From IMG/VR virus record IMGVR_UViG_3300030388_001259, positions 1 to 44,806 of that record: a DNA stretch of 44,806 bases. One strand, written 5' to 3'. This DNA is from a virus. The position numbers and the translations under genes are program-made. Of the stretch, positions 1-44,806 are shown piece after piece. Below the pieces are notes generated by a model. That model saw only the letters and a program-made list of their open reading frames with translations, did no database searches and was not told the DNA's origin. Numbering within the stretch: the stretch's first letter is position 1; each line of letters starts with the position of its first letter.

Positions 1-1
1 C

Positions 2-99
2 CCCGCCAGTCTGCCAAGACCCGGCCCGGTGTGGTGAACCCCGTCTAGGCGGGGATTTCTGCGAAGGTGACGACAACCGCGCCACCCTGAACCTGTTCG
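2..99. repeat. Left copy of 98-bp terminal direct repeat
   Basis: These bases are identical to 44709-44806. The base before the repeat differs between copies (c at 1, a at 44708). The repeat falls inside the rusA-like coding region, so it is best read as overlap left when a circular or circularly permuted genome was linearised. It implies a unit length of about 44,708 bp. A genuine short physical terminal repeat cannot be excluded from sequence alone. Confidence 0.9.
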
Positions 100-497
100 C
101 CGTTGATCGGCGTTGGGTCGAAAGCCTTGTCGTTGACGCCCAGTGCATCTGCGATCCCGTCGAACATCGCTTTCACGTTGCCCATGCGGTTCAGCTTGTC
201 ATCACGGGCGTTCGGCGGGTGAAACGTAACCTTCACCGGCAGAACGTCCGACATCGGCGACAACCCTGCATCCCATGCGATCTGCGCGGCTGACGTGCGC
301 GCCTGCTTAACGAGCATCGCCCGCTTGCCGCGGTTGCCCCGCGCATTCGTTCGGACGCCGGGTGCCGGCCAAGGAAACGTGACCGAAAAAGACCCGGCGA
401 GGTCAGGGTGGGACGCATCGCCCGCCGGGTTTAGTTGGGGCGAAGTATCGCCCTTGGCAGCCTCGGGGGAGGCGTCTCGTGCAAGTCCGGCCGTCAT
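45..497 (-). CDS. rusA: RusA-like Holliday junction resolvase
   Basis: 150 aa. RusA enzymes are small dimeric, metal-dependent endonucleases that cut Holliday junctions; phage versions process recombination intermediates before packaging. From about residue 36 the protein fits the fold: a beta strand ending FPWPAPGV, a basic RGNRGKRAMLVKQAR segment, then the acidic core around D99, D100, N103, K109, D113 and D117. Residues 1-35 look disordered and are not needed for the family match. The start is supported by an ATGA overlap with the 40-codon ORF upstream. In the circular genome it lies just downstream of the HTH genes and just upstream of the Sak4-like recombinase, a typical early recombination block. 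The C-terminal codons recur at the right end of the window through the terminal repeat. Confidence 0.82.
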   Translation of the reverse strand: MTAGLARDASPEAAKGDTSPQLNPAGDASHPDLAGSFSVTFPWPAPGVRTNARGNRGKRAMLVKQARTSAAQIAWDAGLSPMSDVLPVKVTFHPPNARDDKLNRMGNVKAMFDGIADALGVNDKAFDPTPINGEQVQGGAVVVTFAEIPA

Positions 498-616
498 AGG
501 CCCAGCCTTGAAAAATATTTCGCAGCTTTCGCTGAAAGCGTGTGCCAGCGATCAAGGGCCGCATCAGCGCGGACCTGATAGAAGCGGGCCATGATGTAGA
601 GATATGCCCGCTTCAT
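494..616 (-). CDS. Small 40-aa protein, unknown
   Basis: A 40-codon ORF beginning MKRAYLYIMARFYQVRADAA. Its ATG overlaps the stop of the HTH gene upstream (ATGA at 613-616) and its TGA overlaps the ATG of the rusA-like gene (494-497). Chain overlaps on both sides, as seen for most genes in this operon, are the main evidence that it is translated. The protein is basic and aromatic-rich and probably forms one amphipathic helix. No function is recognised; translational coupling of its neighbours is one possible role. Confidence 0.6.
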   Translation of the reverse strand: MKRAYLYIMARFYQVRADAALDRWHTLSAKAAKYFSRLGL

Positions 617-864
617 TTGTCACCGCCCCGAAAGACGATTTCAGCACCCGCGATTGCCATTACGGCAAAGACGTAGCTGACAGCGGCATCATGTTCGCAG
701 CGCAACCAGTTGACGACTTGCCGCGGTGACACGTCGAGAACCATTGCCGCCTTAATTGATAAGTCGCGTTCTGATGGTGACGGAAACGCCATCCAGAGCA
801 TTGCCGCAAAACGCTTGCGGGATGCTGATTTGTGGTCGATTGCAGAATGTGCAGATATTTTCAT
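613..864 (-). CDS. Small HTH DNA-binding protein (possible early regulator)
   Basis: 83 aa from the ATG at 864, chosen over upstream in-frame starts because TAGGAG lies 8 nt before it. Residues about 33-55 (ERDLSIKAAMVLDVSPRQVV then NWL) read as a helix-turn-helix with a recognition helix starting at SPRQ. The hydrophobic C-terminus (VSYVFAVMAIAGAEIVF) could be a dimerisation segment. It is the second gene of the leftward early operon, after the Cro-like gene, a place where a CII-type or second repressor-type protein is often found. An 8-bp inverted repeat just upstream (878-901) could be its own operator. The exact family is not recognised. Confidence 0.7.
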   Translation of the reverse strand: MKISAHSAIDHKSASRKRFAAMLWMAFPSPSERDLSIKAAMVLDVSPRQVVNWLRCEHDAAVSYVFAVMAIAGAEIVFRGGDK

Positions 865-877
865 GACCGTGCTCCTA

Positions 878-901
878 TGTTTCACTTGCAAGGGTGAAAC
901 A
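878..901. promoter_or_regulatory. Inverted repeat, candidate operator
   Basis: TGTTTCAC (878-885) and GTGAAACA (894-901) are perfect inverted 8-bp arms with an 8-bp spacer, giving half-sites two helical turns apart. The site sits between two HTH genes and directly before the Shine-Dalgarno of the second. It differs from the GATACAT-type sites around cI, so it may bind the 83-aa HTH protein. A transcript hairpin is an alternative. Confidence 0.45.
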
Positions 902-932
902 GGAGACTGGCGGGATGGAGCGGCGATCTGGA

Positions 933-1166
933 TCATGCCGCCGCTCCTTCGTCGTTTTGGGCGATCAACGATGCGCGGACATCATAGAGATCGTTCGGAG
1001 TGATCGTGGCACCAGCAACCGCCGCTGCCTTGATGATCGCGGGGTCATAGCGCGCCGGGATCGACTTGCGGTTAAACCAAGCCCGGACAGTCGTTTCGCC
1101 CGCGCCGATTGCATCCGCCAGTTTCTTGCGGTCGCCCCAGATGCTGATGAGTTGTTCATGTGTCAT
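933..1166 (-). CDS. Cro-like HTH regulator
   Basis: 77 aa from the ATG at 1166. Residues about 11-33 (GDRKKLADAIGAGETTVRAW) form a clear helix-turn-helix of the Cro/YdaS type, where LADAIG is the positioning helix and ETTVRAW the recognition helix. It is divergent from the CI-like repressor and is the first gene of the leftward lytic operon, the usual position of cro. The predicted promoter (-35 at 1197-1202) places the transcript start within a few bases of the ATG, and no Shine-Dalgarno is visible, so the mRNA is probably leaderless. An upstream in-frame TTG (1175) would overlap the -10 region and is rejected. Expected role: antagonising CI and permitting the lytic programme. Confidence 0.8.
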   Translation of the reverse strand: MTHEQLISIWGDRKKLADAIGAGETTVRAWFNRKSIPARYDPAIIKAAAVAGATITPNDLYDVRASLIAQNDEGAAA

Positions 1167-1173
1167 GCAACGC

Positions 1174-1220
1174 AAAATGTATCACACCAATCCCAATGTC
1201 AACACCTTTTGTATCGCTAG
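1174..1220 (-). promoter_or_regulatory. Leftward early promoter with CI-type operators
   Basis: On the minus strand TTGACA (1202-1197) is followed by a weak -10, either CATTTT (1179-1174, 17-bp spacer) or TACATT (1181-1176, 15-bp spacer). Two copies of a GATACA motif overlap it: CTAGCGATACAAAA (1220-1207) upstream of the -35, and GTGTGATACATTTT (1187-1174) over the -10. The same arrangement recurs in opposite orientation at 1840-1889. This is the expected place for the repressor to block the lytic arm, the analogue of lambda PR. Confidence 0.72.
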
Positions 1221-1229
1221 GGGTGATAA

Positions 1230-1823
1230 ATGATCGGAATGGAAATGCACGACCGCCTCAAAACCGCCCGCGAACAAGCAGGGTTCGAAAGCGCAGTAGA
1301 TGCGGCCCGCCGCTTTGGCTGGACTGAATCAACCTATCGCGCCCACGAAAACGGCCAGCGAAATATACCAAGGACGGCAGCGCCTCGATATGCCCGCGCA
1401 TTTCGCGTATCGGCGGAATGGCTGTTGCTTGGCGTCGGAGACTCAACCAAAAAGAGCGTGCCACTTGTTGGATACGTTGGCGCTGGCTCAGAGGTTTATG
1501 CGGTGGACGATGGCGGAAGCCTAGACGACATTGACCCACCACCAGGCATCGGGCCAGAAGCTGTGGCCGTTAAGGTTCGCGGTGAAAGTATGTATCCACG
1601 ATACATGGATGGTGACATTCTCATCTTCGACAAACACGCAACATCCTTAGATCGCGTTGACGGGCAAGAGTGCGTTGTGTCGCTCACTGATGGCCGCAAG
1701 TTTGTGAAGATGGTTCGTGCGGAAGGCAAATGCACCGCGACCCTCGAAAGCTACAACGCCCCGCCGATCCGTTCAGTAGAGGTCGAATGGGCCGCACCGA
1801 TTCTTTGGGTGAAACGGGGCTAA
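1230..1823 (+). CDS. CI-like repressor, S24 autoproteolytic
   Basis: 197 aa. N-terminal HTH domain (residues about 9-66, from DRLKTAREQAGFESAVDAA) is followed by a LexA/CI-type S24 peptidase domain. The putative cleavage site is Ala85-Gly86 in GYVGAGS, the nucleophile is Ser120 in RGESMYP, and the general base is Lys160 in GRKFVKMV. Such repressors hold a prophage silent and cleave themselves when RecA filaments form during DNA damage, so SOS-type induction is expected. ATG codons at 1239 and 1245 are alternative starts; 1230 follows GGGGTGATAA. The gene sits between two matching promoter/operator modules, so CI can control both arms. No strong maintenance promoter was recognised. Confidence 0.92.
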   Translation: MIGMEMHDRLKTAREQAGFESAVDAARRFGWTESTYRAHENGQRNIPRTAAPRYARAFRVSAEWLLLGVGDSTKKSVPLVGYVGAGSEVYAVDDGGSLDDIDPPPGIGPEAVAVKVRGESMYPRYMDGDILIFDKHATSLDRVDGQECVVSLTDGRKFVKMVRAEGKCTATLESYNAPPIRSVEVEWAAPILWVKRG

Positions 1824-1839
1824 TTCTTTTATTTGCGCT

Positions 1840-1889
1840 CTAGCGATACAAAATGCGTTGACATGCTTAGGTGCGATACATAATGTATC
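1840..1889 (+). promoter_or_regulatory. Rightward early promoter with CI-type operators
   Basis: TTGACA (1858-1863), a 17-bp spacer and TAATGT (1881-1886) form a near-ideal sigma70 promoter. GATACAT-A-ATGTATC (1875-1889), a perfect 7-bp inverted repeat, covers the -10, and CTAGCGATACAAAA (1840-1853) lies upstream of the -35. This copies the layout before the Cro-like gene, including the CTAGCGATACAAAA block. It should drive the small-gene operon and integrase, and should be repressed by CI, like lambda PL. Confidence 0.8.
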
Positions 1890-1924
1890 ACTCATACCGG
1901 CCCAACCCCCGGAAGGAGAGAGCA

Positions 1925-2077
1925 ATGACCCACACCGACCGCATCCACTACCTCGCGCACGGCGTCACAACGGCGGTGCTGGTGTTCGGCCTGCTGTGGC
2001 AAGCGCCGCAGATTGCCCGCGCTGCGCACCTCTACGCCACTGGCGCAGTCTCCCCCGCAAACGTCACCGCAAACTGA
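1925..2077 (+). CDS. Small membrane protein, first gene of rightward operon
   Basis: 50 aa from the ATG at 1925, which follows GGAAGGAG at good spacing. A hydrophobic segment at about residues 11-30 (AHGVTTAVLVFGLLWQAP) should form one transmembrane helix, with a short polar N-terminus and a tail ending SPANVTAN. It is the first product made from the strong CI-controlled promoter at 1858-1886. Small membrane proteins in this position often affect superinfection or host physiology, but no family is recognised and the function is unknown. Confidence 0.65.
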   Translation: MTHTDRIHYLAHGVTTAVLVFGLLWQAPQIARAAHLYATGAVSPANVTAN

Positions 2078-2097
2078 ACCCCGAAAGGATACCCACC

Positions 2098-2262
2098 ATG
2101 TATGCCGCCCAATATACTGTCACCCCCTACGGTGTAGCCATTCCCCGCGTTGTTATCGACGTGCCAGCTAAGCGCCATGTGCGTTTGCCCGAAAGCCCGT
2201 GGCAGATCATCCACGAGGCCGAAATTATCCCGCCCGCCTACATGATCGACGGTGCAAAATGA
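2098..2262 (+). CDS. Small protein, unknown
   Basis: 54 aa, starting MYAAQYTVTPYGVAIPRVVI at an ATG preceded by GAAAGGA. It has no transmembrane helix or cysteine motif and appears to be a small mixed alpha/beta protein. Its stop overlaps the next start (ATGA at 2259-2262), so the two genes are probably translationally coupled. An upstream in-frame TTG extension overlaps the preceding gene and has no ribosome binding site. No function is recognised. Confidence 0.6.
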   Translation: MYAAQYTVTPYGVAIPRVVIDVPAKRHVRLPESPWQIIHEAEIIPPAYMIDGAK

Positions 2263-2522
2263 GCCGCCACACGCCATCCATCACCCCCGCCCAGCTTGGT
2301 CCGCCTGACGTAGAAGCGTGGTGGCAGAGCCGCCCGCACAGCGTTGCCGACTTCTTTGACGCTGCACCCGTTGAGACGCAGGCCCAGCTAGACGCCCGCC
2401 TTGCCGCGATGGAATACGCCGACTTTGCTCGGGTATGCCGCTACGGGCCGGATCTGGACATGAAACCCCGCAACAACCCTGTCGCATATGGCGGTCCAGT
2501 AGATCGCGGAATGGGAGATTGA
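2259..2522 (+). CDS. Small protein, unknown
   Basis: 87 aa, acidic and proline-containing, starting MSRHTPSITPAQLGPPDVEA. The middle (VADFFDAAPVETQAQLDARLA) is probably helical, and the C-terminus (KPRNNPVAYGGPVDRGMGD) looks flexible. Its start overlaps the stop of the gene before it. The next gene begins 2 nt after its stop. No known fold or function is recognised; the evidence is the tight spacing and uniform coding character of the operon. Confidence 0.58.
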   Translation: MSRHTPSITPAQLGPPDVEAWWQSRPHSVADFFDAAPVETQAQLDARLAAMEYADFARVCRYGPDLDMKPRNNPVAYGGPVDRGMGD

Positions 2523-2524
2523 TC

Positions 2525-2758
2525 ATGACCCTGCAAATTGAGCGCCCGCTGCCATTTGTGCCAGCGCATTGCTTTGACGACGAGCCGTTCACCGTGACCG
2601 CAGACGAGGCGTTCATGGCCTACGAACTGACCGACGAACAGGCCCGCGATTGGGTCACGTCGCAGCCGTGCTTTGCGCACCTGACCGTCAACGCCGTGCT
2701 TATGAGCGACCGCCTGCGGGTTCTAGCCGCCCGCCATGCAATGAAGGTGATGCAATGA
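2525..2758 (+). CDS. Small protein, unknown
   Basis: 77 aa starting MTLQIERPLPFVPAHCFDDE. The ATG lies just after the previous stop, and its own stop overlaps the next ATG (ATGA at 2755-2758). The central EAFMAYELTDEQARDWVTSQ looks helical and acidic. The C-terminus (SDRLRVLAARHAMKVMQ) is a basic amphipathic helix. No cysteine cluster or membrane segment is seen and no function can be assigned. Confidence 0.58.
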   Translation: MTLQIERPLPFVPAHCFDDEPFTVTADEAFMAYELTDEQARDWVTSQPCFAHLTVNAVLMSDRLRVLAARHAMKVMQ

Positions 2759-3120
2759 CCGACACAGACAAAAACGCGCTGCAACGGTTCAGCCCATACG
2801 CTGTTGACGGCGGATGTGACGCTTACGGACAGATGGAGGAGGATGACCACGGCGATTACTACAACCGCGAAGATGTAGACGCCGCAATCATCGCCCTGCG
2901 CGCCGAAAACGACGGCCTTCGCCTGAATCATGCAGGGGCTATGTCGGTTGCCTCTGACATGGCGCGGGACAATGCGGCCCTGCGCAAGCGGGTGGAATCG
3001 GCGGATGCGATGGTCGCTGTTCTGGATGTTGTCGCGGATGGTGACAGCAAAGATTACACCGACAACCACATCATTGCAGGGAAAGCCCTAGCCGCCTACC
3101 GCGCCACAGGTGATGCATGA
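2755..3120 (+). CDS. Acidic protein with predicted coiled coil, unknown
   Basis: 121 aa starting MTDTDKNALQRFSPYAVDGG. The first half is strongly acidic (GQMEEDDHGDYYNREDVDAA). Residues about 40-90 (IIALRAENDGLRLN, then DNAALRKRVESAD) have a heptad-like pattern and probably form a coiled coil. The C-terminus contains GKALAAYRATGDA. Start and stop both overlap neighbouring genes by the ATGA arrangement. An acidic, elongated protein could mimic DNA or bind a host protein, but that is only a possibility. Confidence 0.6.
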   Translation: MTDTDKNALQRFSPYAVDGGCDAYGQMEEDDHGDYYNREDVDAAIIALRAENDGLRLNHAGAMSVASDMARDNAALRKRVESADAMVAVLDVVADGDSKDYTDNHIIAGKALAAYRATGDA

Positions 3121-3293
3121 CCCTGCCCCGCCTGATCGACGCCGCCGAGAACGGCAACCACGACGGCACCGAGGCGCTATTCGCCCGCTACGCCGCCGCA
3201 ACCAACGCAACCCGCAACCCCGCCCGCCTGCTGAATGACGCGCAGGTGGAGAAGGCAATCGCTTGGGGCAAAGCACAGATGGAGACAGCATGA
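3117..3293 (+). CDS. Small protein, unknown
   Basis: A 58-aa ORF starting MTLPRLIDAAENGNHDGTEA. ATGA overlaps with the genes on both sides (3117-3120 and 3290-3293) support translation. It is rich in alanine and asparagine and probably helical, ending KAIAWGKAQMETA. No motif or family is recognised. It resembles the other short reading frames in this operon in composition. Confidence 0.55.
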   Translation: MTLPRLIDAAENGNHDGTEALFARYAAATNATRNPARLLNDAQVEKAIAWGKAQMETA

Positions 3294-3721
3294 CCGAGGA
3301 ACGTGACTGGCGCGAAGCCAAGCCAAAATGGGCGATAGAAGCCGCCGCCGCTGAGATGAAGCAATGGCAGATCACTGCCGCGCTGGCGTGGCCGCGCGAA
3401 GCTAAGCCAGATCCACTGCCGTTTATGTGGGTGGATTATGACCGCTGCATCGGTGAACCCGTCGCCGGAACCTACTGGTCATGCACCAGCCATGTCAGAA
3501 AGGTCAGCATCCGCGAACGGGACGAATCCGAGAAGGGCTGGAAGTCGTGGCGGTTTAAAGAGGGCAACTACGATTGGAATGAACGTATCATTCGCGGTGC
3601 ACTTTACCGGACAGAGCGTGAGGCCGCATTGGCGCAGCTTTGGGCTAAGTGCGAGGACGCCGCCAAGACACTGCACTCCGCCAACGAAATACTTCGGACA
3701 GCATCGGATTGTTCAGCATGA
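3290..3721 (+). CDS. Hypothetical protein, 143 aa
   Basis: The largest product between cI and int, starting MTEERDWREAKPKWAIEAAA. It is rich in Trp, Glu, Arg and Lys. A central region (GTYWSCTSHVRKVSIRERDE) could be beta-rich, followed by a helical C-terminus (EREAALAQLWAKCEDAAKTL). Three scattered cysteines do not form a metal site I recognise. The start overlaps the previous stop, and the stop overlaps the next start at 3718. No function is recognised. Confidence 0.62.
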   Translation: MTEERDWREAKPKWAIEAAAAEMKQWQITAALAWPREAKPDPLPFMWVDYDRCIGEPVAGTYWSCTSHVRKVSIRERDESEKGWKSWRFKEGNYDWNERIIRGALYRTEREAALAQLWAKCEDAAKTLHSANEILRTASDCSA

Positions 3722-3933
3722 CCCTACACACCGACACCCCCGCCCGCTTTGCCGACATCCGCAGCGGCAAGCTGATGGAACACGACCAGACCGGAGGGCA
3801 AGGCATACTCGTCGCCGCAGTCGCCTGCATGGTGTTCTGGATCGTGCTGATCGGCTGGTTTGCGTTTGACGAGATAACCCGCTGCGACCCGTGCGAGTGG
3901 GTCCAGTTTGATGCGCCGATGGAGGGATGGTGA
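3718..3933 (+). CDS. Small single-span membrane protein
   Basis: 71 aa. Residues about 29-50 (GILVAAVACMVFWIVLIGWF) form an unambiguous transmembrane helix. The N-terminal 28 residues are polar (MTLHTDTPARFADIRSGKLM) and the tail contains CDPCEW, a CxxC pair. With little positive charge near the helix the topology is uncertain. It is the second membrane protein in this arm. Superinfection exclusion or modulation of a host membrane complex is possible but not demonstrated. Confidence 0.63.
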   Translation: MTLHTDTPARFADIRSGKLMEHDQTGGQGILVAAVACMVFWIVLIGWFAFDEITRCDPCEWVQFDAPMEGW

Positions 3934-4100
3934 TGGACGGACGCCAAGCATACGAGGCCGACCGCAAGGCGCGGCCCAACTACCACAACGGCAAGCCCCG
4001 CCCCGCGTGGGACGATCTGGACGACATCGCGCAGCACTCGTGGGTCAAGTCGCCCTCGCCGCGCGAATGGAAACCACTGCCAACGGAGGCTAAGACATGA
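3933..4100 (+). CDS. Small protein, unknown
   Basis: A 55-aa ORF starting MDGRQAYEADRKARPNYHNG, overlapping the stop of the membrane-protein gene by one base and the next start by four bases (ATGA at 4097-4100). It is Trp- and Pro-rich, with PRPAWDDLDDIAQHSWVKS in the centre. No domain is recognised. Coupling on both sides and the lack of a gap are the evidence for it. Confidence 0.55.
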   Translation: MDGRQAYEADRKARPNYHNGKPRPAWDDLDDIAQHSWVKSPSPREWKPLPTEAKT

Positions 4101-4318
4101 ATCTGCTACTGCCCGCATTTTCGCGCTTCGCCCTAGCCAGCCCCGACGAGCCGCACCAGATCGGCACGCAGGACGGCGAACTGTGTAACCGCCTGCCGGA
4201 ACCTGACGAGGACCAGCCGCGCGGATACCGCCACAAGCCATGCACCGGCACGATGGAGTGCAACGAGGGATACGTCATCTGCGACGTATGCGGAGAGGAG
4301 GCCGACCGATGCCCGTAG
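4097..4318 (+). CDS. Small cysteine-rich, probable zinc-ribbon protein
   Basis: 73 aa starting MNLLLPAFSRFALASPDEPH. Cysteines at 49, 55, 62, 65 and 72 include a CDVC knuckle (YVICDVCGEEADRC), which suggests a zinc ribbon. Only one classical CxxC is present, so metal binding is tentative. Such mini zinc ribbons in phages commonly contact nucleic acid or RNA polymerase. The gene overlaps both neighbours. Confidence 0.58.
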   Translation: MNLLLPAFSRFALASPDEPHQIGTQDGELCNRLPEPDEDQPRGYRHKPCTGTMECNEGYVICDVCGEEADRCP

Positions 4319-4488
4319 CGCCAGACGCCACCCACTACGGCAAGGCCCGCATAGCCACCCTGCGCAAGGCCGTGGACGAACTGCGCCAAGCCTGCCGACA
4401 GGAAGGCACACCCCGCATACAGGACGCGATAGACCGCGCAGAGCCGTGGATAGACGCGATATTTACGACGAAGGAGGGCGAAGCATGA
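4309..4488 (+). CDS. Small helical protein, unknown
   Basis: 59 aa from the ATG at 4309, which overlaps the end of the cysteine-rich gene by 10 nt. The sequence (GKARIATLRKAVDELRQACR, then DAIDRAEPWIDAIFTT) reads as two amphipathic helices and could form a helical hairpin. The stop overlaps the next start at 4485-4488. An earlier in-frame extension would run through the previous gene and is not favoured. No function is recognised. Confidence 0.55.
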   Translation: MPVAPDATHYGKARIATLRKAVDELRQACRQEGTPRIQDAIDRAEPWIDAIFTTKEGEA

Positions 4489-4658
4489 CGCAGGCAAGGC
4501 CAACACACCGACTAAGCGCGGCCACCGTGTCCAAGGCAATACGCGCCGCCAGATCCGAAGGTGGCTGCGTTGTTGAAGTGCGCGATGACGTTATCCGCAT
4601 CGTTCCGGTTGAAGCCGAGCGCCAGGCGGTCAACCCTGCCGATTTGGTGAACATCTGA
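4485..4658 (+). CDS. Small protein adjacent to integrase, candidate excisionase
   Basis: 57 aa starting MTQARPTHRLSAATVSKAIR. The N-terminal half is basic and helical (ATVSKAIRAARSEGG) and is followed by beta-like CVVEVRDDVIRIVPV. Its TGA overlaps the integrase ATG at 4658, so the two are tightly coupled. Small basic proteins immediately before a tyrosine integrase are often recombination directionality factors. The position suggests this, but no winged-helix Xis signature is recognised. Confidence 0.5.
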   Translation: MTQARPTHRLSAATVSKAIRAARSEGGCVVEVRDDVIRIVPVEAERQAVNPADLVNI

Positions 4659-5674
4659 TGAAGCGCGGCCAACTCCCCAGCTACATCGTGCGCAACAGCC
4701 GGGGCGTGCTGTATTTTCGTAAGCGCGGGACGCCTTGGGTGCGGTTAGAGACGCAATTTTCAGCGGGTGAATCTGTGCCGTTTGCATTGCATCAAGAGCG
4801 CGAACGCCTGCTGAATGAGCCGATCCCTGTGCCGAAGGGCGAAACCGTGTCAGACGTGATCCGGCATTATCATGCCAGCGAGGGATATCGCAAACTCGCA
4901 CCGCGCACTAAATCTGACTATGACAAGCGAACCGAGTTTTGGCGTGAGGCAATCGGACACCTGCGGCCAAAGAACATCGAACGGCGGCATGTTGTCGGCT
5001 GGCGCGATGCAAGCGAAAAAAAGTCAGGCCCGCACGAGGCTAACTACCGATTGCGCGTACTGCGCATACTTATGGAGCACGCGATCAATATGGGGCATCT
5101 GCCATCCGGCGCGAACCCGGTCAGCAATGTGCCGCAGATCAAGTATGAGGGGAAAGTCCGTGAACCTTGGCCTGTCGAAAAGGTGAAGGCATTTCGTGAC
5201 GCATACCCACGCGACACCGTAGAGCGGCTAATCTTTGAACTGTGCATCGGCACCGGCCAGCGCATCAGCGACGTGCTTAAAATGCAATGGGGCGATCTGG
5301 ATGGCGATGCTATCCGCGTCCGACAGAACAAGACAAAGAAGCGCCTTCACCTGCCGTTCACGAGCGAATTACGCGCCACCCTAGCCGTCACCCCGCGCCG
5401 CGCCCTGTTCATCGTGCCTGCCGAGAAGGGCACAGCCCAGAGGACCTATTTTAGCGCCGCCTACGCGATGCGCCAAGCCCGCGACAAGATCGACGCCCGC
5501 GCATGGGATCTGCACAGCCTGCGCTACTACGCCGCCGCCGAATTACTACTGGCGGGCTGCACAGACGACGAAATTGCCGCCGTGACGGGGCAATCGCCCG
5601 AAATGGTCCGGCACTACACCGCAGCAGTCCGGCAGAAAGTCCGGGCGATCAAAGCACAGAAGGACAGAGGATGA
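4658..5674 (+). CDS. int: Tyrosine integrase
   Basis: 338 aa, normal size for a phage tyrosine recombinase. The N-terminal arm-binding region (1-60) is followed by a SAM-like core-binding domain (about 62-160, beginning VSDVIRHYHASEG) and a catalytic domain (about 170-330). Visible catalytic residues are Arg202 (GTGQRISD), Lys225 or Lys228 (NKTKKRLHLP), His286 and Arg289 (LHSLRYYAA) and the nucleophile Tyr320 (MVRHYTAA). The second histidine of the family is Gln312 (VTGQSPEM), a tolerated substitution. It catalyses attP x attB recombination. The attachment site lies immediately downstream. Transcription should come from the CI-repressed promoter at 1858. Confidence 0.95.
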   Translation: MKRGQLPSYIVRNSRGVLYFRKRGTPWVRLETQFSAGESVPFALHQERERLLNEPIPVPKGETVSDVIRHYHASEGYRKLAPRTKSDYDKRTEFWREAIGHLRPKNIERRHVVGWRDASEKKSGPHEANYRLRVLRILMEHAINMGHLPSGANPVSNVPQIKYEGKVREPWPVEKVKAFRDAYPRDTVERLIFELCIGTGQRISDVLKMQWGDLDGDAIRVRQNKTKKRLHLPFTSELRATLAVTPRRALFIVPAEKGTAQRTYFSAAYAMRQARDKIDARAWDLHSLRYYAAAELLLAGCTDDEIAAVTGQSPEMVRHYTAAVRQKVRAIKAQKDRG

Positions 5675-5703
5675 TGCTTGGAACAGATCGGGGTCGAATC
5701 GTG

Positions 5704-5900
5704 AATGTGTGCCACAATGTGTGCCGCCCCTCTTGCGCACCCTTCGGAGGCGTGCCAAAAGCCCTTATCCGTAAGGACGGCGGCGAGTTGGCGGAGAGGT
5801 TACGCAGCGGATTGCAAATCCCTAGCGTCGGTCTGATTTCATTGCAAAATATGTGTGCCGCATCTCCGGACAGAGCGCGAACGAACGCGGAATGTGTGCC
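5704..5900 (+). other. attP: Phage attachment site (attP) with arm-type repeats
   Basis: AATGTGTGCC occurs at 5704-5713, 5716-5725 and 5891-5900, with ATGTGTGCC at 5851-5859, all in the same orientation. The copies flank a tRNA-like core and look like integrase arm-binding sites. The core, 5782-5822, matches the 5' half of a tRNA-Cys through the GCA anticodon loop (GGATTGCAAATCC at 5809-5821) and then diverges. A small inverted repeat, CCTTA-TCCG-TAAGG, lies at 5763-5776. The region lies directly after int. Integration into a host tRNA-Cys anticodon loop is inferred. Confidence 0.8.
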
Positions 5901-5948
5901 TGCCGTTTTTCGCCCCACGCCGTCCGCCTGTGTGCAAGGGGGTGCGCT

Positions 5949-6263
5949 GTGAGTGAACCCTGCACATGGCCTAGCGGTGCTTGCGCCTGCATGATGGCAC
6001 AGGAGGCAAGGCCTGATGACTATGCAGGCCGCGTCTGGATGCACTGCGAAGAAGGGCTTAACTTTTCTAAGGCCAGCATGTCCCGCTTCGTGATGTTCTG
6101 CCTTGGCAACAACGTCGAGATCGGCAGCATACATCCGTTTAATGCGAGATACCCGCGCTGCCAAGTTTCGGCAGCGATACGGTTGCGGCCTGACCAGTTT
6201 GCGGCATTTGAGGCAGAGACTGGCGGCACTCTACGCAAGCCACCGCGCGTGAGCCTAAATTGA
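5949..6263 (+). CDS. Hypothetical protein downstream of attP
   Basis: 104 aa from the GTG at 5949, chosen because upstream in-frame codons run back into the attP repeats; the start is uncertain. The sequence contains GRVWMHCEEGLNFSKASMSRF, NVEIGSIHPFNARYP and RLRPDQFAAFEAETGGTLRK, giving the impression of a compact alpha/beta protein with a cysteine-rich N-terminus (PCTWPSGACACMM). No family is recognised. It lies beyond the core of attP, so in a prophage it would sit at the opposite end from int. Confidence 0.6.
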   Translation: MSEPCTWPSGACACMMAQEARPDDYAGRVWMHCEEGLNFSKASMSRFVMFCLGNNVEIGSIHPFNARYPRCQVSAAIRLRPDQFAAFEAETGGTLRKPPRVSLN

Positions 6264-6520
6264 CCGACCCCGCCGCGATCATCCGCGACTTAGCCCGCGC
6301 CCGTGCAGTGTTTCAGCAGCGCACCATCTTGGCCGTGATAGGCCACCACACAGGAGATAGCCCGATGACTGACCCCGTTCCTAACAGCCGCCGCAGTCCG
6401 ATGGAGCATGAGCATAGCCTCCCTAGAATGAATGTTTGGTTTGGACGGCAACATCTTCTGCCGCGTCTCTGGCGGATTGCGTCATTCTCTCAATCCATGA
6501 CGCCGGGTCGCGAGTTTTAG
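6260..6520 (+). CDS. Small protein, probably disrupted 3' end
   Basis: An 86-codon ORF from a TTG at 6260 that overlaps the previous stop, or 51 codons from the ATG at 6365, which has AGGAG 8 nt upstream. The first part (TDPAAIIRDLARARAVFQQR) looks helical and genuine. From about 6420 the frame runs antisense through a convincing minus-strand gene and loses protein-like character. The gene was probably truncated where the 6.4-8.1 kb cassette begins. Low confidence in the exact limits. Confidence 0.35.
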   Translation: MTDPAAIIRDLARARAVFQQRTILAVIGHHTGDSPMTDPVPNSRRSPMEHEHSLPRMNVWFGRQHLLPRLWRIASFSQSMTPGREF

Positions 6521-6659
6521 CCGCCAGCGCCCCTATGCCAATTCCAAAGATCAACGCCAGCCGCGCGGCTAACTCTGGTTCGTTAGGCTGTCTGCCAATA
6601 TCGCGGGCCAGATCGTCGCTGATCCGCTCGATTGCGTCTATGGCACTATGATCCGACAT
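6423..6659 (-). CDS. Small helical protein, last gene of RHH operon
   Basis: 78 aa from the ATG at 6659 with AAGGAG 8-9 nt upstream. Sequence: MSDHSAIDAIERISDDLARD, then PELAARLALIFGIGIGALAA, which is hydrophobic enough for a weak membrane or core helix, then a polar amphipathic tail (ERMTQSARDAAEDVAVQT). It closes the leftward operon that begins with the ribbon-helix-helix gene. No family is recognised. Confidence 0.6.
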   Translation of the reverse strand: MSDHSAIDAIERISDDLARDIGRQPNEPELAARLALIFGIGIGALAAKTRDPASWIERMTQSARDAAEDVAVQTKHSF

Positions 6660-6670
6660 GCGCTTGCTCC

Positions 6671-6814
6671 TTAATCTAAAGTTCTATCGGCGGGGTTCCG
6701 GCTATACTTGCAAAGGCGGTTGACCTGATTGCGGTTGACCTTCTGGCCCGCGACCTTGCCGATCTTGTCCAGCGCGTCAGCCTGATCCAGCGACGACCAC
6801 CAGATCGCGCACAT
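6671..6814 (-). CDS. Small 47-aa protein, unknown
   Basis: ORF from the ATG at 6814 to TAA at 6671, starting MCAIWWSSLDQADALDKIGK. The middle is basic (GKVAGQKVNRNQVNRLCKYS) and could contact nucleic acid. It lies between the GIY-YIG gene (10 nt away) and the 78-aa gene, whose Shine-Dalgarno directly follows its stop. No clear Shine-Dalgarno precedes its own ATG, so translation would depend on coupling. Function unknown. Confidence 0.45.
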   Translation of the reverse strand: MCAIWWSSLDQADALDKIGKVAGQKVNRNQVNRLCKYSRNPADRTLD

Positions 6815-6823
6815 GTCGGCGCG

Positions 6824-7357
6824 TCACGATGTCACAACGTGTATGCCTTCAAGAACAGCATCTTCCATCATCCGATCAGTTACAGGGATACCCGGCTCAA
6901 CATAGATTATGTCACCCCTGCGGCATATCTTGAACGCCAGCAGCATCGAAGCCAGATCCGCTCCGAACATGTGGCTTTTTGGAACGCCTTCCGGTTGGAA
7001 GTCAGGCCAGCCGACAGAATAGGAATTGCCCAGCATCGGCCCTTGCATCGGGGCCATCTTTGGCACGGCATCAACTACAACGTCACGCTTTGGCGACAGC
7101 ATGGACGCAGCAAGGTAGCGCGGCTCGTGACGATACACGACGTTGTGTTGCGGGCGCTCACGATCAATGGCGACACGTTCCGCCCGCGCCGCATCCTCGC
7201 GCGTGTCGTGCCATTCAACCTCCATAAATCGAATATCACCATACCAAGACGCATTGGCTTCATGGCTCTTTGACCGCGTGAAGGGGCATTGAGATATACC
7301 GACATACAAAAGCACATCGGATTCACCGTAGAAGCGATAGAGGGCTGATTTAGTCAT
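6824..7357 (-). CDS. GIY-YIG domain protein (putative nuclease)
   Basis: 177 aa. The first 75 residues look like a GIY-YIG nuclease: ALYRFYGESDVLLYVGIS supplies the two signature strands (LYRFY and YVG, residues 6-20), followed by Arg28 in FTRSKSH, a glutamate at 60 in DAARAERVAI, and a terminal asparagine in PQHNVV. Residues 85-177 form a second domain of unknown type (PVTDRMMEDAVLEGIHVVTS at the end). Its ATG overlaps the stop of the RHH gene by 8 nt, so the pair is co-translated. It could be a homing-type or defensive nuclease. It is paired with a DNA-binding regulator rather than an intron. Confidence 0.72.
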   Translation of the reverse strand: MTKSALYRFYGESDVLLYVGISQCPFTRSKSHEANASWYGDIRFMEVEWHDTREDAARAERVAIDRERPQHNVVYRHEPRYLAASMLSPKRDVVVDAVPKMAPMQGPMLGNSYSVGWPDFQPEGVPKSHMFGADLASMLLAFKICRRGDIIYVEPGIPVTDRMMEDAVLEGIHVVTS

Positions 7358-7505
7358 CTGACTTCCCCTTCACAAAGGCCATGATAGCGGCCTCAACCGC
7401 CGCCGTGCGTGAAGGCGGAACGGGTTGCGATTTAATCCACTCGTCAAGAGCGGCGATTACATCAGGCTCTAAGGCCAGACCCAGCGGGATTTTTCTGCGT
7501 GCCAT
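7350..7505 (-). CDS. Ribbon-helix-helix (CopG/Arc-like) regulator
   Basis: 51 aa from the ATG at 7505 (7511 is an alternative in-frame start). The order is a beta strand (KIPLGLALEP), a helix (DVIAALDEWIKSQ), a turn with PPSRTAAV and a second helix (EAAIMAFVKG), which is the ribbon-helix-helix fold. Such dimers bind short repeats and usually repress their own operon. The predicted promoter places the transcript start almost at the ATG and there is no Shine-Dalgarno, so a leaderless message is likely. The 16-bp inverted repeat at 7541-7582 is the obvious operator. In toxin-antitoxin logic this would be the antitoxin, with the GIY-YIG protein as partner, but that is untested. Confidence 0.78.
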   Translation of the reverse strand: MARRKIPLGLALEPDVIAALDEWIKSQPVPPSRTAAVEAAIMAFVKGKSDD

Positions 7506-7518
7506 TATCATGAGGTAA

Positions 7519-7604
7519 AGAATAGTTTGCGAGTCTGCAAATGTCAATACGTGTATTAGTGTGTATATACACGTATTGACATGAAGGATCAGGGCTGCTA
7601 ATGT
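7519..7604. promoter_or_regulatory. Divergent promoters sharing a perfect inverted-repeat operator
   Basis: Leftward promoter: TTGACA (7547-7542), 17-bp spacer, TATTCT (7524-7519). Rightward promoter: TTGACA (7576-7581), 17-bp spacer, TAATGT (7599-7604). Both -35 boxes lie within the arms of a perfect inverted repeat, ATGTCAATACGTGTAT (7541-7556) and its complement (7567-7582). A 12-bp palindrome, GTGTATATACAC, lies at 7561-7572. One regulator bound here would silence both operons together. Confidence 0.85.
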
Positions 7605-7662
7605 CTTTTATAGAGGGGCAATGTAGCCCAAACCAGACACAGAAATTAAGGACCGACAAGCC

Positions 7663-7830
7663 ATGATGAACCTGCCAGCCAAGGTGTTTAACGATTACGA
7701 AGCCGCTGCACACGTTTGCCGGTTCATGGACGAAGCCGAGTTTCGCATTGTCACGGGCCCCAAGGGATCAGGCCGCTGCAACGTGGAAATTCTGGACGAA
7801 GACACCGGCGAAGTTGTCGGAAAACTTTAA
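7663..7830 (+). CDS. Small protein, unknown (rightward cassette operon)
   Basis: A 55-aa ORF from tandem ATGs at 7663 (MMNLPAKVFNDYEAAAHVCR), downstream of the strong promoter at 7576-7604 and with a weak AAGGA upstream. The second half (FRIVTGPKGSGRCNVEILDE) is beta-rich, ending TGEVVGKL. It looks like a compact single domain. No family is recognised. Sharing the operator with the RHH/GIY-YIG operon ties it functionally to that cassette. Confidence 0.6.
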   Translation: MMNLPAKVFNDYEAAAHVCRFMDEAEFRIVTGPKGSGRCNVEILDEDTGEVVGKL

Positions 7831-7852
7831 CCCCACAAAGGACACCTGACAG

Positions 7853-8083
7853 ATGGACACTCTAGCCGACGCGCTGCCACGAGAGATTGACCGGATACAA
7901 GCCAAGCGGGATCGGTGGATCAAGATCGCCGCTGAACACCCAGAAATGGCATCTGGAATGAACCTTACGATTGCGCTCATGCAGCACGAAATCGGGGCGG
8001 CTGTTCGTGCGGCTGCCTCTGGCGAGACTGTGCAAATGATGGCGTCTATTGAGGCGCTTCGTGCATATTCTCATGACGACTGA
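7853..8083 (+). CDS. Small helical protein, unknown (rightward cassette operon)
   Basis: 76 aa starting MDTLADALPREIDRIQAKRD, with AAAGGA upstream. It appears entirely helical: a charged first helix, a middle helix (SGMNLTIALMQHEIGAAVRA) and a third helix (TVQMMASIEALRAYSHDD). It is followed within 40 bp by the bidirectional terminator at 8120. Function unknown. As second gene of the divergent operon it may be the effector or immunity partner of the 55-aa protein. Confidence 0.62.
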   Translation: MDTLADALPREIDRIQAKRDRWIKIAAEHPEMASGMNLTIALMQHEIGAAVRAAASGETVQMMASIEALRAYSHDD

Positions 8084-8119
8084 AACCCCTTACACAATAG
8101 GACACCCCAAACGAAAGAA

Positions 8120-8150
8120 GCCCGCCAGCAATTAAGCTGACGGGCCTTTT
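8120..8150. terminator. Bidirectional intrinsic terminator
   Basis: GCCCGCCAGC (8120-8129), loop AATTAA, then GCTGACGGGC (8136-8145) form a 10-bp stem with one wobble pair, followed by CTTTT on the plus strand. On the minus strand the stem is followed by TTCTTTCG. It lies between converging operons: the cassette operon ending at 8083 and the late operon ending at the holin (8172). Confidence 0.85.
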
Positions 8151-8171
8151 CGGGTCTGCGGTAATCAAGGT

Positions 8172-8354
8172 TCATTGTCGGAGGCTGGGGGATCGGCGTT
8201 TGGCGATAATCGACCACGCGACACCAGCCACAGTGATGATTGCGCCGACGATCAATTCGGTCTCGGTGCTGTCGATGATGCCGCGCGAGGCAAGCGCGCC
8301 GCCTGCGGTTGTCAGGATGTGGCGGGCGATGCCGAGGATTTCTTCACGGGTCAT
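8172..8354 (-). CDS. Putative holin (Pam3 gp28-like)
   Basis: 60 aa with AAAGGA 8 nt before the ATG. A first moderately hydrophobic segment (residues about 8-24, GIARHILTTAGGALASRG) is followed by the turn IIDSTETE and a clear transmembrane helix at about 34-51 (LIVGAIITVAGVAWSIIA), with a basic tail (KRRSPSLRQ). Size, topology and the ALASRGIID signature resemble the Pam3-gp28 holin group. It lies directly after the amidase gene. Holins open the inner membrane to release or activate the endolysin. It is the last late gene before the terminator. Confidence 0.72.
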   Translation of the reverse strand: MTREEILGIARHILTTAGGALASRGIIDSTETELIVGAIITVAGVAWSIIAKRRSPSLRQ

Positions 8355-8370
8355 GGCGTTTCCTTTCGGG

Positions 8371-8916
8371 TTATACGCGGGGGTCGTGTTGATCGGCCAG
8401 CAGGCGCACAGCGTCCACTAGGGCGATAAGTTTGGCTTCCGTGGCTAGGTCTGCCGTTTCTGCGGGATGCACGTCAGGGCCGCGCTGTGTGTCTGCCAGC
8501 CATGTGCTGACCTTGAAGCCGGGGCAGGCTTTCGCGGCGTATTCGTTGTGGCCAGTTACTTTCTTGATGCTGTATTTAGCCATCAGATCCGCCAGCAGCT
8601 TGCGCAAGGCGGCGTCCTGCGCTGGCGTGAAATTGTCCGCGAATGTGTCGCTTGCCGCCGAGCCATGACCGCCGAAAAGGCTAATGCCGATGGTGCCAGT
8701 GTTGCGGCCCGAAACGTGCGCGCCGACCGTGCCGAGTGGCCGACCAGTTGCGACCGTCCCGTCACGGTCGATCAGGTAGTGATAGCCGATATCAGACCAG
8801 CCGTTGCCAAGGTGCCAGCGCTTGACCTCCGCCACCTTTGCCGATGTGGATTGGCCGTCACGCCAGTCCGCTTGGGTCGCGGTGCAGTGAACGATGATTT
8901 CGTTGAGCGTTCGCAT
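8371..8916 (-). CDS. Endolysin: N-acetylmuramoyl-L-alanine amidase (Amidase_2)
   Basis: 181 aa from the ATG at 8916 (GAAGGT upstream); longer in-frame starts are not supported. The protein aligns by eye with T7-lysozyme-type zinc amidases: His10 (IIVHCTAT), Tyr45 (IGYHYLIDRDG), His123 (VTGHNEYA) and Cys131 (KACPGF) match the zinc ligands and catalytic region. It cuts the bond between N-acetylmuramic acid and L-alanine of peptidoglycan. There is no signal peptide, so it needs the neighbouring holin for export. The C-terminal 40 residues (VHPAETADLATEAKLIALVD) are a short helical tail. Confidence 0.92.
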   Translation of the reverse strand: MRTLNEIIVHCTATQADWRDGQSTSAKVAEVKRWHLGNGWSDIGYHYLIDRDGTVATGRPLGTVGAHVSGRNTGTIGISLFGGHGSAASDTFADNFTPAQDAALRKLLADLMAKYSIKKVTGHNEYAAKACPGFKVSTWLADTQRGPDVHPAETADLATEAKLIALVDAVRLLADQHDPRV

Positions 8917-9040
8917 GTTTTTGACCTTCAATGTGATGTAATAAAACCGCCAGCTTGTCTCGCAATGGCGCTGGCCGAACACGGCGACCCAGCACCGCCA
9001 GAACGGCGACGTGTGGCGATGCGACCACGCGCGGGCGCAT
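8858..9040 (-). CDS. Possible small overlapping ORF upstream of endolysin
   Basis: A 60-codon ORF whose ATG (9040) has GAAGGA about 8 nt upstream. It starts MRPRVVASPHVAVLAVLGRR and overlaps the endolysin start by 59 nt in another frame. A hydrophobic stretch (VAVLAVLG) is present, but the rest is basic and histidine-rich. The good ribosome binding site is the main argument. Its role, if translated, could be to moderate endolysin translation. Confidence 0.3.
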   Translation of the reverse strand: MRPRVVASPHVAVLAVLGRRVRPAPLRDKLAVLLHHIEGQKHANAQRNHRSLHRDPSGLA

Positions 9041-9054
9041 AGCGTGCGTCCTTC

Positions 9055-9066
9055 TTGCTATAGCAA
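9055..9066. promoter_or_regulatory. 12-bp perfect palindrome
   Basis: TTGCTATAGCAA in the gap between the membrane-protein gene ending at 9078 and the endolysin cluster. It could be a protein-binding site or a small RNA hairpin controlling entry into the endolysin and holin genes. No T-run follows it, so it is not a typical terminator. Confidence 0.3.
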
Positions 9067-9077
9067 TGTGTGATTGG

Positions 9078-9416
9078 TTACGTCTTGCCGTGCCGCAGTT
9101 CTAAACGCAGATCGCGCACGTCTAGCTTGAGGTCGTCGGCGGCGTCATGCACCCGAATGGCCGCGTCCGTGTTCCGGTGCAGCGCGTGGGTGTTTTCCGT
9201 CAGGGCAGTCACGATGCTTTTAGCGTGCGCGTCTGAAACCAATGCGCCTGCGACTTCCAGCGTGGCGCGGGGTGGATCATCCTTTCGTGCCAGTGAAACG
9301 CGGCGGCGAATTTCAATTAGCCCAACCGCTAAAAAACCGAGAAACGTCATGATCATTTTGCCGATTTCGGTGAAGGTTTCCTCGGGAACGCCCCGGAGCC
9401 ATTCAAAGAAACCCAC
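9078..9416 (-). CDS. Membrane-anchored coiled-coil protein of the lysis region
   Basis: 112 aa from a GTG at 9416, which follows the TAA of the gene upstream. A single transmembrane helix (residues about 16-35, IGKMIMTFLGFLAVGLIEI) is followed by a basic segment (RRRVSLARKDD) and a long helical tail (VTALTENTHALHRNTDAAIR, then DDLKLDVRDLRLELRHGKT) that probably forms a coiled coil. This is the size and topology of small inner-membrane lysis accessories such as i-spanins or pinholin-type regulators, but no lipoprotein partner was found. Assignment is tentative. Confidence 0.55.
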   Translation of the reverse strand: MGFFEWLRGVPEETFTEIGKMIMTFLGFLAVGLIEIRRRVSLARKDDPPRATLEVAGALVSDAHAKSIVTALTENTHALHRNTDAAIRVHDAADDLKLDVRDLRLELRHGKT

Positions 9417-9417
9417 G

Positions 9418-9858
9418 TTACGCACCGCGCGGCTTGATATCTGCCAATGCGTTAAGCGCGTTTTCAATCTCGATGGGGAAAACTATGGTGAGGTAAACAA
9501 TCACGGCGGACAATGCGCCCCCGGCGTAGATCGCAGCGGACAAGAAGCCCCAGCCAAACCAGCCCCAGAACACCATGCCGACAACGGACGCGAAAACCCG
9601 CATATGCGGCGAGTAGCGAAACCGCTCAAATGAGCCGTTGACGGTCAGGGCGACAAGCCGGACGAACGCATAGACCAGCAGAGCCACGCCCCACGCCTCT
9701 TGCGGCATGGTTTGTGCTAGTGCAGAGAATGACCGCGATGTCTCGAACATGCCGTCTTGGAACAGCAGCGCCGCCCCCAGCAGCGTGGCCGGGATGACCA
9801 TGCGCCACTCGTTTTTGCGGTAGGGGTAATGCGCCTGGATGCCTCTAAGCGTTATCAT
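9418..9858 (-). CDS. Multi-span membrane protein of the lysis region
   Basis: 146 aa with about four hydrophobic segments: residues 20-34 (MVIPATLLGAALLF), 55-75 (EAWGVALLVYAFVRLVALTV), 86-107 (MRVFASVVGMVFWGWFGWGF) and 108-128 (ALSAVIVYLTIVF). Its start overlaps the TGA of a 19-codon ORF. Position between the tailspike and the endolysin, plus multiple spans, makes a holin-like or lysis-timing role plausible. It resembles hypothetical membrane proteins of many alphaproteobacterial phages; no specific family is claimed. Confidence 0.65.
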   Translation of the reverse strand: MITLRGIQAHYPYRKNEWRMVIPATLLGAALLFQDGMFETSRSFSALAQTMPQEAWGVALLVYAFVRLVALTVNGSFERFRYSPHMRVFASVVGMVFWGWFGWGFLSAAIYAGGALSAVIVYLTIVFPIEIENALNALADIKPRGA

Positions 9859-9914
9859 TCGCGCGGCCCCGCTTGCAGAATCGGAGGCGCTGCCCCCATG
9901 TGTGTCTCACTCAT
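9855..9914 (-). CDS. Possible 19-aa leader peptide
   Basis: ATG at 9914 to TGA at 9855, encoding MSETHMGAAPPILQAGPRE, overlapping the ATG of the membrane-protein gene by four bases (ATGA). The ATGA coupling is the only evidence. It may serve as a translational lead-in where the late transcript leaves the antisense acyltransferase region. Confidence 0.3.
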   Translation of the reverse strand: MSETHMGAAPPILQAGPRE

Positions 9915-9943
9915 GCCGGTATCCTTAGTGTCGGTTTCGAGGA

Positions 9944-9979
9944 GGCTGGCGGGTATGGATTGCACTCCTACCGCCAGCC
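9944..9979. other. Hairpin between acyltransferase and lysis genes
   Basis: GGCTGGCGG (9944-9952) and CCGCCAGCC (9971-9979) are perfect 9-bp inverted arms with an 18-nt loop. No clean T-run follows on either strand. It lies just upstream of the plus-strand acyltransferase and downstream of the tailspike on the late strand. It may insulate the conversion gene, end antisense transcription or stabilise the late mRNA. Confidence 0.5.
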
Positions 9980-10033
9980 GATTGCTTATTGTTTCTGCAG
10001 CAACTAAAACCACCAAAAAATAGAGAGATTAAA

Positions 10034-11257
10034 ATGGTTACTGCATCCATATTTCTAGCGATTATTTGCCCCGCCGTTCTTTGCACTACCCTGTCCCGAA
10101 TAGGCCTAACGCCCACCACACCGAGTGGGGCAAGGCTCGGGTCAATAGATGGCCTACGCGGATACCTTGCACTTCTCGTAGTCATACATCACTTCGCAGT
10201 CTGGCAAGTCTATGCGCAATCTGGAATTTGGGACTTGCCTGCAAATACATTCCTAGCGAACGCAGGAAGCGGTGGCGTTGCTTTGTTTTTCATGGTTTCC
10301 GGCGCACTTTTTTATGCGATACTTGACAATCGCAGCGGGCATTTTCCATTTATTCCCATCTATACGTCACGAATATTTAGAATTACACCGCTACTATGGA
10401 CTGCCGTGTCTGCCCTTTTTGCAATCGGTTTTTATCGCGGGGGTAGCTTAGCTGGTATCGACATAGCCAGCGGTCTGCGTTGGATGTTCCTTTTAGGGAT
10501 GCCGCAAATGATGGACAGCACAATTTCAAGAGAGGATATGGCTAGTGTCCTCTGGACATTGAGGTGGGAATGGATTTTCTATCTCAGCTTGCCCGCTATC
10601 GCTTTCTTTCAGCGGTCCCAACCCTGTCGCGGAAACCGGTTAGCGTTTATATTTGCCTTATGCGCTGTTGTAATGTTGGCGAGGGGCGCAGGATTTGGAC
10701 CAAGGCCCCCCTCCTTCTTTATACTTGGCGTTTTGGCTATCGAAATAGCTAAGTGCGATAAATGGGCTAAATTATTGCGCTACAAGTCGGTTGCGATTGC
10801 GACAATTCCATTTGGCGTAATAGCATTTTGCTCAATTCCATCAATATACTCACCTCTTGGTGGAATACTGCTGTTCGTCATCTTTCTACCTATTGTAGCG
10901 GGGAATGACTGGTTTGGGCTTTTATCCGCAAATTTTAGCCGCACACTTGGCGAAGCCAGTTATGGCATATATTTGCTGCACGGAATAGTTTTGTCTGTAA
11001 CCTTTCATGATATCGGCTTGCGGACTTTGCCTGAGCCTAACAGATGGATATATTTACCAATCATCACAACTGCCACGGCGGTAATATCTCTTGCGACATT
11101 CGTCGCCATAGAAAGGCCAGCGATCAGACTTGGAAAAAACGTTTCTTACCGCTTGTCTCAAGTCCTTTCAAAGGCCCCCGCTTATCCTAACTGCCAGCGC
11201 ACTTTAAACGATGGGTTGGAAAGTGTTACATCAGTCCCGCCCCGGCATATCCCATAG
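10034..11257 (+). CDS. Membrane O-acyltransferase, likely lysogenic-conversion gene
   Basis: 407 aa from the ATG at 10034 (AGAGAG upstream). It is an Acyl_transf_3/OafA-type integral membrane protein: the signature GSIDGLRGYLALLVVIHHF at residues 37-55 contains the conserved histidine, and about ten further hydrophobic segments follow. Family members move acetyl or other acyl groups onto surface polysaccharides. It runs against all neighbouring late genes, is visibly AT-richer, and its last 76 nt overlap the 3' end of the tailspike gene. A possible promoter is TTGCTT-N17-TAAAAC just upstream. These are marks of a moron expressed from the prophage to alter the host O-antigen and block related phages. 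Confidence 0.88.
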   Translation: MVTASIFLAIICPAVLCTTLSRIGLTPTTPSGARLGSIDGLRGYLALLVVIHHFAVWQVYAQSGIWDLPANTFLANAGSGGVALFFMVSGALFYAILDNRSGHFPFIPIYTSRIFRITPLLWTAVSALFAIGFYRGGSLAGIDIASGLRWMFLLGMPQMMDSTISREDMASVLWTLRWEWIFYLSLPAIAFFQRSQPCRGNRLAFIFALCAVVMLARGAGFGPRPPSFFILGVLAIEIAKCDKWAKLLRYKSVAIATIPFGVIAFCSIPSIYSPLGGILLFVIFLPIVAGNDWFGLLSANFSRTLGEASYGIYLLHGIVLSVTFHDIGLRTLPEPNRWIYLPIITTATAVISLATFVAIERPAIRLGKNVSYRLSQVLSKAPAYPNCQRTLNDGLESVTSVPPRHIP

Positions 11258-13884
11258 ATGCGCAGAAGGTTGGCAGATACAATTTCGCCCCGATAATGCG
11301 TATTTGAGGAATTGCCGACAAGCGCAACGTCTATGAAATCGCCAACTTTAGCCCCGGTCAGAGTGCCGGAATAAACTTGAGTTTCATCGGTCGCCGTGTG
11401 TAGCAATGTGTCGCTGTAAGTGGTGGCTTGAGTGAACACGGTGGGTCCAGCACTTTCACCTGTAGCCAGCCAATCTGTGCCCAGCGTGTTAGACGTGCCA
11501 TTGGTCATGCGTATCCAGCTTTCCGGCTGTCCTGCCGTCCCCGCAAGTCTGTTGCGAACGACCGTCCCTTTCAGCCAATAACCGCCAGAAGGTAGGGCGT
11601 CGGAGTCCGTGACATTCTTTGCACCTTCGCGGGCGATTTGCATGTCGCCGACTTTTGCCGTCTGGTCTGCCCATGTTCCATTTTGCTTAGACCCGATAAT
11701 ACGTGCGTTTGTATAGTCGCAATCACCGCCATGACGCCAAGCCCGCGTCCAGTTCGCGTTTGCAGGGATGTCGTGGGACAGGTCAGTCCCCACCAGACTT
11801 GCCGAAATAGGCGTGAGGTCAACAAGGGGGATTGGCCTCTCAACCACCACCCCAAACCTTGTACTGTAATAGGCGGTTTTTGGATTGGTCAGACGGCCTT
11901 TAATTTTGCTTTCTGTGACTAGGCCAAGCAAATTCCCATACCTGCTGATATCATCAATATCAAAATCTACATTCAGGTTCTTAGAAATTCTATTGAGTGT
12001 GGATACACCAGTCCCAAAGTCTGCAACCTGTGATTTTTTACCGCGCCCCTTGATGTAAATATCTTCGCACCCATTACGAATACCAAGTGTTAGGCCGTAA
12101 GCCTGCGTAAACTCAACATCAAGGAACCCGATTGACACGTTACGGGCACCCTCAATCAAGCAACCATAACGATTTGTCTGAGTGAGGTTTCCATTACCGT
12201 CATTAATGTTTGCAGGGATGTGGTTAACGATCCGAGCATAACCAATATGAATGTTTGCATCAAACACCTCAGGCTCAAGTGTAGTGTGTCCTGTGGTGTC
12301 GTAGCGAGAGCCATAAATTTGCAACGGGCTTCCGCCAATACCCTCAATGTCAACATAACCAACCGTAACATTGCGGACCTTCTGCCCAGAATAGTTTGGC
12401 TCGAAGTCCAACCCTCCCGGCTGGATGCCGCTGCCAACAAAACCGCCGATGTTACGCGAAACGAAACGATTAATCCTGCCATATTCGCACGATATTACAG
12501 TGACCATGTTGCGGCCATCATAGGCAGAGTTTTCGCCTATTACATCGCCAAGGTCAAAGCTGGGGTCAGCGGAAAGAGTGTTGAAGTTCTCTTGCGTGAT
12601 GTAGCAACCATCACCCCGCAATTCCTTGAAGTTAAGTAAGTCAGACCGGAGGTATCCACCAGCCTGTGTAATCATAATGGTTTGTTCACGGTCTTGCTGG
12701 TTCAGCCGATCACCGTTAAAGTTGCCGTTTACAGTAAAGTCACAACCTTTTGCCTCAATACCTGTCCAAACAAGGCCAGAGCCATTATTAGCGTTTACGG
12801 TTGAAGCAGGCGCTAGTTTGAACTCGCCTTCCACCAGCAGGTCAGTGCCGTCCCATGACGACCCGTTAAGGTAAATACCAGCCGCACAAAGCGTTTTACC
12901 CGCCGGAATTAATATTTTCCGACCTTTCAACTTATCGAACGCCGCCTGCGCTGCCGCGCTCTCATCTGTGCCGTCCAGCTTTAGCCCCATAGCGTCAAGG
13001 CTAACGCGTCCCCGGTCGCTAACGTCCATAAAGACGTTGCCCAGCGACTTCACATTCCCAGACGTGTTTACAGCTAGATTTATGGACTTCTTACCGTCTT
13101 TATAGACAGCTTCCACAGTCGCACTAGACCCATGCACCGACCGCAGAAAAGCAATAGGGCGGGTGTCTTGCGCAAAGGTGCAGTCAGGCTGTTCTAGCGA
13201 CGTGCTGACAAGCTGGAACGCCGCGCCGGTCTTGACGGTCGGGCTGGCGGTGTATGTGCCAAGCGGCTTGTATATCCACTCGCGGCCCGCAACCTGCGCC
13301 CGCTGGTTTGCCACTACGTCCGTCGCGGCCAGCATGGCGGCTTCGGTTAGGAATGGGCGAATGTCTGCGGCCTTGAGAATCAGCGAGCCTTTGCCGATCT
13401 GCCAGTTGCCCGCATAGACCGATGTAGACGGCGCGGCCTTAATCGCGGTGATGGTATCCTCAATGACAAACGACTTGCCACCAACCGTGCCAGCGACAGA
13501 CACGCGAAAGGCGTCTTTCGCCTGCACTGCCCGCGTCACGCCGCCAATGTTGACCGTAGACGGGAAAGCGCCGGAGGATGCGTCGAACTCGCCAACGATA
13601 TTGGATGCGCTAACAGACGTGGCGACATTGATCGCGTTTTGATCGCCAGCAACGCGGGCGTCGGCCTCCGCATTATCTGCCGAGATGCGTTGCGCTGTCT
13701 CTGTCGTGATCTTGGTATTGAGCAGGCTACCGGCTTCGGTTTCCAACTGGATCGCAGTTGCCCAATCGCGCAGGTCTTTCTTCGTCGGCGCATACGCACC
13801 AGACGCAGGGTCGCCAATCGGCAGCGGGTTGGCATTGTTCCACTTATTGAAGTCGCGCATTAGCTCGTTAATTTCATTTGCCAT
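11182..13884 (-). CDS. Tailspike / tail fibre with beta-helix domain
   Basis: 900 aa. The N-terminus (MANEINELMRDFNKWNNANP) and the helical stretch at about 45-95 should attach it to the tail tip. From about residue 295 a right-handed beta-helix begins with the typical pectate-lyase-like opening (LKLDGTDESAAAQAAFDKL, then ILIPAGKTL), followed by many Asn/Gly-rich turns to about residue 680. The last 150 residues may be a receptor-binding or trimerisation domain. Such spikes bind and often degrade capsule or O-antigen. The start follows the tail-tip gene without a gap. Pairing with an adjacent O-acyltransferase fits a polysaccharide receptor. Confidence 0.85.
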   Translation of the reverse strand: MANEINELMRDFNKWNNANPLPIGDPASGAYAPTKKDLRDWATAIQLETEAGSLLNTKITTETAQRISADNAEADARVAGDQNAINVATSVSASNIVGEFDASSGAFPSTVNIGGVTRAVQAKDAFRVSVAGTVGGKSFVIEDTITAIKAAPSTSVYAGNWQIGKGSLILKAADIRPFLTEAAMLAATDVVANQRAQVAGREWIYKPLGTYTASPTVKTGAAFQLVSTSLEQPDCTFAQDTRPIAFLRSVHGSSATVEAVYKDGKKSINLAVNTSGNVKSLGNVFMDVSDRGRVSLDAMGLKLDGTDESAAAQAAFDKLKGRKILIPAGKTLCAAGIYLNGSSWDGTDLLVEGEFKLAPASTVNANNGSGLVWTGIEAKGCDFTVNGNFNGDRLNQQDREQTIMITQAGGYLRSDLLNFKELRGDGCYITQENFNTLSADPSFDLGDVIGENSAYDGRNMVTVISCEYGRINRFVSRNIGGFVGSGIQPGGLDFEPNYSGQKVRNVTVGYVDIEGIGGSPLQIYGSRYDTTGHTTLEPEVFDANIHIGYARIVNHIPANINDGNGNLTQTNRYGCLIEGARNVSIGFLDVEFTQAYGLTLGIRNGCEDIYIKGRGKKSQVADFGTGVSTLNRISKNLNVDFDIDDISRYGNLLGLVTESKIKGRLTNPKTAYYSTRFGVVVERPIPLVDLTPISASLVGTDLSHDIPANANWTRAWRHGGDCDYTNARIIGSKQNGTWADQTAKVGDMQIAREGAKNVTDSDALPSGGYWLKGTVVRNRLAGTAGQPESWIRMTNGTSNTLGTDWLATGESAGPTVFTQATTYSDTLLHTATDETQVYSGTLTGAKVGDFIDVALVGNSSNTHYRGEIVSANLLRIYGICRGGTDVTLSNPSFKVRWQLG

Positions 13885-15666
13885 TTACGGGGCCTCCGGG
13901 TCAATGATTGTAATGGATGAAGGCGCGGAATAGACGCCGCCTTTGTATTTGACGCGCACGTCGTAGGTGCTGCCGATGGTGCGGCCTACGCTTTCGGCGT
14001 CTAGGTCAGTCTCGACCATGCCGGACCATGACCCGCTTGGTGACTTGCGGATCTGGGCGACAAACACGAGATCGGGCCGGTTGATGTCCGTGATGGTCAC
14101 GCGAACGCCTTGCCCGCCGCCCGCCTCGAATTGCGCTAGTTCCAGAATGATCGGAACAGGCGTGCCTTCTGCTTCTAGGATTGCCGGGGCGATAGGCGCG
14201 TCACCTTCTTCGGTCAGCGCGTTCCAATCGTTCCACGCGGGATCAATGCCTGCCAATTCCATCTGGCAGCGCCATTGCAGCACGCCGTCGCCCATGTCCT
14301 CTGCGTAGGTGTTATGCGATATGACCTCGCACGCCTCGTCAAAGCCCATATCATCGTTCTGCACGCGGATGACGTGATAGCCTTCGCCGCGTGGAAAGCG
14401 GGCCTTGATGCCGACAAGGTTTGTCGTGATCGACAGCGTAAACGGGCGGTTCTTGCGGGCGAGTTCCAGCTTCATCAGCCGCCGCATTTGCGCGTGTTCC
14501 GGCACCATATCAGCTTGGAAGTCGATGCTGCGCTCTGGCTGCGTTGCCAGTGCCGCCGTATCCTCCCACGGGTCCGCTTCGGTGTCCTGGTAGGAATGTG
14601 CGGCGCTGGTATAGATGCCCCGCACCACGTTGGAGGCGTCCAGCTTTTCGGTGCCTTCGATCAGCACGAACTTGAAGATATCGTCGCCTGTAATCGTCAC
14701 GTCAGGGGCAACGTATTTGCCGCCCATAATGCCGACCTTGCCCTCTGGCGTCTGGTAGACCTGTGCGCTGCACGTTGCCAGCATCCGCGCCAGCACCGAC
14801 TTAGGGTCATCGGTCAGGCTGACGACGCCCCACAGGCGATAGCGCGGCGATGTGCCGCCCGCGCGTAGGGTCATCGGCTCGTCACATAGGTCCGCGAAGT
14901 CCGACCAGATGTCTGCGTCAAAGTCAGACCGCAAGACATTCCAACCGTCTGCATCGTCTATATATGAACCGATGCAGAGGCCCGCGTTGTCGCTGTAGTC
15001 CGTGGTGCCAGTGCGGAAGTCGTAAACCCGTGCGCCGCGTGCCTCCATTTGCACATCGGTGCTCGGCCCCTTGGGGAAAATCTTGCCATATTCCTCTGGC
15101 CCAGATGCACGGAACTTCGCAGACATGGTTGCCTGCCCCTCCAACGCGTGTGCTTCGGTCCATAGCGTTGGGAAAATTTCACGAAACTCGGCATAGTCGC
15201 CGCCATCGCCGGACCCGTCGCGCCAGCCCAGAATGATATCGCTTAGGTCGAAAATGCCGCCGATGTTGTCGTTGTAATACGGCGCATCCATGACAAACCC
15301 GTCAGGGTTGACCGTTACCGGCGCACCGTCGATCCAGAAGCCGATTAGCCCATCAATGCGCCCATGGTTCGTGACGATGATCTGATAGAGGCGATTTTCG
15401 GTCACTTCCCAGAAGGCCCGCGTGCCGCCTAGAAGCGCTTGCCCATATAGCTTTGTGCGAGGCCCGGTCGCTTGGCTGATGGTGGCCTGAATTTGCTGCT
15501 TGGGAATGCTAGGGCGTGGCGTTAGCGCGTTCAGCACCAGCGATACCACAGCAGCTTGCGCAAGGTTTGCGGCACCAACGCCGATTGCGACGGCTGCGTT
15601 CAGAGATAGACCAAGACCTAGCGCAGCCTGACCGACCGCCAGACCGATGTATGTAAAAACTGCCAT
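13885..15666 (-). CDS. Tail-tip hub / host-specificity (J-like) protein
   Basis: 593 aa. The first 45 residues are hydrophobic and alanine/glycine-rich (VGQAALGLGLSLNAAVAIGV), typical of the central tail-tip protein in this group. A body with TGPRTKLYGQALLGGTRAFW, a central hub-like region (LTDDPKSVLARMLATCSAQV, PEGKVGIMGGKYV) and a final fibronectin-like beta domain (about 495-593, VPIILELAQFEAGGGQGVRV) follow. It lies between the small tail-tip proteins and the tailspike, the position of lambda J or gene transfer agent orf15. It should form the tip of the tail and bind or carry the spike. Confidence 0.8.
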   Translation of the reverse strand: MAVFTYIGLAVGQAALGLGLSLNAAVAIGVGAANLAQAAVVSLVLNALTPRPSIPKQQIQATISQATGPRTKLYGQALLGGTRAFWEVTENRLYQIIVTNHGRIDGLIGFWIDGAPVTVNPDGFVMDAPYYNDNIGGIFDLSDIILGWRDGSGDGGDYAEFREIFPTLWTEAHALEGQATMSAKFRASGPEEYGKIFPKGPSTDVQMEARGARVYDFRTGTTDYSDNAGLCIGSYIDDADGWNVLRSDFDADIWSDFADLCDEPMTLRAGGTSPRYRLWGVVSLTDDPKSVLARMLATCSAQVYQTPEGKVGIMGGKYVAPDVTITGDDIFKFVLIEGTEKLDASNVVRGIYTSAAHSYQDTEADPWEDTAALATQPERSIDFQADMVPEHAQMRRLMKLELARKNRPFTLSITTNLVGIKARFPRGEGYHVIRVQNDDMGFDEACEVISHNTYAEDMGDGVLQWRCQMELAGIDPAWNDWNALTEEGDAPIAPAILEAEGTPVPIILELAQFEAGGGQGVRVTITDINRPDLVFVAQIRKSPSGSWSGMVETDLDAESVGRTIGSTYDVRVKYKGGVYSAPSSITIIDPEAP

Positions 15667-16077
15667 TTACCGGAACCACGCCAATTCTGCGGGCTTGTAG
15701 CGCCGCCGCTCAAGTATCGTCCCGACGCCGCCGGGGATTGCCGCTGTGGACATTTTCACGCCCACGCAGCCTATGTCTTTCGCCCACGCCTCGAAGGCGT
15801 CCAGCAGGCGCAGGCCAGACCGATCGGTCGCAAACCAGCCGTGTTCAATCGCTACGGGGTCGGGGTTGATGATCGTGCTGCTGACCTCGCCAGCGATAAA
15901 GCCGCCTGCGCTGACGTAGACGACGCCAGAGGGGCTGTGCATGAGCCGCAGCACCTGTGCGCCCGTATGCGCAGGATCGACGCGCTGCGGGCCTCCTATG
16001 GCCTCTGCCAGCGCCATAGTGAGCCGGACAACGTGCGAAACGTCCTGCCCGTCCCGCGCCAGCCTTACACGGTCCAT
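15667..16077 (-). CDS. GNAT-like acetyltransferase-fold protein in tail-tip cluster
   Basis: 136 aa from the ATG at 16077 (a GTG at 16119 is the longer alternative). It reads as a GNAT fold: MDRVRLARDGQDVSHVVRLT as beta1-alpha1, VYVSAGGFIAGEV as the central strands, DRSGLRLLDAFEAWAKDIGC as the cofactor-loop helix, VKMSTA and a final ERRRYKPAELAWFR resembling the usual LYERLGY-type ending. The usual Q/RxxGxG/A loop is degenerate (ATDRSG). It occupies the slot where related tail clusters encode an NlpC/P60 tail-tip peptidase. Catalysis, or a structural role of the fold, is open. Confidence 0.6.
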   Translation of the reverse strand: MDRVRLARDGQDVSHVVRLTMALAEAIGGPQRVDPAHTGAQVLRLMHSPSGVVYVSAGGFIAGEVSSTIINPDPVAIEHGWFATDRSGLRLLDAFEAWAKDIGCVGVKMSTAAIPGGVGTILERRRYKPAELAWFR

Positions 16078-16676
16078 GTCGGGCTGTAGCTGCTGGCGTA
16101 GATCGGCATCCGGCTGCACCCCAAGTCGCCGGGATAGCGGCGCTGCTGGTCGCTATCCGTCCAACGGCCATTTGCCGGGGCGTTGCGGTTGGTGAAAAGT
16201 CCGTATGTCGTCAGCTCAATGCTGCGCCGATAGTTGGCATCGCCGTCACGTTCGGCGCTGTAGGCCATGCGGTCCATCTTGCCGCTGTAGACCGCAAACG
16301 CTGGCATCAATGGCGACCAAGGCTGCACGTCGGTATCGTCTGGCGTTACGTCGAAAAACTGCTGATAGATGATGATCTGCCGATCCTGCACGCGGGTTTT
16401 AGACGCCCGCGCAAGTTCCTGCATTTCTGCCGTCGCGCCTTGCAATGTGAGAGTGACGCTTTCCGCCGTGGCCGATGTAGACGCGGGGATTTCGGACACG
16501 CCGATTAGATCGCCAACGCCCTGCCATGTGTGGCCCTCGGCCTCTAGGTTGCCCCAGCCCGTCCAGACCCGGCGCGGTGCGTCCAGAAAGTCCATGAAGA
16601 TCAGGTAATCCGCCGCGATCCGTGCGCTGCGCAGCTTATCGTTCGAGATTGCTATGATGTCGTCGCGGACAGTCAT
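16065..16676 (-). CDS. Putative tail-tip / baseplate hub protein
   Basis: 203 aa starting MTVRDDIIAISNDKLRSARI. The protein is beta-rich, with TAESVTLTLQGATAEMQELA in the centre and a C-terminal segment RWTDSDQQRRYPGDLGCSRM, a pattern seen in tail-tip proteins of many siphoviruses. Its order (tape measure, distal tail, this protein, GNAT-like, J-like) matches the gene transfer agent orf12-orf15 arrangement, where this slot holds a hub protein. It meets the upstream gene at 16676 and overlaps the next gene by 13 nt. Function is assigned mainly by position. Confidence 0.65.
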   Translation of the reverse strand: MTVRDDIIAISNDKLRSARIAADYLIFMDFLDAPRRVWTGWGNLEAEGHTWQGVGDLIGVSEIPASTSATAESVTLTLQGATAEMQELARASKTRVQDRQIIIYQQFFDVTPDDTDVQPWSPLMPAFAVYSGKMDRMAYSAERDGDANYRRSIELTTYGLFTNRNAPANGRWTDSDQQRRYPGDLGCSRMPIYASSYSPTWTV

Positions 16677-17350
16677 TAAATCACCTCGCGGAAATTGACC
16701 GTGATCGACTGGACCGGCGACGTGTCGAAGCTGACGACGCCGTCGCTTTCAGTCTCAAACCGCATCCGACAAACGGGGCGGTCCAGAATAACCTGCGTGT
16801 TGTTCGCATATGCTTGGCGCAGAAGCGGTTGCACGCGCACATCTGCCGTGCCGTCGCCGCGATCCACCACGCTCATCACGTCGTGGCAGCGTTCGCCCAG
16901 CCCGATGCGGTGACCGGGGCGCAGGCCGATGGTGTTGTCATAGGACACGCGGAACGCGCTATCACGCAGCGCCGCAGCGCCTTCTAGGCGGGCGTGGACG
17001 GTGTCAGTCTGCGCAAAGCCCGTGTTGTCGCCAAAACCCAGCGGAGGCACGCTGACGGCCTCCTTGCGGGACAGGCCGCGCCCTTGCCCATCGCGGGGCA
17101 GATAGCGCGACCATGCAGGCACCAGCGTTTCGCCAAGGACGCCTTGCATCTGCGCCACGAACCCTTGCCATGCGAGAAAGCCCTCCTCGCCGCGAATTAG
17201 AAACGTAGCCTCGGCCTTCCAGTGCGCCGAATTGCTGGCAACGCGGGTTGTCGCACCGGACAAGCCAACACCGCCCGATGCCGACCGTCCGACCAGTTCA
17301 AAGCGGACGGACTGGAACAGCGCTTGATGCGGGAAAGTTGCAAAGATCAT
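16676..17350 (-). CDS. Putative distal tail (Dit-like) protein
   Basis: 224 aa, starting MIFATFPHQALFQSVRFELV immediately after the tape measure gene (4-nt overlap). The sequence is beta-rich throughout, with RVSYDNTIGLRPGHRIGLGE in the second half and the ending SPVQSITVNFREVI. The first gene after the tape measure normally encodes the distal tail protein that closes the tube and starts the tip. No specific domain is recognised, so the name rests on position and composition. Confidence 0.62.
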   Translation of the reverse strand: MIFATFPHQALFQSVRFELVGRSASGGVGLSGATTRVASNSAHWKAEATFLIRGEEGFLAWQGFVAQMQGVLGETLVPAWSRYLPRDGQGRGLSRKEAVSVPPLGFGDNTGFAQTDTVHARLEGAAALRDSAFRVSYDNTIGLRPGHRIGLGERCHDVMSVVDRGDGTADVRVQPLLRQAYANNTQVILDRPVCRMRFETESDGVVSFDTSPVQSITVNFREVI

Positions 17351-20088
17351 CCGGACACCTTCGTATGACGCTGCACGATACCCGGCACGTCCTTGCGCAC
17401 TTGCGCCATGCCTTGCTGCACGCCTTGCGCGACTAGTTGGCGGATCTGGGCGTCACCGCTTGCGCCAACGATGTTGACGGTCTGCGTGACGGATTGGGTA
17501 TTGCCTAAAGTCTGACCTTTAGTGTGGTCAATCACGGTTTCGTTCGGGTGTAATAGTGCTGTGAACCCGCCCTTGCCGTCCAAGCCGCCAGTCCTAGAAC
17601 CGCTGCCAGTCGATCCGCCGCCGTCAAATGATAGAAACCGTGATGCGCCAGCTAGGAACCCACCGGGGTTCGCCGTGGCCTGCATTGCAAGCCCGCCGCT
17701 AATCTGGTCGAGACCCTTCATAAGAAGCCGCTGCGCGATGATTTGCAGCAGCACCTCAAGCAAGTTGTCTCCATTCATTGCCGCCTCATAGAGCGACTCT
17801 GCAATGCCTTGGAAACCGTCCTTGAGTTCGTCAAAGCGTTCGCTGTCAATCAGCGCCTCGTCTATGTCGAGAAAGGCTTGCGTCAATTCTTCGCGTGCCA
17901 GTTCGATAGCCCGCGCCGCCTGTTCCGTGGTGATCTGGCCACGCGCCAGCGCCTCTGTGACGGACTTCTGCGCCTCGTCAAATTTCTGCGTTGCAGCAAT
18001 GGCTGGATCAAGCGAACCAATCAGGCTGTCATAGGACTTCTGGCTTTGCTCAACTGCGCGGGCTTCGTCCTTTGCCGCCTTTTCCGCCTCGCGCTTGGCC
18101 TCTGCCTGTGCGCGGGTGGCTTCGGTCGCAAGGGTAGGGTCAACACGGTCGATAGACTGCGCGCCTAATGCTGTGCCGATCAGGTCAGGGCTGACGTCGT
18201 TAAGCCCCTGCCACTCGTTGCGCATCCCGTTGGTGCCTTGGCCCATGCGGCGGCGCACAAGTTGCTCTGCCATGCGGTCCTGCATTTCAGGGCTGTAAAG
18301 TTCGTTGCCGGACAGGTCCAACTCCGACATCAGGTCGCGCATGGTGTTGCCGACGATCTGATAGCGGCCAAGGGCTGACGATCCGCCGCCTGCGTAGGTT
18401 GCGCGGTTTTCCGGTGTCCGCATCTTGTCGCCAAGCGCCAGCACTTCGTTCAGCGACATATTGACGAGGTTTTGCGGCCCGTTCGTCCATTTGCCATAGT
18501 CGAGCGTGGCGTTGTAATCGCCGTGCCCTGCCGTGCCTTCCGCAACGGCGATCAGGTCTAGGATGCCCTTTTGTGCCGCCTCATAAAGGCGTTCATTGCG
18601 GGCTGCGTCAGGAAAGGCGCTGTTATAGCTGCGATCAAAGCCAGTACCTCCCATTGCACGGGGATCGCCGCCCCGGCCACCGCCAATAGAATAGATTTGA
18701 CGCGCTGCCTGCAAGGATATGCCCATATCCTCTGCAAGCTGCGCGGCACGGTTCGCCGCCGCGTCAATTCCGCCAACCATATCCGCATCAGCAATTCCGT
18801 TTGCTGCGTCCCATGCGTCGTTCAGTTCGTTCTTAAGTTCTGCGCTGATTTCCTTGCTATCGACCAGCACGCGGAATGCGTCTTGCTCCGCACGGAAGCG
18901 GGCCTGCGTGTCTGTATAGCCCCTTCGGATGTAGCCGTTAATGTCGTCGCGCAGCTTTGCTTCAGCTTGCAGTTTATCAATCATTTCCTGCGCGGACTTG
19001 GTGGCGCGGGTTATCCCGCCGTCCATTTCGTCCGTCGCTTTCTTCTGCTGCAACATAAGATCCAGCGTTGCCGCCAGGTTGTCGATTAATTCCTGTTCCT
19101 CGTCATTGATGCCGCCCGTCACGTTCGCAAGCGCCGTTGCCATCACAAGCATCTTTTGCGTAGATGTGATCTGCTCATCAATGTTGCCGTTTGAATTGGC
19201 CAACGCATCTTGGCCATTCTGGAACTCGGCTGTAAGTGCGCGCGCCTCTGCCCTTGCCTCACGCTGCGCATCCGTGAATGCAAACACCGTGCTAACGTCA
19301 AAGAAGCCTGCAAGTTCTGCGCGTGAATCGCCAGCCCCAGCAGTGCCTAGAAGGTCGGCAAGGCTCTGTGATAGGTTGTCAATCTGGCGTTGCGCGCCTG
19401 CGTTGGCTGTCTCGCGGATAAGCGCCAGCGTCGAACGCATCGTGTCAGCGAACGCGCCATACTTTTCGCGCAGTTCCTCTGTAGACATGCCAGCGTCATC
19501 GGCGGCAGCGCTTTGCGCTTCCATTGCCGTGGCCAGCGAGTCTAGTTGATCCTCTAGATCCTCCGAAGCATCGCCCGCGCCCATCATGTTGGCCACCAAG
19601 GGCAACAGCGCACCAGCGGCAACACCCGCCGCGATGCCGATTGTGCCGAACGATAGGCCGATGTCTGGCAACTGGATCGCAAGTGCGCGTATGAAACCGC
19701 CGCCAGCCATGGCCTGCTGCGATAGCTGGGATAGTTGCATCCCGACTTGCCGCGTCTGGTTCGATGCCATGACGCCATTAAGCGTAGACATGGCCCCAGA
19801 TGTGCCCCGAACAGCGCGTGACGTGTCGTCAAACTCACGCGCAAGGCGGTCCTGAGCCAATGCGGCTTGGCGTGATACAGTATCAGTGCTGGCAATCGCT
19901 TTTGCTGCCGTGCTGTTTGCTGTCGCCGCACCCTTAGCCTTAGCGCCCTGAACCTCTTGGGACTTGCCGAGTGCATCAGTCGCCGCCTTGGCATCTTTGC
20001 CAGTGCGTGCAACGTCACGGTTTGCGCCCTTGACGGTCTCGTGACCCTCGGACGTAAACCGGGCTGTGAGTAGAGCAATATCAGCCAT
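17347..20088 (-). CDS. Tape measure protein with embedded muralytic domain
   Basis: 913 aa from the ATG at 20088 (MADIALLTARFTSEGHETVK), overlapping the chaperone gene by 8 nt. Long helical, alanine- and glutamine-rich regions (20-130 and 180-460) set tail length; a hydrophobic stretch at about 145-170 may enter the membrane. Residues about 505-650 resemble a lysozyme or transglycosylase: ILDLIAVAEGTAGHGDYN with Glu517 as likely acid, and SSALGRYQIVGNTM. This would locally open peptidoglycan during DNA entry. The C-terminus has a second helical region, then GGFTALLHPNETVIDHTKG, typical of tape measure tails. Confidence 0.9.
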   Translation of the reverse strand: MADIALLTARFTSEGHETVKGANRDVARTGKDAKAATDALGKSQEVQGAKAKGAATANSTAAKAIASTDTVSRQAALAQDRLAREFDDTSRAVRGTSGAMSTLNGVMASNQTRQVGMQLSQLSQQAMAGGGFIRALAIQLPDIGLSFGTIGIAAGVAAGALLPLVANMMGAGDASEDLEDQLDSLATAMEAQSAAADDAGMSTEELREKYGAFADTMRSTLALIRETANAGAQRQIDNLSQSLADLLGTAGAGDSRAELAGFFDVSTVFAFTDAQREARAEARALTAEFQNGQDALANSNGNIDEQITSTQKMLVMATALANVTGGINDEEQELIDNLAATLDLMLQQKKATDEMDGGITRATKSAQEMIDKLQAEAKLRDDINGYIRRGYTDTQARFRAEQDAFRVLVDSKEISAELKNELNDAWDAANGIADADMVGGIDAAANRAAQLAEDMGISLQAARQIYSIGGGRGGDPRAMGGTGFDRSYNSAFPDAARNERLYEAAQKGILDLIAVAEGTAGHGDYNATLDYGKWTNGPQNLVNMSLNEVLALGDKMRTPENRATYAGGGSSALGRYQIVGNTMRDLMSELDLSGNELYSPEMQDRMAEQLVRRRMGQGTNGMRNEWQGLNDVSPDLIGTALGAQSIDRVDPTLATEATRAQAEAKREAEKAAKDEARAVEQSQKSYDSLIGSLDPAIAATQKFDEAQKSVTEALARGQITTEQAARAIELAREELTQAFLDIDEALIDSERFDELKDGFQGIAESLYEAAMNGDNLLEVLLQIIAQRLLMKGLDQISGGLAMQATANPGGFLAGASRFLSFDGGGSTGSGSRTGGLDGKGGFTALLHPNETVIDHTKGQTLGNTQSVTQTVNIVGASGDAQIRQLVAQGVQQGMAQVRKDVPGIVQRHTKVSG

Positions 20089-20401
20089 GTGATCCGTCCC
20101 AAGGTGGAATTGCGAAAACGTCACGGCCAAGCGCAAGGCCGTTGATGTAGGCGTCCGACATAGACCGCAGCAAACGCCGCTCTTTCGCTGTCAGACCCTC
20201 ACGCACCCCGAACGCCTCAATCTCGGCGTGGGGCATCGTGGCGGGGCCAAAGCCTGTGCTGTGCGCCCGCCCTAACTCACGCCAGAGGGGCAACATGTAG
20301 GACAGCGGCCCAGCTTGCGGCATGTCGGGGGTCTTGCCTGCGCCGGTCAGTTCTTCCCAGCGGCTTGCGGTGTCTTCACGCTTGGCGTGAAGGTAGCCCA
20401 T
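20081..20401 (-). CDS. Tail assembly chaperone, frameshift (T) part
   Basis: 106 codons can be read from the ATG at 20401, but the frame is open upstream to the heptamer T TTT TTT at 20446-20440. It is best read as the -1 extension of the upstream gene: after slippage translation continues as YESRDRLTTWAAHMGYLHAK. The fused product would be about 246 aa. In lambda-like phages the G and GT proteins guide tail tube assembly around the tape measure. Residues LTAKERRLLRSMSDAYINGL are helical. It sits directly before the tape measure, as expected. Confidence 0.8.
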   Translation of the reverse strand: MGYLHAKREDTASRWEELTGAGKTPDMPQAGPLSYMLPLWRELGRAHSTGFGPATMPHAEIEAFGVREGLTAKERRLLRSMSDAYINGLALGRDVFAIPPWDGSHG

Positions 20402-20418
20402 GTGCGCCGCCCAGGTTG

Positions 20419-20820
20419 TCAGGCGGTCGCGGCTTTCGTAAAAAAATTGCGGCGCTTGGCCCCGTGATCGTAGACCTGTGACACAATCCAGACGTAGTTT
20501 GGATCATTCAGGATTTCGGAACAGCGGGCTGGGGAAAACGGTAGCGACTTGCCGCCCATGTCCAGATTGGACCATCCCGTCGTCGCGGAAATGCACAAGG
20601 CAATCTCGCGGCGCTTCATTGGCTCTGGCTTGCGTTCCTTTGGCGGGATTTCAGCCTCTGCCCGGTCAAACTCACGCGCGGCCTGCACCACAACCTCGGC
20701 GTCAAAGCCCAGCATGGTCCAAACGATGTCCAGTTCTTCGCCATGCCCCGGCTCTCGGAGCGTCAAGTCGCTGCCACGTTCGGCAGCAGCGACAACCCCG
20801 TATTGCGTCAGATCAGCCAT
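20419..20820 (-). CDS. Tail assembly chaperone (G-like)
   Basis: 133 aa starting MADLTQYGVVAAAERGSDLT, overlapping the stop of the tail tube gene. It has a mixed alpha/beta first half (GHGEELDIVWTMLGFDAEVV) and a helical second half ending AKRRNFFTKAATA. Seven consecutive T residues (20446-20440) lie in the frame AAT TTT TTT, eight codons before the stop, the arrangement of a programmed -1 frameshift that makes a G-T fusion with the next frame. Position between tail tube and tape measure is diagnostic. Confidence 0.82.
   Translation of the reverse strand: MADLTQYGVVAAAERGSDLTLREPGHGEELDIVWTMLGFDAEVVVQAAREFDRAEAEIPPKERKPEPMKRREIALCISATTGWSNLDMGGKSLPFSPARCSEILNDPNYVWIVSQVYDHGAKRRNFFTKAATA
20440..20446 (-). 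promoter_or_regulatory. Programmed -1 ribosomal frameshift site
   Basis: T TTT TTT with the zero frame AAT TTT TTT. Slipping back one base moves ribosomes into the downstream chaperone frame, which is open from here through 20081 with no stop. Both tRNAs can re-pair on the T-run. The zero-frame stop lies 19-21 nt downstream of the heptamer. Confidence 0.8.
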
Positions 20821-21299
20821 TATGCGAGGGCCGTGGTCACGTCAGCGGCGGATAGTTCGGTCACGCCTGTGTTGAGCATTGCGCTTGTAGAGTAGCCACG
20901 CACGCTGTTGCCGGAAGCATCGCGGAAACGTGCGGACATGAACACGCCGGTTGCAACTTCGCCGTCGCCAGATGCGTAGACCTTCATGATGGTCACGGCT
21001 TCATTCGTGCCGCCAGCCGCCTTGATGATATCAGAACCTGCATCGGTGTCGCGGGTCTGAATGCTGATTGCGACCGTCCCACCGTCTGCTGTGCCTGTGG
21101 TGTGGATCACGCGGCCCTCGGCCAGCAATGGCTCGGAAACGTCGGTTTCTTGGTCGCCCCATTCGCCAAAGGTTACAACACCAATGACCTGTTCAAAGCC
21201 ACCAAGCGTTGCCAGCGCGGCAGCGGTATAGGTCGCTGGTTCGCCCAATGCGACGTAGATTTTCGTTCCTGTGGTATTTTCGAGACCTGCAAGGGCCAT
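20820..21299 (-). CDS. Major tail tube protein
   Basis: 159 aa starting MALAGLENTTGTKIYVALGE, with AAAGGA upstream. The sequence is threonine- and glycine-rich and mostly beta: TLGGFEQVIGVVTFGEWGDQ, HTTGTADGGTVAISIQTRD and AVTIMKVYASGDGEVATGVF. This is the composition and size of siphovirus tail tube subunits, which stack as hexamers around the tape measure. It precedes the assembly chaperones and follows the tail terminator, the canonical order. Confidence 0.82.
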   Translation of the reverse strand: MALAGLENTTGTKIYVALGEPATYTAAALATLGGFEQVIGVVTFGEWGDQETDVSEPLLAEGRVIHTTGTADGGTVAISIQTRDTDAGSDIIKAAGGTNEAVTIMKVYASGDGEVATGVFMSARFRDASGNSVRGYSTSAMLNTGVTELSAADVTTALA

Positions 21300-21327
21300 G
21301 GCGTTGTCCTTTCATGACAATGGGAAA

Positions 21328-21341
21328 CCCCGCAGGCGGGG
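21328..21341. terminator. Short GC hairpin near the moron gene
   Basis: CCCCG-CAGG-CGGGG (extendable to CCCCGC/GCGGGG) lies between AAA on one side and CTAGTTTT on the other, so both strands have a short T-run after the stem. It lies before the major tail tube gene on the late strand and upstream of the plus-strand exported-protein gene. It may isolate the two transcription units; strength is probably modest. Confidence 0.45.
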
Positions 21342-21392
21342 CTAGTTTTGCGGGGGCTTGGAAAGCTGGCCCGATCAGCCCATGTTGGGGGC

Positions 21393-21647
21393 ATGATGAA
21401 AAAATTGATTCTCGCTCTAGGCGTTTTCGCCACGCCCGCGTTGGCGCAGGACGTGGTGGCCTTCAATGGCTACACCGTGACGATCAAATCGGCGTATGAA
21501 GCCGATGCACTCGGCAAGCCGAAGCCCAGCGATAGGGCGATACAGCGGGCGAATGATATTTGCGCGACCGTCGATAAGGTGGCCGAATATGCTTCCGGTG
21601 ATCGTTACGACGAGTTCTGGACGAACTACCTGTTCTTGTGCGTCTAG
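21393..21647 (+). CDS. Small exported protein, candidate moron
   Basis: 84 aa from the ATG at 21393 (21396 also possible), with GGGGG upstream. The N-terminus MMKKLILALGVFATPALAQ is a textbook signal peptide with an ALA-Q cleavage site. The mature part is about 65 residues (DVVAFNGYTVTIKSAYEADA and onward) with Cys57 and Cys83, which could form a disulfide in the periplasm. It runs against the late operon, between the tail terminator and tail tube genes, and meets the former tail to tail (4-nt overlap at 21644-21647). A prophage-expressed periplasmic protein suggests superinfection exclusion or host modification; no family is recognised. Confidence 0.72.
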   Translation: MMKKLILALGVFATPALAQDVVAFNGYTVTIKSAYEADALGKPKPSDRAIQRANDICATVDKVAEYASGDRYDEFWTNYLFLCV

Positions 21648-22042
21648 CCTAGCGGTGCGGCCTCATAGCGAACCATGACGGGCACGCGATACTCTGCGTC
21701 TGCGTTGAAGCCTGCGCGCACGTCCGGCACGTCTGTGATAACAACCACGCCGCCTGGTGCGTCGATCCGCAGCCCCTTGGGGAACAGCGCCGCGATGTCG
21801 TCGGCATAGTCGCTTGCTGCGTTGGCATAGGTGCCTTCGTCCACGCATACCGTGACATCAAGCGCCCCGATTTCGCGCAGGAATGCCCCGCCTGCCAGTA
21901 GGTTATTTTCACGCCGTGCCGATGCAATCTTTACGTCGATATATGGCCGCGCCTGCGTGGTGCCGTTTTCGTGCGCGGCCGGCAGGATATTGGCGACCTC
22001 GATCACAGCCTTCAGCGCGTTGCGGATATTCTTGGTTTTCAT
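21644..22042 (-). CDS. Tail terminator protein
   Basis: 132 aa starting MKTKNIRNALKAVIEVANIL. An N-terminal helix is followed by a beta-alpha core (DVKIASARRENNLL, GALDVTVCVDEGTYANAASD) and ends with EYRVPVMVRYEAAPLG. This resembles gpU-type tail terminators, which cap the tail tube and join it to the head. It overlaps the upstream gene by 4 nt and lies between the gp10-like gene and the tail tube, as in most siphoviruses. Confidence 0.72.
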   Translation of the reverse strand: MKTKNIRNALKAVIEVANILPAAHENGTTQARPYIDVKIASARRENNLLAGGAFLREIGALDVTVCVDEGTYANAASDYADDIAALFPKGLRIDAPGGVVVITDVPDVRAGFNADAEYRVPVMVRYEAAPLG

Positions 22043-22476
22043 TCCAGTTCCGCCCTAACCTTTGCGACTGCACCGTCCATGAAGCCTGACCATCCAAGCG
22101 CCATTTCATCAATCCAGTAAGTGCCGTCTAGACCGTTTGCGCCGTAGTGGACGGGGTGGGCATATGGCGCGGCAGGTCCGCCCCACGAAAACTCGGCGGC
22201 GTCACCCGCCCGCATAGCACCAGCAACAAGGGCGAAACTTTCCTGCCCGGTCTGCGATAGTGCAGATGATCCGTAGAGTGTAGATTGCAGCGATGCGGCC
22301 AAAGGGCCTAGGTCGCGGGGGATAACGCCCCGTTCACGAGTGCCGCCCCGGTTGATACCTGGCGCGATCTTGATGCTTGCCATGGCGTCCGATGTTGCTT
22401 GCGCGATAACTGCGTCCATAACAGCGTCCACCTTGGCCACCCAATCGGGCAGATCGTCATAGGTAAAGACAGTCAC
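22039..22476 (-). CDS. HK97 gp10-like head-tail / neck protein
   Basis: 145 aa starting MTVFTYDDLPDWVAKVDAVM. After an N-terminal helix comes a segment rich in Gly and Arg (APGINRGGTRERGVIPRDLG), then SLQSTLYGSSALSQTG and a final domain with AAPYAHPVHYGANGLDGTYW. The PYAxPVHYG pattern is common in gp10-type neck components, which bridge connector and tail. It overlaps its neighbours by ATGA on both sides. Confidence 0.72.
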   Translation of the reverse strand: MTVFTYDDLPDWVAKVDAVMDAVIAQATSDAMASIKIAPGINRGGTRERGVIPRDLGPLAASLQSTLYGSSALSQTGQESFALVAGAMRAGDAAEFSWGGPAAPYAHPVHYGANGLDGTYWIDEMALGWSGFMDGAVAKVRAELE

Positions 22477-23540
22477 ATTGCGGCCCTTATGCGCGCCAGT
22501 TCTTCCGGTGTCAGGCGCGATTTAAGCCCCTTCACGGCATCAACTCGGATGCGTAGGTGACAGCGGCAGTTGATCACGTCCCCAGCCGGTGCGCCTAGCC
22601 CTGTGTCGCCGGGGAACCGCAGCATTGCGCCAGTGACAGGCGAAACGAATGGCTGACCGTATGGCTGCACCGCACTATCTAAGGCGCGATGGCTGTCGCG
22701 GGTAAACTTGTCTGCGCTGGCATCCCAAGCGACGGATATTTGGTCTAGGCGCAACTGGCCCCGTTCAATCGCCTGCTTGATGCCGATATCCTGCCCAGCG
22801 TGCAGACTGCCTAGCAATTCCGTGCGTGCAATCGTTTCGCCCCGGTCGCGCAACATACGCGCCGCCATTGCGCGGTTCATCTTGTCCCGCGTGGCTTCCG
22901 GCACTGGCCTGCCTGTTTCGATAGCGGCCTCCACCGATGCGTCAAACCGCTTGTCGCGGGTCTTGCGGGTCAGGTAATTCCGCAGTCCGTCCGGGTCGCC
23001 GTTGGCAAGTTCAGCCTGCGCCGTCATTAGCCAGTCAATCCGCTGGCTGTTTAGCCCGATCATGCCACCTTCGCGGCGTCCGGTTGCCCGGTTAATGCGC
23101 CCGACCAGATCCAGCGCGACCTTGCGCGGGGCTGCGTCCGTTTCCATTGCGCGGGACAGTCCTGACATGGTGCCTTCGCGGACGCTTTCGCTAATTTCCA
23201 CGATGCGCTGCGATGAATACTTGGCCAGCACGTCAGCCGCCCTAGGGTTGGCCGCGTCGAACCGGCCCGTGACCGTGTTGCGCGGGGCAAGGCGCTTTAG
23301 TTCGTCAATAGCGTGGTCGCCGCCTGTAAGGACCGCCTGACGCAGTAGATCGTCCAGCGGGCGGAAGTATGACGCTTCGAGATTAAGCGCCTCTAGCACC
23401 CCTTGCACGTCGCCTCTGGCGATTGCCGCCTCAACCCGTGCCAGTGTGATTTCGCTGCGAATGGCTGCGATGGCGTCAAAGAACGCTTTGCGCGCGGCTG
23501 GCTCTAGATCGTCCACCAGTTGTGCAAGCGTTTTGGCCAT
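22473..23540 (-). CDS. Mu gpF-like minor head protein
   Basis: 355 aa. The C-terminal motif GDVINCRCHLRIRV (about 320-333) with the preceding DKFTRDSHRALDSAVQPYG and FVSPVTGAMLRFPGD is the signature of the Mu gpF family of minor head or head-morphogenesis proteins. The N-terminal 200 residues are helical (LARVEAAIARGDVQGVLEAL). Such proteins are packaged in small numbers near the portal. Here the gene lies among connector and neck genes rather than next to the portal gene, which is a less common order. Confidence 0.88.
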   Translation of the reverse strand: MAKTLAQLVDDLEPAARKAFFDAIAAIRSEITLARVEAAIARGDVQGVLEALNLEASYFRPLDDLLRQAVLTGGDHAIDELKRLAPRNTVTGRFDAANPRAADVLAKYSSQRIVEISESVREGTMSGLSRAMETDAAPRKVALDLVGRINRATGRREGGMIGLNSQRIDWLMTAQAELANGDPDGLRNYLTRKTRDKRFDASVEAAIETGRPVPEATRDKMNRAMAARMLRDRGETIARTELLGSLHAGQDIGIKQAIERGQLRLDQISVAWDASADKFTRDSHRALDSAVQPYGQPFVSPVTGAMLRFPGDTGLGAPAGDVINCRCHLRIRVDAVKGLKSRLTPEELARIRAAM

Positions 23541-23543
23541 TGG

Positions 23544-23627
23544 CTACTTCCCCGCAAATTTGCAGAAGGCAAACCCGATGATGAACCATAGCGTGTTGCT
23601 GTTGAAGATGGCCCAAGCGATATCCAT
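23544..23627 (-). CDS. 27-aa membrane peptide
   Basis: An ORF of 27 codons from the ATG at 23627, preceded by GAGAGGAG at good spacing. It encodes MDIAWAIFNSNTLWFIIGFA and then FCKFAGK, almost entirely one transmembrane helix. Its stop lies 3 nt before the ATG of the gpF-like gene. The strong ribosome binding site and hydrophobic composition support translation. Function unknown. Confidence 0.55.
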   Translation of the reverse strand: MDIAWAIFNSNTLWFIIGFAFCKFAGK

Positions 23628-23779
23628 GATCTGCTCCTCTCAACGCCAGAGACCCCGCTGGGTGCAGGGCTTGGCGGTCGGTGATGTGGTGGGTGGTTCG
23701 CGGGCGGCACCATATTGGCAACCAGCCCGCAGCGGTCACCCTATCGGGGCCGTACCTGAAGCCGTTTATAATCTGTAAA

Positions 23780-23965
23780 CTAGGCGGGGTCAAATCTCAC
23801 TATACCCCAAGATAGTTGGGTGTAGTTTTCGGCTGACTGACCGTCGGGGGCCTGCAATTGTGAAACAACATAGCCCAGATCAACGTCGCATTCGATTGCG
23901 TCGGGCTTTAAAACGCCGTCACACGTAACGATCCCAGCCTGCTCTTTGGGATAATATTTTGTCAT
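23780..23965 (-). CDS. Small acidic protein, unknown
   Basis: 61 aa from the ATG at 23965 with GGAGGTGA just upstream. Sequence: MTKYYPKEQAGIVTCDGVLK, then AIECDVDLGYVVSQLQAPDG and SWGIVRFDPA. It is beta-rich with two cysteines and lies in the connector region between head-completion genes and the gpF-like gene. A minor head or decoration role is possible. The 150 bp between it and the 27-aa ORF contain no convincing gene. Confidence 0.6.
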   Translation of the reverse strand: MTKYYPKEQAGIVTCDGVLKPDAIECDVDLGYVVSQLQAPDGQSAENYTQLSWGIVRFDPA

Positions 23966-23969
23966 CAAG

Positions 23970-24116
23970 TCACCTCCTGCAATACCGTATCCTATACCAT
24001 GCGACCGTGAAGCCCAGCAGGAACGCGGCCTCCACCATTTGCGTGATTTGGTCTATCGCCTGTTGCCGCTGTGCTTCGGGCAATGCTGCGATGTCGTCTA
24101 GGATGGTGCGTGGCAG
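23970..24116 (-). CDS. Small ORF with transmembrane C-terminus, start unclear
   Basis: An open frame of about 48 codons (LPRTILDDIAALPEAQRQQA, then IDQITQMVEAAFLLGFTVAW and YRIRYCRR). It looks like a real protein: a charged helix, a hydrophobic helix and a basic end. There is no ATG, GTG or TTG at the proper place. AGGAG lies 7 nt before a CTG at 24116, so a CTG start, or an internal ATG making a 22-aa peptide, must be assumed. Its stop codon overlaps the Shine-Dalgarno of the next gene. Confidence 0.4.
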   Translation of the reverse strand: MPRTILDDIAALPEAQRQQAIDQITQMVEAAFLLGFTVAWYRIRYCRR

Positions 24117-24126
24117 GCGTTCGCTC

Positions 24127-24501
24127 CTATGACTGGACTTGGAGCGAATACATAAGGTCTGCGCCGCCCGGCTGCAACGGCATCACGTTTTTGATGGCCC
24201 GCGTCTTGCCGTTCAGCGTAACCCGGTCCTGCGAGGTTGGCACAACGCCCTGCCCTGCCGCGACCAGTAGTTTAACGTCCGTCGCGTCGATCATTGAGGC
24301 GTTGCGTTCCATGACGGAAAACTCGGACACAAGCGCGTTGACCGTGAATGTCTGGTCCGGCCCGATTGTCGGGTCATAGCTTGGCCCGGTCGTTTCGCCT
24401 GCGCGGATGATCGTGACCGTTAGCGGCCCGTCGCCCACGGCTGCGGAACCTTCGGCCAAGGCTGCGGCAATCTCTGCGGCTAGGGTGCTGGCGTTGGTCA
24501 T
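24127..24501 (-). CDS. Head-tail joining protein
   Basis: 124 aa starting MTNASTLAAEIAAALAEGSA. After a helical N-terminus the protein is beta-rich (GPLTVTIIRAGETTGPSYDP, DVKLLVAAGQGVVPTSQDRV, TRAIKNVMPLQPGGADLMYS). This pattern, with VxxSQDRVTLNGKTxxI, is typical of small head-tail joining or stopper proteins. It overlaps the upstream connector gene by ATGA (24498-24501). Confidence 0.68.
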   Translation of the reverse strand: MTNASTLAAEIAAALAEGSAAVGDGPLTVTIIRAGETTGPSYDPTIGPDQTFTVNALVSEFSVMERNASMIDATDVKLLVAAGQGVVPTSQDRVTLNGKTRAIKNVMPLQPGGADLMYSLQVQS

Positions 24502-24878
24502 ATGACGTAAATTCCAAGCCCCATCACGCCAGTCGGCACGAGTAGCGCGTCAATCATCGGCGACATGGGGCGCATGGCGTCAACGCCTGTAATGCCAGTG
24601 GACACAACGTCCCATTCAATCTTGTCCACCTTGGTCAACACTTTGGCCTGACCCGGTGTGTATGTCTGGTTCCAGAATCCCGGTGTCTCCAACTCATAGG
24701 TCGCGGCAATGTATGTTGCCTCGTCCTTAGCGGCCTCTGGGATGCCCGTATGGCGCAAAGTCCGTGCGCGGATGTAGTCTGACGCCCGCACAAGCGCCTG
24801 TGCGCTGGCAGGCTCGTCTGCGACGGTCTGGCCACGTTCTGCGGCGTAGGCGATCCAGTCAGTAACGGTTGCGGTCAT
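24498..24878 (-). CDS. Head-tail connector (gp6-like adaptor)
   Basis: 126 aa starting MTATVTDWIAYAAERGQTVA. Residues EPASAQALVRASDYIRARTL and DEATYIAATYELETPGFWNQ match the helical adaptor family (often annotated DnaT-like or gp6-like), which binds under the portal. It ends SPMIDALLVPTGVMGLGIYV. It lies directly after the capsid genes and before the joining protein, the expected slot. Confidence 0.75.
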   Translation of the reverse strand: MTATVTDWIAYAAERGQTVADEPASAQALVRASDYIRARTLRHTGIPEAAKDEATYIAATYELETPGFWNQTYTPGQAKVLTKVDKIEWDVVSTGITGVDAMRPMSPMIDALLVPTGVMGLGIYVI

Positions 24879-24905
24879 GGATCAAGCCTTTCTGATGTTG
24901 CGGGC

Positions 24906-24922
24906 GGGGCCATTACAGCCCC
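24906..24922. other. GC-rich hairpin after capsid genes
   Basis: GGGGC-CATTACA-GCCCC, extendable with a bulge by flanking GC bases. It falls between the 60-aa gene that follows the major capsid gene and the connector gene. No T-run follows. It may protect the abundant capsid mRNA end or partly terminate so that capsid protein exceeds connector protein. Confidence 0.4.
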
Positions 24923-24931
24923 GCGCCAGTG

Positions 24932-25114
24932 TCACTTGTCGGATTTAGAAGCGGCCTTGGCTTCGGCTTTCGCCACTAGCAGGCCATCCGCGATCCAGCT
25001 TTGAACGCCTTCGTTCTTGGCCGCGTCATTGCCCAGATCGACGGTTTCGCCGGGGGCAATCTCGGTGCCGTCAGGCAGGATCAGCCGCGTGCTTTGCGCG
25101 TCAAACTTGGCCAT
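24932..25114 (-). CDS. Small protein following the capsid gene
   Basis: 60 aa starting MAKFDAQSTRLILPDGTEIA. The first half is a beta hairpin-like sequence (GETVDLGNDAAKNEGVQSWI) and the end is lysine-rich (AKAEAKAASKSDK). Its ATG lies 4 nt after the major capsid stop. Small proteins here are often minor capsid or connector cofactors. No family is recognised. Confidence 0.62.
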   Translation of the reverse strand: MAKFDAQSTRLILPDGTEIAPGETVDLGNDAAKNEGVQSWIADGLLVAKAEAKAASKSDK

Positions 25115-25117
25115 GAC

Positions 25118-26026
25118 TTACAGGCCAGTCTTGTAGCGAATTGCACCCGGCGTGCGGATGTTGATCGGAGCAAAGCGGAACATGCCCGGCACGTTGATCT
25201 GCAAGCCGACAGGCTGCGGCGCGAGAAAGCGCAGCGGCATTGGCATGTGCATCTTAACGACGGACGGGTCACGCTTATAGGCCACCATCTTGCCAGTGAG
25301 GCGGTGCGTTGCCACGATGGTCAGCGGCTGGCCGGTCATCGCGGTGTAGACGTTCGACTGCTGGATGAATTGCAGCACAGTCATCGAACTATCTGCCGAG
25401 ATTTGGCGGGTGGCAATGTCGCCATACTGCGCCAGCGGCAACAGCAGGGTGTCGGCCATTTCCACGCCGTTCGTCGCGGTCATGATGCTGGTAAGCGTGC
25501 CGTTCACCTCGGCCAAGATTTCCTGCGGCGTGGAAAGCGCAAAGGTCTTGGATGCGGCTGCGGTCGTGATGCCTGTGGTATTTAACAGGCCCTGAACGCC
25601 AAGCTGTGTATCGCCAACGAAAGCGACTTCATCCACAAGCTGCTGAAACGCCATGTTGGCAGCTTCGGCACCGTCTGCGGACAGGTTTTGACCCAGCATC
25701 TGCGCTTGGCCAATCTCTGTGACAGAAAAGCTATAGCCGATGCCTGCGTCATTGACGCCTGCCTCGAACTTCTGGCGCAGAACGTCAACGAGGGGGATGT
25801 CATCCGCCTTGCCGTTCATGAATTTCGCCTTGCCTACGCTGTCCTGCGAGAAGTGCGTGACAGATGCGGCAAACGGGTTAGCCGATGTATCGACTGGGAT
25901 CAACTCGGCGTAACGAATAGCGGGGTATTTCCGCTTCAGAACGCCGGTTTCAATGTGGGATTGCTGAGATACAGCGAAGGCCAGCGCGGCCTGTGCGGCA
26001 TCGCGGGGGTTAACTTGCATGGTCAT
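25118..26026 (-). CDS. Major capsid protein (DUF2184-like, HK97 fold)
   Basis: 302 aa with AGGAGG upstream. The protein starts MTMQVNPRDAAQAALAFAVS. It contains ELIPVDTSANPFAASVTHFS, a long helix region (ADGAEAANMAFQQLVDEVAF), VQGLLNTTGITTAA and a C-terminal domain with DTLLLPLAQYGDIATRQIS and TPGAIRYKTGL. These features match the DUF2184 group of HK97-fold capsid proteins, usually found with DUF2213 protease/scaffold and DUF2190 proteins as here. There is no N-terminal delta-domain, so scaffolding must come from the upstream gene. Confidence 0.9.
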   Translation of the reverse strand: MTMQVNPRDAAQAALAFAVSQQSHIETGVLKRKYPAIRYAELIPVDTSANPFAASVTHFSQDSVGKAKFMNGKADDIPLVDVLRQKFEAGVNDAGIGYSFSVTEIGQAQMLGQNLSADGAEAANMAFQQLVDEVAFVGDTQLGVQGLLNTTGITTAAASKTFALSTPQEILAEVNGTLTSIMTATNGVEMADTLLLPLAQYGDIATRQISADSSMTVLQFIQQSNVYTAMTGQPLTIVATHRLTGKMVAYKRDPSVVKMHMPMPLRFLAPQPVGLQINVPGMFRFAPINIRTPGAIRYKTGL

Positions 26027-26040
26027 GTCAGTGAGCCTCC

Positions 26041-26484
26041 TTAGCCCAGGTAAACGCGAACGAGCGCGCCGTCAGCGGCTGTGGTTTCAAACTTAGCGCC
26101 GGGAATGGCGACGATACCAGCGGCCACTGCTTTAGCGCCTACTGCGCCTGTGGCAGTCGTGAAGGTCACGGTGCTTGCCGGGGTGACAGCGCTGTCAGCC
26201 GTTACCCAGATCGTGCCTTTGCGCATAACGCCAGCAACTTCGCCAACGGCGTAGAGGTCAGCGGAGCGGGTCTTGTCGGCAATGGTGATGCCTTGGTAGC
26301 CGGTGCCGCCCAGCTTGGCGGAACCGTCAGCAGTGCCTGCGCCCACGGCCAAGCCGAAAGCAACGGAGGCAGTTTCGATCACGCGGGACGATACGTCACG
26401 AGCGTTCGACAGGTCGGCCTGCATACCGGGATAGCCTTTGGCCATATCGGTTGCGTAGGTGCCTTGAAAATCAGCGATTGGCAT
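26041..26484 (-). CDS. DUF2190-like capsid decoration / head protein
   Basis: 147 aa with GGAGG upstream. The sequence is alanine/threonine/glycine-rich and beta-structured: SRVIETASVAFGLAVGAGTA, GTIWVTADSAVTPASTVTF and a final GAKFETTAADGALVRVYLG. The closing pattern xxGxLVxVxL and size fit the DUF2190 group found beside DUF2184 capsids; such proteins probably stabilise the shell as trimers. It lies between the protease and capsid genes. Confidence 0.75.
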   Translation of the reverse strand: MPIADFQGTYATDMAKGYPGMQADLSNARDVSSRVIETASVAFGLAVGAGTADGSAKLGGTGYQGITIADKTRSADLYAVGEVAGVMRKGTIWVTADSAVTPASTVTFTTATGAVGAKAVAAGIVAIPGAKFETTAADGALVRVYLG

Positions 26485-26487
26485 TGG

Positions 26488-27621
26488 TTAAGCCTCCTTT
26501 GCTGGCTTGGACATCCAAGCGTTAGACAGGTCAGCGTCACGCGCATCATATGCGGCGTCCAGCGTAACAACTTTCGGCGCGGTCTTTGCATCACCAATGG
26601 CCTTTGCCACGGGGTCTGCGCCTTCAGCAGCGTCGGCCAGTGCGTCAAAGCGGGCCACGATGTAGGCGTCCGGCTTGTCTGCCATGGCATCGCCCAGCTT
26701 GGCGACAACAACAGCCTTGCGGATTGCCGCGTCGGATAGGCCAGCGGTCGCAACGTCAGCGTCGATGGTCTTTGCAACTGCGATCAGGTCAGCACGATCA
26801 GCAACGCGTTTGTCTAGATCGGCGTCAGAAAGCACCTTGGCCTCGGCGGCATCGCGTGCGGCGTCAGCTACAGCGATTTCTGCGTCCTTAGCTGCGATAG
26901 CCGTGGCGTGCGCGGTTTGTGCGTCAGTCAGAGCCTTGGCCTGCGCCGCCTTGAACGCTTCGATTTTTGGTGCATCGGCGATTGCGACTTGTGCCGCCTG
27001 ATCGCCCAGCACCACAGTTTGCAGAGTGTCAGCCATTGGGCTTCCTTTCATGTCTGCTGCGGAAATAGGGCTTGCACCCCAGGTGGCCGCACTGTCGCCA
27101 ATGCGGAACTCTTCGCCAGCTCTGCCCATCGGGCAGAGGGCTACGTGGTTGATCCGGATTGACCGCTGAACCGCGTCATATGCTTGACCGTCTTCGGTAA
27201 TTCCGGGAGTGTGATCTAACTGGCATGTGTAACCAGCGGACAGGCCGCGCATCGCGCCGCTTTCAACGGCAGCAACGGCGGCGGCGTCCTTTACGATAAG
27301 CGGCAGTTTTAGCTTGCCGTCGATCCACTGAGCCTCTGTGCTGACTTCACCCTTGCCAAGATCAGCAACGTTGGTCGCGTCAACAAACACATCGGGATGG
27401 TTCATGGTGATTGGCGCGTGGCTGTAGGTCTGGACGCTGGCGGGCGACATAACCTCATCTTGCGGGCGATAAACGCGGATGACCGCCTTATCTGGTATTC
27501 CAATCTCAGAACCAGCGTAAAATTGAATGCCGGAACGAGCGATGTATGCATCAGCAATCAAGTAGCCGTCAGCAGTTTTGCGCGTCCCCATAAGGGGCGC
27601 GACATCGGAAAACTTGATCAT
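26488..27621 (-). CDS. Prohead protease / scaffold (DUF2213-like)
   Basis: 377 aa. Residues 1-160 form the protease-like domain: KTADGYLIADAYIARSGIQF, RPQDEVMSPASVQTYSHAPI with the TMNHP motif after it, and RGLSAGYTCQLDH with the serine of the GLSAGY motif. The rest (about 190-377) is a long alanine-rich helical scaffold region (AIAAKDAEIAVADAARDAAE). Fusion of protease and scaffold in one gene is usual for DUF2213 proteins. It should direct capsid assembly and then be degraded or released. Confidence 0.85.
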   Translation of the reverse strand: MIKFSDVAPLMGTRKTADGYLIADAYIARSGIQFYAGSEIGIPDKAVIRVYRPQDEVMSPASVQTYSHAPITMNHPDVFVDATNVADLGKGEVSTEAQWIDGKLKLPLIVKDAAAVAAVESGAMRGLSAGYTCQLDHTPGITEDGQAYDAVQRSIRINHVALCPMGRAGEEFRIGDSAATWGASPISAADMKGSPMADTLQTVVLGDQAAQVAIADAPKIEAFKAAQAKALTDAQTAHATAIAAKDAEIAVADAARDAAEAKVLSDADLDKRVADRADLIAVAKTIDADVATAGLSDAAIRKAVVVAKLGDAMADKPDAYIVARFDALADAAEGADPVAKAIGDAKTAPKVVTLDAAYDARDADLSNAWMSKPAKEA

Positions 27622-27645
27622 GGTAGTGGGCCTTTCCTTTGGAGC

Positions 27646-28278
27646 TTACCCCCTTGGGATATGCCGCCATGCCGTGCCGCGCTTAATGTGACCGACATTT
27701 CCCTGAGTAATGCCGTATGCCGCCGCTATTTCGATTTGCATTCTGGGGTCAGCGATAATCGCGCGGACTTGATCTTCGGTTAGCTTCGAGTTGGCGCTAT
27801 TATCGCCGTAGCGGTGGCGCATTTTCTGCAGTTTGTCGTCAGAGTTGTCTTGATGTTCGCCCAAGAACAAATGGCTAGGGTTGACGCAAGGCGGGTTGTC
27901 GCAATGATGGCAGATTATCATCCCGTCTGGGATTGAACCCTTTGCCAAAGCATAAGAGTACCGATGGGCTTTCTCTTCGCCTTGTCCAACTGAAAACCGT
28001 CCATACCCATGCCGTAACTGGCCACCTTGCCACTCCCAGCAATCGCCATTGCGACCGAAGCCGGGCGTTTTATCAACCTTTGCCCAAAAACGATCTTCGT
28101 CAGTTGGCGACATGGCTTTCCGCGCAATTGTTCCCAAAACTTGAGAACACGAGTGCCCACATGTGCGCCGCCGCCCCCATTGAGCGTTTGTCGCCCAAGA
28201 TGGACGCGGGATAGACGATCCGCATGCTTCGCAGACCTTTACAAGCGGACCGATTTTGGGCTTTCTATGGGCAGGCAT
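27646..28278 (-). CDS. HNH homing-type endonuclease
   Basis: 210 aa with a near-perfect AAGGAGGT upstream. An N-terminal zinc ribbon (Cys16, Cys19, Cys40, Cys44), an HNH domain (CHHCDNPPCVNPSHLFLG at 123-140) and a C-terminal helix-turn-helix (AAAYGITQGNVGHIKRG) give the complete architecture of free-standing phage homing endonucleases. It interrupts the conserved portal-to-protease order. It has its own ribosome binding site and a long hairpin upstream. Such genes cut related phage genomes lacking the insertion. No intron or intein was seen in neighbouring genes. Confidence 0.9.
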   Translation of the reverse strand: MPAHRKPKIGPLVKVCEACGSSIPRPSWATNAQWGRRRTCGHSCSQVLGTIARKAMSPTDEDRFWAKVDKTPGFGRNGDCWEWQGGQLRHGYGRFSVGQGEEKAHRYSYALAKGSIPDGMIICHHCDNPPCVNPSHLFLGEHQDNSDDKLQKMRHRYGDNSANSKLTEDQVRAIIADPRMQIEIAAAYGITQGNVGHIKRGTAWRHIPRG

Positions 28279-28306
28279 ATGAACCTCCTTACAGGTTTAT
28301 GGCTTA

Positions 28307-28340
28307 GGGCCGGTTCGCAGCTACAACTGCGAACCGGCCC
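28307..28340. terminator. Long perfect hairpin between portal and HNH genes
   Basis: GGGCCGGTTCGCAG (28307-28320), loop CTACAA, CTGCGAACCGGCCC (28327-28340): a perfect 14-bp stem. The plus strand continues GTTTAGTAT. The minus strand continues TAAGCC, without a T-run. On the late transcript this stem is strong enough to pause or stop polymerase or to resist exonucleases. It may be an attenuator tied to the HNH insertion. Confidence 0.6.
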
Positions 28341-28352
28341 GTTTAGTATCCC

Positions 28353-29663
28353 TTAATCTTCGCCTTCGCTCAAGTCGGTTTCCCCTGTAGGTTTGAAATA
28401 TTTATCTACTGCACCCTGAAGGCCAGGAGATACACCAAGCTCTGTAAACACATTAACAAGCGTTTCAGACAATACCTCAGCGGGCAACAAATTCATATCA
28501 TTCAACAATTGAAATGCCTTAGCCATGCGCTCAGCGTTCTCAGATCGCTCCTTAAAAGACGGGACATAAAGCGGACGCCAATTATAAAAGATTTCGGCAG
28601 GCCGACTGCCTAGCGCGGATTGGATCAAGCACTCGTCTAGCACGGACAATGCTGGTTCAAGCTCAAGCGTCTGCATTGACTTAATTCTGTCGGTGTAAAC
28701 CTTTTCGTCGCTTTCGCCGGTCGCGTTCATGCCGCCGGGTGAAATGCCGAACAGCCGCGTAACCGGGATGGACGATGCCGCCGATACTAACTGCATGAAG
28801 CGGTCCATCAGATCCGGCAGCGTGGCGAAGCTGGCGCTCTTGCGGTTGTAGGTGTCATCCGCGTCGATCATCAGCATCCCGTTGATGCCCTTACCCCGCG
28901 CTTGCAGACTGGCACGCTGGATTGCCGTTTTTTCGTATTCCTCACCGAACGATTTCAGCCCATCGTTAAAGCCCTTGATGCCCACAACGTCCACGTTTGC
29001 CTCGTATGTCAGGCTCACGACGTTTGCGACTACGGCGTCAAGGTTGGTAACGTGGGTAAAGCAGGAGGCAAGACTACTATCGCCCCAGCCCTGCTGCACC
29101 CCGGCCATGTTATCGTCTGGCAATTCTTCGCCCCGCATCAGCACAAGCCGAGACGGGTGGATGCGGTCTTGGCTGACGCCGATGGTGTAGAACCGTGGCA
29201 AGCCATAGCCCGGCAAGCGCGGGTCCGTCTCAATCTCGCCCGCGTTCAAGTCAGTGCGCGGGATGACGGTCAGATATTTGACGCCGCCCTTTTTGATTGC
29301 ACGGACATTCAGCGGCAATGCGCCATTCTGTTCGCCAGTGCCAATGTAGATCGCTGCGCCGCCAAATAGCCGCGCCTTGATCTTGGCTTGCATCACCTTG
29401 CCTTGGATGCCGAGGCGCTTTTCTTCTGCCTCGATCAGTTCAATCTGGTCGCTGTTGCCCTGCCATTCGCGCCACTCGCGGGCCATATCCTCGGCGGGCA
29501 TGTCCACAACCTTGCGGGCCGTGGCGCTGGTCCGATACGCAGCAGACAATTCCGCATCGCTCGGCATTTGCAGGACGTAATGCGATTGGCTGGCCTTGTC
29601 GCGTTCGGTGCCAAGATTAGCCACGATGTTGCGCAGCCCGTCAATGAAGGGGAGTTTCGCCAT
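28353..29663 (-). CDS. Portal protein (DUF1073-like)
   Basis: 436 aa from the ATG at 29663 (MAKLPFIDGLRNIVANLGTE). Recognisable portal features are ARKVVDMPAEDMAREWREWQ near residue 50, RLFGGAAIYIGTG around 100, GQVPVTRLFGISPGGMNATGES-type sequence in the second half (PVTRLFGISPGGMNATG) and the long helical crown/clip region after it. These match the DUF1073 portal group. Twelve copies form the DNA entry channel and packaging motor dock. It starts 2 nt after the terminase stop. Confidence 0.9.
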   Translation of the reverse strand: MAKLPFIDGLRNIVANLGTERDKASQSHYVLQMPSDAELSAAYRTSATARKVVDMPAEDMAREWREWQGNSDQIELIEAEEKRLGIQGKVMQAKIKARLFGGAAIYIGTGEQNGALPLNVRAIKKGGVKYLTVIPRTDLNAGEIETDPRLPGYGLPRFYTIGVSQDRIHPSRLVLMRGEELPDDNMAGVQQGWGDSSLASCFTHVTNLDAVVANVVSLTYEANVDVVGIKGFNDGLKSFGEEYEKTAIQRASLQARGKGINGMLMIDADDTYNRKSASFATLPDLMDRFMQLVSAASSIPVTRLFGISPGGMNATGESDEKVYTDRIKSMQTLELEPALSVLDECLIQSALGSRPAEIFYNWRPLYVPSFKERSENAERMAKAFQLLNDMNLLPAEVLSETLVNVFTELGVSPGLQGAVDKYFKPTGETDLSEGED

Positions 29664-29664
29664 G

Positions 29665-31113
29665 TTAGATCGTCCCCATAATTCCGCCGCCATATCCGCC
29701 TAGCATGTCCGCGATTGCGTCCATCAAGGGGTCGATCTGGTCGTCATGGCCCGTTCCCAAGCCGTCGAATGTCTGCATTTCGTAGCGCAGCGCCTCTGTG
29801 AATGGCGCATCGGCTGGTAGGTAAACTTGCCCGGTCGCCACCCACGGTGCCGCGTCCATGCCGCGCATGTATTTGTCTCGTTCGCGCTGAATAGGCTCAA
29901 TCGGGATGCCTTTGCGCTTTAGCGACTGGATTAAGCCAGTGCCGGACGCTTTATCCTCAACCTTGAGTCCGCGTACCACTTTGCCGCGATGCTTTTCCCA
30001 GAACGCCTTAGCCGTTGTTTCCAGTTCAGGGGCTTCCCATTTGCCGCGCACCTGGTCGATTAGCGCCGCGCCGCCGCCGTTGATTTTGCCCCATAGCTGA
30101 ATGACCGAAAAGTCATTGCGTTCGCCTGTCTTTAGGGCGGTATCCGCATACATCCGGTAATATTCAATCTGCGGCGCTTCGTTATACCAGCGCACCCCGG
30201 CCATATCGAACATCGCGCCCTCGATAGAGGTGGGCCGCTGCATGTATTGGCTGGCGAAGGTGTAGGAGTCCGCCCGGATAACTTCGATCTGTTCGGCGTC
30301 CTGCTTTGCAGGCCATAACGGGCCGTCTGGCAGCTTATGCGCAATCGGCTTGCCGTGCGTCCACTCCTTCGGGTATTCCGCGCCCTTGTCGATGATGACA
30401 GGCAGGTCCAGATGGTCCCAGACTTCGCCAGTGCCGCCCGTCAGCAGGTGGCCAACGAAATCGTCAGAGTGGAGGCGCTGCATGATCACAACGATAGGCA
30501 CGGCTTCATGCGCCAATCGGCTGCGGAACGTGTTAGTCGCCCGCCTGTTGATCGCTGCCCGCTTCGTGGGGCTAAATGCGTCGTCAGGCTTTAGAGGATC
30601 ATCAATGACCAGTGCGCCGGTAAATGTCGCCGGGTCCATGTAGCCAGCGCGGAAACCCGTGATAGGTCCGCCTGCCGACTTGGCCAGCATCCCGCCGCCT
30701 TGGTTCGTTTTCCAACGGTCCTTTGCCTTGGTGTCCGTCTTGATCGTCACCGCCTGCAATTCTGCAAACTCCGGCAGTTCGATCAGGCTTTTGATCTTGT
30801 CGCTGTTTTCGCGGGCTAGATCGTCCGAAAATGTCGCGTGAATAAACCGCGCTGCCGGGTTGATAGCAAAACCCCGCGCGATGAAGTTGACAACCGCAGC
30901 CTCTGTCTTGGTGTAGCCCGGTGGAAGCGTGATGATGACCCGCGTGCGGCGTCCTGCCAGCACGTCGTCTAGCACGTCGCCAATGACGGCATGGTGCGGG
31001 CCTTCGATAAACTCCATCCCCTCACGTGCGGGGAAAAAATGCTTGGTGAACGCCAGCGTGCTACGCCTTGCCCACTCCACCCGGAATTGATGCTTTGTCG
31101 GAAAGGCGCTCAT
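29665..31113 (-). CDS. terL: Terminase large subunit
   Basis: 482 aa from the ATG at 31113 (MSAFPTKHQFRVEWARRSTL), overlapping the small-subunit gene by 53 nt. The ATPase has a deviant Walker A (LPPGYTKTEA, 63-71), Walker B LVIDDP (168-173) and motif III MQRLHSDD (211-218). The C-terminal RNase H-like nuclease begins MYADTALKTGERNDFS with Asp324 as likely metal ligand, and includes KVEDKASGTGL and HDDQIDPLMDAIADML. It packages DNA into proheads and cuts concatemers. The closest style is Terminase_6-type; headful versus cos cannot be decided here. Confidence 0.93.
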   Translation of the reverse strand: MSAFPTKHQFRVEWARRSTLAFTKHFFPAREGMEFIEGPHHAVIGDVLDDVLAGRRTRVIITLPPGYTKTEAAVVNFIARGFAINPAARFIHATFSDDLARENSDKIKSLIELPEFAELQAVTIKTDTKAKDRWKTNQGGGMLAKSAGGPITGFRAGYMDPATFTGALVIDDPLKPDDAFSPTKRAAINRRATNTFRSRLAHEAVPIVVIMQRLHSDDFVGHLLTGGTGEVWDHLDLPVIIDKGAEYPKEWTHGKPIAHKLPDGPLWPAKQDAEQIEVIRADSYTFASQYMQRPTSIEGAMFDMAGVRWYNEAPQIEYYRMYADTALKTGERNDFSVIQLWGKINGGGAALIDQVRGKWEAPELETTAKAFWEKHRGKVVRGLKVEDKASGTGLIQSLKRKGIPIEPIQRERDKYMRGMDAAPWVATGQVYLPADAPFTEALRYEMQTFDGLGTGHDDQIDPLMDAIADMLGGYGGGIMGTI

Positions 31114-31549
31114 ATTGTGCAAGTTCCTTATCCGATAGGCCGGACAGGTTGAACACTGCGGCGGGTGCGGGCGTCATGCTGCCGTCAGGGCTGCGATGAT
31201 CCACCCGCGAACGAGTGGGCGCTTCCAGCCCGAACAGCTTAACCTTGCCCGTAACGGCGCTAACTGCTGCGCTTGGGTTAGACGCCTTGATCGCCAGTTG
31301 GCGGGCCTCCTCGTATTCATCAAACGCGGCCTTGATGGTAAACATCGAAAGGCGGGCGGCTTCTGCCTGTGCGGCCTCCACTCTTTGGGAAACCTTAGGG
31401 TGGTCCAGTAGCTGACACGCCTCAACGTAAATCCAGCTATCGCGGGCATCCGGCGCGACATCGTATGCGCGACGGTAAGCCTCTGCCGCGTTGCCTGTCT
31501 CGACGTAGGCAAGGGCAAAAGCCTCTTGCTTCTGCGTCAGGTCAGTCAT
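31061..31549 (-). CDS. terS: Terminase small subunit
   Basis: 162 aa from the ATG at 31549 (AGGA upstream). The start MTDLTQKQEAFALAYVETGN with AAEAYRRAYDV is the standard Terminase_2-type DNA-binding region: a helix-turn-helix preceded by the KQ-x-F-x-xxY-x-x-GN signature. A central helical oligomerisation region (FTIKAAFDEYEEARQLAIKA) and a C-terminal tail (NLSGLSDKELAQYERLSDKA) that should contact the large subunit follow. It recognises the packaging site. It is coupled to the ORF before it by ATGA (31546-31549). Confidence 0.9.
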   Translation of the reverse strand: MTDLTQKQEAFALAYVETGNAAEAYRRAYDVAPDARDSWIYVEACQLLDHPKVSQRVEAAQAEAARLSMFTIKAAFDEYEEARQLAIKASNPSAAVSAVTGKVKLFGLEAPTRSRVDHRSPDGSMTPAPAAVFNLSGLSDKELAQYERLSDKASIPGGVGKA

Positions 31550-31737
31550 TTGTAAATCCTTGTGCCGCTTCGTGCATATTCCCGCCAGTCTATGAAACCC
31601 AGCCGACGAAACGAGTTGACGCCGGTTAGGGCGCATATGCGAGTGACCGTCAGCGGCGGACAGGTGAGGAGCACGCGGCGGGTGTTCGGGGGAATATCTT
31701 CTAAATTCGGATGCGGTTCTATCGGGCAAGCCCTCAA
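31546..31737 (-). CDS. Small protein upstream of terS
   Basis: A 63-codon ORF from a TTG at 31737 with AAGGGA upstream, or a shorter form from the GTG within RRVLLTCPP. The C-terminal part (LTVTRICALTGVNSFRRLGF, then IDWREYARSGTRIYK) looks like a compact winged-helix or zinc-independent DNA-binding fold. Its stop overlaps the terS ATG (ATGA), which argues for translation. No family is recognised. A role in packaging-site binding or packaging regulation is possible from context. Confidence 0.5.
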   Translation of the reverse strand: MRACPIEPHPNLEDIPPNTRRVLLTCPPLTVTRICALTGVNSFRRLGFIDWREYARSGTRIYK

Positions 31738-31831
31738 CCGATCCCTTGTGCTGGCGTGGCGGTCCCAGTCTGGCGTGGCGACGGTAGGCGCGTTTCAGCA
31801 GTTACCCAAACCTTATGCACATTCGCGCCAA

Positions 31832-32464
31832 TCATGCAAGCCCAACCTTCACCACCCCATCGCGCGATACCTGACCAGTGATCGGCATCCCGTTCTCGGC
31901 CAGCATGTTCCACCATACCAGCCCCGCCTTGTGCCCCGTGACCTGCACCCGAAAACCTGCCATCGGACCCCCGACAATCTCCACCTCGTCACCAGCATTC
32001 AGCCGCATCATCTCGTCCCGTGCAGCCTTCACGCGATCGGCCCTTGCCACCATCTTGCCCGCGCGCTCCGTCAGTCCGCGCAGGATGCGGATGGTATCTC
32101 TGCCCAGCACGACGGGGCGCTCGCCGATGCACATCACGCCGGTGATGATCCGGCGTTCCTGCAGCACGTCCCACCGCGGGCGATGCTGAAACTTGGCGTA
32201 GATGATTTGCGAGACATGCGGCACTTGGTAGGTGATCCTCTGCCCTCTGTGGACGCGCTCACGGTCATCCATCGGGCAGAAGGCTGTCACCTTGTCGCGG
32301 GCCAGACTTGCGATTGCAGCGCGCTCTTTGCCGGGTGCCACGCGAAGCGGATGCCAGACCGACGCCGGCACTCCGCCGCGCATGATCCGCTCGTTCGTCA
32401 GAACGCCACGCACCGCACCCAGGGGCACGGCATCACCGATCTGCAATTCTGTGTATTTCGTCAT
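31832..32464 (-). CDS. NusG/RfaH-like transcription factor
   Basis: 210 aa from the ATG at 32464 (GCAGG upstream; the ATG at 32476 adds four residues). Residues about 36-125 read as an NGN domain: SVWHPLRVAPGKERAAIASL at the start, FCPMDDRERVHRG, SQIIYAKFQ and IITGVMCIGERPVVL. A helical linker (about 126-154) leads to a KOW-type C-terminal domain, LNAGDEVEIVGGPMAGFRVQ (155-174). NusG paralogues bind RNA polymerase and suppress pausing or termination on selected operons. The gene lies between replication genes and the terminase/structural operon, so a late-gene antiterminator role is the leading inference. Confidence 0.8.
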   Translation of the reverse strand: MTKYTELQIGDAVPLGAVRGVLTNERIMRGGVPASVWHPLRVAPGKERAAIASLARDKVTAFCPMDDRERVHRGQRITYQVPHVSQIIYAKFQHRPRWDVLQERRIITGVMCIGERPVVLGRDTIRILRGLTERAGKMVARADRVKAARDEMMRLNAGDEVEIVGGPMAGFRVQVTGHKAGLVWWNMLAENGMPITGQVSRDGVVKVGLA

Positions 32465-32505
32465 GTGACCTGCCATTCATGGCGGGCCGGGTCTTGGCGT
32501 GGATG

Positions 32506-32534
32506 ACACTAGGTGCGGCGTGGCAGTCGGTCAA
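32506..32534 (-). promoter_or_regulatory. Candidate leftward promoter before the NusG-like gene
   Basis: Minus strand TTGACC (32534-32529), 17-bp spacer, TAGTGT (32511-32506), about 30-40 nt before the start codon. It may drive nusG-like, terminase and late genes. It is close to the first repeat units of the adjacent iteron-like region, so binding there could regulate it. Confidence 0.5.
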
Positions 32535-32540
32535 TAAGGT

Positions 32541-32806
32541 CACAGTTGCACAGTTCGTATGCGAGTTTCCCTTTTAGGGTAAAAGTCAGGATTCAGTCTA
32601 GAAAGACAAGCATAGACGAATTGTCGAACTGTGAAACAAAAACAAAAAAATACCTATATAAATAAGGTGTATAATACCATTCGACAGTTCGTAATGGCAC
32701 CCCCACAGTTCGTCGCATTGTGGCGCGAATTGTGCGAAAAAAAACCACAGTTCGCTACGAACTGTGGTTTGAAATTACGAACTGTGGGATCTGGTTTACG
32801 AACTGT
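32541..32806. repeat. Iteron-like repeat cluster with AT-rich segment; candidate replication origin
   Basis: ACAGTTCG occurs forward at 32550, 32684, 32705 and 32747, and in reverse (CGAACTGT) at 32625, 32758, 32778 and 32799. Degenerate CGAATTGT copies lie at 32617 and 32726. Within each orientation the copies at 32684-32799 are spaced 20-21 bp, two helical turns. The pair at 32742-32754/32758-32770 forms a perfect 13-bp inverted repeat with a 3-bp centre. An A/T-only-rich stretch lies at about 32633-32680. The region is otherwise non-coding, next to the primase-helicase gene. Confidence 0.8.
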
Positions 32807-35270
32807 CAGATGCACCGAACAGCACCTTTTGCGGTGTTCCCCCGCCGTGTTCGCGGGCAATCATCCGCATGACAATCGTGCCCTCCTTTTCCAGCGTCTC
32901 GGTGATCTCCTTCATGTCGCGCGCCTTGATTGACCGGAATCTCTTGAGCATCTCAGACCACCGCCTCCCACCATCGCCCCCAGCCACGACGAACCGCTCC
33001 ACCGCGTTCATGTCTTTCTCGTGCTGGTTGTCGGCTATATGGCTGGCGATGTTCGAGATCATCACGCCGGCGCTCCACCGGGCTAGAGCGTGCCCTACTG
33101 CGAAGTCCTGATCATCTATCACCGGATCGTCTGCGTTGCGCCCCACGGCAGATATCAGAGCGATCTTGATCGCATTTTCCGCAACCCTTCGCAGGATCGC
33201 AGGCCCGCCCTTGATGCCCTCGCGCTCGGCGTGTTCCGCGCATCCTGACATGGTAGAGATCAGCCGTTGGCGGGCGCTTTCCGCTTCGTCCGTGATGCCG
33301 GCAGTGCATGTTTCCGGCAGACCCATGTTGCCCCTTACCTTGCGCCCTATGGCCGCTGTGATGTCTTCAAGCCTCTCGACGATAAACGACTGCCCCCTGT
33401 CGTCAGGCTCTTTTGGTGCCGCCTTGCCGATCGGGAACACGAGATACCGCGCGATTGATCCATCTTCGAGCGACGACGACCCGAACGCAGACCAGAACTG
33501 GTCAGGGGTTGCCATGCCGAACAGGCACAGATGCGGGCAGTCAATCTGTTGACTGTCCTGCGTGGCATAGGCCGTGCCCGTGAACAGCGTATTGGCGGCG
33601 CTGTAGAGCTGGGTGAACTCCGTGATGATCTGTTTCGCGTGTGCCCCTGCCCCTGCCCCTCCGACCTGTTGCAGCATGTGCCCGAACTCGTCCAGAAAGC
33701 AGATGCGCGCCGTGCCAGTGGACAGCATCTTGAGCAGCCCGGACCCAGACGCGATCCGGTCCTGTCCGATCAGTCCGTCAACCTTCGATAGCCGCATGAC
33801 TTCCTTGGCAGGACTGACAAGGCTCGTCTTGCCGGTGCCTGATCCACCGATTGCGGTGCAGTAGATGTTCGTCCGTAGCCGGGTCGGCGTCTGGTATGCC
33901 TTGCCCATGATCGCGCCCAGCATCGGCAGCGCCACCGCAAGGCCGCCCGCTTCTGTTGCCGTGGCGCTGGCCTGATCGAGATACCCGGCAAGCTCGCCCA
34001 GAAGTCCGGGGCAATTGAACGCATAGTCTCGGATCGGGAACGGCCCAGGGTCGGACGGGATCAGCGCTTCGTATTCATCCTTGGTCGGCACCACGGCAGG
34101 CTTGATCTTGTCAAACGATCTGGCCCCGGTGAACACCGGCGTCGCCAGCCAGTTGTCGCGAATGTGGACGGGTTTAGGTTCCGGTGGTGCCACATCATCG
34201 GCAGGCGCATCTTGCGAACGCCCAGCGTTCAGCGTGTCCAGATCCACCCCGCCCGCTTCTGCCCTGATAAACTGCCCCAGCCACTCCGCCGCGGCATCAA
34301 AGCTGCAATCGCGGGCTGCCATGACCACATCGGCAGGCGTGTATGATCGATCCGCGCCAAAATCCACGATCCCGCCAGGTGTCGCTTTCAGGTTCGGGTT
34401 GCGCTCCTGCACTGACCGACCGGACCCCGATCCCCGCCAATACGGCACGGCTTCCCAAGCCCCCGGACCTCGCTGGCGTGACTTCGGCATGTCCAGCGCC
34501 GGCCACCACTGATCCAGTGCCTGCGGCTCCATGGCCCGATCGTTCAGGGACCGACCGAACGGCTTCTCCAGGTCGTGATCTGACGCCGCCGACCGGTCAT
34601 ATTCCGCGTTGTGAACCTTTCGCGGTGTCTGCCGTTGTAGCCCGATCTTGGTGAACTCGCGATCCAGCGCCGCAAGGTCGGTACCGCCGATCTCCGGCAA
34701 CTCCGAAATGTCGCAGTTTTCCAGCGTGTCCGGCGTTAGCCATGAATAGGGTGCCAGCGTGTCGGGATGGATCGACGGCGGCAAAACGGACTGCGTGCCG
34801 TGCAAAAGCAGCTCCACGACCGGGCTGTAATGCTTCGTCCCATCCTGCCCCGTGGTGAATACTTTGGGGTCATACCACCGCACACGCGCTGTCAGCCCGT
34901 CCAGGCCACCGCCGGGGCGATAGTAGCCCATCCAGCCCTTCTGACCCCTGCGCCGGACGTGGGATAGCGCCACGGCTCGCCCCAGAGCCTCGGCCACGTC
35001 CTTGCGGTCGGTATCGAGGTCCAGACCGATCACGTTGCCATGTGCCACGCAGACCCCGGCTTCCGGCCAGTTCTCCCACTGCCCGTGGATGAACTCCGGC
35101 GGCATCATGTCGCAATACTTGGCCCATCCTGACAGGTTGCCCCATCCGCCGCGGTAGTCTCCCGGCACCTTGTAGCCCGGACGCACCGGCATGGCATGAA
35201 ACCCGTTATCGCGCAGGTTCGCCGCGACCCGGTGATATGGTGATGCTTGCGTTAGCATGTTGCCATCCAT
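32796..35270 (-). CDS. Primase-polymerase / helicase replication protein
   Basis: 824 aa from the ATG at 35270 (35258 and 35291 are alternatives). The N-terminal archaeo-eukaryotic primase-type Prim-Pol domain (about 10-190) shows the metal-binding pair in GLDLDTD (83-89), QKGWMGYYRPGG, and PPSIHPDTLAPYSW. A linker carries a second small domain (about 290-335). The C-terminal superfamily 3/DUF3987-type ATPase has Walker A GGSGTGKTS (475-483) and Walker B FLDEFGHM (525-532). It should unwind and prime phage DNA. No replicative polymerase gene is present, so host Pol III is probably recruited. It lies directly beside the iteron-like region. Confidence 0.87.
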   Translation of the reverse strand: MDGNMLTQASPYHRVAANLRDNGFHAMPVRPGYKVPGDYRGGWGNLSGWAKYCDMMPPEFIHGQWENWPEAGVCVAHGNVIGLDLDTDRKDVAEALGRAVALSHVRRRGQKGWMGYYRPGGGLDGLTARVRWYDPKVFTTGQDGTKHYSPVVELLLHGTQSVLPPSIHPDTLAPYSWLTPDTLENCDISELPEIGGTDLAALDREFTKIGLQRQTPRKVHNAEYDRSAASDHDLEKPFGRSLNDRAMEPQALDQWWPALDMPKSRQRGPGAWEAVPYWRGSGSGRSVQERNPNLKATPGGIVDFGADRSYTPADVVMAARDCSFDAAAEWLGQFIRAEAGGVDLDTLNAGRSQDAPADDVAPPEPKPVHIRDNWLATPVFTGARSFDKIKPAVVPTKDEYEALIPSDPGPFPIRDYAFNCPGLLGELAGYLDQASATATEAGGLAVALPMLGAIMGKAYQTPTRLRTNIYCTAIGGSGTGKTSLVSPAKEVMRLSKVDGLIGQDRIASGSGLLKMLSTGTARICFLDEFGHMLQQVGGAGAGAHAKQIITEFTQLYSAANTLFTGTAYATQDSQQIDCPHLCLFGMATPDQFWSAFGSSSLEDGSIARYLVFPIGKAAPKEPDDRGQSFIVERLEDITAAIGRKVRGNMGLPETCTAGITDEAESARQRLISTMSGCAEHAEREGIKGGPAILRRVAENAIKIALISAVGRNADDPVIDDQDFAVGHALARWSAGVMISNIASHIADNQHEKDMNAVERFVVAGGDGGRRWSEMLKRFRSIKARDMKEITETLEKEGTIVMRMIAREHGGGTPQKVLFGASDSS

Positions 35271-35271
35271 C

Positions 35272-35592
35272 CTAAAATGGGATTTCATCATTTGCCCGGC
35301 GGCGCAGCTCGTCGCAGGTGCCCTGAAAAATTCTTCCGCAGAACTCCCCCCACTGATCCGGCGATAGCTGGCGCAGATCGAACACGCCGATGCTGTCCAG
35401 ATATTCCCCGCCGGCGTTTCCGCCGATCGCGGCAGCCGTCTTTTCGTCCGGCTTGACTGGTGTCTTGGTCATGTAAATCCTCGCGCAGTCCATGCCGCAG
35501 AATTGCGCGACAGGCTGTCCCGGTATGTGAATTGAAATGCTATCAGACGCCCTGTTGCATACGGTGCAGGGCCACCCCGGCATCATAGTCAT
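35272..35592 (-). CDS. Zinc-ribbon protein upstream of primase
   Basis: 106 aa from the ATG at 35592, fixed by the ATGA overlap with the preceding stop. Four cysteines in CTVCNRASD and FCGMDCARIY form a probable zinc ribbon. The C-terminal half (SIGVFDLRQLSPDQWGEFCG, then RRRANDEIPF) is helical and acidic. The DEIPF-like ending resembles acidic C-terminal tips that recruit proteins, but this is speculative. The gene is the immediate partner of the primase-helicase. Confidence 0.68.
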   Translation of the reverse strand: MTMMPGWPCTVCNRASDSISIHIPGQPVAQFCGMDCARIYMTKTPVKPDEKTAAAIGGNAGGEYLDSIGVFDLRQLSPDQWGEFCGRIFQGTCDELRRRANDEIPF

Positions 35593-35912
35593 TGCCCGGA
35601 CCGCCGCGCTTTGCACTGACGGCAAAGGCATGCTGGAAAGTGCATATGACTGCTGCAAACGCCGGACACGTTGCGGCGATGCAATTCCTCGCCGCATCCC
35701 TCATGTCCGCAGACCTTGCGGCCTGACCGCTTGCCGTGGATGAATTGCCCGGCATCATTGCGTTTTGCGTGGATGCTAGCGCCCGGACCCTTGCACAGCT
35801 TGTGGCCCTGCTCCCACGGTGCCGCGGGCAGCGTCACGTCCGTGTAATGATTGCTCGCGCGGTCGCTGTATCCCGGCCGATGATCCGGCACCTTGACTGT
35901 CTTGACCAGCAT
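35589..35912 (-). CDS. Cys/His-rich zinc-binding protein
   Basis: 107 aa from the ATG at 35912, overlapping the helicase stop by one base. Polar N-terminus (MLVKTVKVPDHRPGYSDRAS), then a dense metal-binding region: CGHEGCGEELHRRNVSGVCS and CLCRQCKARR. At least two zinc sites seem possible. The arrangement recalls small recombination endonuclease or HNH-like modules but lacks a clear HNH triad. It probably binds nucleic acid within the replication complex. Confidence 0.65.
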   Translation of the reverse strand: MLVKTVKVPDHRPGYSDRASNHYTDVTLPAAPWEQGHKLCKGPGASIHAKRNDAGQFIHGKRSGRKVCGHEGCGEELHRRNVSGVCSSHMHFPACLCRQCKARRSGQ

Positions 35913-37513
35913 CACGCGACCCTCCGATCTGCCATCATGCCGCGCACCCTGACCACGCGGTCATACTTGCCTTCGCGCCGCACAACGGCTTCCTCCGGCG
36001 GCCTGATCTCCGATTGACGTTCCAGTGCATCCGCCACGCTTTCCGGTGCCGTCGTGCCTGCGTTCTGGTTCCACCACCGCACGGCCTGCTGACGCGGGAA
36101 CCCTGCGTGATCAAAACAGACCCACTCCTTGATCACCTTGCCGTCGATTAGGTATTCGGCCCGCATGGATGCCAGATCGCCGCCCGGTTTCTTGTGCAGT
36201 GCCACGGCGAAGTCTGTCACCGGTCGCCAGTCTTCGACGGCTGTCATGTTCATGATCGCCGCGGTGCTTGCGGTATGATCGATCTTGATTTCAGGCGGCG
36301 GGAACTCGTAGCCGCAGCACCCGCATTCCCGCGCGCCCGCGAACACGATCTCTTGGCATTGCGGGCACGTCTTGGTTGGTGCCTCGCCGTCTCCTTTACC
36401 CTTGGCCTTGTCGTCGGGCAGCATGACAGCATCGACGGGGCCGTGCTTTGCGACATTGCCGGCGAAGTCCAGCACCAGACCGTTATCCTTGCCGTGTGCC
36501 GTCCGCATCGCACGACCCGCCATCTGCATATAAAGCCCGAGTGATTGCGTCGGACGCAAGAACGCCAGAAGGTCGGTTGACGGCGCGTCGAATCCGGTCG
36601 TAAGGACGTTGACGTTGGTGATTGCCCGGATGCGACCGGCCTTGAAGTCTTCGAGGATACGCGCCCGATCGGCTGGTGGTGTGTCGCCGGTCACGGTCGC
36701 CGCGCTGATGCCATTGCGGACCAGTTCGTCACGCACTGCCAGCGCATGACTGACGCTGATGCAAAATAGCAGCCATGACTTGCGGTCATGCCCGAGCGCG
36801 ATCGTCTCGGCCACGGCCTGGCGCGTTACGTCATCGGTGTTGAACCGCGCGTCCATCTCGCCTTCGATGTAGTCACCGCCCCGCTTGTGCAGGCCGGACG
36901 TGTCGAAAACCATATCGGGCCGCTTGCTGATCAGGGGCGCAAGGTAGCCGCGCGTCACCAGCATCCCAACCGGGATATCGTAGGCGATGCCTTCAAACAG
37001 TGCATCATCGCCAGCATCCAGCCGCCCGCTATCCAGCCGGAATGGCGTGGCGGATAGCCCGACGATCTTGACGGCGGGATTGATCGCTCGGATCGCGTCG
37101 AAGAACTTGCCGTAAAGAGTCTTCGGGTTGCGCGGGATCAGGTGGCACTCATCGACCACGATCAGATCCACCGACCCGAACCGGTCGGCCTTCTTTGCAA
37201 CCGACTGGATGCCCGCAAAGGTGATCTGCCGGCCCGTCTGTTTCGCGTTCAGGCCCGCGCTGTAGATGCCCACCGGTGCCGCGGGCCACATGCGCAGAAG
37301 TGCCTTGGCGTTCTGCTGGATTAGTTCTTTGACGTGCGTAACAGCGATCACTTTCGTGCCGGGATATTGCGTCACGGCTGACCGAACAAACTCGGACAGG
37401 ATGACCGACTTGCCTGCCCCCGTTGGCGCGACGACAAGCGGGTTTCCCTTGCCTGCGTCGAACCATGTATAGAGTGAGTCAACCGCTTCTTGCTGATAAT
37501 CACGCAGTTGCAT
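35912..37513 (-). CDS. Superfamily 2 DEAD/DEAH-type helicase
   Basis: 533 aa. Helicase motifs are in order: Q-like start (LRDYQQEAV), Walker A APTGAGKS (29-36), DECH box (121-124), SATP (154-157), TTGFDAPSTD (305-314) and QMAGRAMR (330-337). A zinc ribbon follows (CPQC at 383-386, CGCC at 397-400), then a C-terminal domain of about 130 residues. This is the UvrB/RecG-like phage helicase type found with replication and recombination genes; it may remodel forks or D-loops. It overlaps the HD gene by 14 nt. Confidence 0.9.
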   Translation of the reverse strand: MQLRDYQQEAVDSLYTWFDAGKGNPLVVAPTGAGKSVILSEFVRSAVTQYPGTKVIAVTHVKELIQQNAKALLRMWPAAPVGIYSAGLNAKQTGRQITFAGIQSVAKKADRFGSVDLIVVDECHLIPRNPKTLYGKFFDAIRAINPAVKIVGLSATPFRLDSGRLDAGDDALFEGIAYDIPVGMLVTRGYLAPLISKRPDMVFDTSGLHKRGGDYIEGEMDARFNTDDVTRQAVAETIALGHDRKSWLLFCISVSHALAVRDELVRNGISAATVTGDTPPADRARILEDFKAGRIRAITNVNVLTTGFDAPSTDLLAFLRPTQSLGLYMQMAGRAMRTAHGKDNGLVLDFAGNVAKHGPVDAVMLPDDKAKGKGDGEAPTKTCPQCQEIVFAGARECGCCGYEFPPPEIKIDHTASTAAIMNMTAVEDWRPVTDFAVALHKKPGGDLASMRAEYLIDGKVIKEWVCFDHAGFPRQQAVRWWNQNAGTTAPESVADALERQSEIRPPEEAVVRREGKYDRVVRVRGMMADRRVA

Positions 37514-37997
37514 CGGTAGCCCTCCGCAGTGTGTTCATCACGTCGGCGGCAATCATCAGCCGCGCACCCTCCGTGCGCAGCCATTCATGCGCTTCCGGCC
37601 ACCCATCACCGCCCATGACCTGCGGCGCGTGGTGCGCAGCCCACATGTAGGCATCAAGGCGGTCTGCGAACTTGATCCACGCCATGTCGTCGCTGGAAAG
37701 CACCGGACCCTTGCCCCAGATTTCCAACGATGCGCTTAACTCGATCCCGTAAAGGGCCCTTGCGATGTCGGGGCGCTTCGTCTTGAGCAAAGCGCCCATG
37801 TCACCGACCACACTCTCGCCGTCGTCATGGATCAACGCGGCCCGGATCAACTCAACCGACGGCTTTGGATACAACATCAGAATGATCCGCGCCACACGGC
37901 CCGCGTGGCCGTCGATCCGATCGTTCGTGTGGGCCAGTTCGGGGTTGGTGTGCCAGCGACGGACAAAGCCCGCACGGAATGCTTTCGTCAGGCTCAT
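37500..37997 (-). CDS. HD-domain phosphohydrolase (YfbR-like)
   Basis: 165 aa from the ATG at 37997 with GGAGGAC upstream. HD signature: RRWHTNPELAHTNDRIDGHA with His31, then ALIHDDGESVVGD with His57 and Asp58, and a later SDDMAWIKFADRLDAYMWAA. This fits the YfbR-type 5'-deoxynucleotidase group. A phage-coded enzyme could adjust nucleotide pools, for example removing dNMPs or unusual nucleotides. Its start overlaps the 54-aa ORF by ATGA. Confidence 0.8.
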   Translation of the reverse strand: MSLTKAFRAGFVRRWHTNPELAHTNDRIDGHAGRVARIILMLYPKPSVELIRAALIHDDGESVVGDMGALLKTKRPDIARALYGIELSASLEIWGKGPVLSSDDMAWIKFADRLDAYMWAAHHAPQVMGGDGWPEAHEWLRTEGARLMIAADVMNTLRRATDATA

Positions 37998-38158
37998 TTC
38001 GCGTCCTCCAGTGTCTTGCGGATTTCGACCAGCTTGCAGGTTCGCTTGGGATAGATCGCCTTGAACCGATCCCACGCCGCGATCTGGTCTGTCGCCTTGA
38101 TGCTGTGATTGATCTTGCCTCTGCCGGACACGTCTCCGGTGACGGAAAACAGGGTCAT
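37994..38158 (-). CDS. Small 54-aa protein between methylase and HD gene
   Basis: Starts MTLFSVTGDVSGRGKINHSI and ends KTLEDAK. Its ATG overlaps the methylase TGA (38155-38158), and its TGA overlaps the HD-gene ATG (37994-37997), so both ends are coupled. It is basic, with a beta-like start and a helical second half (WDRFKAIYPKRTCKLVEIRK). The fold is not recognised. Position suggests a role in nucleotide or DNA modification, unproven. Confidence 0.6.
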   Translation of the reverse strand: MTLFSVTGDVSGRGKINHSIKATDQIAAWDRFKAIYPKRTCKLVEIRKTLEDAK

Positions 38159-39033
38159 GCTGCGCCCTCCACCAGAAGGCTGTCCGCAGACGCTTCGGCC
38201 TCGGAAAGAAACTTCGCAGCCTGCATTGCGTATTCCGGCTTCAACTCAATCCCGAGATACTTCCGGCCCATCTTGAGCGCCTGAAACCCGGTGCTGCCGA
38301 TCCCGTTAAACGGGTCCAGAACCAGATCGCCGGGGTTGGAATAAAGGCGCAGGCAACGCTCGATCACGTCCAATTGCAAAGGGCAGATGTGGCGCTCGTC
38401 TTCTTGCCCGCGGGCCATGCGACCGTTCAGGACGTTGCCCTGCTGCACGGTCATCCAGACGGGCGATGCAAGCTCCTGCCACTGTGAAACAGGCAGATCA
38501 TCCGGCGTGTGGGTGATCGGATCGGGGTTGACCTCATCCTTGCGGAAAAACAGCATATAGTCAGGCATCCCGACCCGGCTCATGGCGCTGTCTTTCTTGA
38601 GCTGCTTGTAGAGCAACCCCAGCGCCTTCGTGCGCTGCATCTCGACTACGGGGTCTTTCCAGATCGTGCATCGGGCGTGATAGACGAACCCTGCGTCACG
38701 GTGCGCCTTGATCAGGTCGCCTGAAAAGTCTTGTAGCCCGATGAAGCCATCTTTTCCCTTGCGGGACGGCAGGTCAGTGCAGTGAACGCAAGCGATCCGA
38801 CCCGGCTTCATCGCGCGGTAGAGGTTTGTCGCGAAATAGCGGTAATGATCCATGAACTCGCCGTAGGAACCGCAGTTCCCCATGTCGCGTTCGCTGTCAG
38901 AATAAACGAACAGATCGGCGAACGGCGGCGAAAAGATCGCCAGATCGATCATGCCTTCGGGAAAGCCCGCCATCGCCTCGATGCAGTCAGCATTGTAGAG
39001 GCCCCAGTTGTCGCCTTGGTATTCGGGTTTCAT
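38155..39033 (-). CDS. DNA methyltransferase (N4-cytosine/N6-adenine type)
   Basis: 292 aa. Catalytic motif SPPF (35-38, LAIFSPPFADLF) precedes the AdoMet motif DPFNGIGSTG (240-249), the circular order of beta-class amino-methyltransferases. A target-recognition region lies between, including KDPVVEMQRTKALGLLYKQL. No restriction endonuclease partner is seen, so it is an orphan phage methylase that may protect against host restriction or mark replication and packaging. It overlaps the SNF2-like helicase gene by 4 nt and follows it. Confidence 0.9.
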   Translation of the reverse strand: MKPEYQGDNWGLYNADCIEAMAGFPEGMIDLAIFSPPFADLFVYSDSERDMGNCGSYGEFMDHYRYFATNLYRAMKPGRIACVHCTDLPSRKGKDGFIGLQDFSGDLIKAHRDAGFVYHARCTIWKDPVVEMQRTKALGLLYKQLKKDSAMSRVGMPDYMLFFRKDEVNPDPITHTPDDLPVSQWQELASPVWMTVQQGNVLNGRMARGQEDERHICPLQLDVIERCLRLYSNPGDLVLDPFNGIGSTGFQALKMGRKYLGIELKPEYAMQAAKFLSEAEASADSLLVEGAA

Positions 39034-40421
39034 GCTGTCATTCCTTTGATGAAGTCCGGCAGGTCAAAAGACTGACCACGCCCATAAGATTTACGGATGC
39101 TGGTTTTCTGTGCGCCGGCCATCGCCCGTGTCATCGCCAGCTTCATGCGGTCGTGATCCGCGCTCTTGCGCTGGACATTCCGCCAGATGCCGGTTTCGGT
39201 TTCAGCCATGATGACGTGGCAATCGACAGGCCGTGTCTGCCCGAACCGCCAAGACCGGCGGATCGCCTGATACCATTGCTCGTAGCTGTGCGAGATACTG
39301 GCAAAGACCTGGCAGTCGGCGTGTTGCAGGTTTAGGCCAAACCCGGCCAGCTTGGGCTTGCTGACCATGACGCGCACCTTGCCAAGCGCGAACGCCTCAA
39401 GGTTCGCCTCTTTGCGGTCCAGCGGCATTGACCCGCGCACTTCGACTGCGCCGTCGATTGCCGCGGTGAGTGCCGCGCTTTCGTCGTCACGCTCACACCA
39501 GATGATCGCATGACCATCGTGTGCGTTGGCGATCTTGGCCGCCATGCTGACCCGTTCGTCGATGGTCAACTTCTTCTCGGCATGGATCGATGTTGCCGAC
39601 TGGTCCGGCATCCGAAACAGGCTGTCACCGGCACCCGCGATCAGATCCACTGACATGACGTGCGGGATGACGTTCAGCGGTGGCAGGATGAACCCTTCGT
39701 CCACGCCGCCCAGATCGGACGGCAGGGACGCGGCCCGCGCCCATGATGCCACCCATGACCAGAAGTCAGCCGTAGCGTGTTTCTTTAGACGCCACTCCTG
39801 CGATGCCTCCGACGTGTCGTTGATGAACCACCGGCAGAGCATTTCCATGCTGCCCATGATCCCTAGAAACTCGGCGTGCTGCCCGATTTCCATGTGATCG
39901 TTCGGGGCCGGGGTCGCGGTCGCGGCCAAGCGGTATGGCGTCTTGCGGAACGCCTCGACCAGTGCCCGCTTTGTGCTGCCGTTGAACGATTTCAGAATGC
40001 TGCTTTCGTCCAGCACGATCGCGCCGTAGGCTTCCACGTCGATGTTTTTCAACCGCTCGTAGTTGGCGATATGGACACGATCGGACCCGGAAAACCCGAC
40101 ACCCGGCACGAATACTTCCGCGCCCACGTCAAAGGCTGCGCACTCCCGCTGCATCTGCCGCGCTACGGCCAGCGGTGTCAGGATTAGCGACGGCTTGCCA
40201 GTCTCCTGTGCCGCCTGATCCGCAAAGACCGCCTCGCACCCGGACTTGCCTAGCCCGGTATCGAGAAACAGAGCCGCGCGCCCCTTGCCAAGCGCGAAGT
40301 CAACCGCCGTCCGTTGGTGATCAAACAGCCGATCAGGCAAGCCCGTAGGCGCAAAACCCACGCTTTCTGCGGCGATGCCCTTCGTGGCGATGAACCGCCG
40401 ATATTCGTTCACATCAAACAT
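39030..40421 (-). CDS. SNF2/DEAD-like helicase paired with methylase
   Basis: 463 aa. N-terminal FDHQRTAVDFAL, Walker A DTGLGKS (54-60), DESS as motif II (138-141), ATATPAPND (167-175) and C-terminal SHSYEQWYQAIRRSWRFGQT, the Q/R-rich motif VI of SNF2-type proteins. Proteins of this type translocate on double-stranded DNA. The adjoining, overlapping methylase suggests a functional pair. It overlaps the end of the clamp gene by 8 nt. Confidence 0.87.
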   Translation of the reverse strand: MFDVNEYRRFIATKGIAAESVGFAPTGLPDRLFDHQRTAVDFALGKGRAALFLDTGLGKSGCEAVFADQAAQETGKPSLILTPLAVARQMQRECAAFDVGAEVFVPGVGFSGSDRVHIANYERLKNIDVEAYGAIVLDESSILKSFNGSTKRALVEAFRKTPYRLAATATPAPNDHMEIGQHAEFLGIMGSMEMLCRWFINDTSEASQEWRLKKHATADFWSWVASWARAASLPSDLGGVDEGFILPPLNVIPHVMSVDLIAGAGDSLFRMPDQSATSIHAEKKLTIDERVSMAAKIANAHDGHAIIWCERDDESAALTAAIDGAVEVRGSMPLDRKEANLEAFALGKVRVMVSKPKLAGFGLNLQHADCQVFASISHSYEQWYQAIRRSWRFGQTRPVDCHVIMAETETGIWRNVQRKSADHDRMKLAMTRAMAGAQKTSIRKSYGRGQSFDLPDFIKGMTA

Positions 40422-41568
40422 CGGCCAACTCCGCTTCCGTTGCCCGCATCCCGAGAATGGTGGCGCTCATCTGGACCGTTGCATCCGCTTGCGCCGGCTT
40501 GATCTGGATGGCGTCGATATCGCGGCCACCCGCCTCGGCCCGGTCGATCGCAATGGTATTGACCTTGAGGCCCACCATCGCGTCGCGGATCAGCTTGGCG
40601 TTGAACGATCCCGCGAAAGATGCCGTGACGCTGGCGTCAACCTCGGCACGGCCGGCGTGAAGAACGCCACCGATCGGCCGCCCACCGCGCAGGATAATCC
40701 CGCCGCCTTGTTCGCATTTCAGGATCAAACTGCGGGCTTTTGTGCTGTCGATATCCGCACCGCACCCGGCAACGTCGATGCCGTTCGTCATTTCGGCGTG
40801 ATCGACGGTTGCGACGTTTGACCATCCAGGGAACTGCGACATCATTTGCCGCATGTTTGGGAACGTCCCGTCGATAACTTTGCCCCAGACGCGCACCGCG
40901 CCCGCATCAACTGACCACCCCATATCGGTGATGATAACCTTTACCGTATCCTGCTTCTCGGCAACACCAAGGATCGTCAGTGCTGCGGCGTTCGGAACGA
41001 TCCCGCCGCCGCCTACCGTCGTGATTCCGGTCATTTCCGCCCGGTGCGCGACGTTGCCGTTGGTGCCCCATGCCGTGACGTATTCGTCAGCTTCGTCAAA
41101 GAACGCCCCGCAGAGATAGTAGCGGGTTTCTTCTGTTGATGCCGCGGCGGTGCAGAACCGCAAGGCGTGGCAGAACGCCGGCGCGTCCACCGTCACCAAG
41201 TCACCTTCAACGCGCCGATAGTTTGGATAGTCGCGGGTATCCATGACCTGCAGCGTGATCCGATTGCGCCCGCTGCTGACCTTGGCGTCGCTATCCGCCA
41301 TGTCGATCGTTACTTCGGTCGCCTTAGCTGCGCTGACGAACTTGGTCAGCGTGGCAAACGGGATGCATGCCGCGCCCTCGGTTTGCACTGTTGCGGGAAC
41401 ATCCATCTCAAATGTGGTGTCGCCATCCGTGCCGACCAGCGTGACGCGATTATCGTTCGTGACCATCTTGATGTGTGTCAGGATCGGCACCGGTGACTTG
41501 ACTGGGATAACACGGCCGGCCACGGCCATAGCGGCGTTGAACGCCTTTGTTTCGCAGGTGAATTTCAT
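40414..41568 (-). CDS. dnaN: DNA polymerase sliding clamp (DnaN-like)
   Basis: 384 aa from the ATG at 41568; a longer in-frame extension to 41868 is out-of-frame shadow of upstream genes and is rejected. It matches bacterial beta clamps: ETKAFNAAMAVAGRVIPVKS, PVPILTHIKMVTNDNRVTLV, GTDGDTTFE, SSGRNRITLQ with DYPNYRR, and STEETRYYLCGAFFDEADEY. Three repeated beta-alpha domains are implied by length. The usual MPMR-type tail is replaced by GMRATEAELADV. Two copies circle DNA and hold Pol III. The phage lacks its own replicative polymerase, so it may capture host Pol III. Confidence 0.9.
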   Translation of the reverse strand: MKFTCETKAFNAAMAVAGRVIPVKSPVPILTHIKMVTNDNRVTLVGTDGDTTFEMDVPATVQTEGAACIPFATLTKFVSAAKATEVTIDMADSDAKVSSGRNRITLQVMDTRDYPNYRRVEGDLVTVDAPAFCHALRFCTAAASTEETRYYLCGAFFDEADEYVTAWGTNGNVAHRAEMTGITTVGGGGIVPNAAALTILGVAEKQDTVKVIITDMGWSVDAGAVRVWGKVIDGTFPNMRQMMSQFPGWSNVATVDHAEMTNGIDVAGCGADIDSTKARSLILKCEQGGGIILRGGRPIGGVLHAGRAEVDASVTASFAGSFNAKLIRDAMVGLKVNTIAIDRAEAGGRDIDAIQIKPAQADATVQMSATILGMRATEAELADV

Positions 41569-41831
41569 TCCGCAGCCTCCAAGATAGGGGCCACGGCATG
41601 CGGCTTGTAGATGACCATGTGGCCCCTTTCGGACCACTCGCCGTGGGGCGTGTCGATCTCGGACCAGCGCACATTCGGGCTGCTTGTGACGCACCCCGCG
41701 GCAAGGCGGATGAACCCGCCGCCGTGCTTGGCGTAAAGGTTGCTGTCGCGGATATAGACGGGAACCTGGCGATAGACGCCCTTGCTGTGGACGATGGCTT
41801 GCGCTTCGTCGCAGATTGAAAAATACTTCAT
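41565..41831 (-). CDS. Small protein upstream of the clamp
   Basis: 88 aa from the ATG at 41831 (MKYFSICDEAQAIVHSKGVY), with ATGA-type overlaps at both ends. It is beta-rich (RQVPVYIRDSNLYAKHGGGF, then SERGHMVIYKPHAVAPILEA), with no membrane segment or metal site. A longer frame to 42137 is shadow of the nuclease gene. Close coupling to the clamp gene suggests a replication accessory, but no fold is recognised. Confidence 0.65.
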   Translation of the reverse strand: MKYFSICDEAQAIVHSKGVYRQVPVYIRDSNLYAKHGGGFIRLAAGCVTSSPNVRWSEIDTPHGEWSERGHMVIYKPHAVAPILEAAE

Positions 41832-42805
41832 GACTGGCTCTCTTGAATATGGGTTTCGGTCGCGCCATCGGTCCACACGAACCCGTCGCGCATTCGGTAG
41901 GTGATCAATTCTCGTTCGGGGTCGGCGTCCACTTGCTCCCCATCGACCAAGGCGGGCAGAAACAGGTGCGCAGGACAGTCCGCTCCCTTGTGCTGGCTGT
42001 CGGGCCGCTTTGGCGTCTCGAACCGTTCGCAGTGCCCGTTGCCGTCGCTGGTAAACGTGAAGAAGACACACGTCCGGCAGTTGCGCCGTGCGGGCGCTCC
42101 GTCGTGGCAGGTGGCCTTGTGTTTGCAGAACCGGCACACGAACGCCGCAGGATCATCGGACGCCCGCATTGGGCCGATGTGATCGTCCAGCAGCCGCTCC
42201 ACTCGGGCCTCTTGCCGGGTCACTTCCTCTGGCTCGAAGTTGATCCGCTCCGTCAGGATTTCTTCGGTGTCTTTGTTGACCATGACGTAGAGGCCGCGAT
42301 CATCGCCTAGACCGGCCATGCCGGAATGAAGTTGATGCCAGTGGTCGGGCTTGTGCTTGCGCAGTCCGTGCTCCAGGACACCGCGCCAGTCGGCGGCCCT
42401 GGCTGACTTGATTTCCAGCGTGTGGACGGTCTTCGGTGCCTCGATCACACCGGATACGCGCCCATCGGCCTTGCCGCGCAGGAACCCACGCGCCAGAGCG
42501 AACCGCCACTGTTTGCCAGTGTTCGGATTGACCTCATCAACGGACAGACCGGCCCGCTTGAGGTCTTCGATCACGCGATCTTCTTCGATGTTCCCACGCT
42601 CGAAAATCCGCAGCTTGCGCCCGTCGAACACTTCCGCAGGCGAGACCCAGCGCAGGTCATACCAAAGTTCGCGGTCGCACTCCTTGCCCAGCTTGGACGC
42701 GCTGATCCCGTAGCCTTCGTATTGCGGACGTTCGGCGGCCTCGGATTCACGGGCGCGCCAGATGGCGTCCACGGTTGGCATTGCGGGCGGTGGTAGGGCG
42801 GTCAT
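41828..42805 (-). CDS. RecB/Cas4-like PD-(D/E)XK nuclease
   Basis: 325 aa from the ATG at 42805 (ATGA overlap). Sequence order: SASKLGKECDRELWYDLRW, RIFERGNIEEDRVIEDL, GKADGRVSGVIEAPK with Asp114, TLEIKSARAADW with Glu131 and Lys133, and a C-terminal cysteine group (CRFCKHKATC, CRTCVFF, HCERF, CPAH) that could hold an iron-sulfur cluster or zinc. It should be a 5'-3' or 3'-5' DNA exonuclease that makes single strands for the Sak4/SSB-like pair. Confidence 0.85.
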   Translation of the reverse strand: MTALPPPAMPTVDAIWRARESEAAERPQYEGYGISASKLGKECDRELWYDLRWVSPAEVFDGRKLRIFERGNIEEDRVIEDLKRAGLSVDEVNPNTGKQWRFALARGFLRGKADGRVSGVIEAPKTVHTLEIKSARAADWRGVLEHGLRKHKPDHWHQLHSGMAGLGDDRGLYVMVNKDTEEILTERINFEPEEVTRQEARVERLLDDHIGPMRASDDPAAFVCRFCKHKATCHDGAPARRNCRTCVFFTFTSDGNGHCERFETPKRPDSQHKGADCPAHLFLPALVDGEQVDADPERELITYRMRDGFVWTDGATETHIQESQS

Positions 42806-43020
42806 GCGGACACCGCCGACAGTAATTTGACGCTGTGCCAACCTTTATCGGCGGCCGTGTATGCGTAATCTTCTGCCCACTCTTTGGCACTGATACTTAT
42901 GACAGGGCCGACCTCTTCGCCGCCCATTTCTGCGCGCCCGGTCCAATCGTGAAACTCCTTAGTCTCACTCTCAACTTCGCCCGTCTCAGGGTTTTCAAAT
43001 TTGATGAGGAATAGGGCCAT
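42802..43020 (-). CDS. Small acidic protein, unknown
   Basis: 72 aa from the ATG at 43020 (MALFLIKFENPETGEVESET). Acidic N-terminal beta-like part, then GGEEVGPVISISAKEWAEDY and KGWHSVKLLSAVSA. It overlaps the zinc-ribbon gene by one base and the nuclease gene by four. No cysteines and no known motif. It may be a small partner of the recombination nuclease by position only. Confidence 0.62.
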   Translation of the reverse strand: MALFLIKFENPETGEVESETKEFHDWTGRAEMGGEEVGPVISISAKEWAEDYAYTAADKGWHSVKLLSAVSA

Positions 43021-43268
43021 CACGCCACCGCCTTTCCGGCGTCACGTCCACCGGCGGCTGCGAGCATTGCAGCGAGATGTTCCCGCGCCAGATACGCAGT
43101 CAGCCGGCCGCACTTTGTGCAGGTCAGGTGCCCGTGATGCATCCCGATCGGTGTCGTGCTGATGGTGGCGGTTTCGTTGCCGCATCCGATGCAGGCGCGG
43201 AACGTGCCGGCCAGCTTGTCAATAGCGACAGTCCTGCCCTCTATCGGGCCGTAGATATCCTGTGCCAT
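43020..43268 (-). CDS. Small zinc-ribbon protein
   Basis: 82 aa with GGGAGG upstream of the ATG at 43268. Two knuckles, CIGCGNETATIS and CTKCGRLTAYLA, separated by 25 residues, make a clear zinc ribbon. The C-terminal REHLAAMLAAAGGRDAGKAV is a helix. Such proteins often bind single-stranded DNA or RNA polymerase. It starts the gene group after a strong hairpin, so it may have separate expression from the SSB-like gene. Confidence 0.7.
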   Translation of the reverse strand: MAQDIYGPIEGRTVAIDKLAGTFRACIGCGNETATISTTPIGMHHGHLTCTKCGRLTAYLAREHLAAMLAAAGGRDAGKAVA

Positions 43269-43314
43269 AAAGGAACCCTCCCATGGCTGAATTTCGATTG
43301 GTCATGTGGGTGAA

Positions 43315-43354
43315 GGGACGCCGCCGTGGTTTTTGCGGACGTTGGCGGCGTCCC
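43315..43354. terminator. Strong hairpin between SSB-like and zinc-ribbon genes
   Basis: GGGACGCCGCC (43315-43325) and GGCGGCGTCCC (43344-43354): a perfect 11-bp stem with an 18-nt loop. On the leftward transcript it follows the stop of the SSB-like gene (43362) by 8 nt. The downstream bases TTCACCC give only a short T-run, so it may be a leaky terminator or mRNA-stabilising stem that lets the ssDNA-binding protein be made in excess. Confidence 0.6.
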
Positions 43355-43361
43355 GGCTAGA

Positions 43362-43856
43362 TCAGCCCGCCCGTTTCCACGGTGCCGTGCCGCCAGCCTG
43401 TCCGGTCTGCTGACCGGTGATGGACTGTTGCACGGGTGCGTCATTCAGGGGCTTGAACGCAGTCGGTCGGTTGGCGTCGTCGTAGTTTCCGCCACCGGCC
43501 TTTGCGCCGCCTTTTTCGATTTTGAGCGTGACCCGCATTGGGATGCCGTGCAGTTCTTCGGTGTCTGCGATCCGCAGCTTCCCACACGCGTGCATTATCG
43601 AGTTTAGTTCGCGCTGTGCGATATCAACGGCCATGCTGTTCGTGTTCCACAGGTTCAGGTTCGACCAGAACCGGCGGCCCTGCTTTTCGCCGTCCGTGAC
43701 CTCGAACTCGCACGCGATCATGGAATTGCCCTTGTCGTTCGGGCCTTTCTTCTCCGACTTGACCAGTGCCGCGGTGTATTCACCCGGCTCCAGGATGGTG
43801 CGGTCGCCCATCGTTTCGCCGCCGGTCGCGTCGTATCCGCCATCAAGATTCGCCAT
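43362..43856 (-). CDS. DUF669-like single-stranded DNA-binding protein
   Basis: 164 aa from the ATG at 43856 with AAGGAGA upstream. Order: ERTILEPGEYTAAL-like strand (RTILEPGEYTAALVKSEKKG), SMIACEFEVTDGEKQGRRFW, LNLWNTNSMAVDIAQREL and GIPMRVTLKIEKGG, an OB-like beta core followed by a Gly/Gln-rich disordered tail ending GGTAPWKRAG. This is the DUF669 type that accompanies Sak4 recombinases and substitutes for SSB. It lies 20 nt after the Sak4-like gene. Confidence 0.85.
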   Translation of the reverse strand: MANLDGGYDATGGETMGDRTILEPGEYTAALVKSEKKGPNDKGNSMIACEFEVTDGEKQGRRFWSNLNLWNTNSMAVDIAQRELNSIMHACGKLRIADTEELHGIPMRVTLKIEKGGAKAGGGNYDDANRPTAFKPLNDAPVQQSITGQQTGQAGGTAPWKRAG

Positions 43857-43875
43857 AGTAATTTCTCCTTGGAGT

Positions 43876-44685
43876 TTAGGCCGCAGCCTGTTTGGTTTTC
43901 GTGGTGTCGTCGGTCGCCGGCAGATACGGCGCAAGCGCCGCAAAGCCTTGGCCGGCATTGATCAGGATCTTGTCAGGGAACCCGTATCCGGGGCGCTGCT
44001 TTGCCATGAACGCGGGGCGCGGTGACAGGTTAAGCGCCCGCTGGCCGGAACCCTTGGCCTTGGCAACAAAGTCATCCTTCTTGCCGAATGCCTTCTTTTC
44101 GCGGTCGATTGTCGTGATTTGGTTCAGAAACCCCATCACGTCGCACTGTTCGCGCACCAGCGCCTCGGCCCGCTTGTGCAGGCGCATGACGTAGCGGTCA
44201 TAGCTGTCGCCGGTCGGATCTGCGAAAGACTGAACGCTTTCGTGCCCGATCAGCACGATTGTCATGCCCTTGTTGTCGCGCAGCCATTGCAGTGCCGACA
44301 AAAACTCGGACCAGATGCCATCGGCCTCGGTGTATCCTTTCCCGTAGCCGGGTTCTTCGATCGACTTCCAGTTGTTGCGCTGGCAGACCTCGGCCCAGAT
44401 CATCGGCTCGAGCCGCGTCACGCTGTCCAGAACGAGCGTCTTGAACTGGTGTTCTTCGGTCGCCAGCTCATTCAGCGCCGCGTCAATCTCGGAATACTTG
44501 GTCAGTGGCCCTTCGGAAAAGGACGTGACGCCAAGGCCGTTGGCTCCGTCTTCGGTCTGGATGAAAATGGCATCGGGAAACTCGGAGGCGAGCGTCGTCT
44601 TGCCCATGCCCCCCGTGCCGTAGATGCAAAGGATCGGCACCTTTGGACGGTCCTTTCGGACCAGATTTTGTAACGAGATAGCCAA
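43876..44685 (-). CDS. Sak4-like RecA-fold recombinase (TTG start)
   Basis: 269 aa. The start is a TTG at 44685, because GAAAGGAGA lies 6 nt upstream of it; the longer frame to 44724 has no ribosome binding site. Walker A GTGGMGKT (23-30) and Walker B FKTLVLDS (81-88) lie in an AAA_24/RecA-type core, with IVLIGHESVQ downstream and a C-terminal GFPDKILINAGQGFAALAPY. Sak4 proteins are single-strand annealing or strand-exchange recombinases. Order here is RusA-like, this gene, DUF669 protein, then nuclease: a full recombination set. Confidence 0.87.
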   Translation of the reverse strand: MAISLQNLVRKDRPKVPILCIYGTGGMGKTTLASEFPDAIFIQTEDGANGLGVTSFSEGPLTKYSEIDAALNELATEEHQFKTLVLDSVTRLEPMIWAEVCQRNNWKSIEEPGYGKGYTEADGIWSEFLSALQWLRDNKGMTIVLIGHESVQSFADPTGDSYDRYVMRLHKRAEALVREQCDVMGFLNQITTIDREKKAFGKKDDFVAKAKGSGQRALNLSPRPAFMAKQRPGYGFPDKILINAGQGFAALAPYLPATDDTTKTKQAAA

Positions 44686-44708
44686 GGCGTATCTCCTTTC
44701 CGTTGACA

Positions 44709-44806
44709 CCCGCCAGTCTGCCAAGACCCGGCCCGGTGTGGTGAACCCCGTCTAGGCGGGGATTTCTGCGAAGGTGACGACAACCGCGCCACCCTGAACC
44801 TGTTCG
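44709..44806. repeat. Right copy of 98-bp terminal direct repeat
   Basis: Identical to 2-99. It should be removed when the genome is circularised. It holds the end of the rusA-like reading frame a second time. Confidence 0.9.
44752..44806 (-). CDS. rusA: Partial duplicate 3' end of the rusA-like gene
   Basis: The last 17 codons and stop of the resolvase gene, present only because of the terminal repeat and cut by the window edge. It is the same gene as 45-497, not a second copy. The junction shows that the resolvase gene lies upstream of the Sak4-like gene on the leftward transcript, with about 66 bp between them. Confidence 0.85.
   Translation of the reverse strand, partial: EQVQGGAVVVTFAEIPA

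Follow-up and report, generated by a model that had tools for sequence, protein, structure and literature searches.

The window spans the whole of a 44,806-base virus record, which derives from a temperate phage as judged by its integrase and CI-like repressor genes. Along the minus strand, replication genes are followed by a primase-helicase gene, an array of short repeats, a NusG-like gene, terS, terL and the structural genes. The primase-helicase (32796..35291, minus strand; 831 aa; PHROG DNA primase) carries PF09250, a PrimPol domain, at residues 27-200 and PF13148, DUF3987, at residues 573-740. The NusG-like gene (31832..32476, minus strand; 214 aa) matched PF02357 (E 1.2e-5) and PHROG 6386, transcription antiterminator; it is the downstream neighbour of the array and not its proposed reader. 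Directly 5’ of the primase gene lies a gene for a small DUF6511 protein of 141 aa (35272-35697, minus strand), homologues of which, with a CPxC motif, hold the same position in relatives. Elsewhere in the record, a plus-strand O-acetyltransferase gene (9989-11257; PHROG 3333) possibly alters the host surface. Scans with Rfam and for tRNAs were both without matches.

The octamer ACAGTTCG occurs nine times in the 44,806 bases, counting both strands, where 1.2 occurrences are expected and none of 100 shuffles reached nine. Eight of these copies fall within 32550-32806, with one further copy in the rest of the 44.8 kb, and at eight copies per 270 bases they form the densest 8-mer cluster of the record; the best unrelated word reached four. 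Numbered from the primase outward, exact copies lie on the minus strand at 32799..32806 (iteron 1), 32778..32785 (iteron 2), 32758..32765 (iteron 3) and 32625..32632 (iteron 8), and on the plus strand at 32747..32754 (iteron 4), 32705..32712 (iteron 6), 32684..32691 (iteron 7) and 32550..32557 (iteron 10). Two minus-strand variants, ACAATTCG, at 32726..32733 (iteron 5) and 32617..32624 (iteron 9), bring the total to ten units. Iteron 1 sits within the last codons of the primase gene, and iteron 10, which is kept in the related locus L001, is just 5’ of the presumed promoter of the NusG-like gene. Units starting at 32684, 32705, 32726 and 32747 follow each other at exact 21-base steps, and those at 32758, 32778 and 32799 at steps of 20 and 21 bases. 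Between iterons 6 and 7 on the plus strand and iterons 8 and 9 on the minus strand is a site-free stretch of 50 bases (32633..32683) that is 78% AT in a record of 58.9% GC, and a promoter-like TATTAT lies inside this AT-rich part of the array.

These counts bear out much of the original prediction, made from the letters of this DNA, which had described eight exact units with two variants, phasing at 20-21 bp, a perfect 13-bp inverted repeat and an AT-rich stretch. The predicted span was partly right: the repeats are real, but exact units begin at 32550 rather than 32541, and the word at 32542-32549 (ACAGTTGC) matches the octamer at six of eight positions without being an exact unit. The division into forward units on one side and reverse units on the other did not hold, as the strands are mixed with no clean split.

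The arms of the inverted repeat (32742-32754 and 32758-32770) contain iterons 4 and 3, and a terminator scan and RNA folding identified here a hairpin of 13 pairs with a loop of 3 (-18.4 kcal/mol, z -5.95), followed by a T run (32734..32770, minus strand). With its T run, the repeat is a strong predicted terminator, and it probably doubles as that of the primase operon, which two iterons are predicted to form. L001 has a comparable iteron hairpin with a T run, and in some distant relatives GC-rich hairpins of the ordinary kind occupy this place. A possible promoter for the NusG-like gene, TTGACC-17-TAGTGT (32506..32534, minus strand), was read by eye and missed by a consensus promoter scan; its TTGACC is kept in L001. 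Just past this presumed promoter is a leader word, GCCAAACCCCG, which the window has as GCCAAGACCCGG at about 32487-32500. The word recurs 5’ of the NusG-like gene in L006, L009 and L012 and could act as a leader element or in antitermination.

The last ~80 residues of the primase-helicase are predicted to form a winged helix. An AlphaFold model of the 82-residue tail (residues 750-831; 32799..33044, minus strand), which is our proposed reader of the array and is swapped together with it in relatives, has a pLDDT of 86 and the order helix-strand-helix-helix-strand-wing-strand. A profile search of the tail against PDB chains found no relevant solved relative by sequence, and Foldseek returned generic winged helices only, with E above 0.03. 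For the helicase half, the nearest PDB fold was that of the MCM AAA+ proteins, at low TM-scores.

In three contigs whose primase is 86% identical, the octamer is present nine times in the corresponding gap (nine sites in L001), a gap that is only 59% identical despite the shared word. Below 86% primase identity, arrays occur at the same place with unrelated words, and an array is found 3’ of the primase in relatives down to ~25% primase identity. Scoring exact and one-mismatch words in 34 loci, each against 12 dinucleotide shuffles, we found 18 that beat every shuffle, five that were marginal in the one-mismatch test (L027, L028, L046, L088 and L091) and 11 with no array adjoining the primase (L010, L014, L025, L081-L083, L086, L087, L090, L093 and L094); because twelve shuffles per locus are few, the result serves as a screen and carries no p-value. 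An EM motif finder of our own, which strayed towards palindromes and words of low complexity, was dropped. The expectation of conservation in relatives with a homologous primase is borne out for position in about half of those tested; the word, kept at 86% primase identity, changes by lineage.

The words were AATAATCGGA in L006 and L008, CCGAAAAC in L009, CAAGTGTCCA in L011, AGCAAATAGT in L012 and GAAAATCGGA in L015, with TTGAARGAAG/ATT and TTGACGGAAG in Rhodobacterales prophages. Arrays were also present in cultured phages: RHph_TM3_3_14B and AP-16-3 (GCAATTCCAAA), Baskent_P4_1 and Bhz54 (GGGGGATA), Halfdan, whose host is E. coli MG1655 (GTATAAGG), and Birtae (GTTCTAAT). The Halfdan array lies 3’ of the primase at ~30.3-30.6 kb of its record. 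Neighbouring same-strand sites in the relatives’ arrays are mostly spaced by 8-9 bases, and in many arrays an AT-rich gap is flanked by two or three sites of one strand on one side and two or three of the other strand on the other. Array gaps were AT-rich relative to coding sequence in all 19 loci measured. Under a strict test, iteron groups opposed across the AT-richest gap were present in just 8 loci out of 19 (p 0.001), and we dropped this layout as a universal rule while retaining it as a tendency. In L006 (8405-8933) and L008 (6861-7160) small ORFs separate the primase stop codon from the array; the two in L006 had no Pfam match.

Tail and word changed together among 30 Rhodobacterales loci (28 scorable, two without a call). 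A GGR-type wing accompanied TTGAxRGAAG in 18 loci and an SST-type wing TTGAxRGAT[TC] in the other 10, with no exceptions among the 28; counted by site, the ratios were 91:7 versus 0:45, with the wing and helix classes chosen after inspection of the data. On a tree built from the protein body, the wing types are polyphyletic and require four to five changes, at least two to three of them forced by well-supported branches. The type of recognition helix tracked the fifth base of the word (A 141, T 1 versus C 7), the second helix type being represented by three loci only. Three SST-type loci (L036, L037 and L041) have a C-terminus ~15-18 residues longer and sparse arrays, and are perhaps decaying origins.

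Two natural mosaics exchange just the tail and the array. Aligned, the L008 and L009 primases are near-identical except for their final ~70 residues, in which L008 resembles L006, and the L008 array word also resembles that of L006. Their DNA runs at ~95% identity up to a divergent block, comprising the codons for these residues and the array, and returns to ~95% across the NusG region; the NusG-like proteins are equally long and share both ends, and identity is ~95% in their gene and in the DNA upstream of it while the array differs. Neither the NusG-like gene nor the core of the primase is a good reader candidate, because both are almost unchanged while the word changes. A zinc-ribbon partner, suggested in the original prediction as a possible binder, fares no better here, since this neighbour matches in length and at both ends between L008 and L009, yet the word differs. 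In a second pair, L036 and L050, which are two primase copies within one genome (G334), identity of 90-96% is interrupted by a block of wing codons and array only and then continues at 93-100%; as regards the word, the second pair is the weaker evidence because the L036 array is sparse (one exact word). The left breakpoint of the swapped block lies inside the gene, in the winged-helix coding region. The sequences show the 3’ end of the gene to be an exchangeable specificity cassette, in which the word and the winged helix evolve as a unit.

We consider it likely that the phage starts replication at the array, as an origin whose iterons the neighbouring primase-helicase would bind through its C-terminal domain. 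The co-variation suggests that the protein, encoded just upstream, would bind words of 8-10 bp via its C-terminal winged helix. Once assembled on the iterons, it would load its DUF3987 helicase ring, which is AAA+ and MCM-like, onto the 50 AT-rich bp separating the opposed iteron groups, and the loaded ring would open this stretch, as the layout and the SaPI and P4 precedents suggest; the N-terminal PrimPol domain, recognized from its Pfam match, would then prime synthesis. An origin served by the primase-helicase had been anticipated, and array position in about half of relatives, the AT-rich centre and covariation with the tail support it well. Cumulative GC skew does not: a turning point at the array had been suggested as a check, none was seen there, and skew lends no support. 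Also counting against the proposal are the 11 of 34 loci with no array beside the primase and the opposed layout being found by the strict test in 8 of 19 loci only.

The main weakness of the origin proposal is the physical adjacency of word and tail, as one recombination could move both without a functional tie. Array and tail might then be hitch-hikers of one mosaic block, of a kind common in phages, with the array read by an unlinked protein. We regard this as improbable. Chance co-travel is disfavoured because the matching is repeated and exceptionless, with wing and word agreeing in all 28 scorable loci although the body tree implies several switches, and because the left breakpoint falls within the gene, in the winged-helix coding region. 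In L015 and L084, moreover, the array is ~870 and ~390 bases from the primase, yet the C-terminal winged helices are still present.

About equally unlikely is that the array is primarily an operator, through which a regulator, either the primase or another phage protein, controls the NusG-like promoter and hence the late genes. The array does have the primase terminator on one side and the NusG-like gene on the other, with one site kept just 5’ of the presumed promoter and a TATTAT in its AT-rich part. However, arrays also occur where VRR-NUC, RusA or small genes follow, with no NusG-like gene; the NusG gene and its upstream region are unchanged between L008 and L009 while the word differs; and at least 10 sites with an AT-rich centre exceed the usual operator. 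Gating of late transcription, which the original prediction had offered as an alternative role, is thus weakened as the primary function, while a secondary effect of the array on the NusG promoter may exist.

It is very unlikely that the word is a priming template for the PrimPol domain and not a duplex site of the C-terminal domain. The model for such a role is the NrS-1 PrimPol, which requires an 8-nt recognition sequence (TTTGGTTA) for primer synthesis and recognizes it, in two copies, as a single-stranded priming template (PMC7102993, PMC8718748), and an NrS-1-type HBD domain is present in some array-bearing relatives. NrS-1 has just those two copies, though, and no array (PMC7102993), and priming of this type is disfavoured here because the PrimPol domains of L008 and L009 are near-identical while their words change; L036 and L050 likewise differ essentially in wing and array only. 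A packaging (pac) or partition site is the most improbable reading of all: terS and terL lie within 1.1-3 kb after the NusG-like gene, but terS of RHph_TM3_3_14B is ~3.6 kb away from the primase, the 2-2.5 kb of annotated flank examined in Baskent_P4_1, Halfdan and Birtae hold no terminase gene, and the word follows the primase tail.

DUF3987 proteins have been predicted to be helicases (PMC5862659), and the open-access literature we searched describes no origin for them. Our proposal supplies an origin, a reader domain and a word-to-protein code for this family, which has hits in ~300 deposited phage records, including phages of E. coli K-12. If correct, it would make origins predictable from sequence in many uncultured phages. 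It is also possible, at somewhat less than even chance, that phages and prophages with PrimPol-DUF3987 initiators carry cassettes of winged helix and iterons, swapped by recombination, which stop co-resident or superinfecting relatives from firing each other’s origins, with the recognition helix reading the inner base of the word and the wing its outer bases. The bacterial genome G334 carries two closely similar primase-helicases with different wings and array words (L036 and L050), possibly an orthogonal pair, as they would be under the cassette hypothesis. The origin proposal also suggests a phage counterpart to plasmid incompatibility groups.

Several known replication systems share parts of this arrangement. 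As in plasmid iteron origins, multiple short repeats and an AT-rich region lie beside an initiator gene, but Rep_3 and RepA initiators lack a helicase of their own, whereas the adjacent protein here is a primase-helicase. NrS-1 likewise has a phage PrimPol-helicase, though with two copies of its word against ten here, where the word follows the C-terminal domain. The pRN1 protein ORF904 combines PrimPol, helicase and winged helix, with an origin in the ~166 bp downstream of its gene; that origin is a 100-nt stem-loop whose model does not include iterons, and a stem-loop has been proposed for phage BIP-1 as well (PMC4234260). Our candidate origin is similarly downstream of a PrimPol-helicase gene, but with iterons in place of a stem-loop. 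The P4 alpha protein, as PMC4234260 describes it, unites primase, helicase and winged-helix binding of origin repeats, as predicted for the present protein; alpha has a Toprim-type primase, in contrast to the PrimPol (AEP) PF09250 domain here, and the tail profile, with no relevant PDB chain, gave no homology to the alpha origin-binding domain. SaPI Rep and SCCmec Cch2 are described in PMC7581432 as self-loading helicases whose C-terminal domain reads iterons directly downstream of their own gene and as specific for the cognate origin (there citing Ubeda 2007). Like SaPI Rep, the protein studied here is a helicase-containing initiator with a predicted winged-helix C-terminus and iterons directly 3’ of its gene, but its helicase is of the PF13148 DUF3987 type with an MCM-like fold, unlike the DUF927 or D5/Primase_Cterm helicases of Rep and Cch2, and we found no description for those proteins of the exchange of wing and word seen here in natural mosaics. 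By analogy, then, the array and primase-helicase would work as a module in the manner of SaPI Rep and P4 alpha, while belonging to neither by helicase or primase family.
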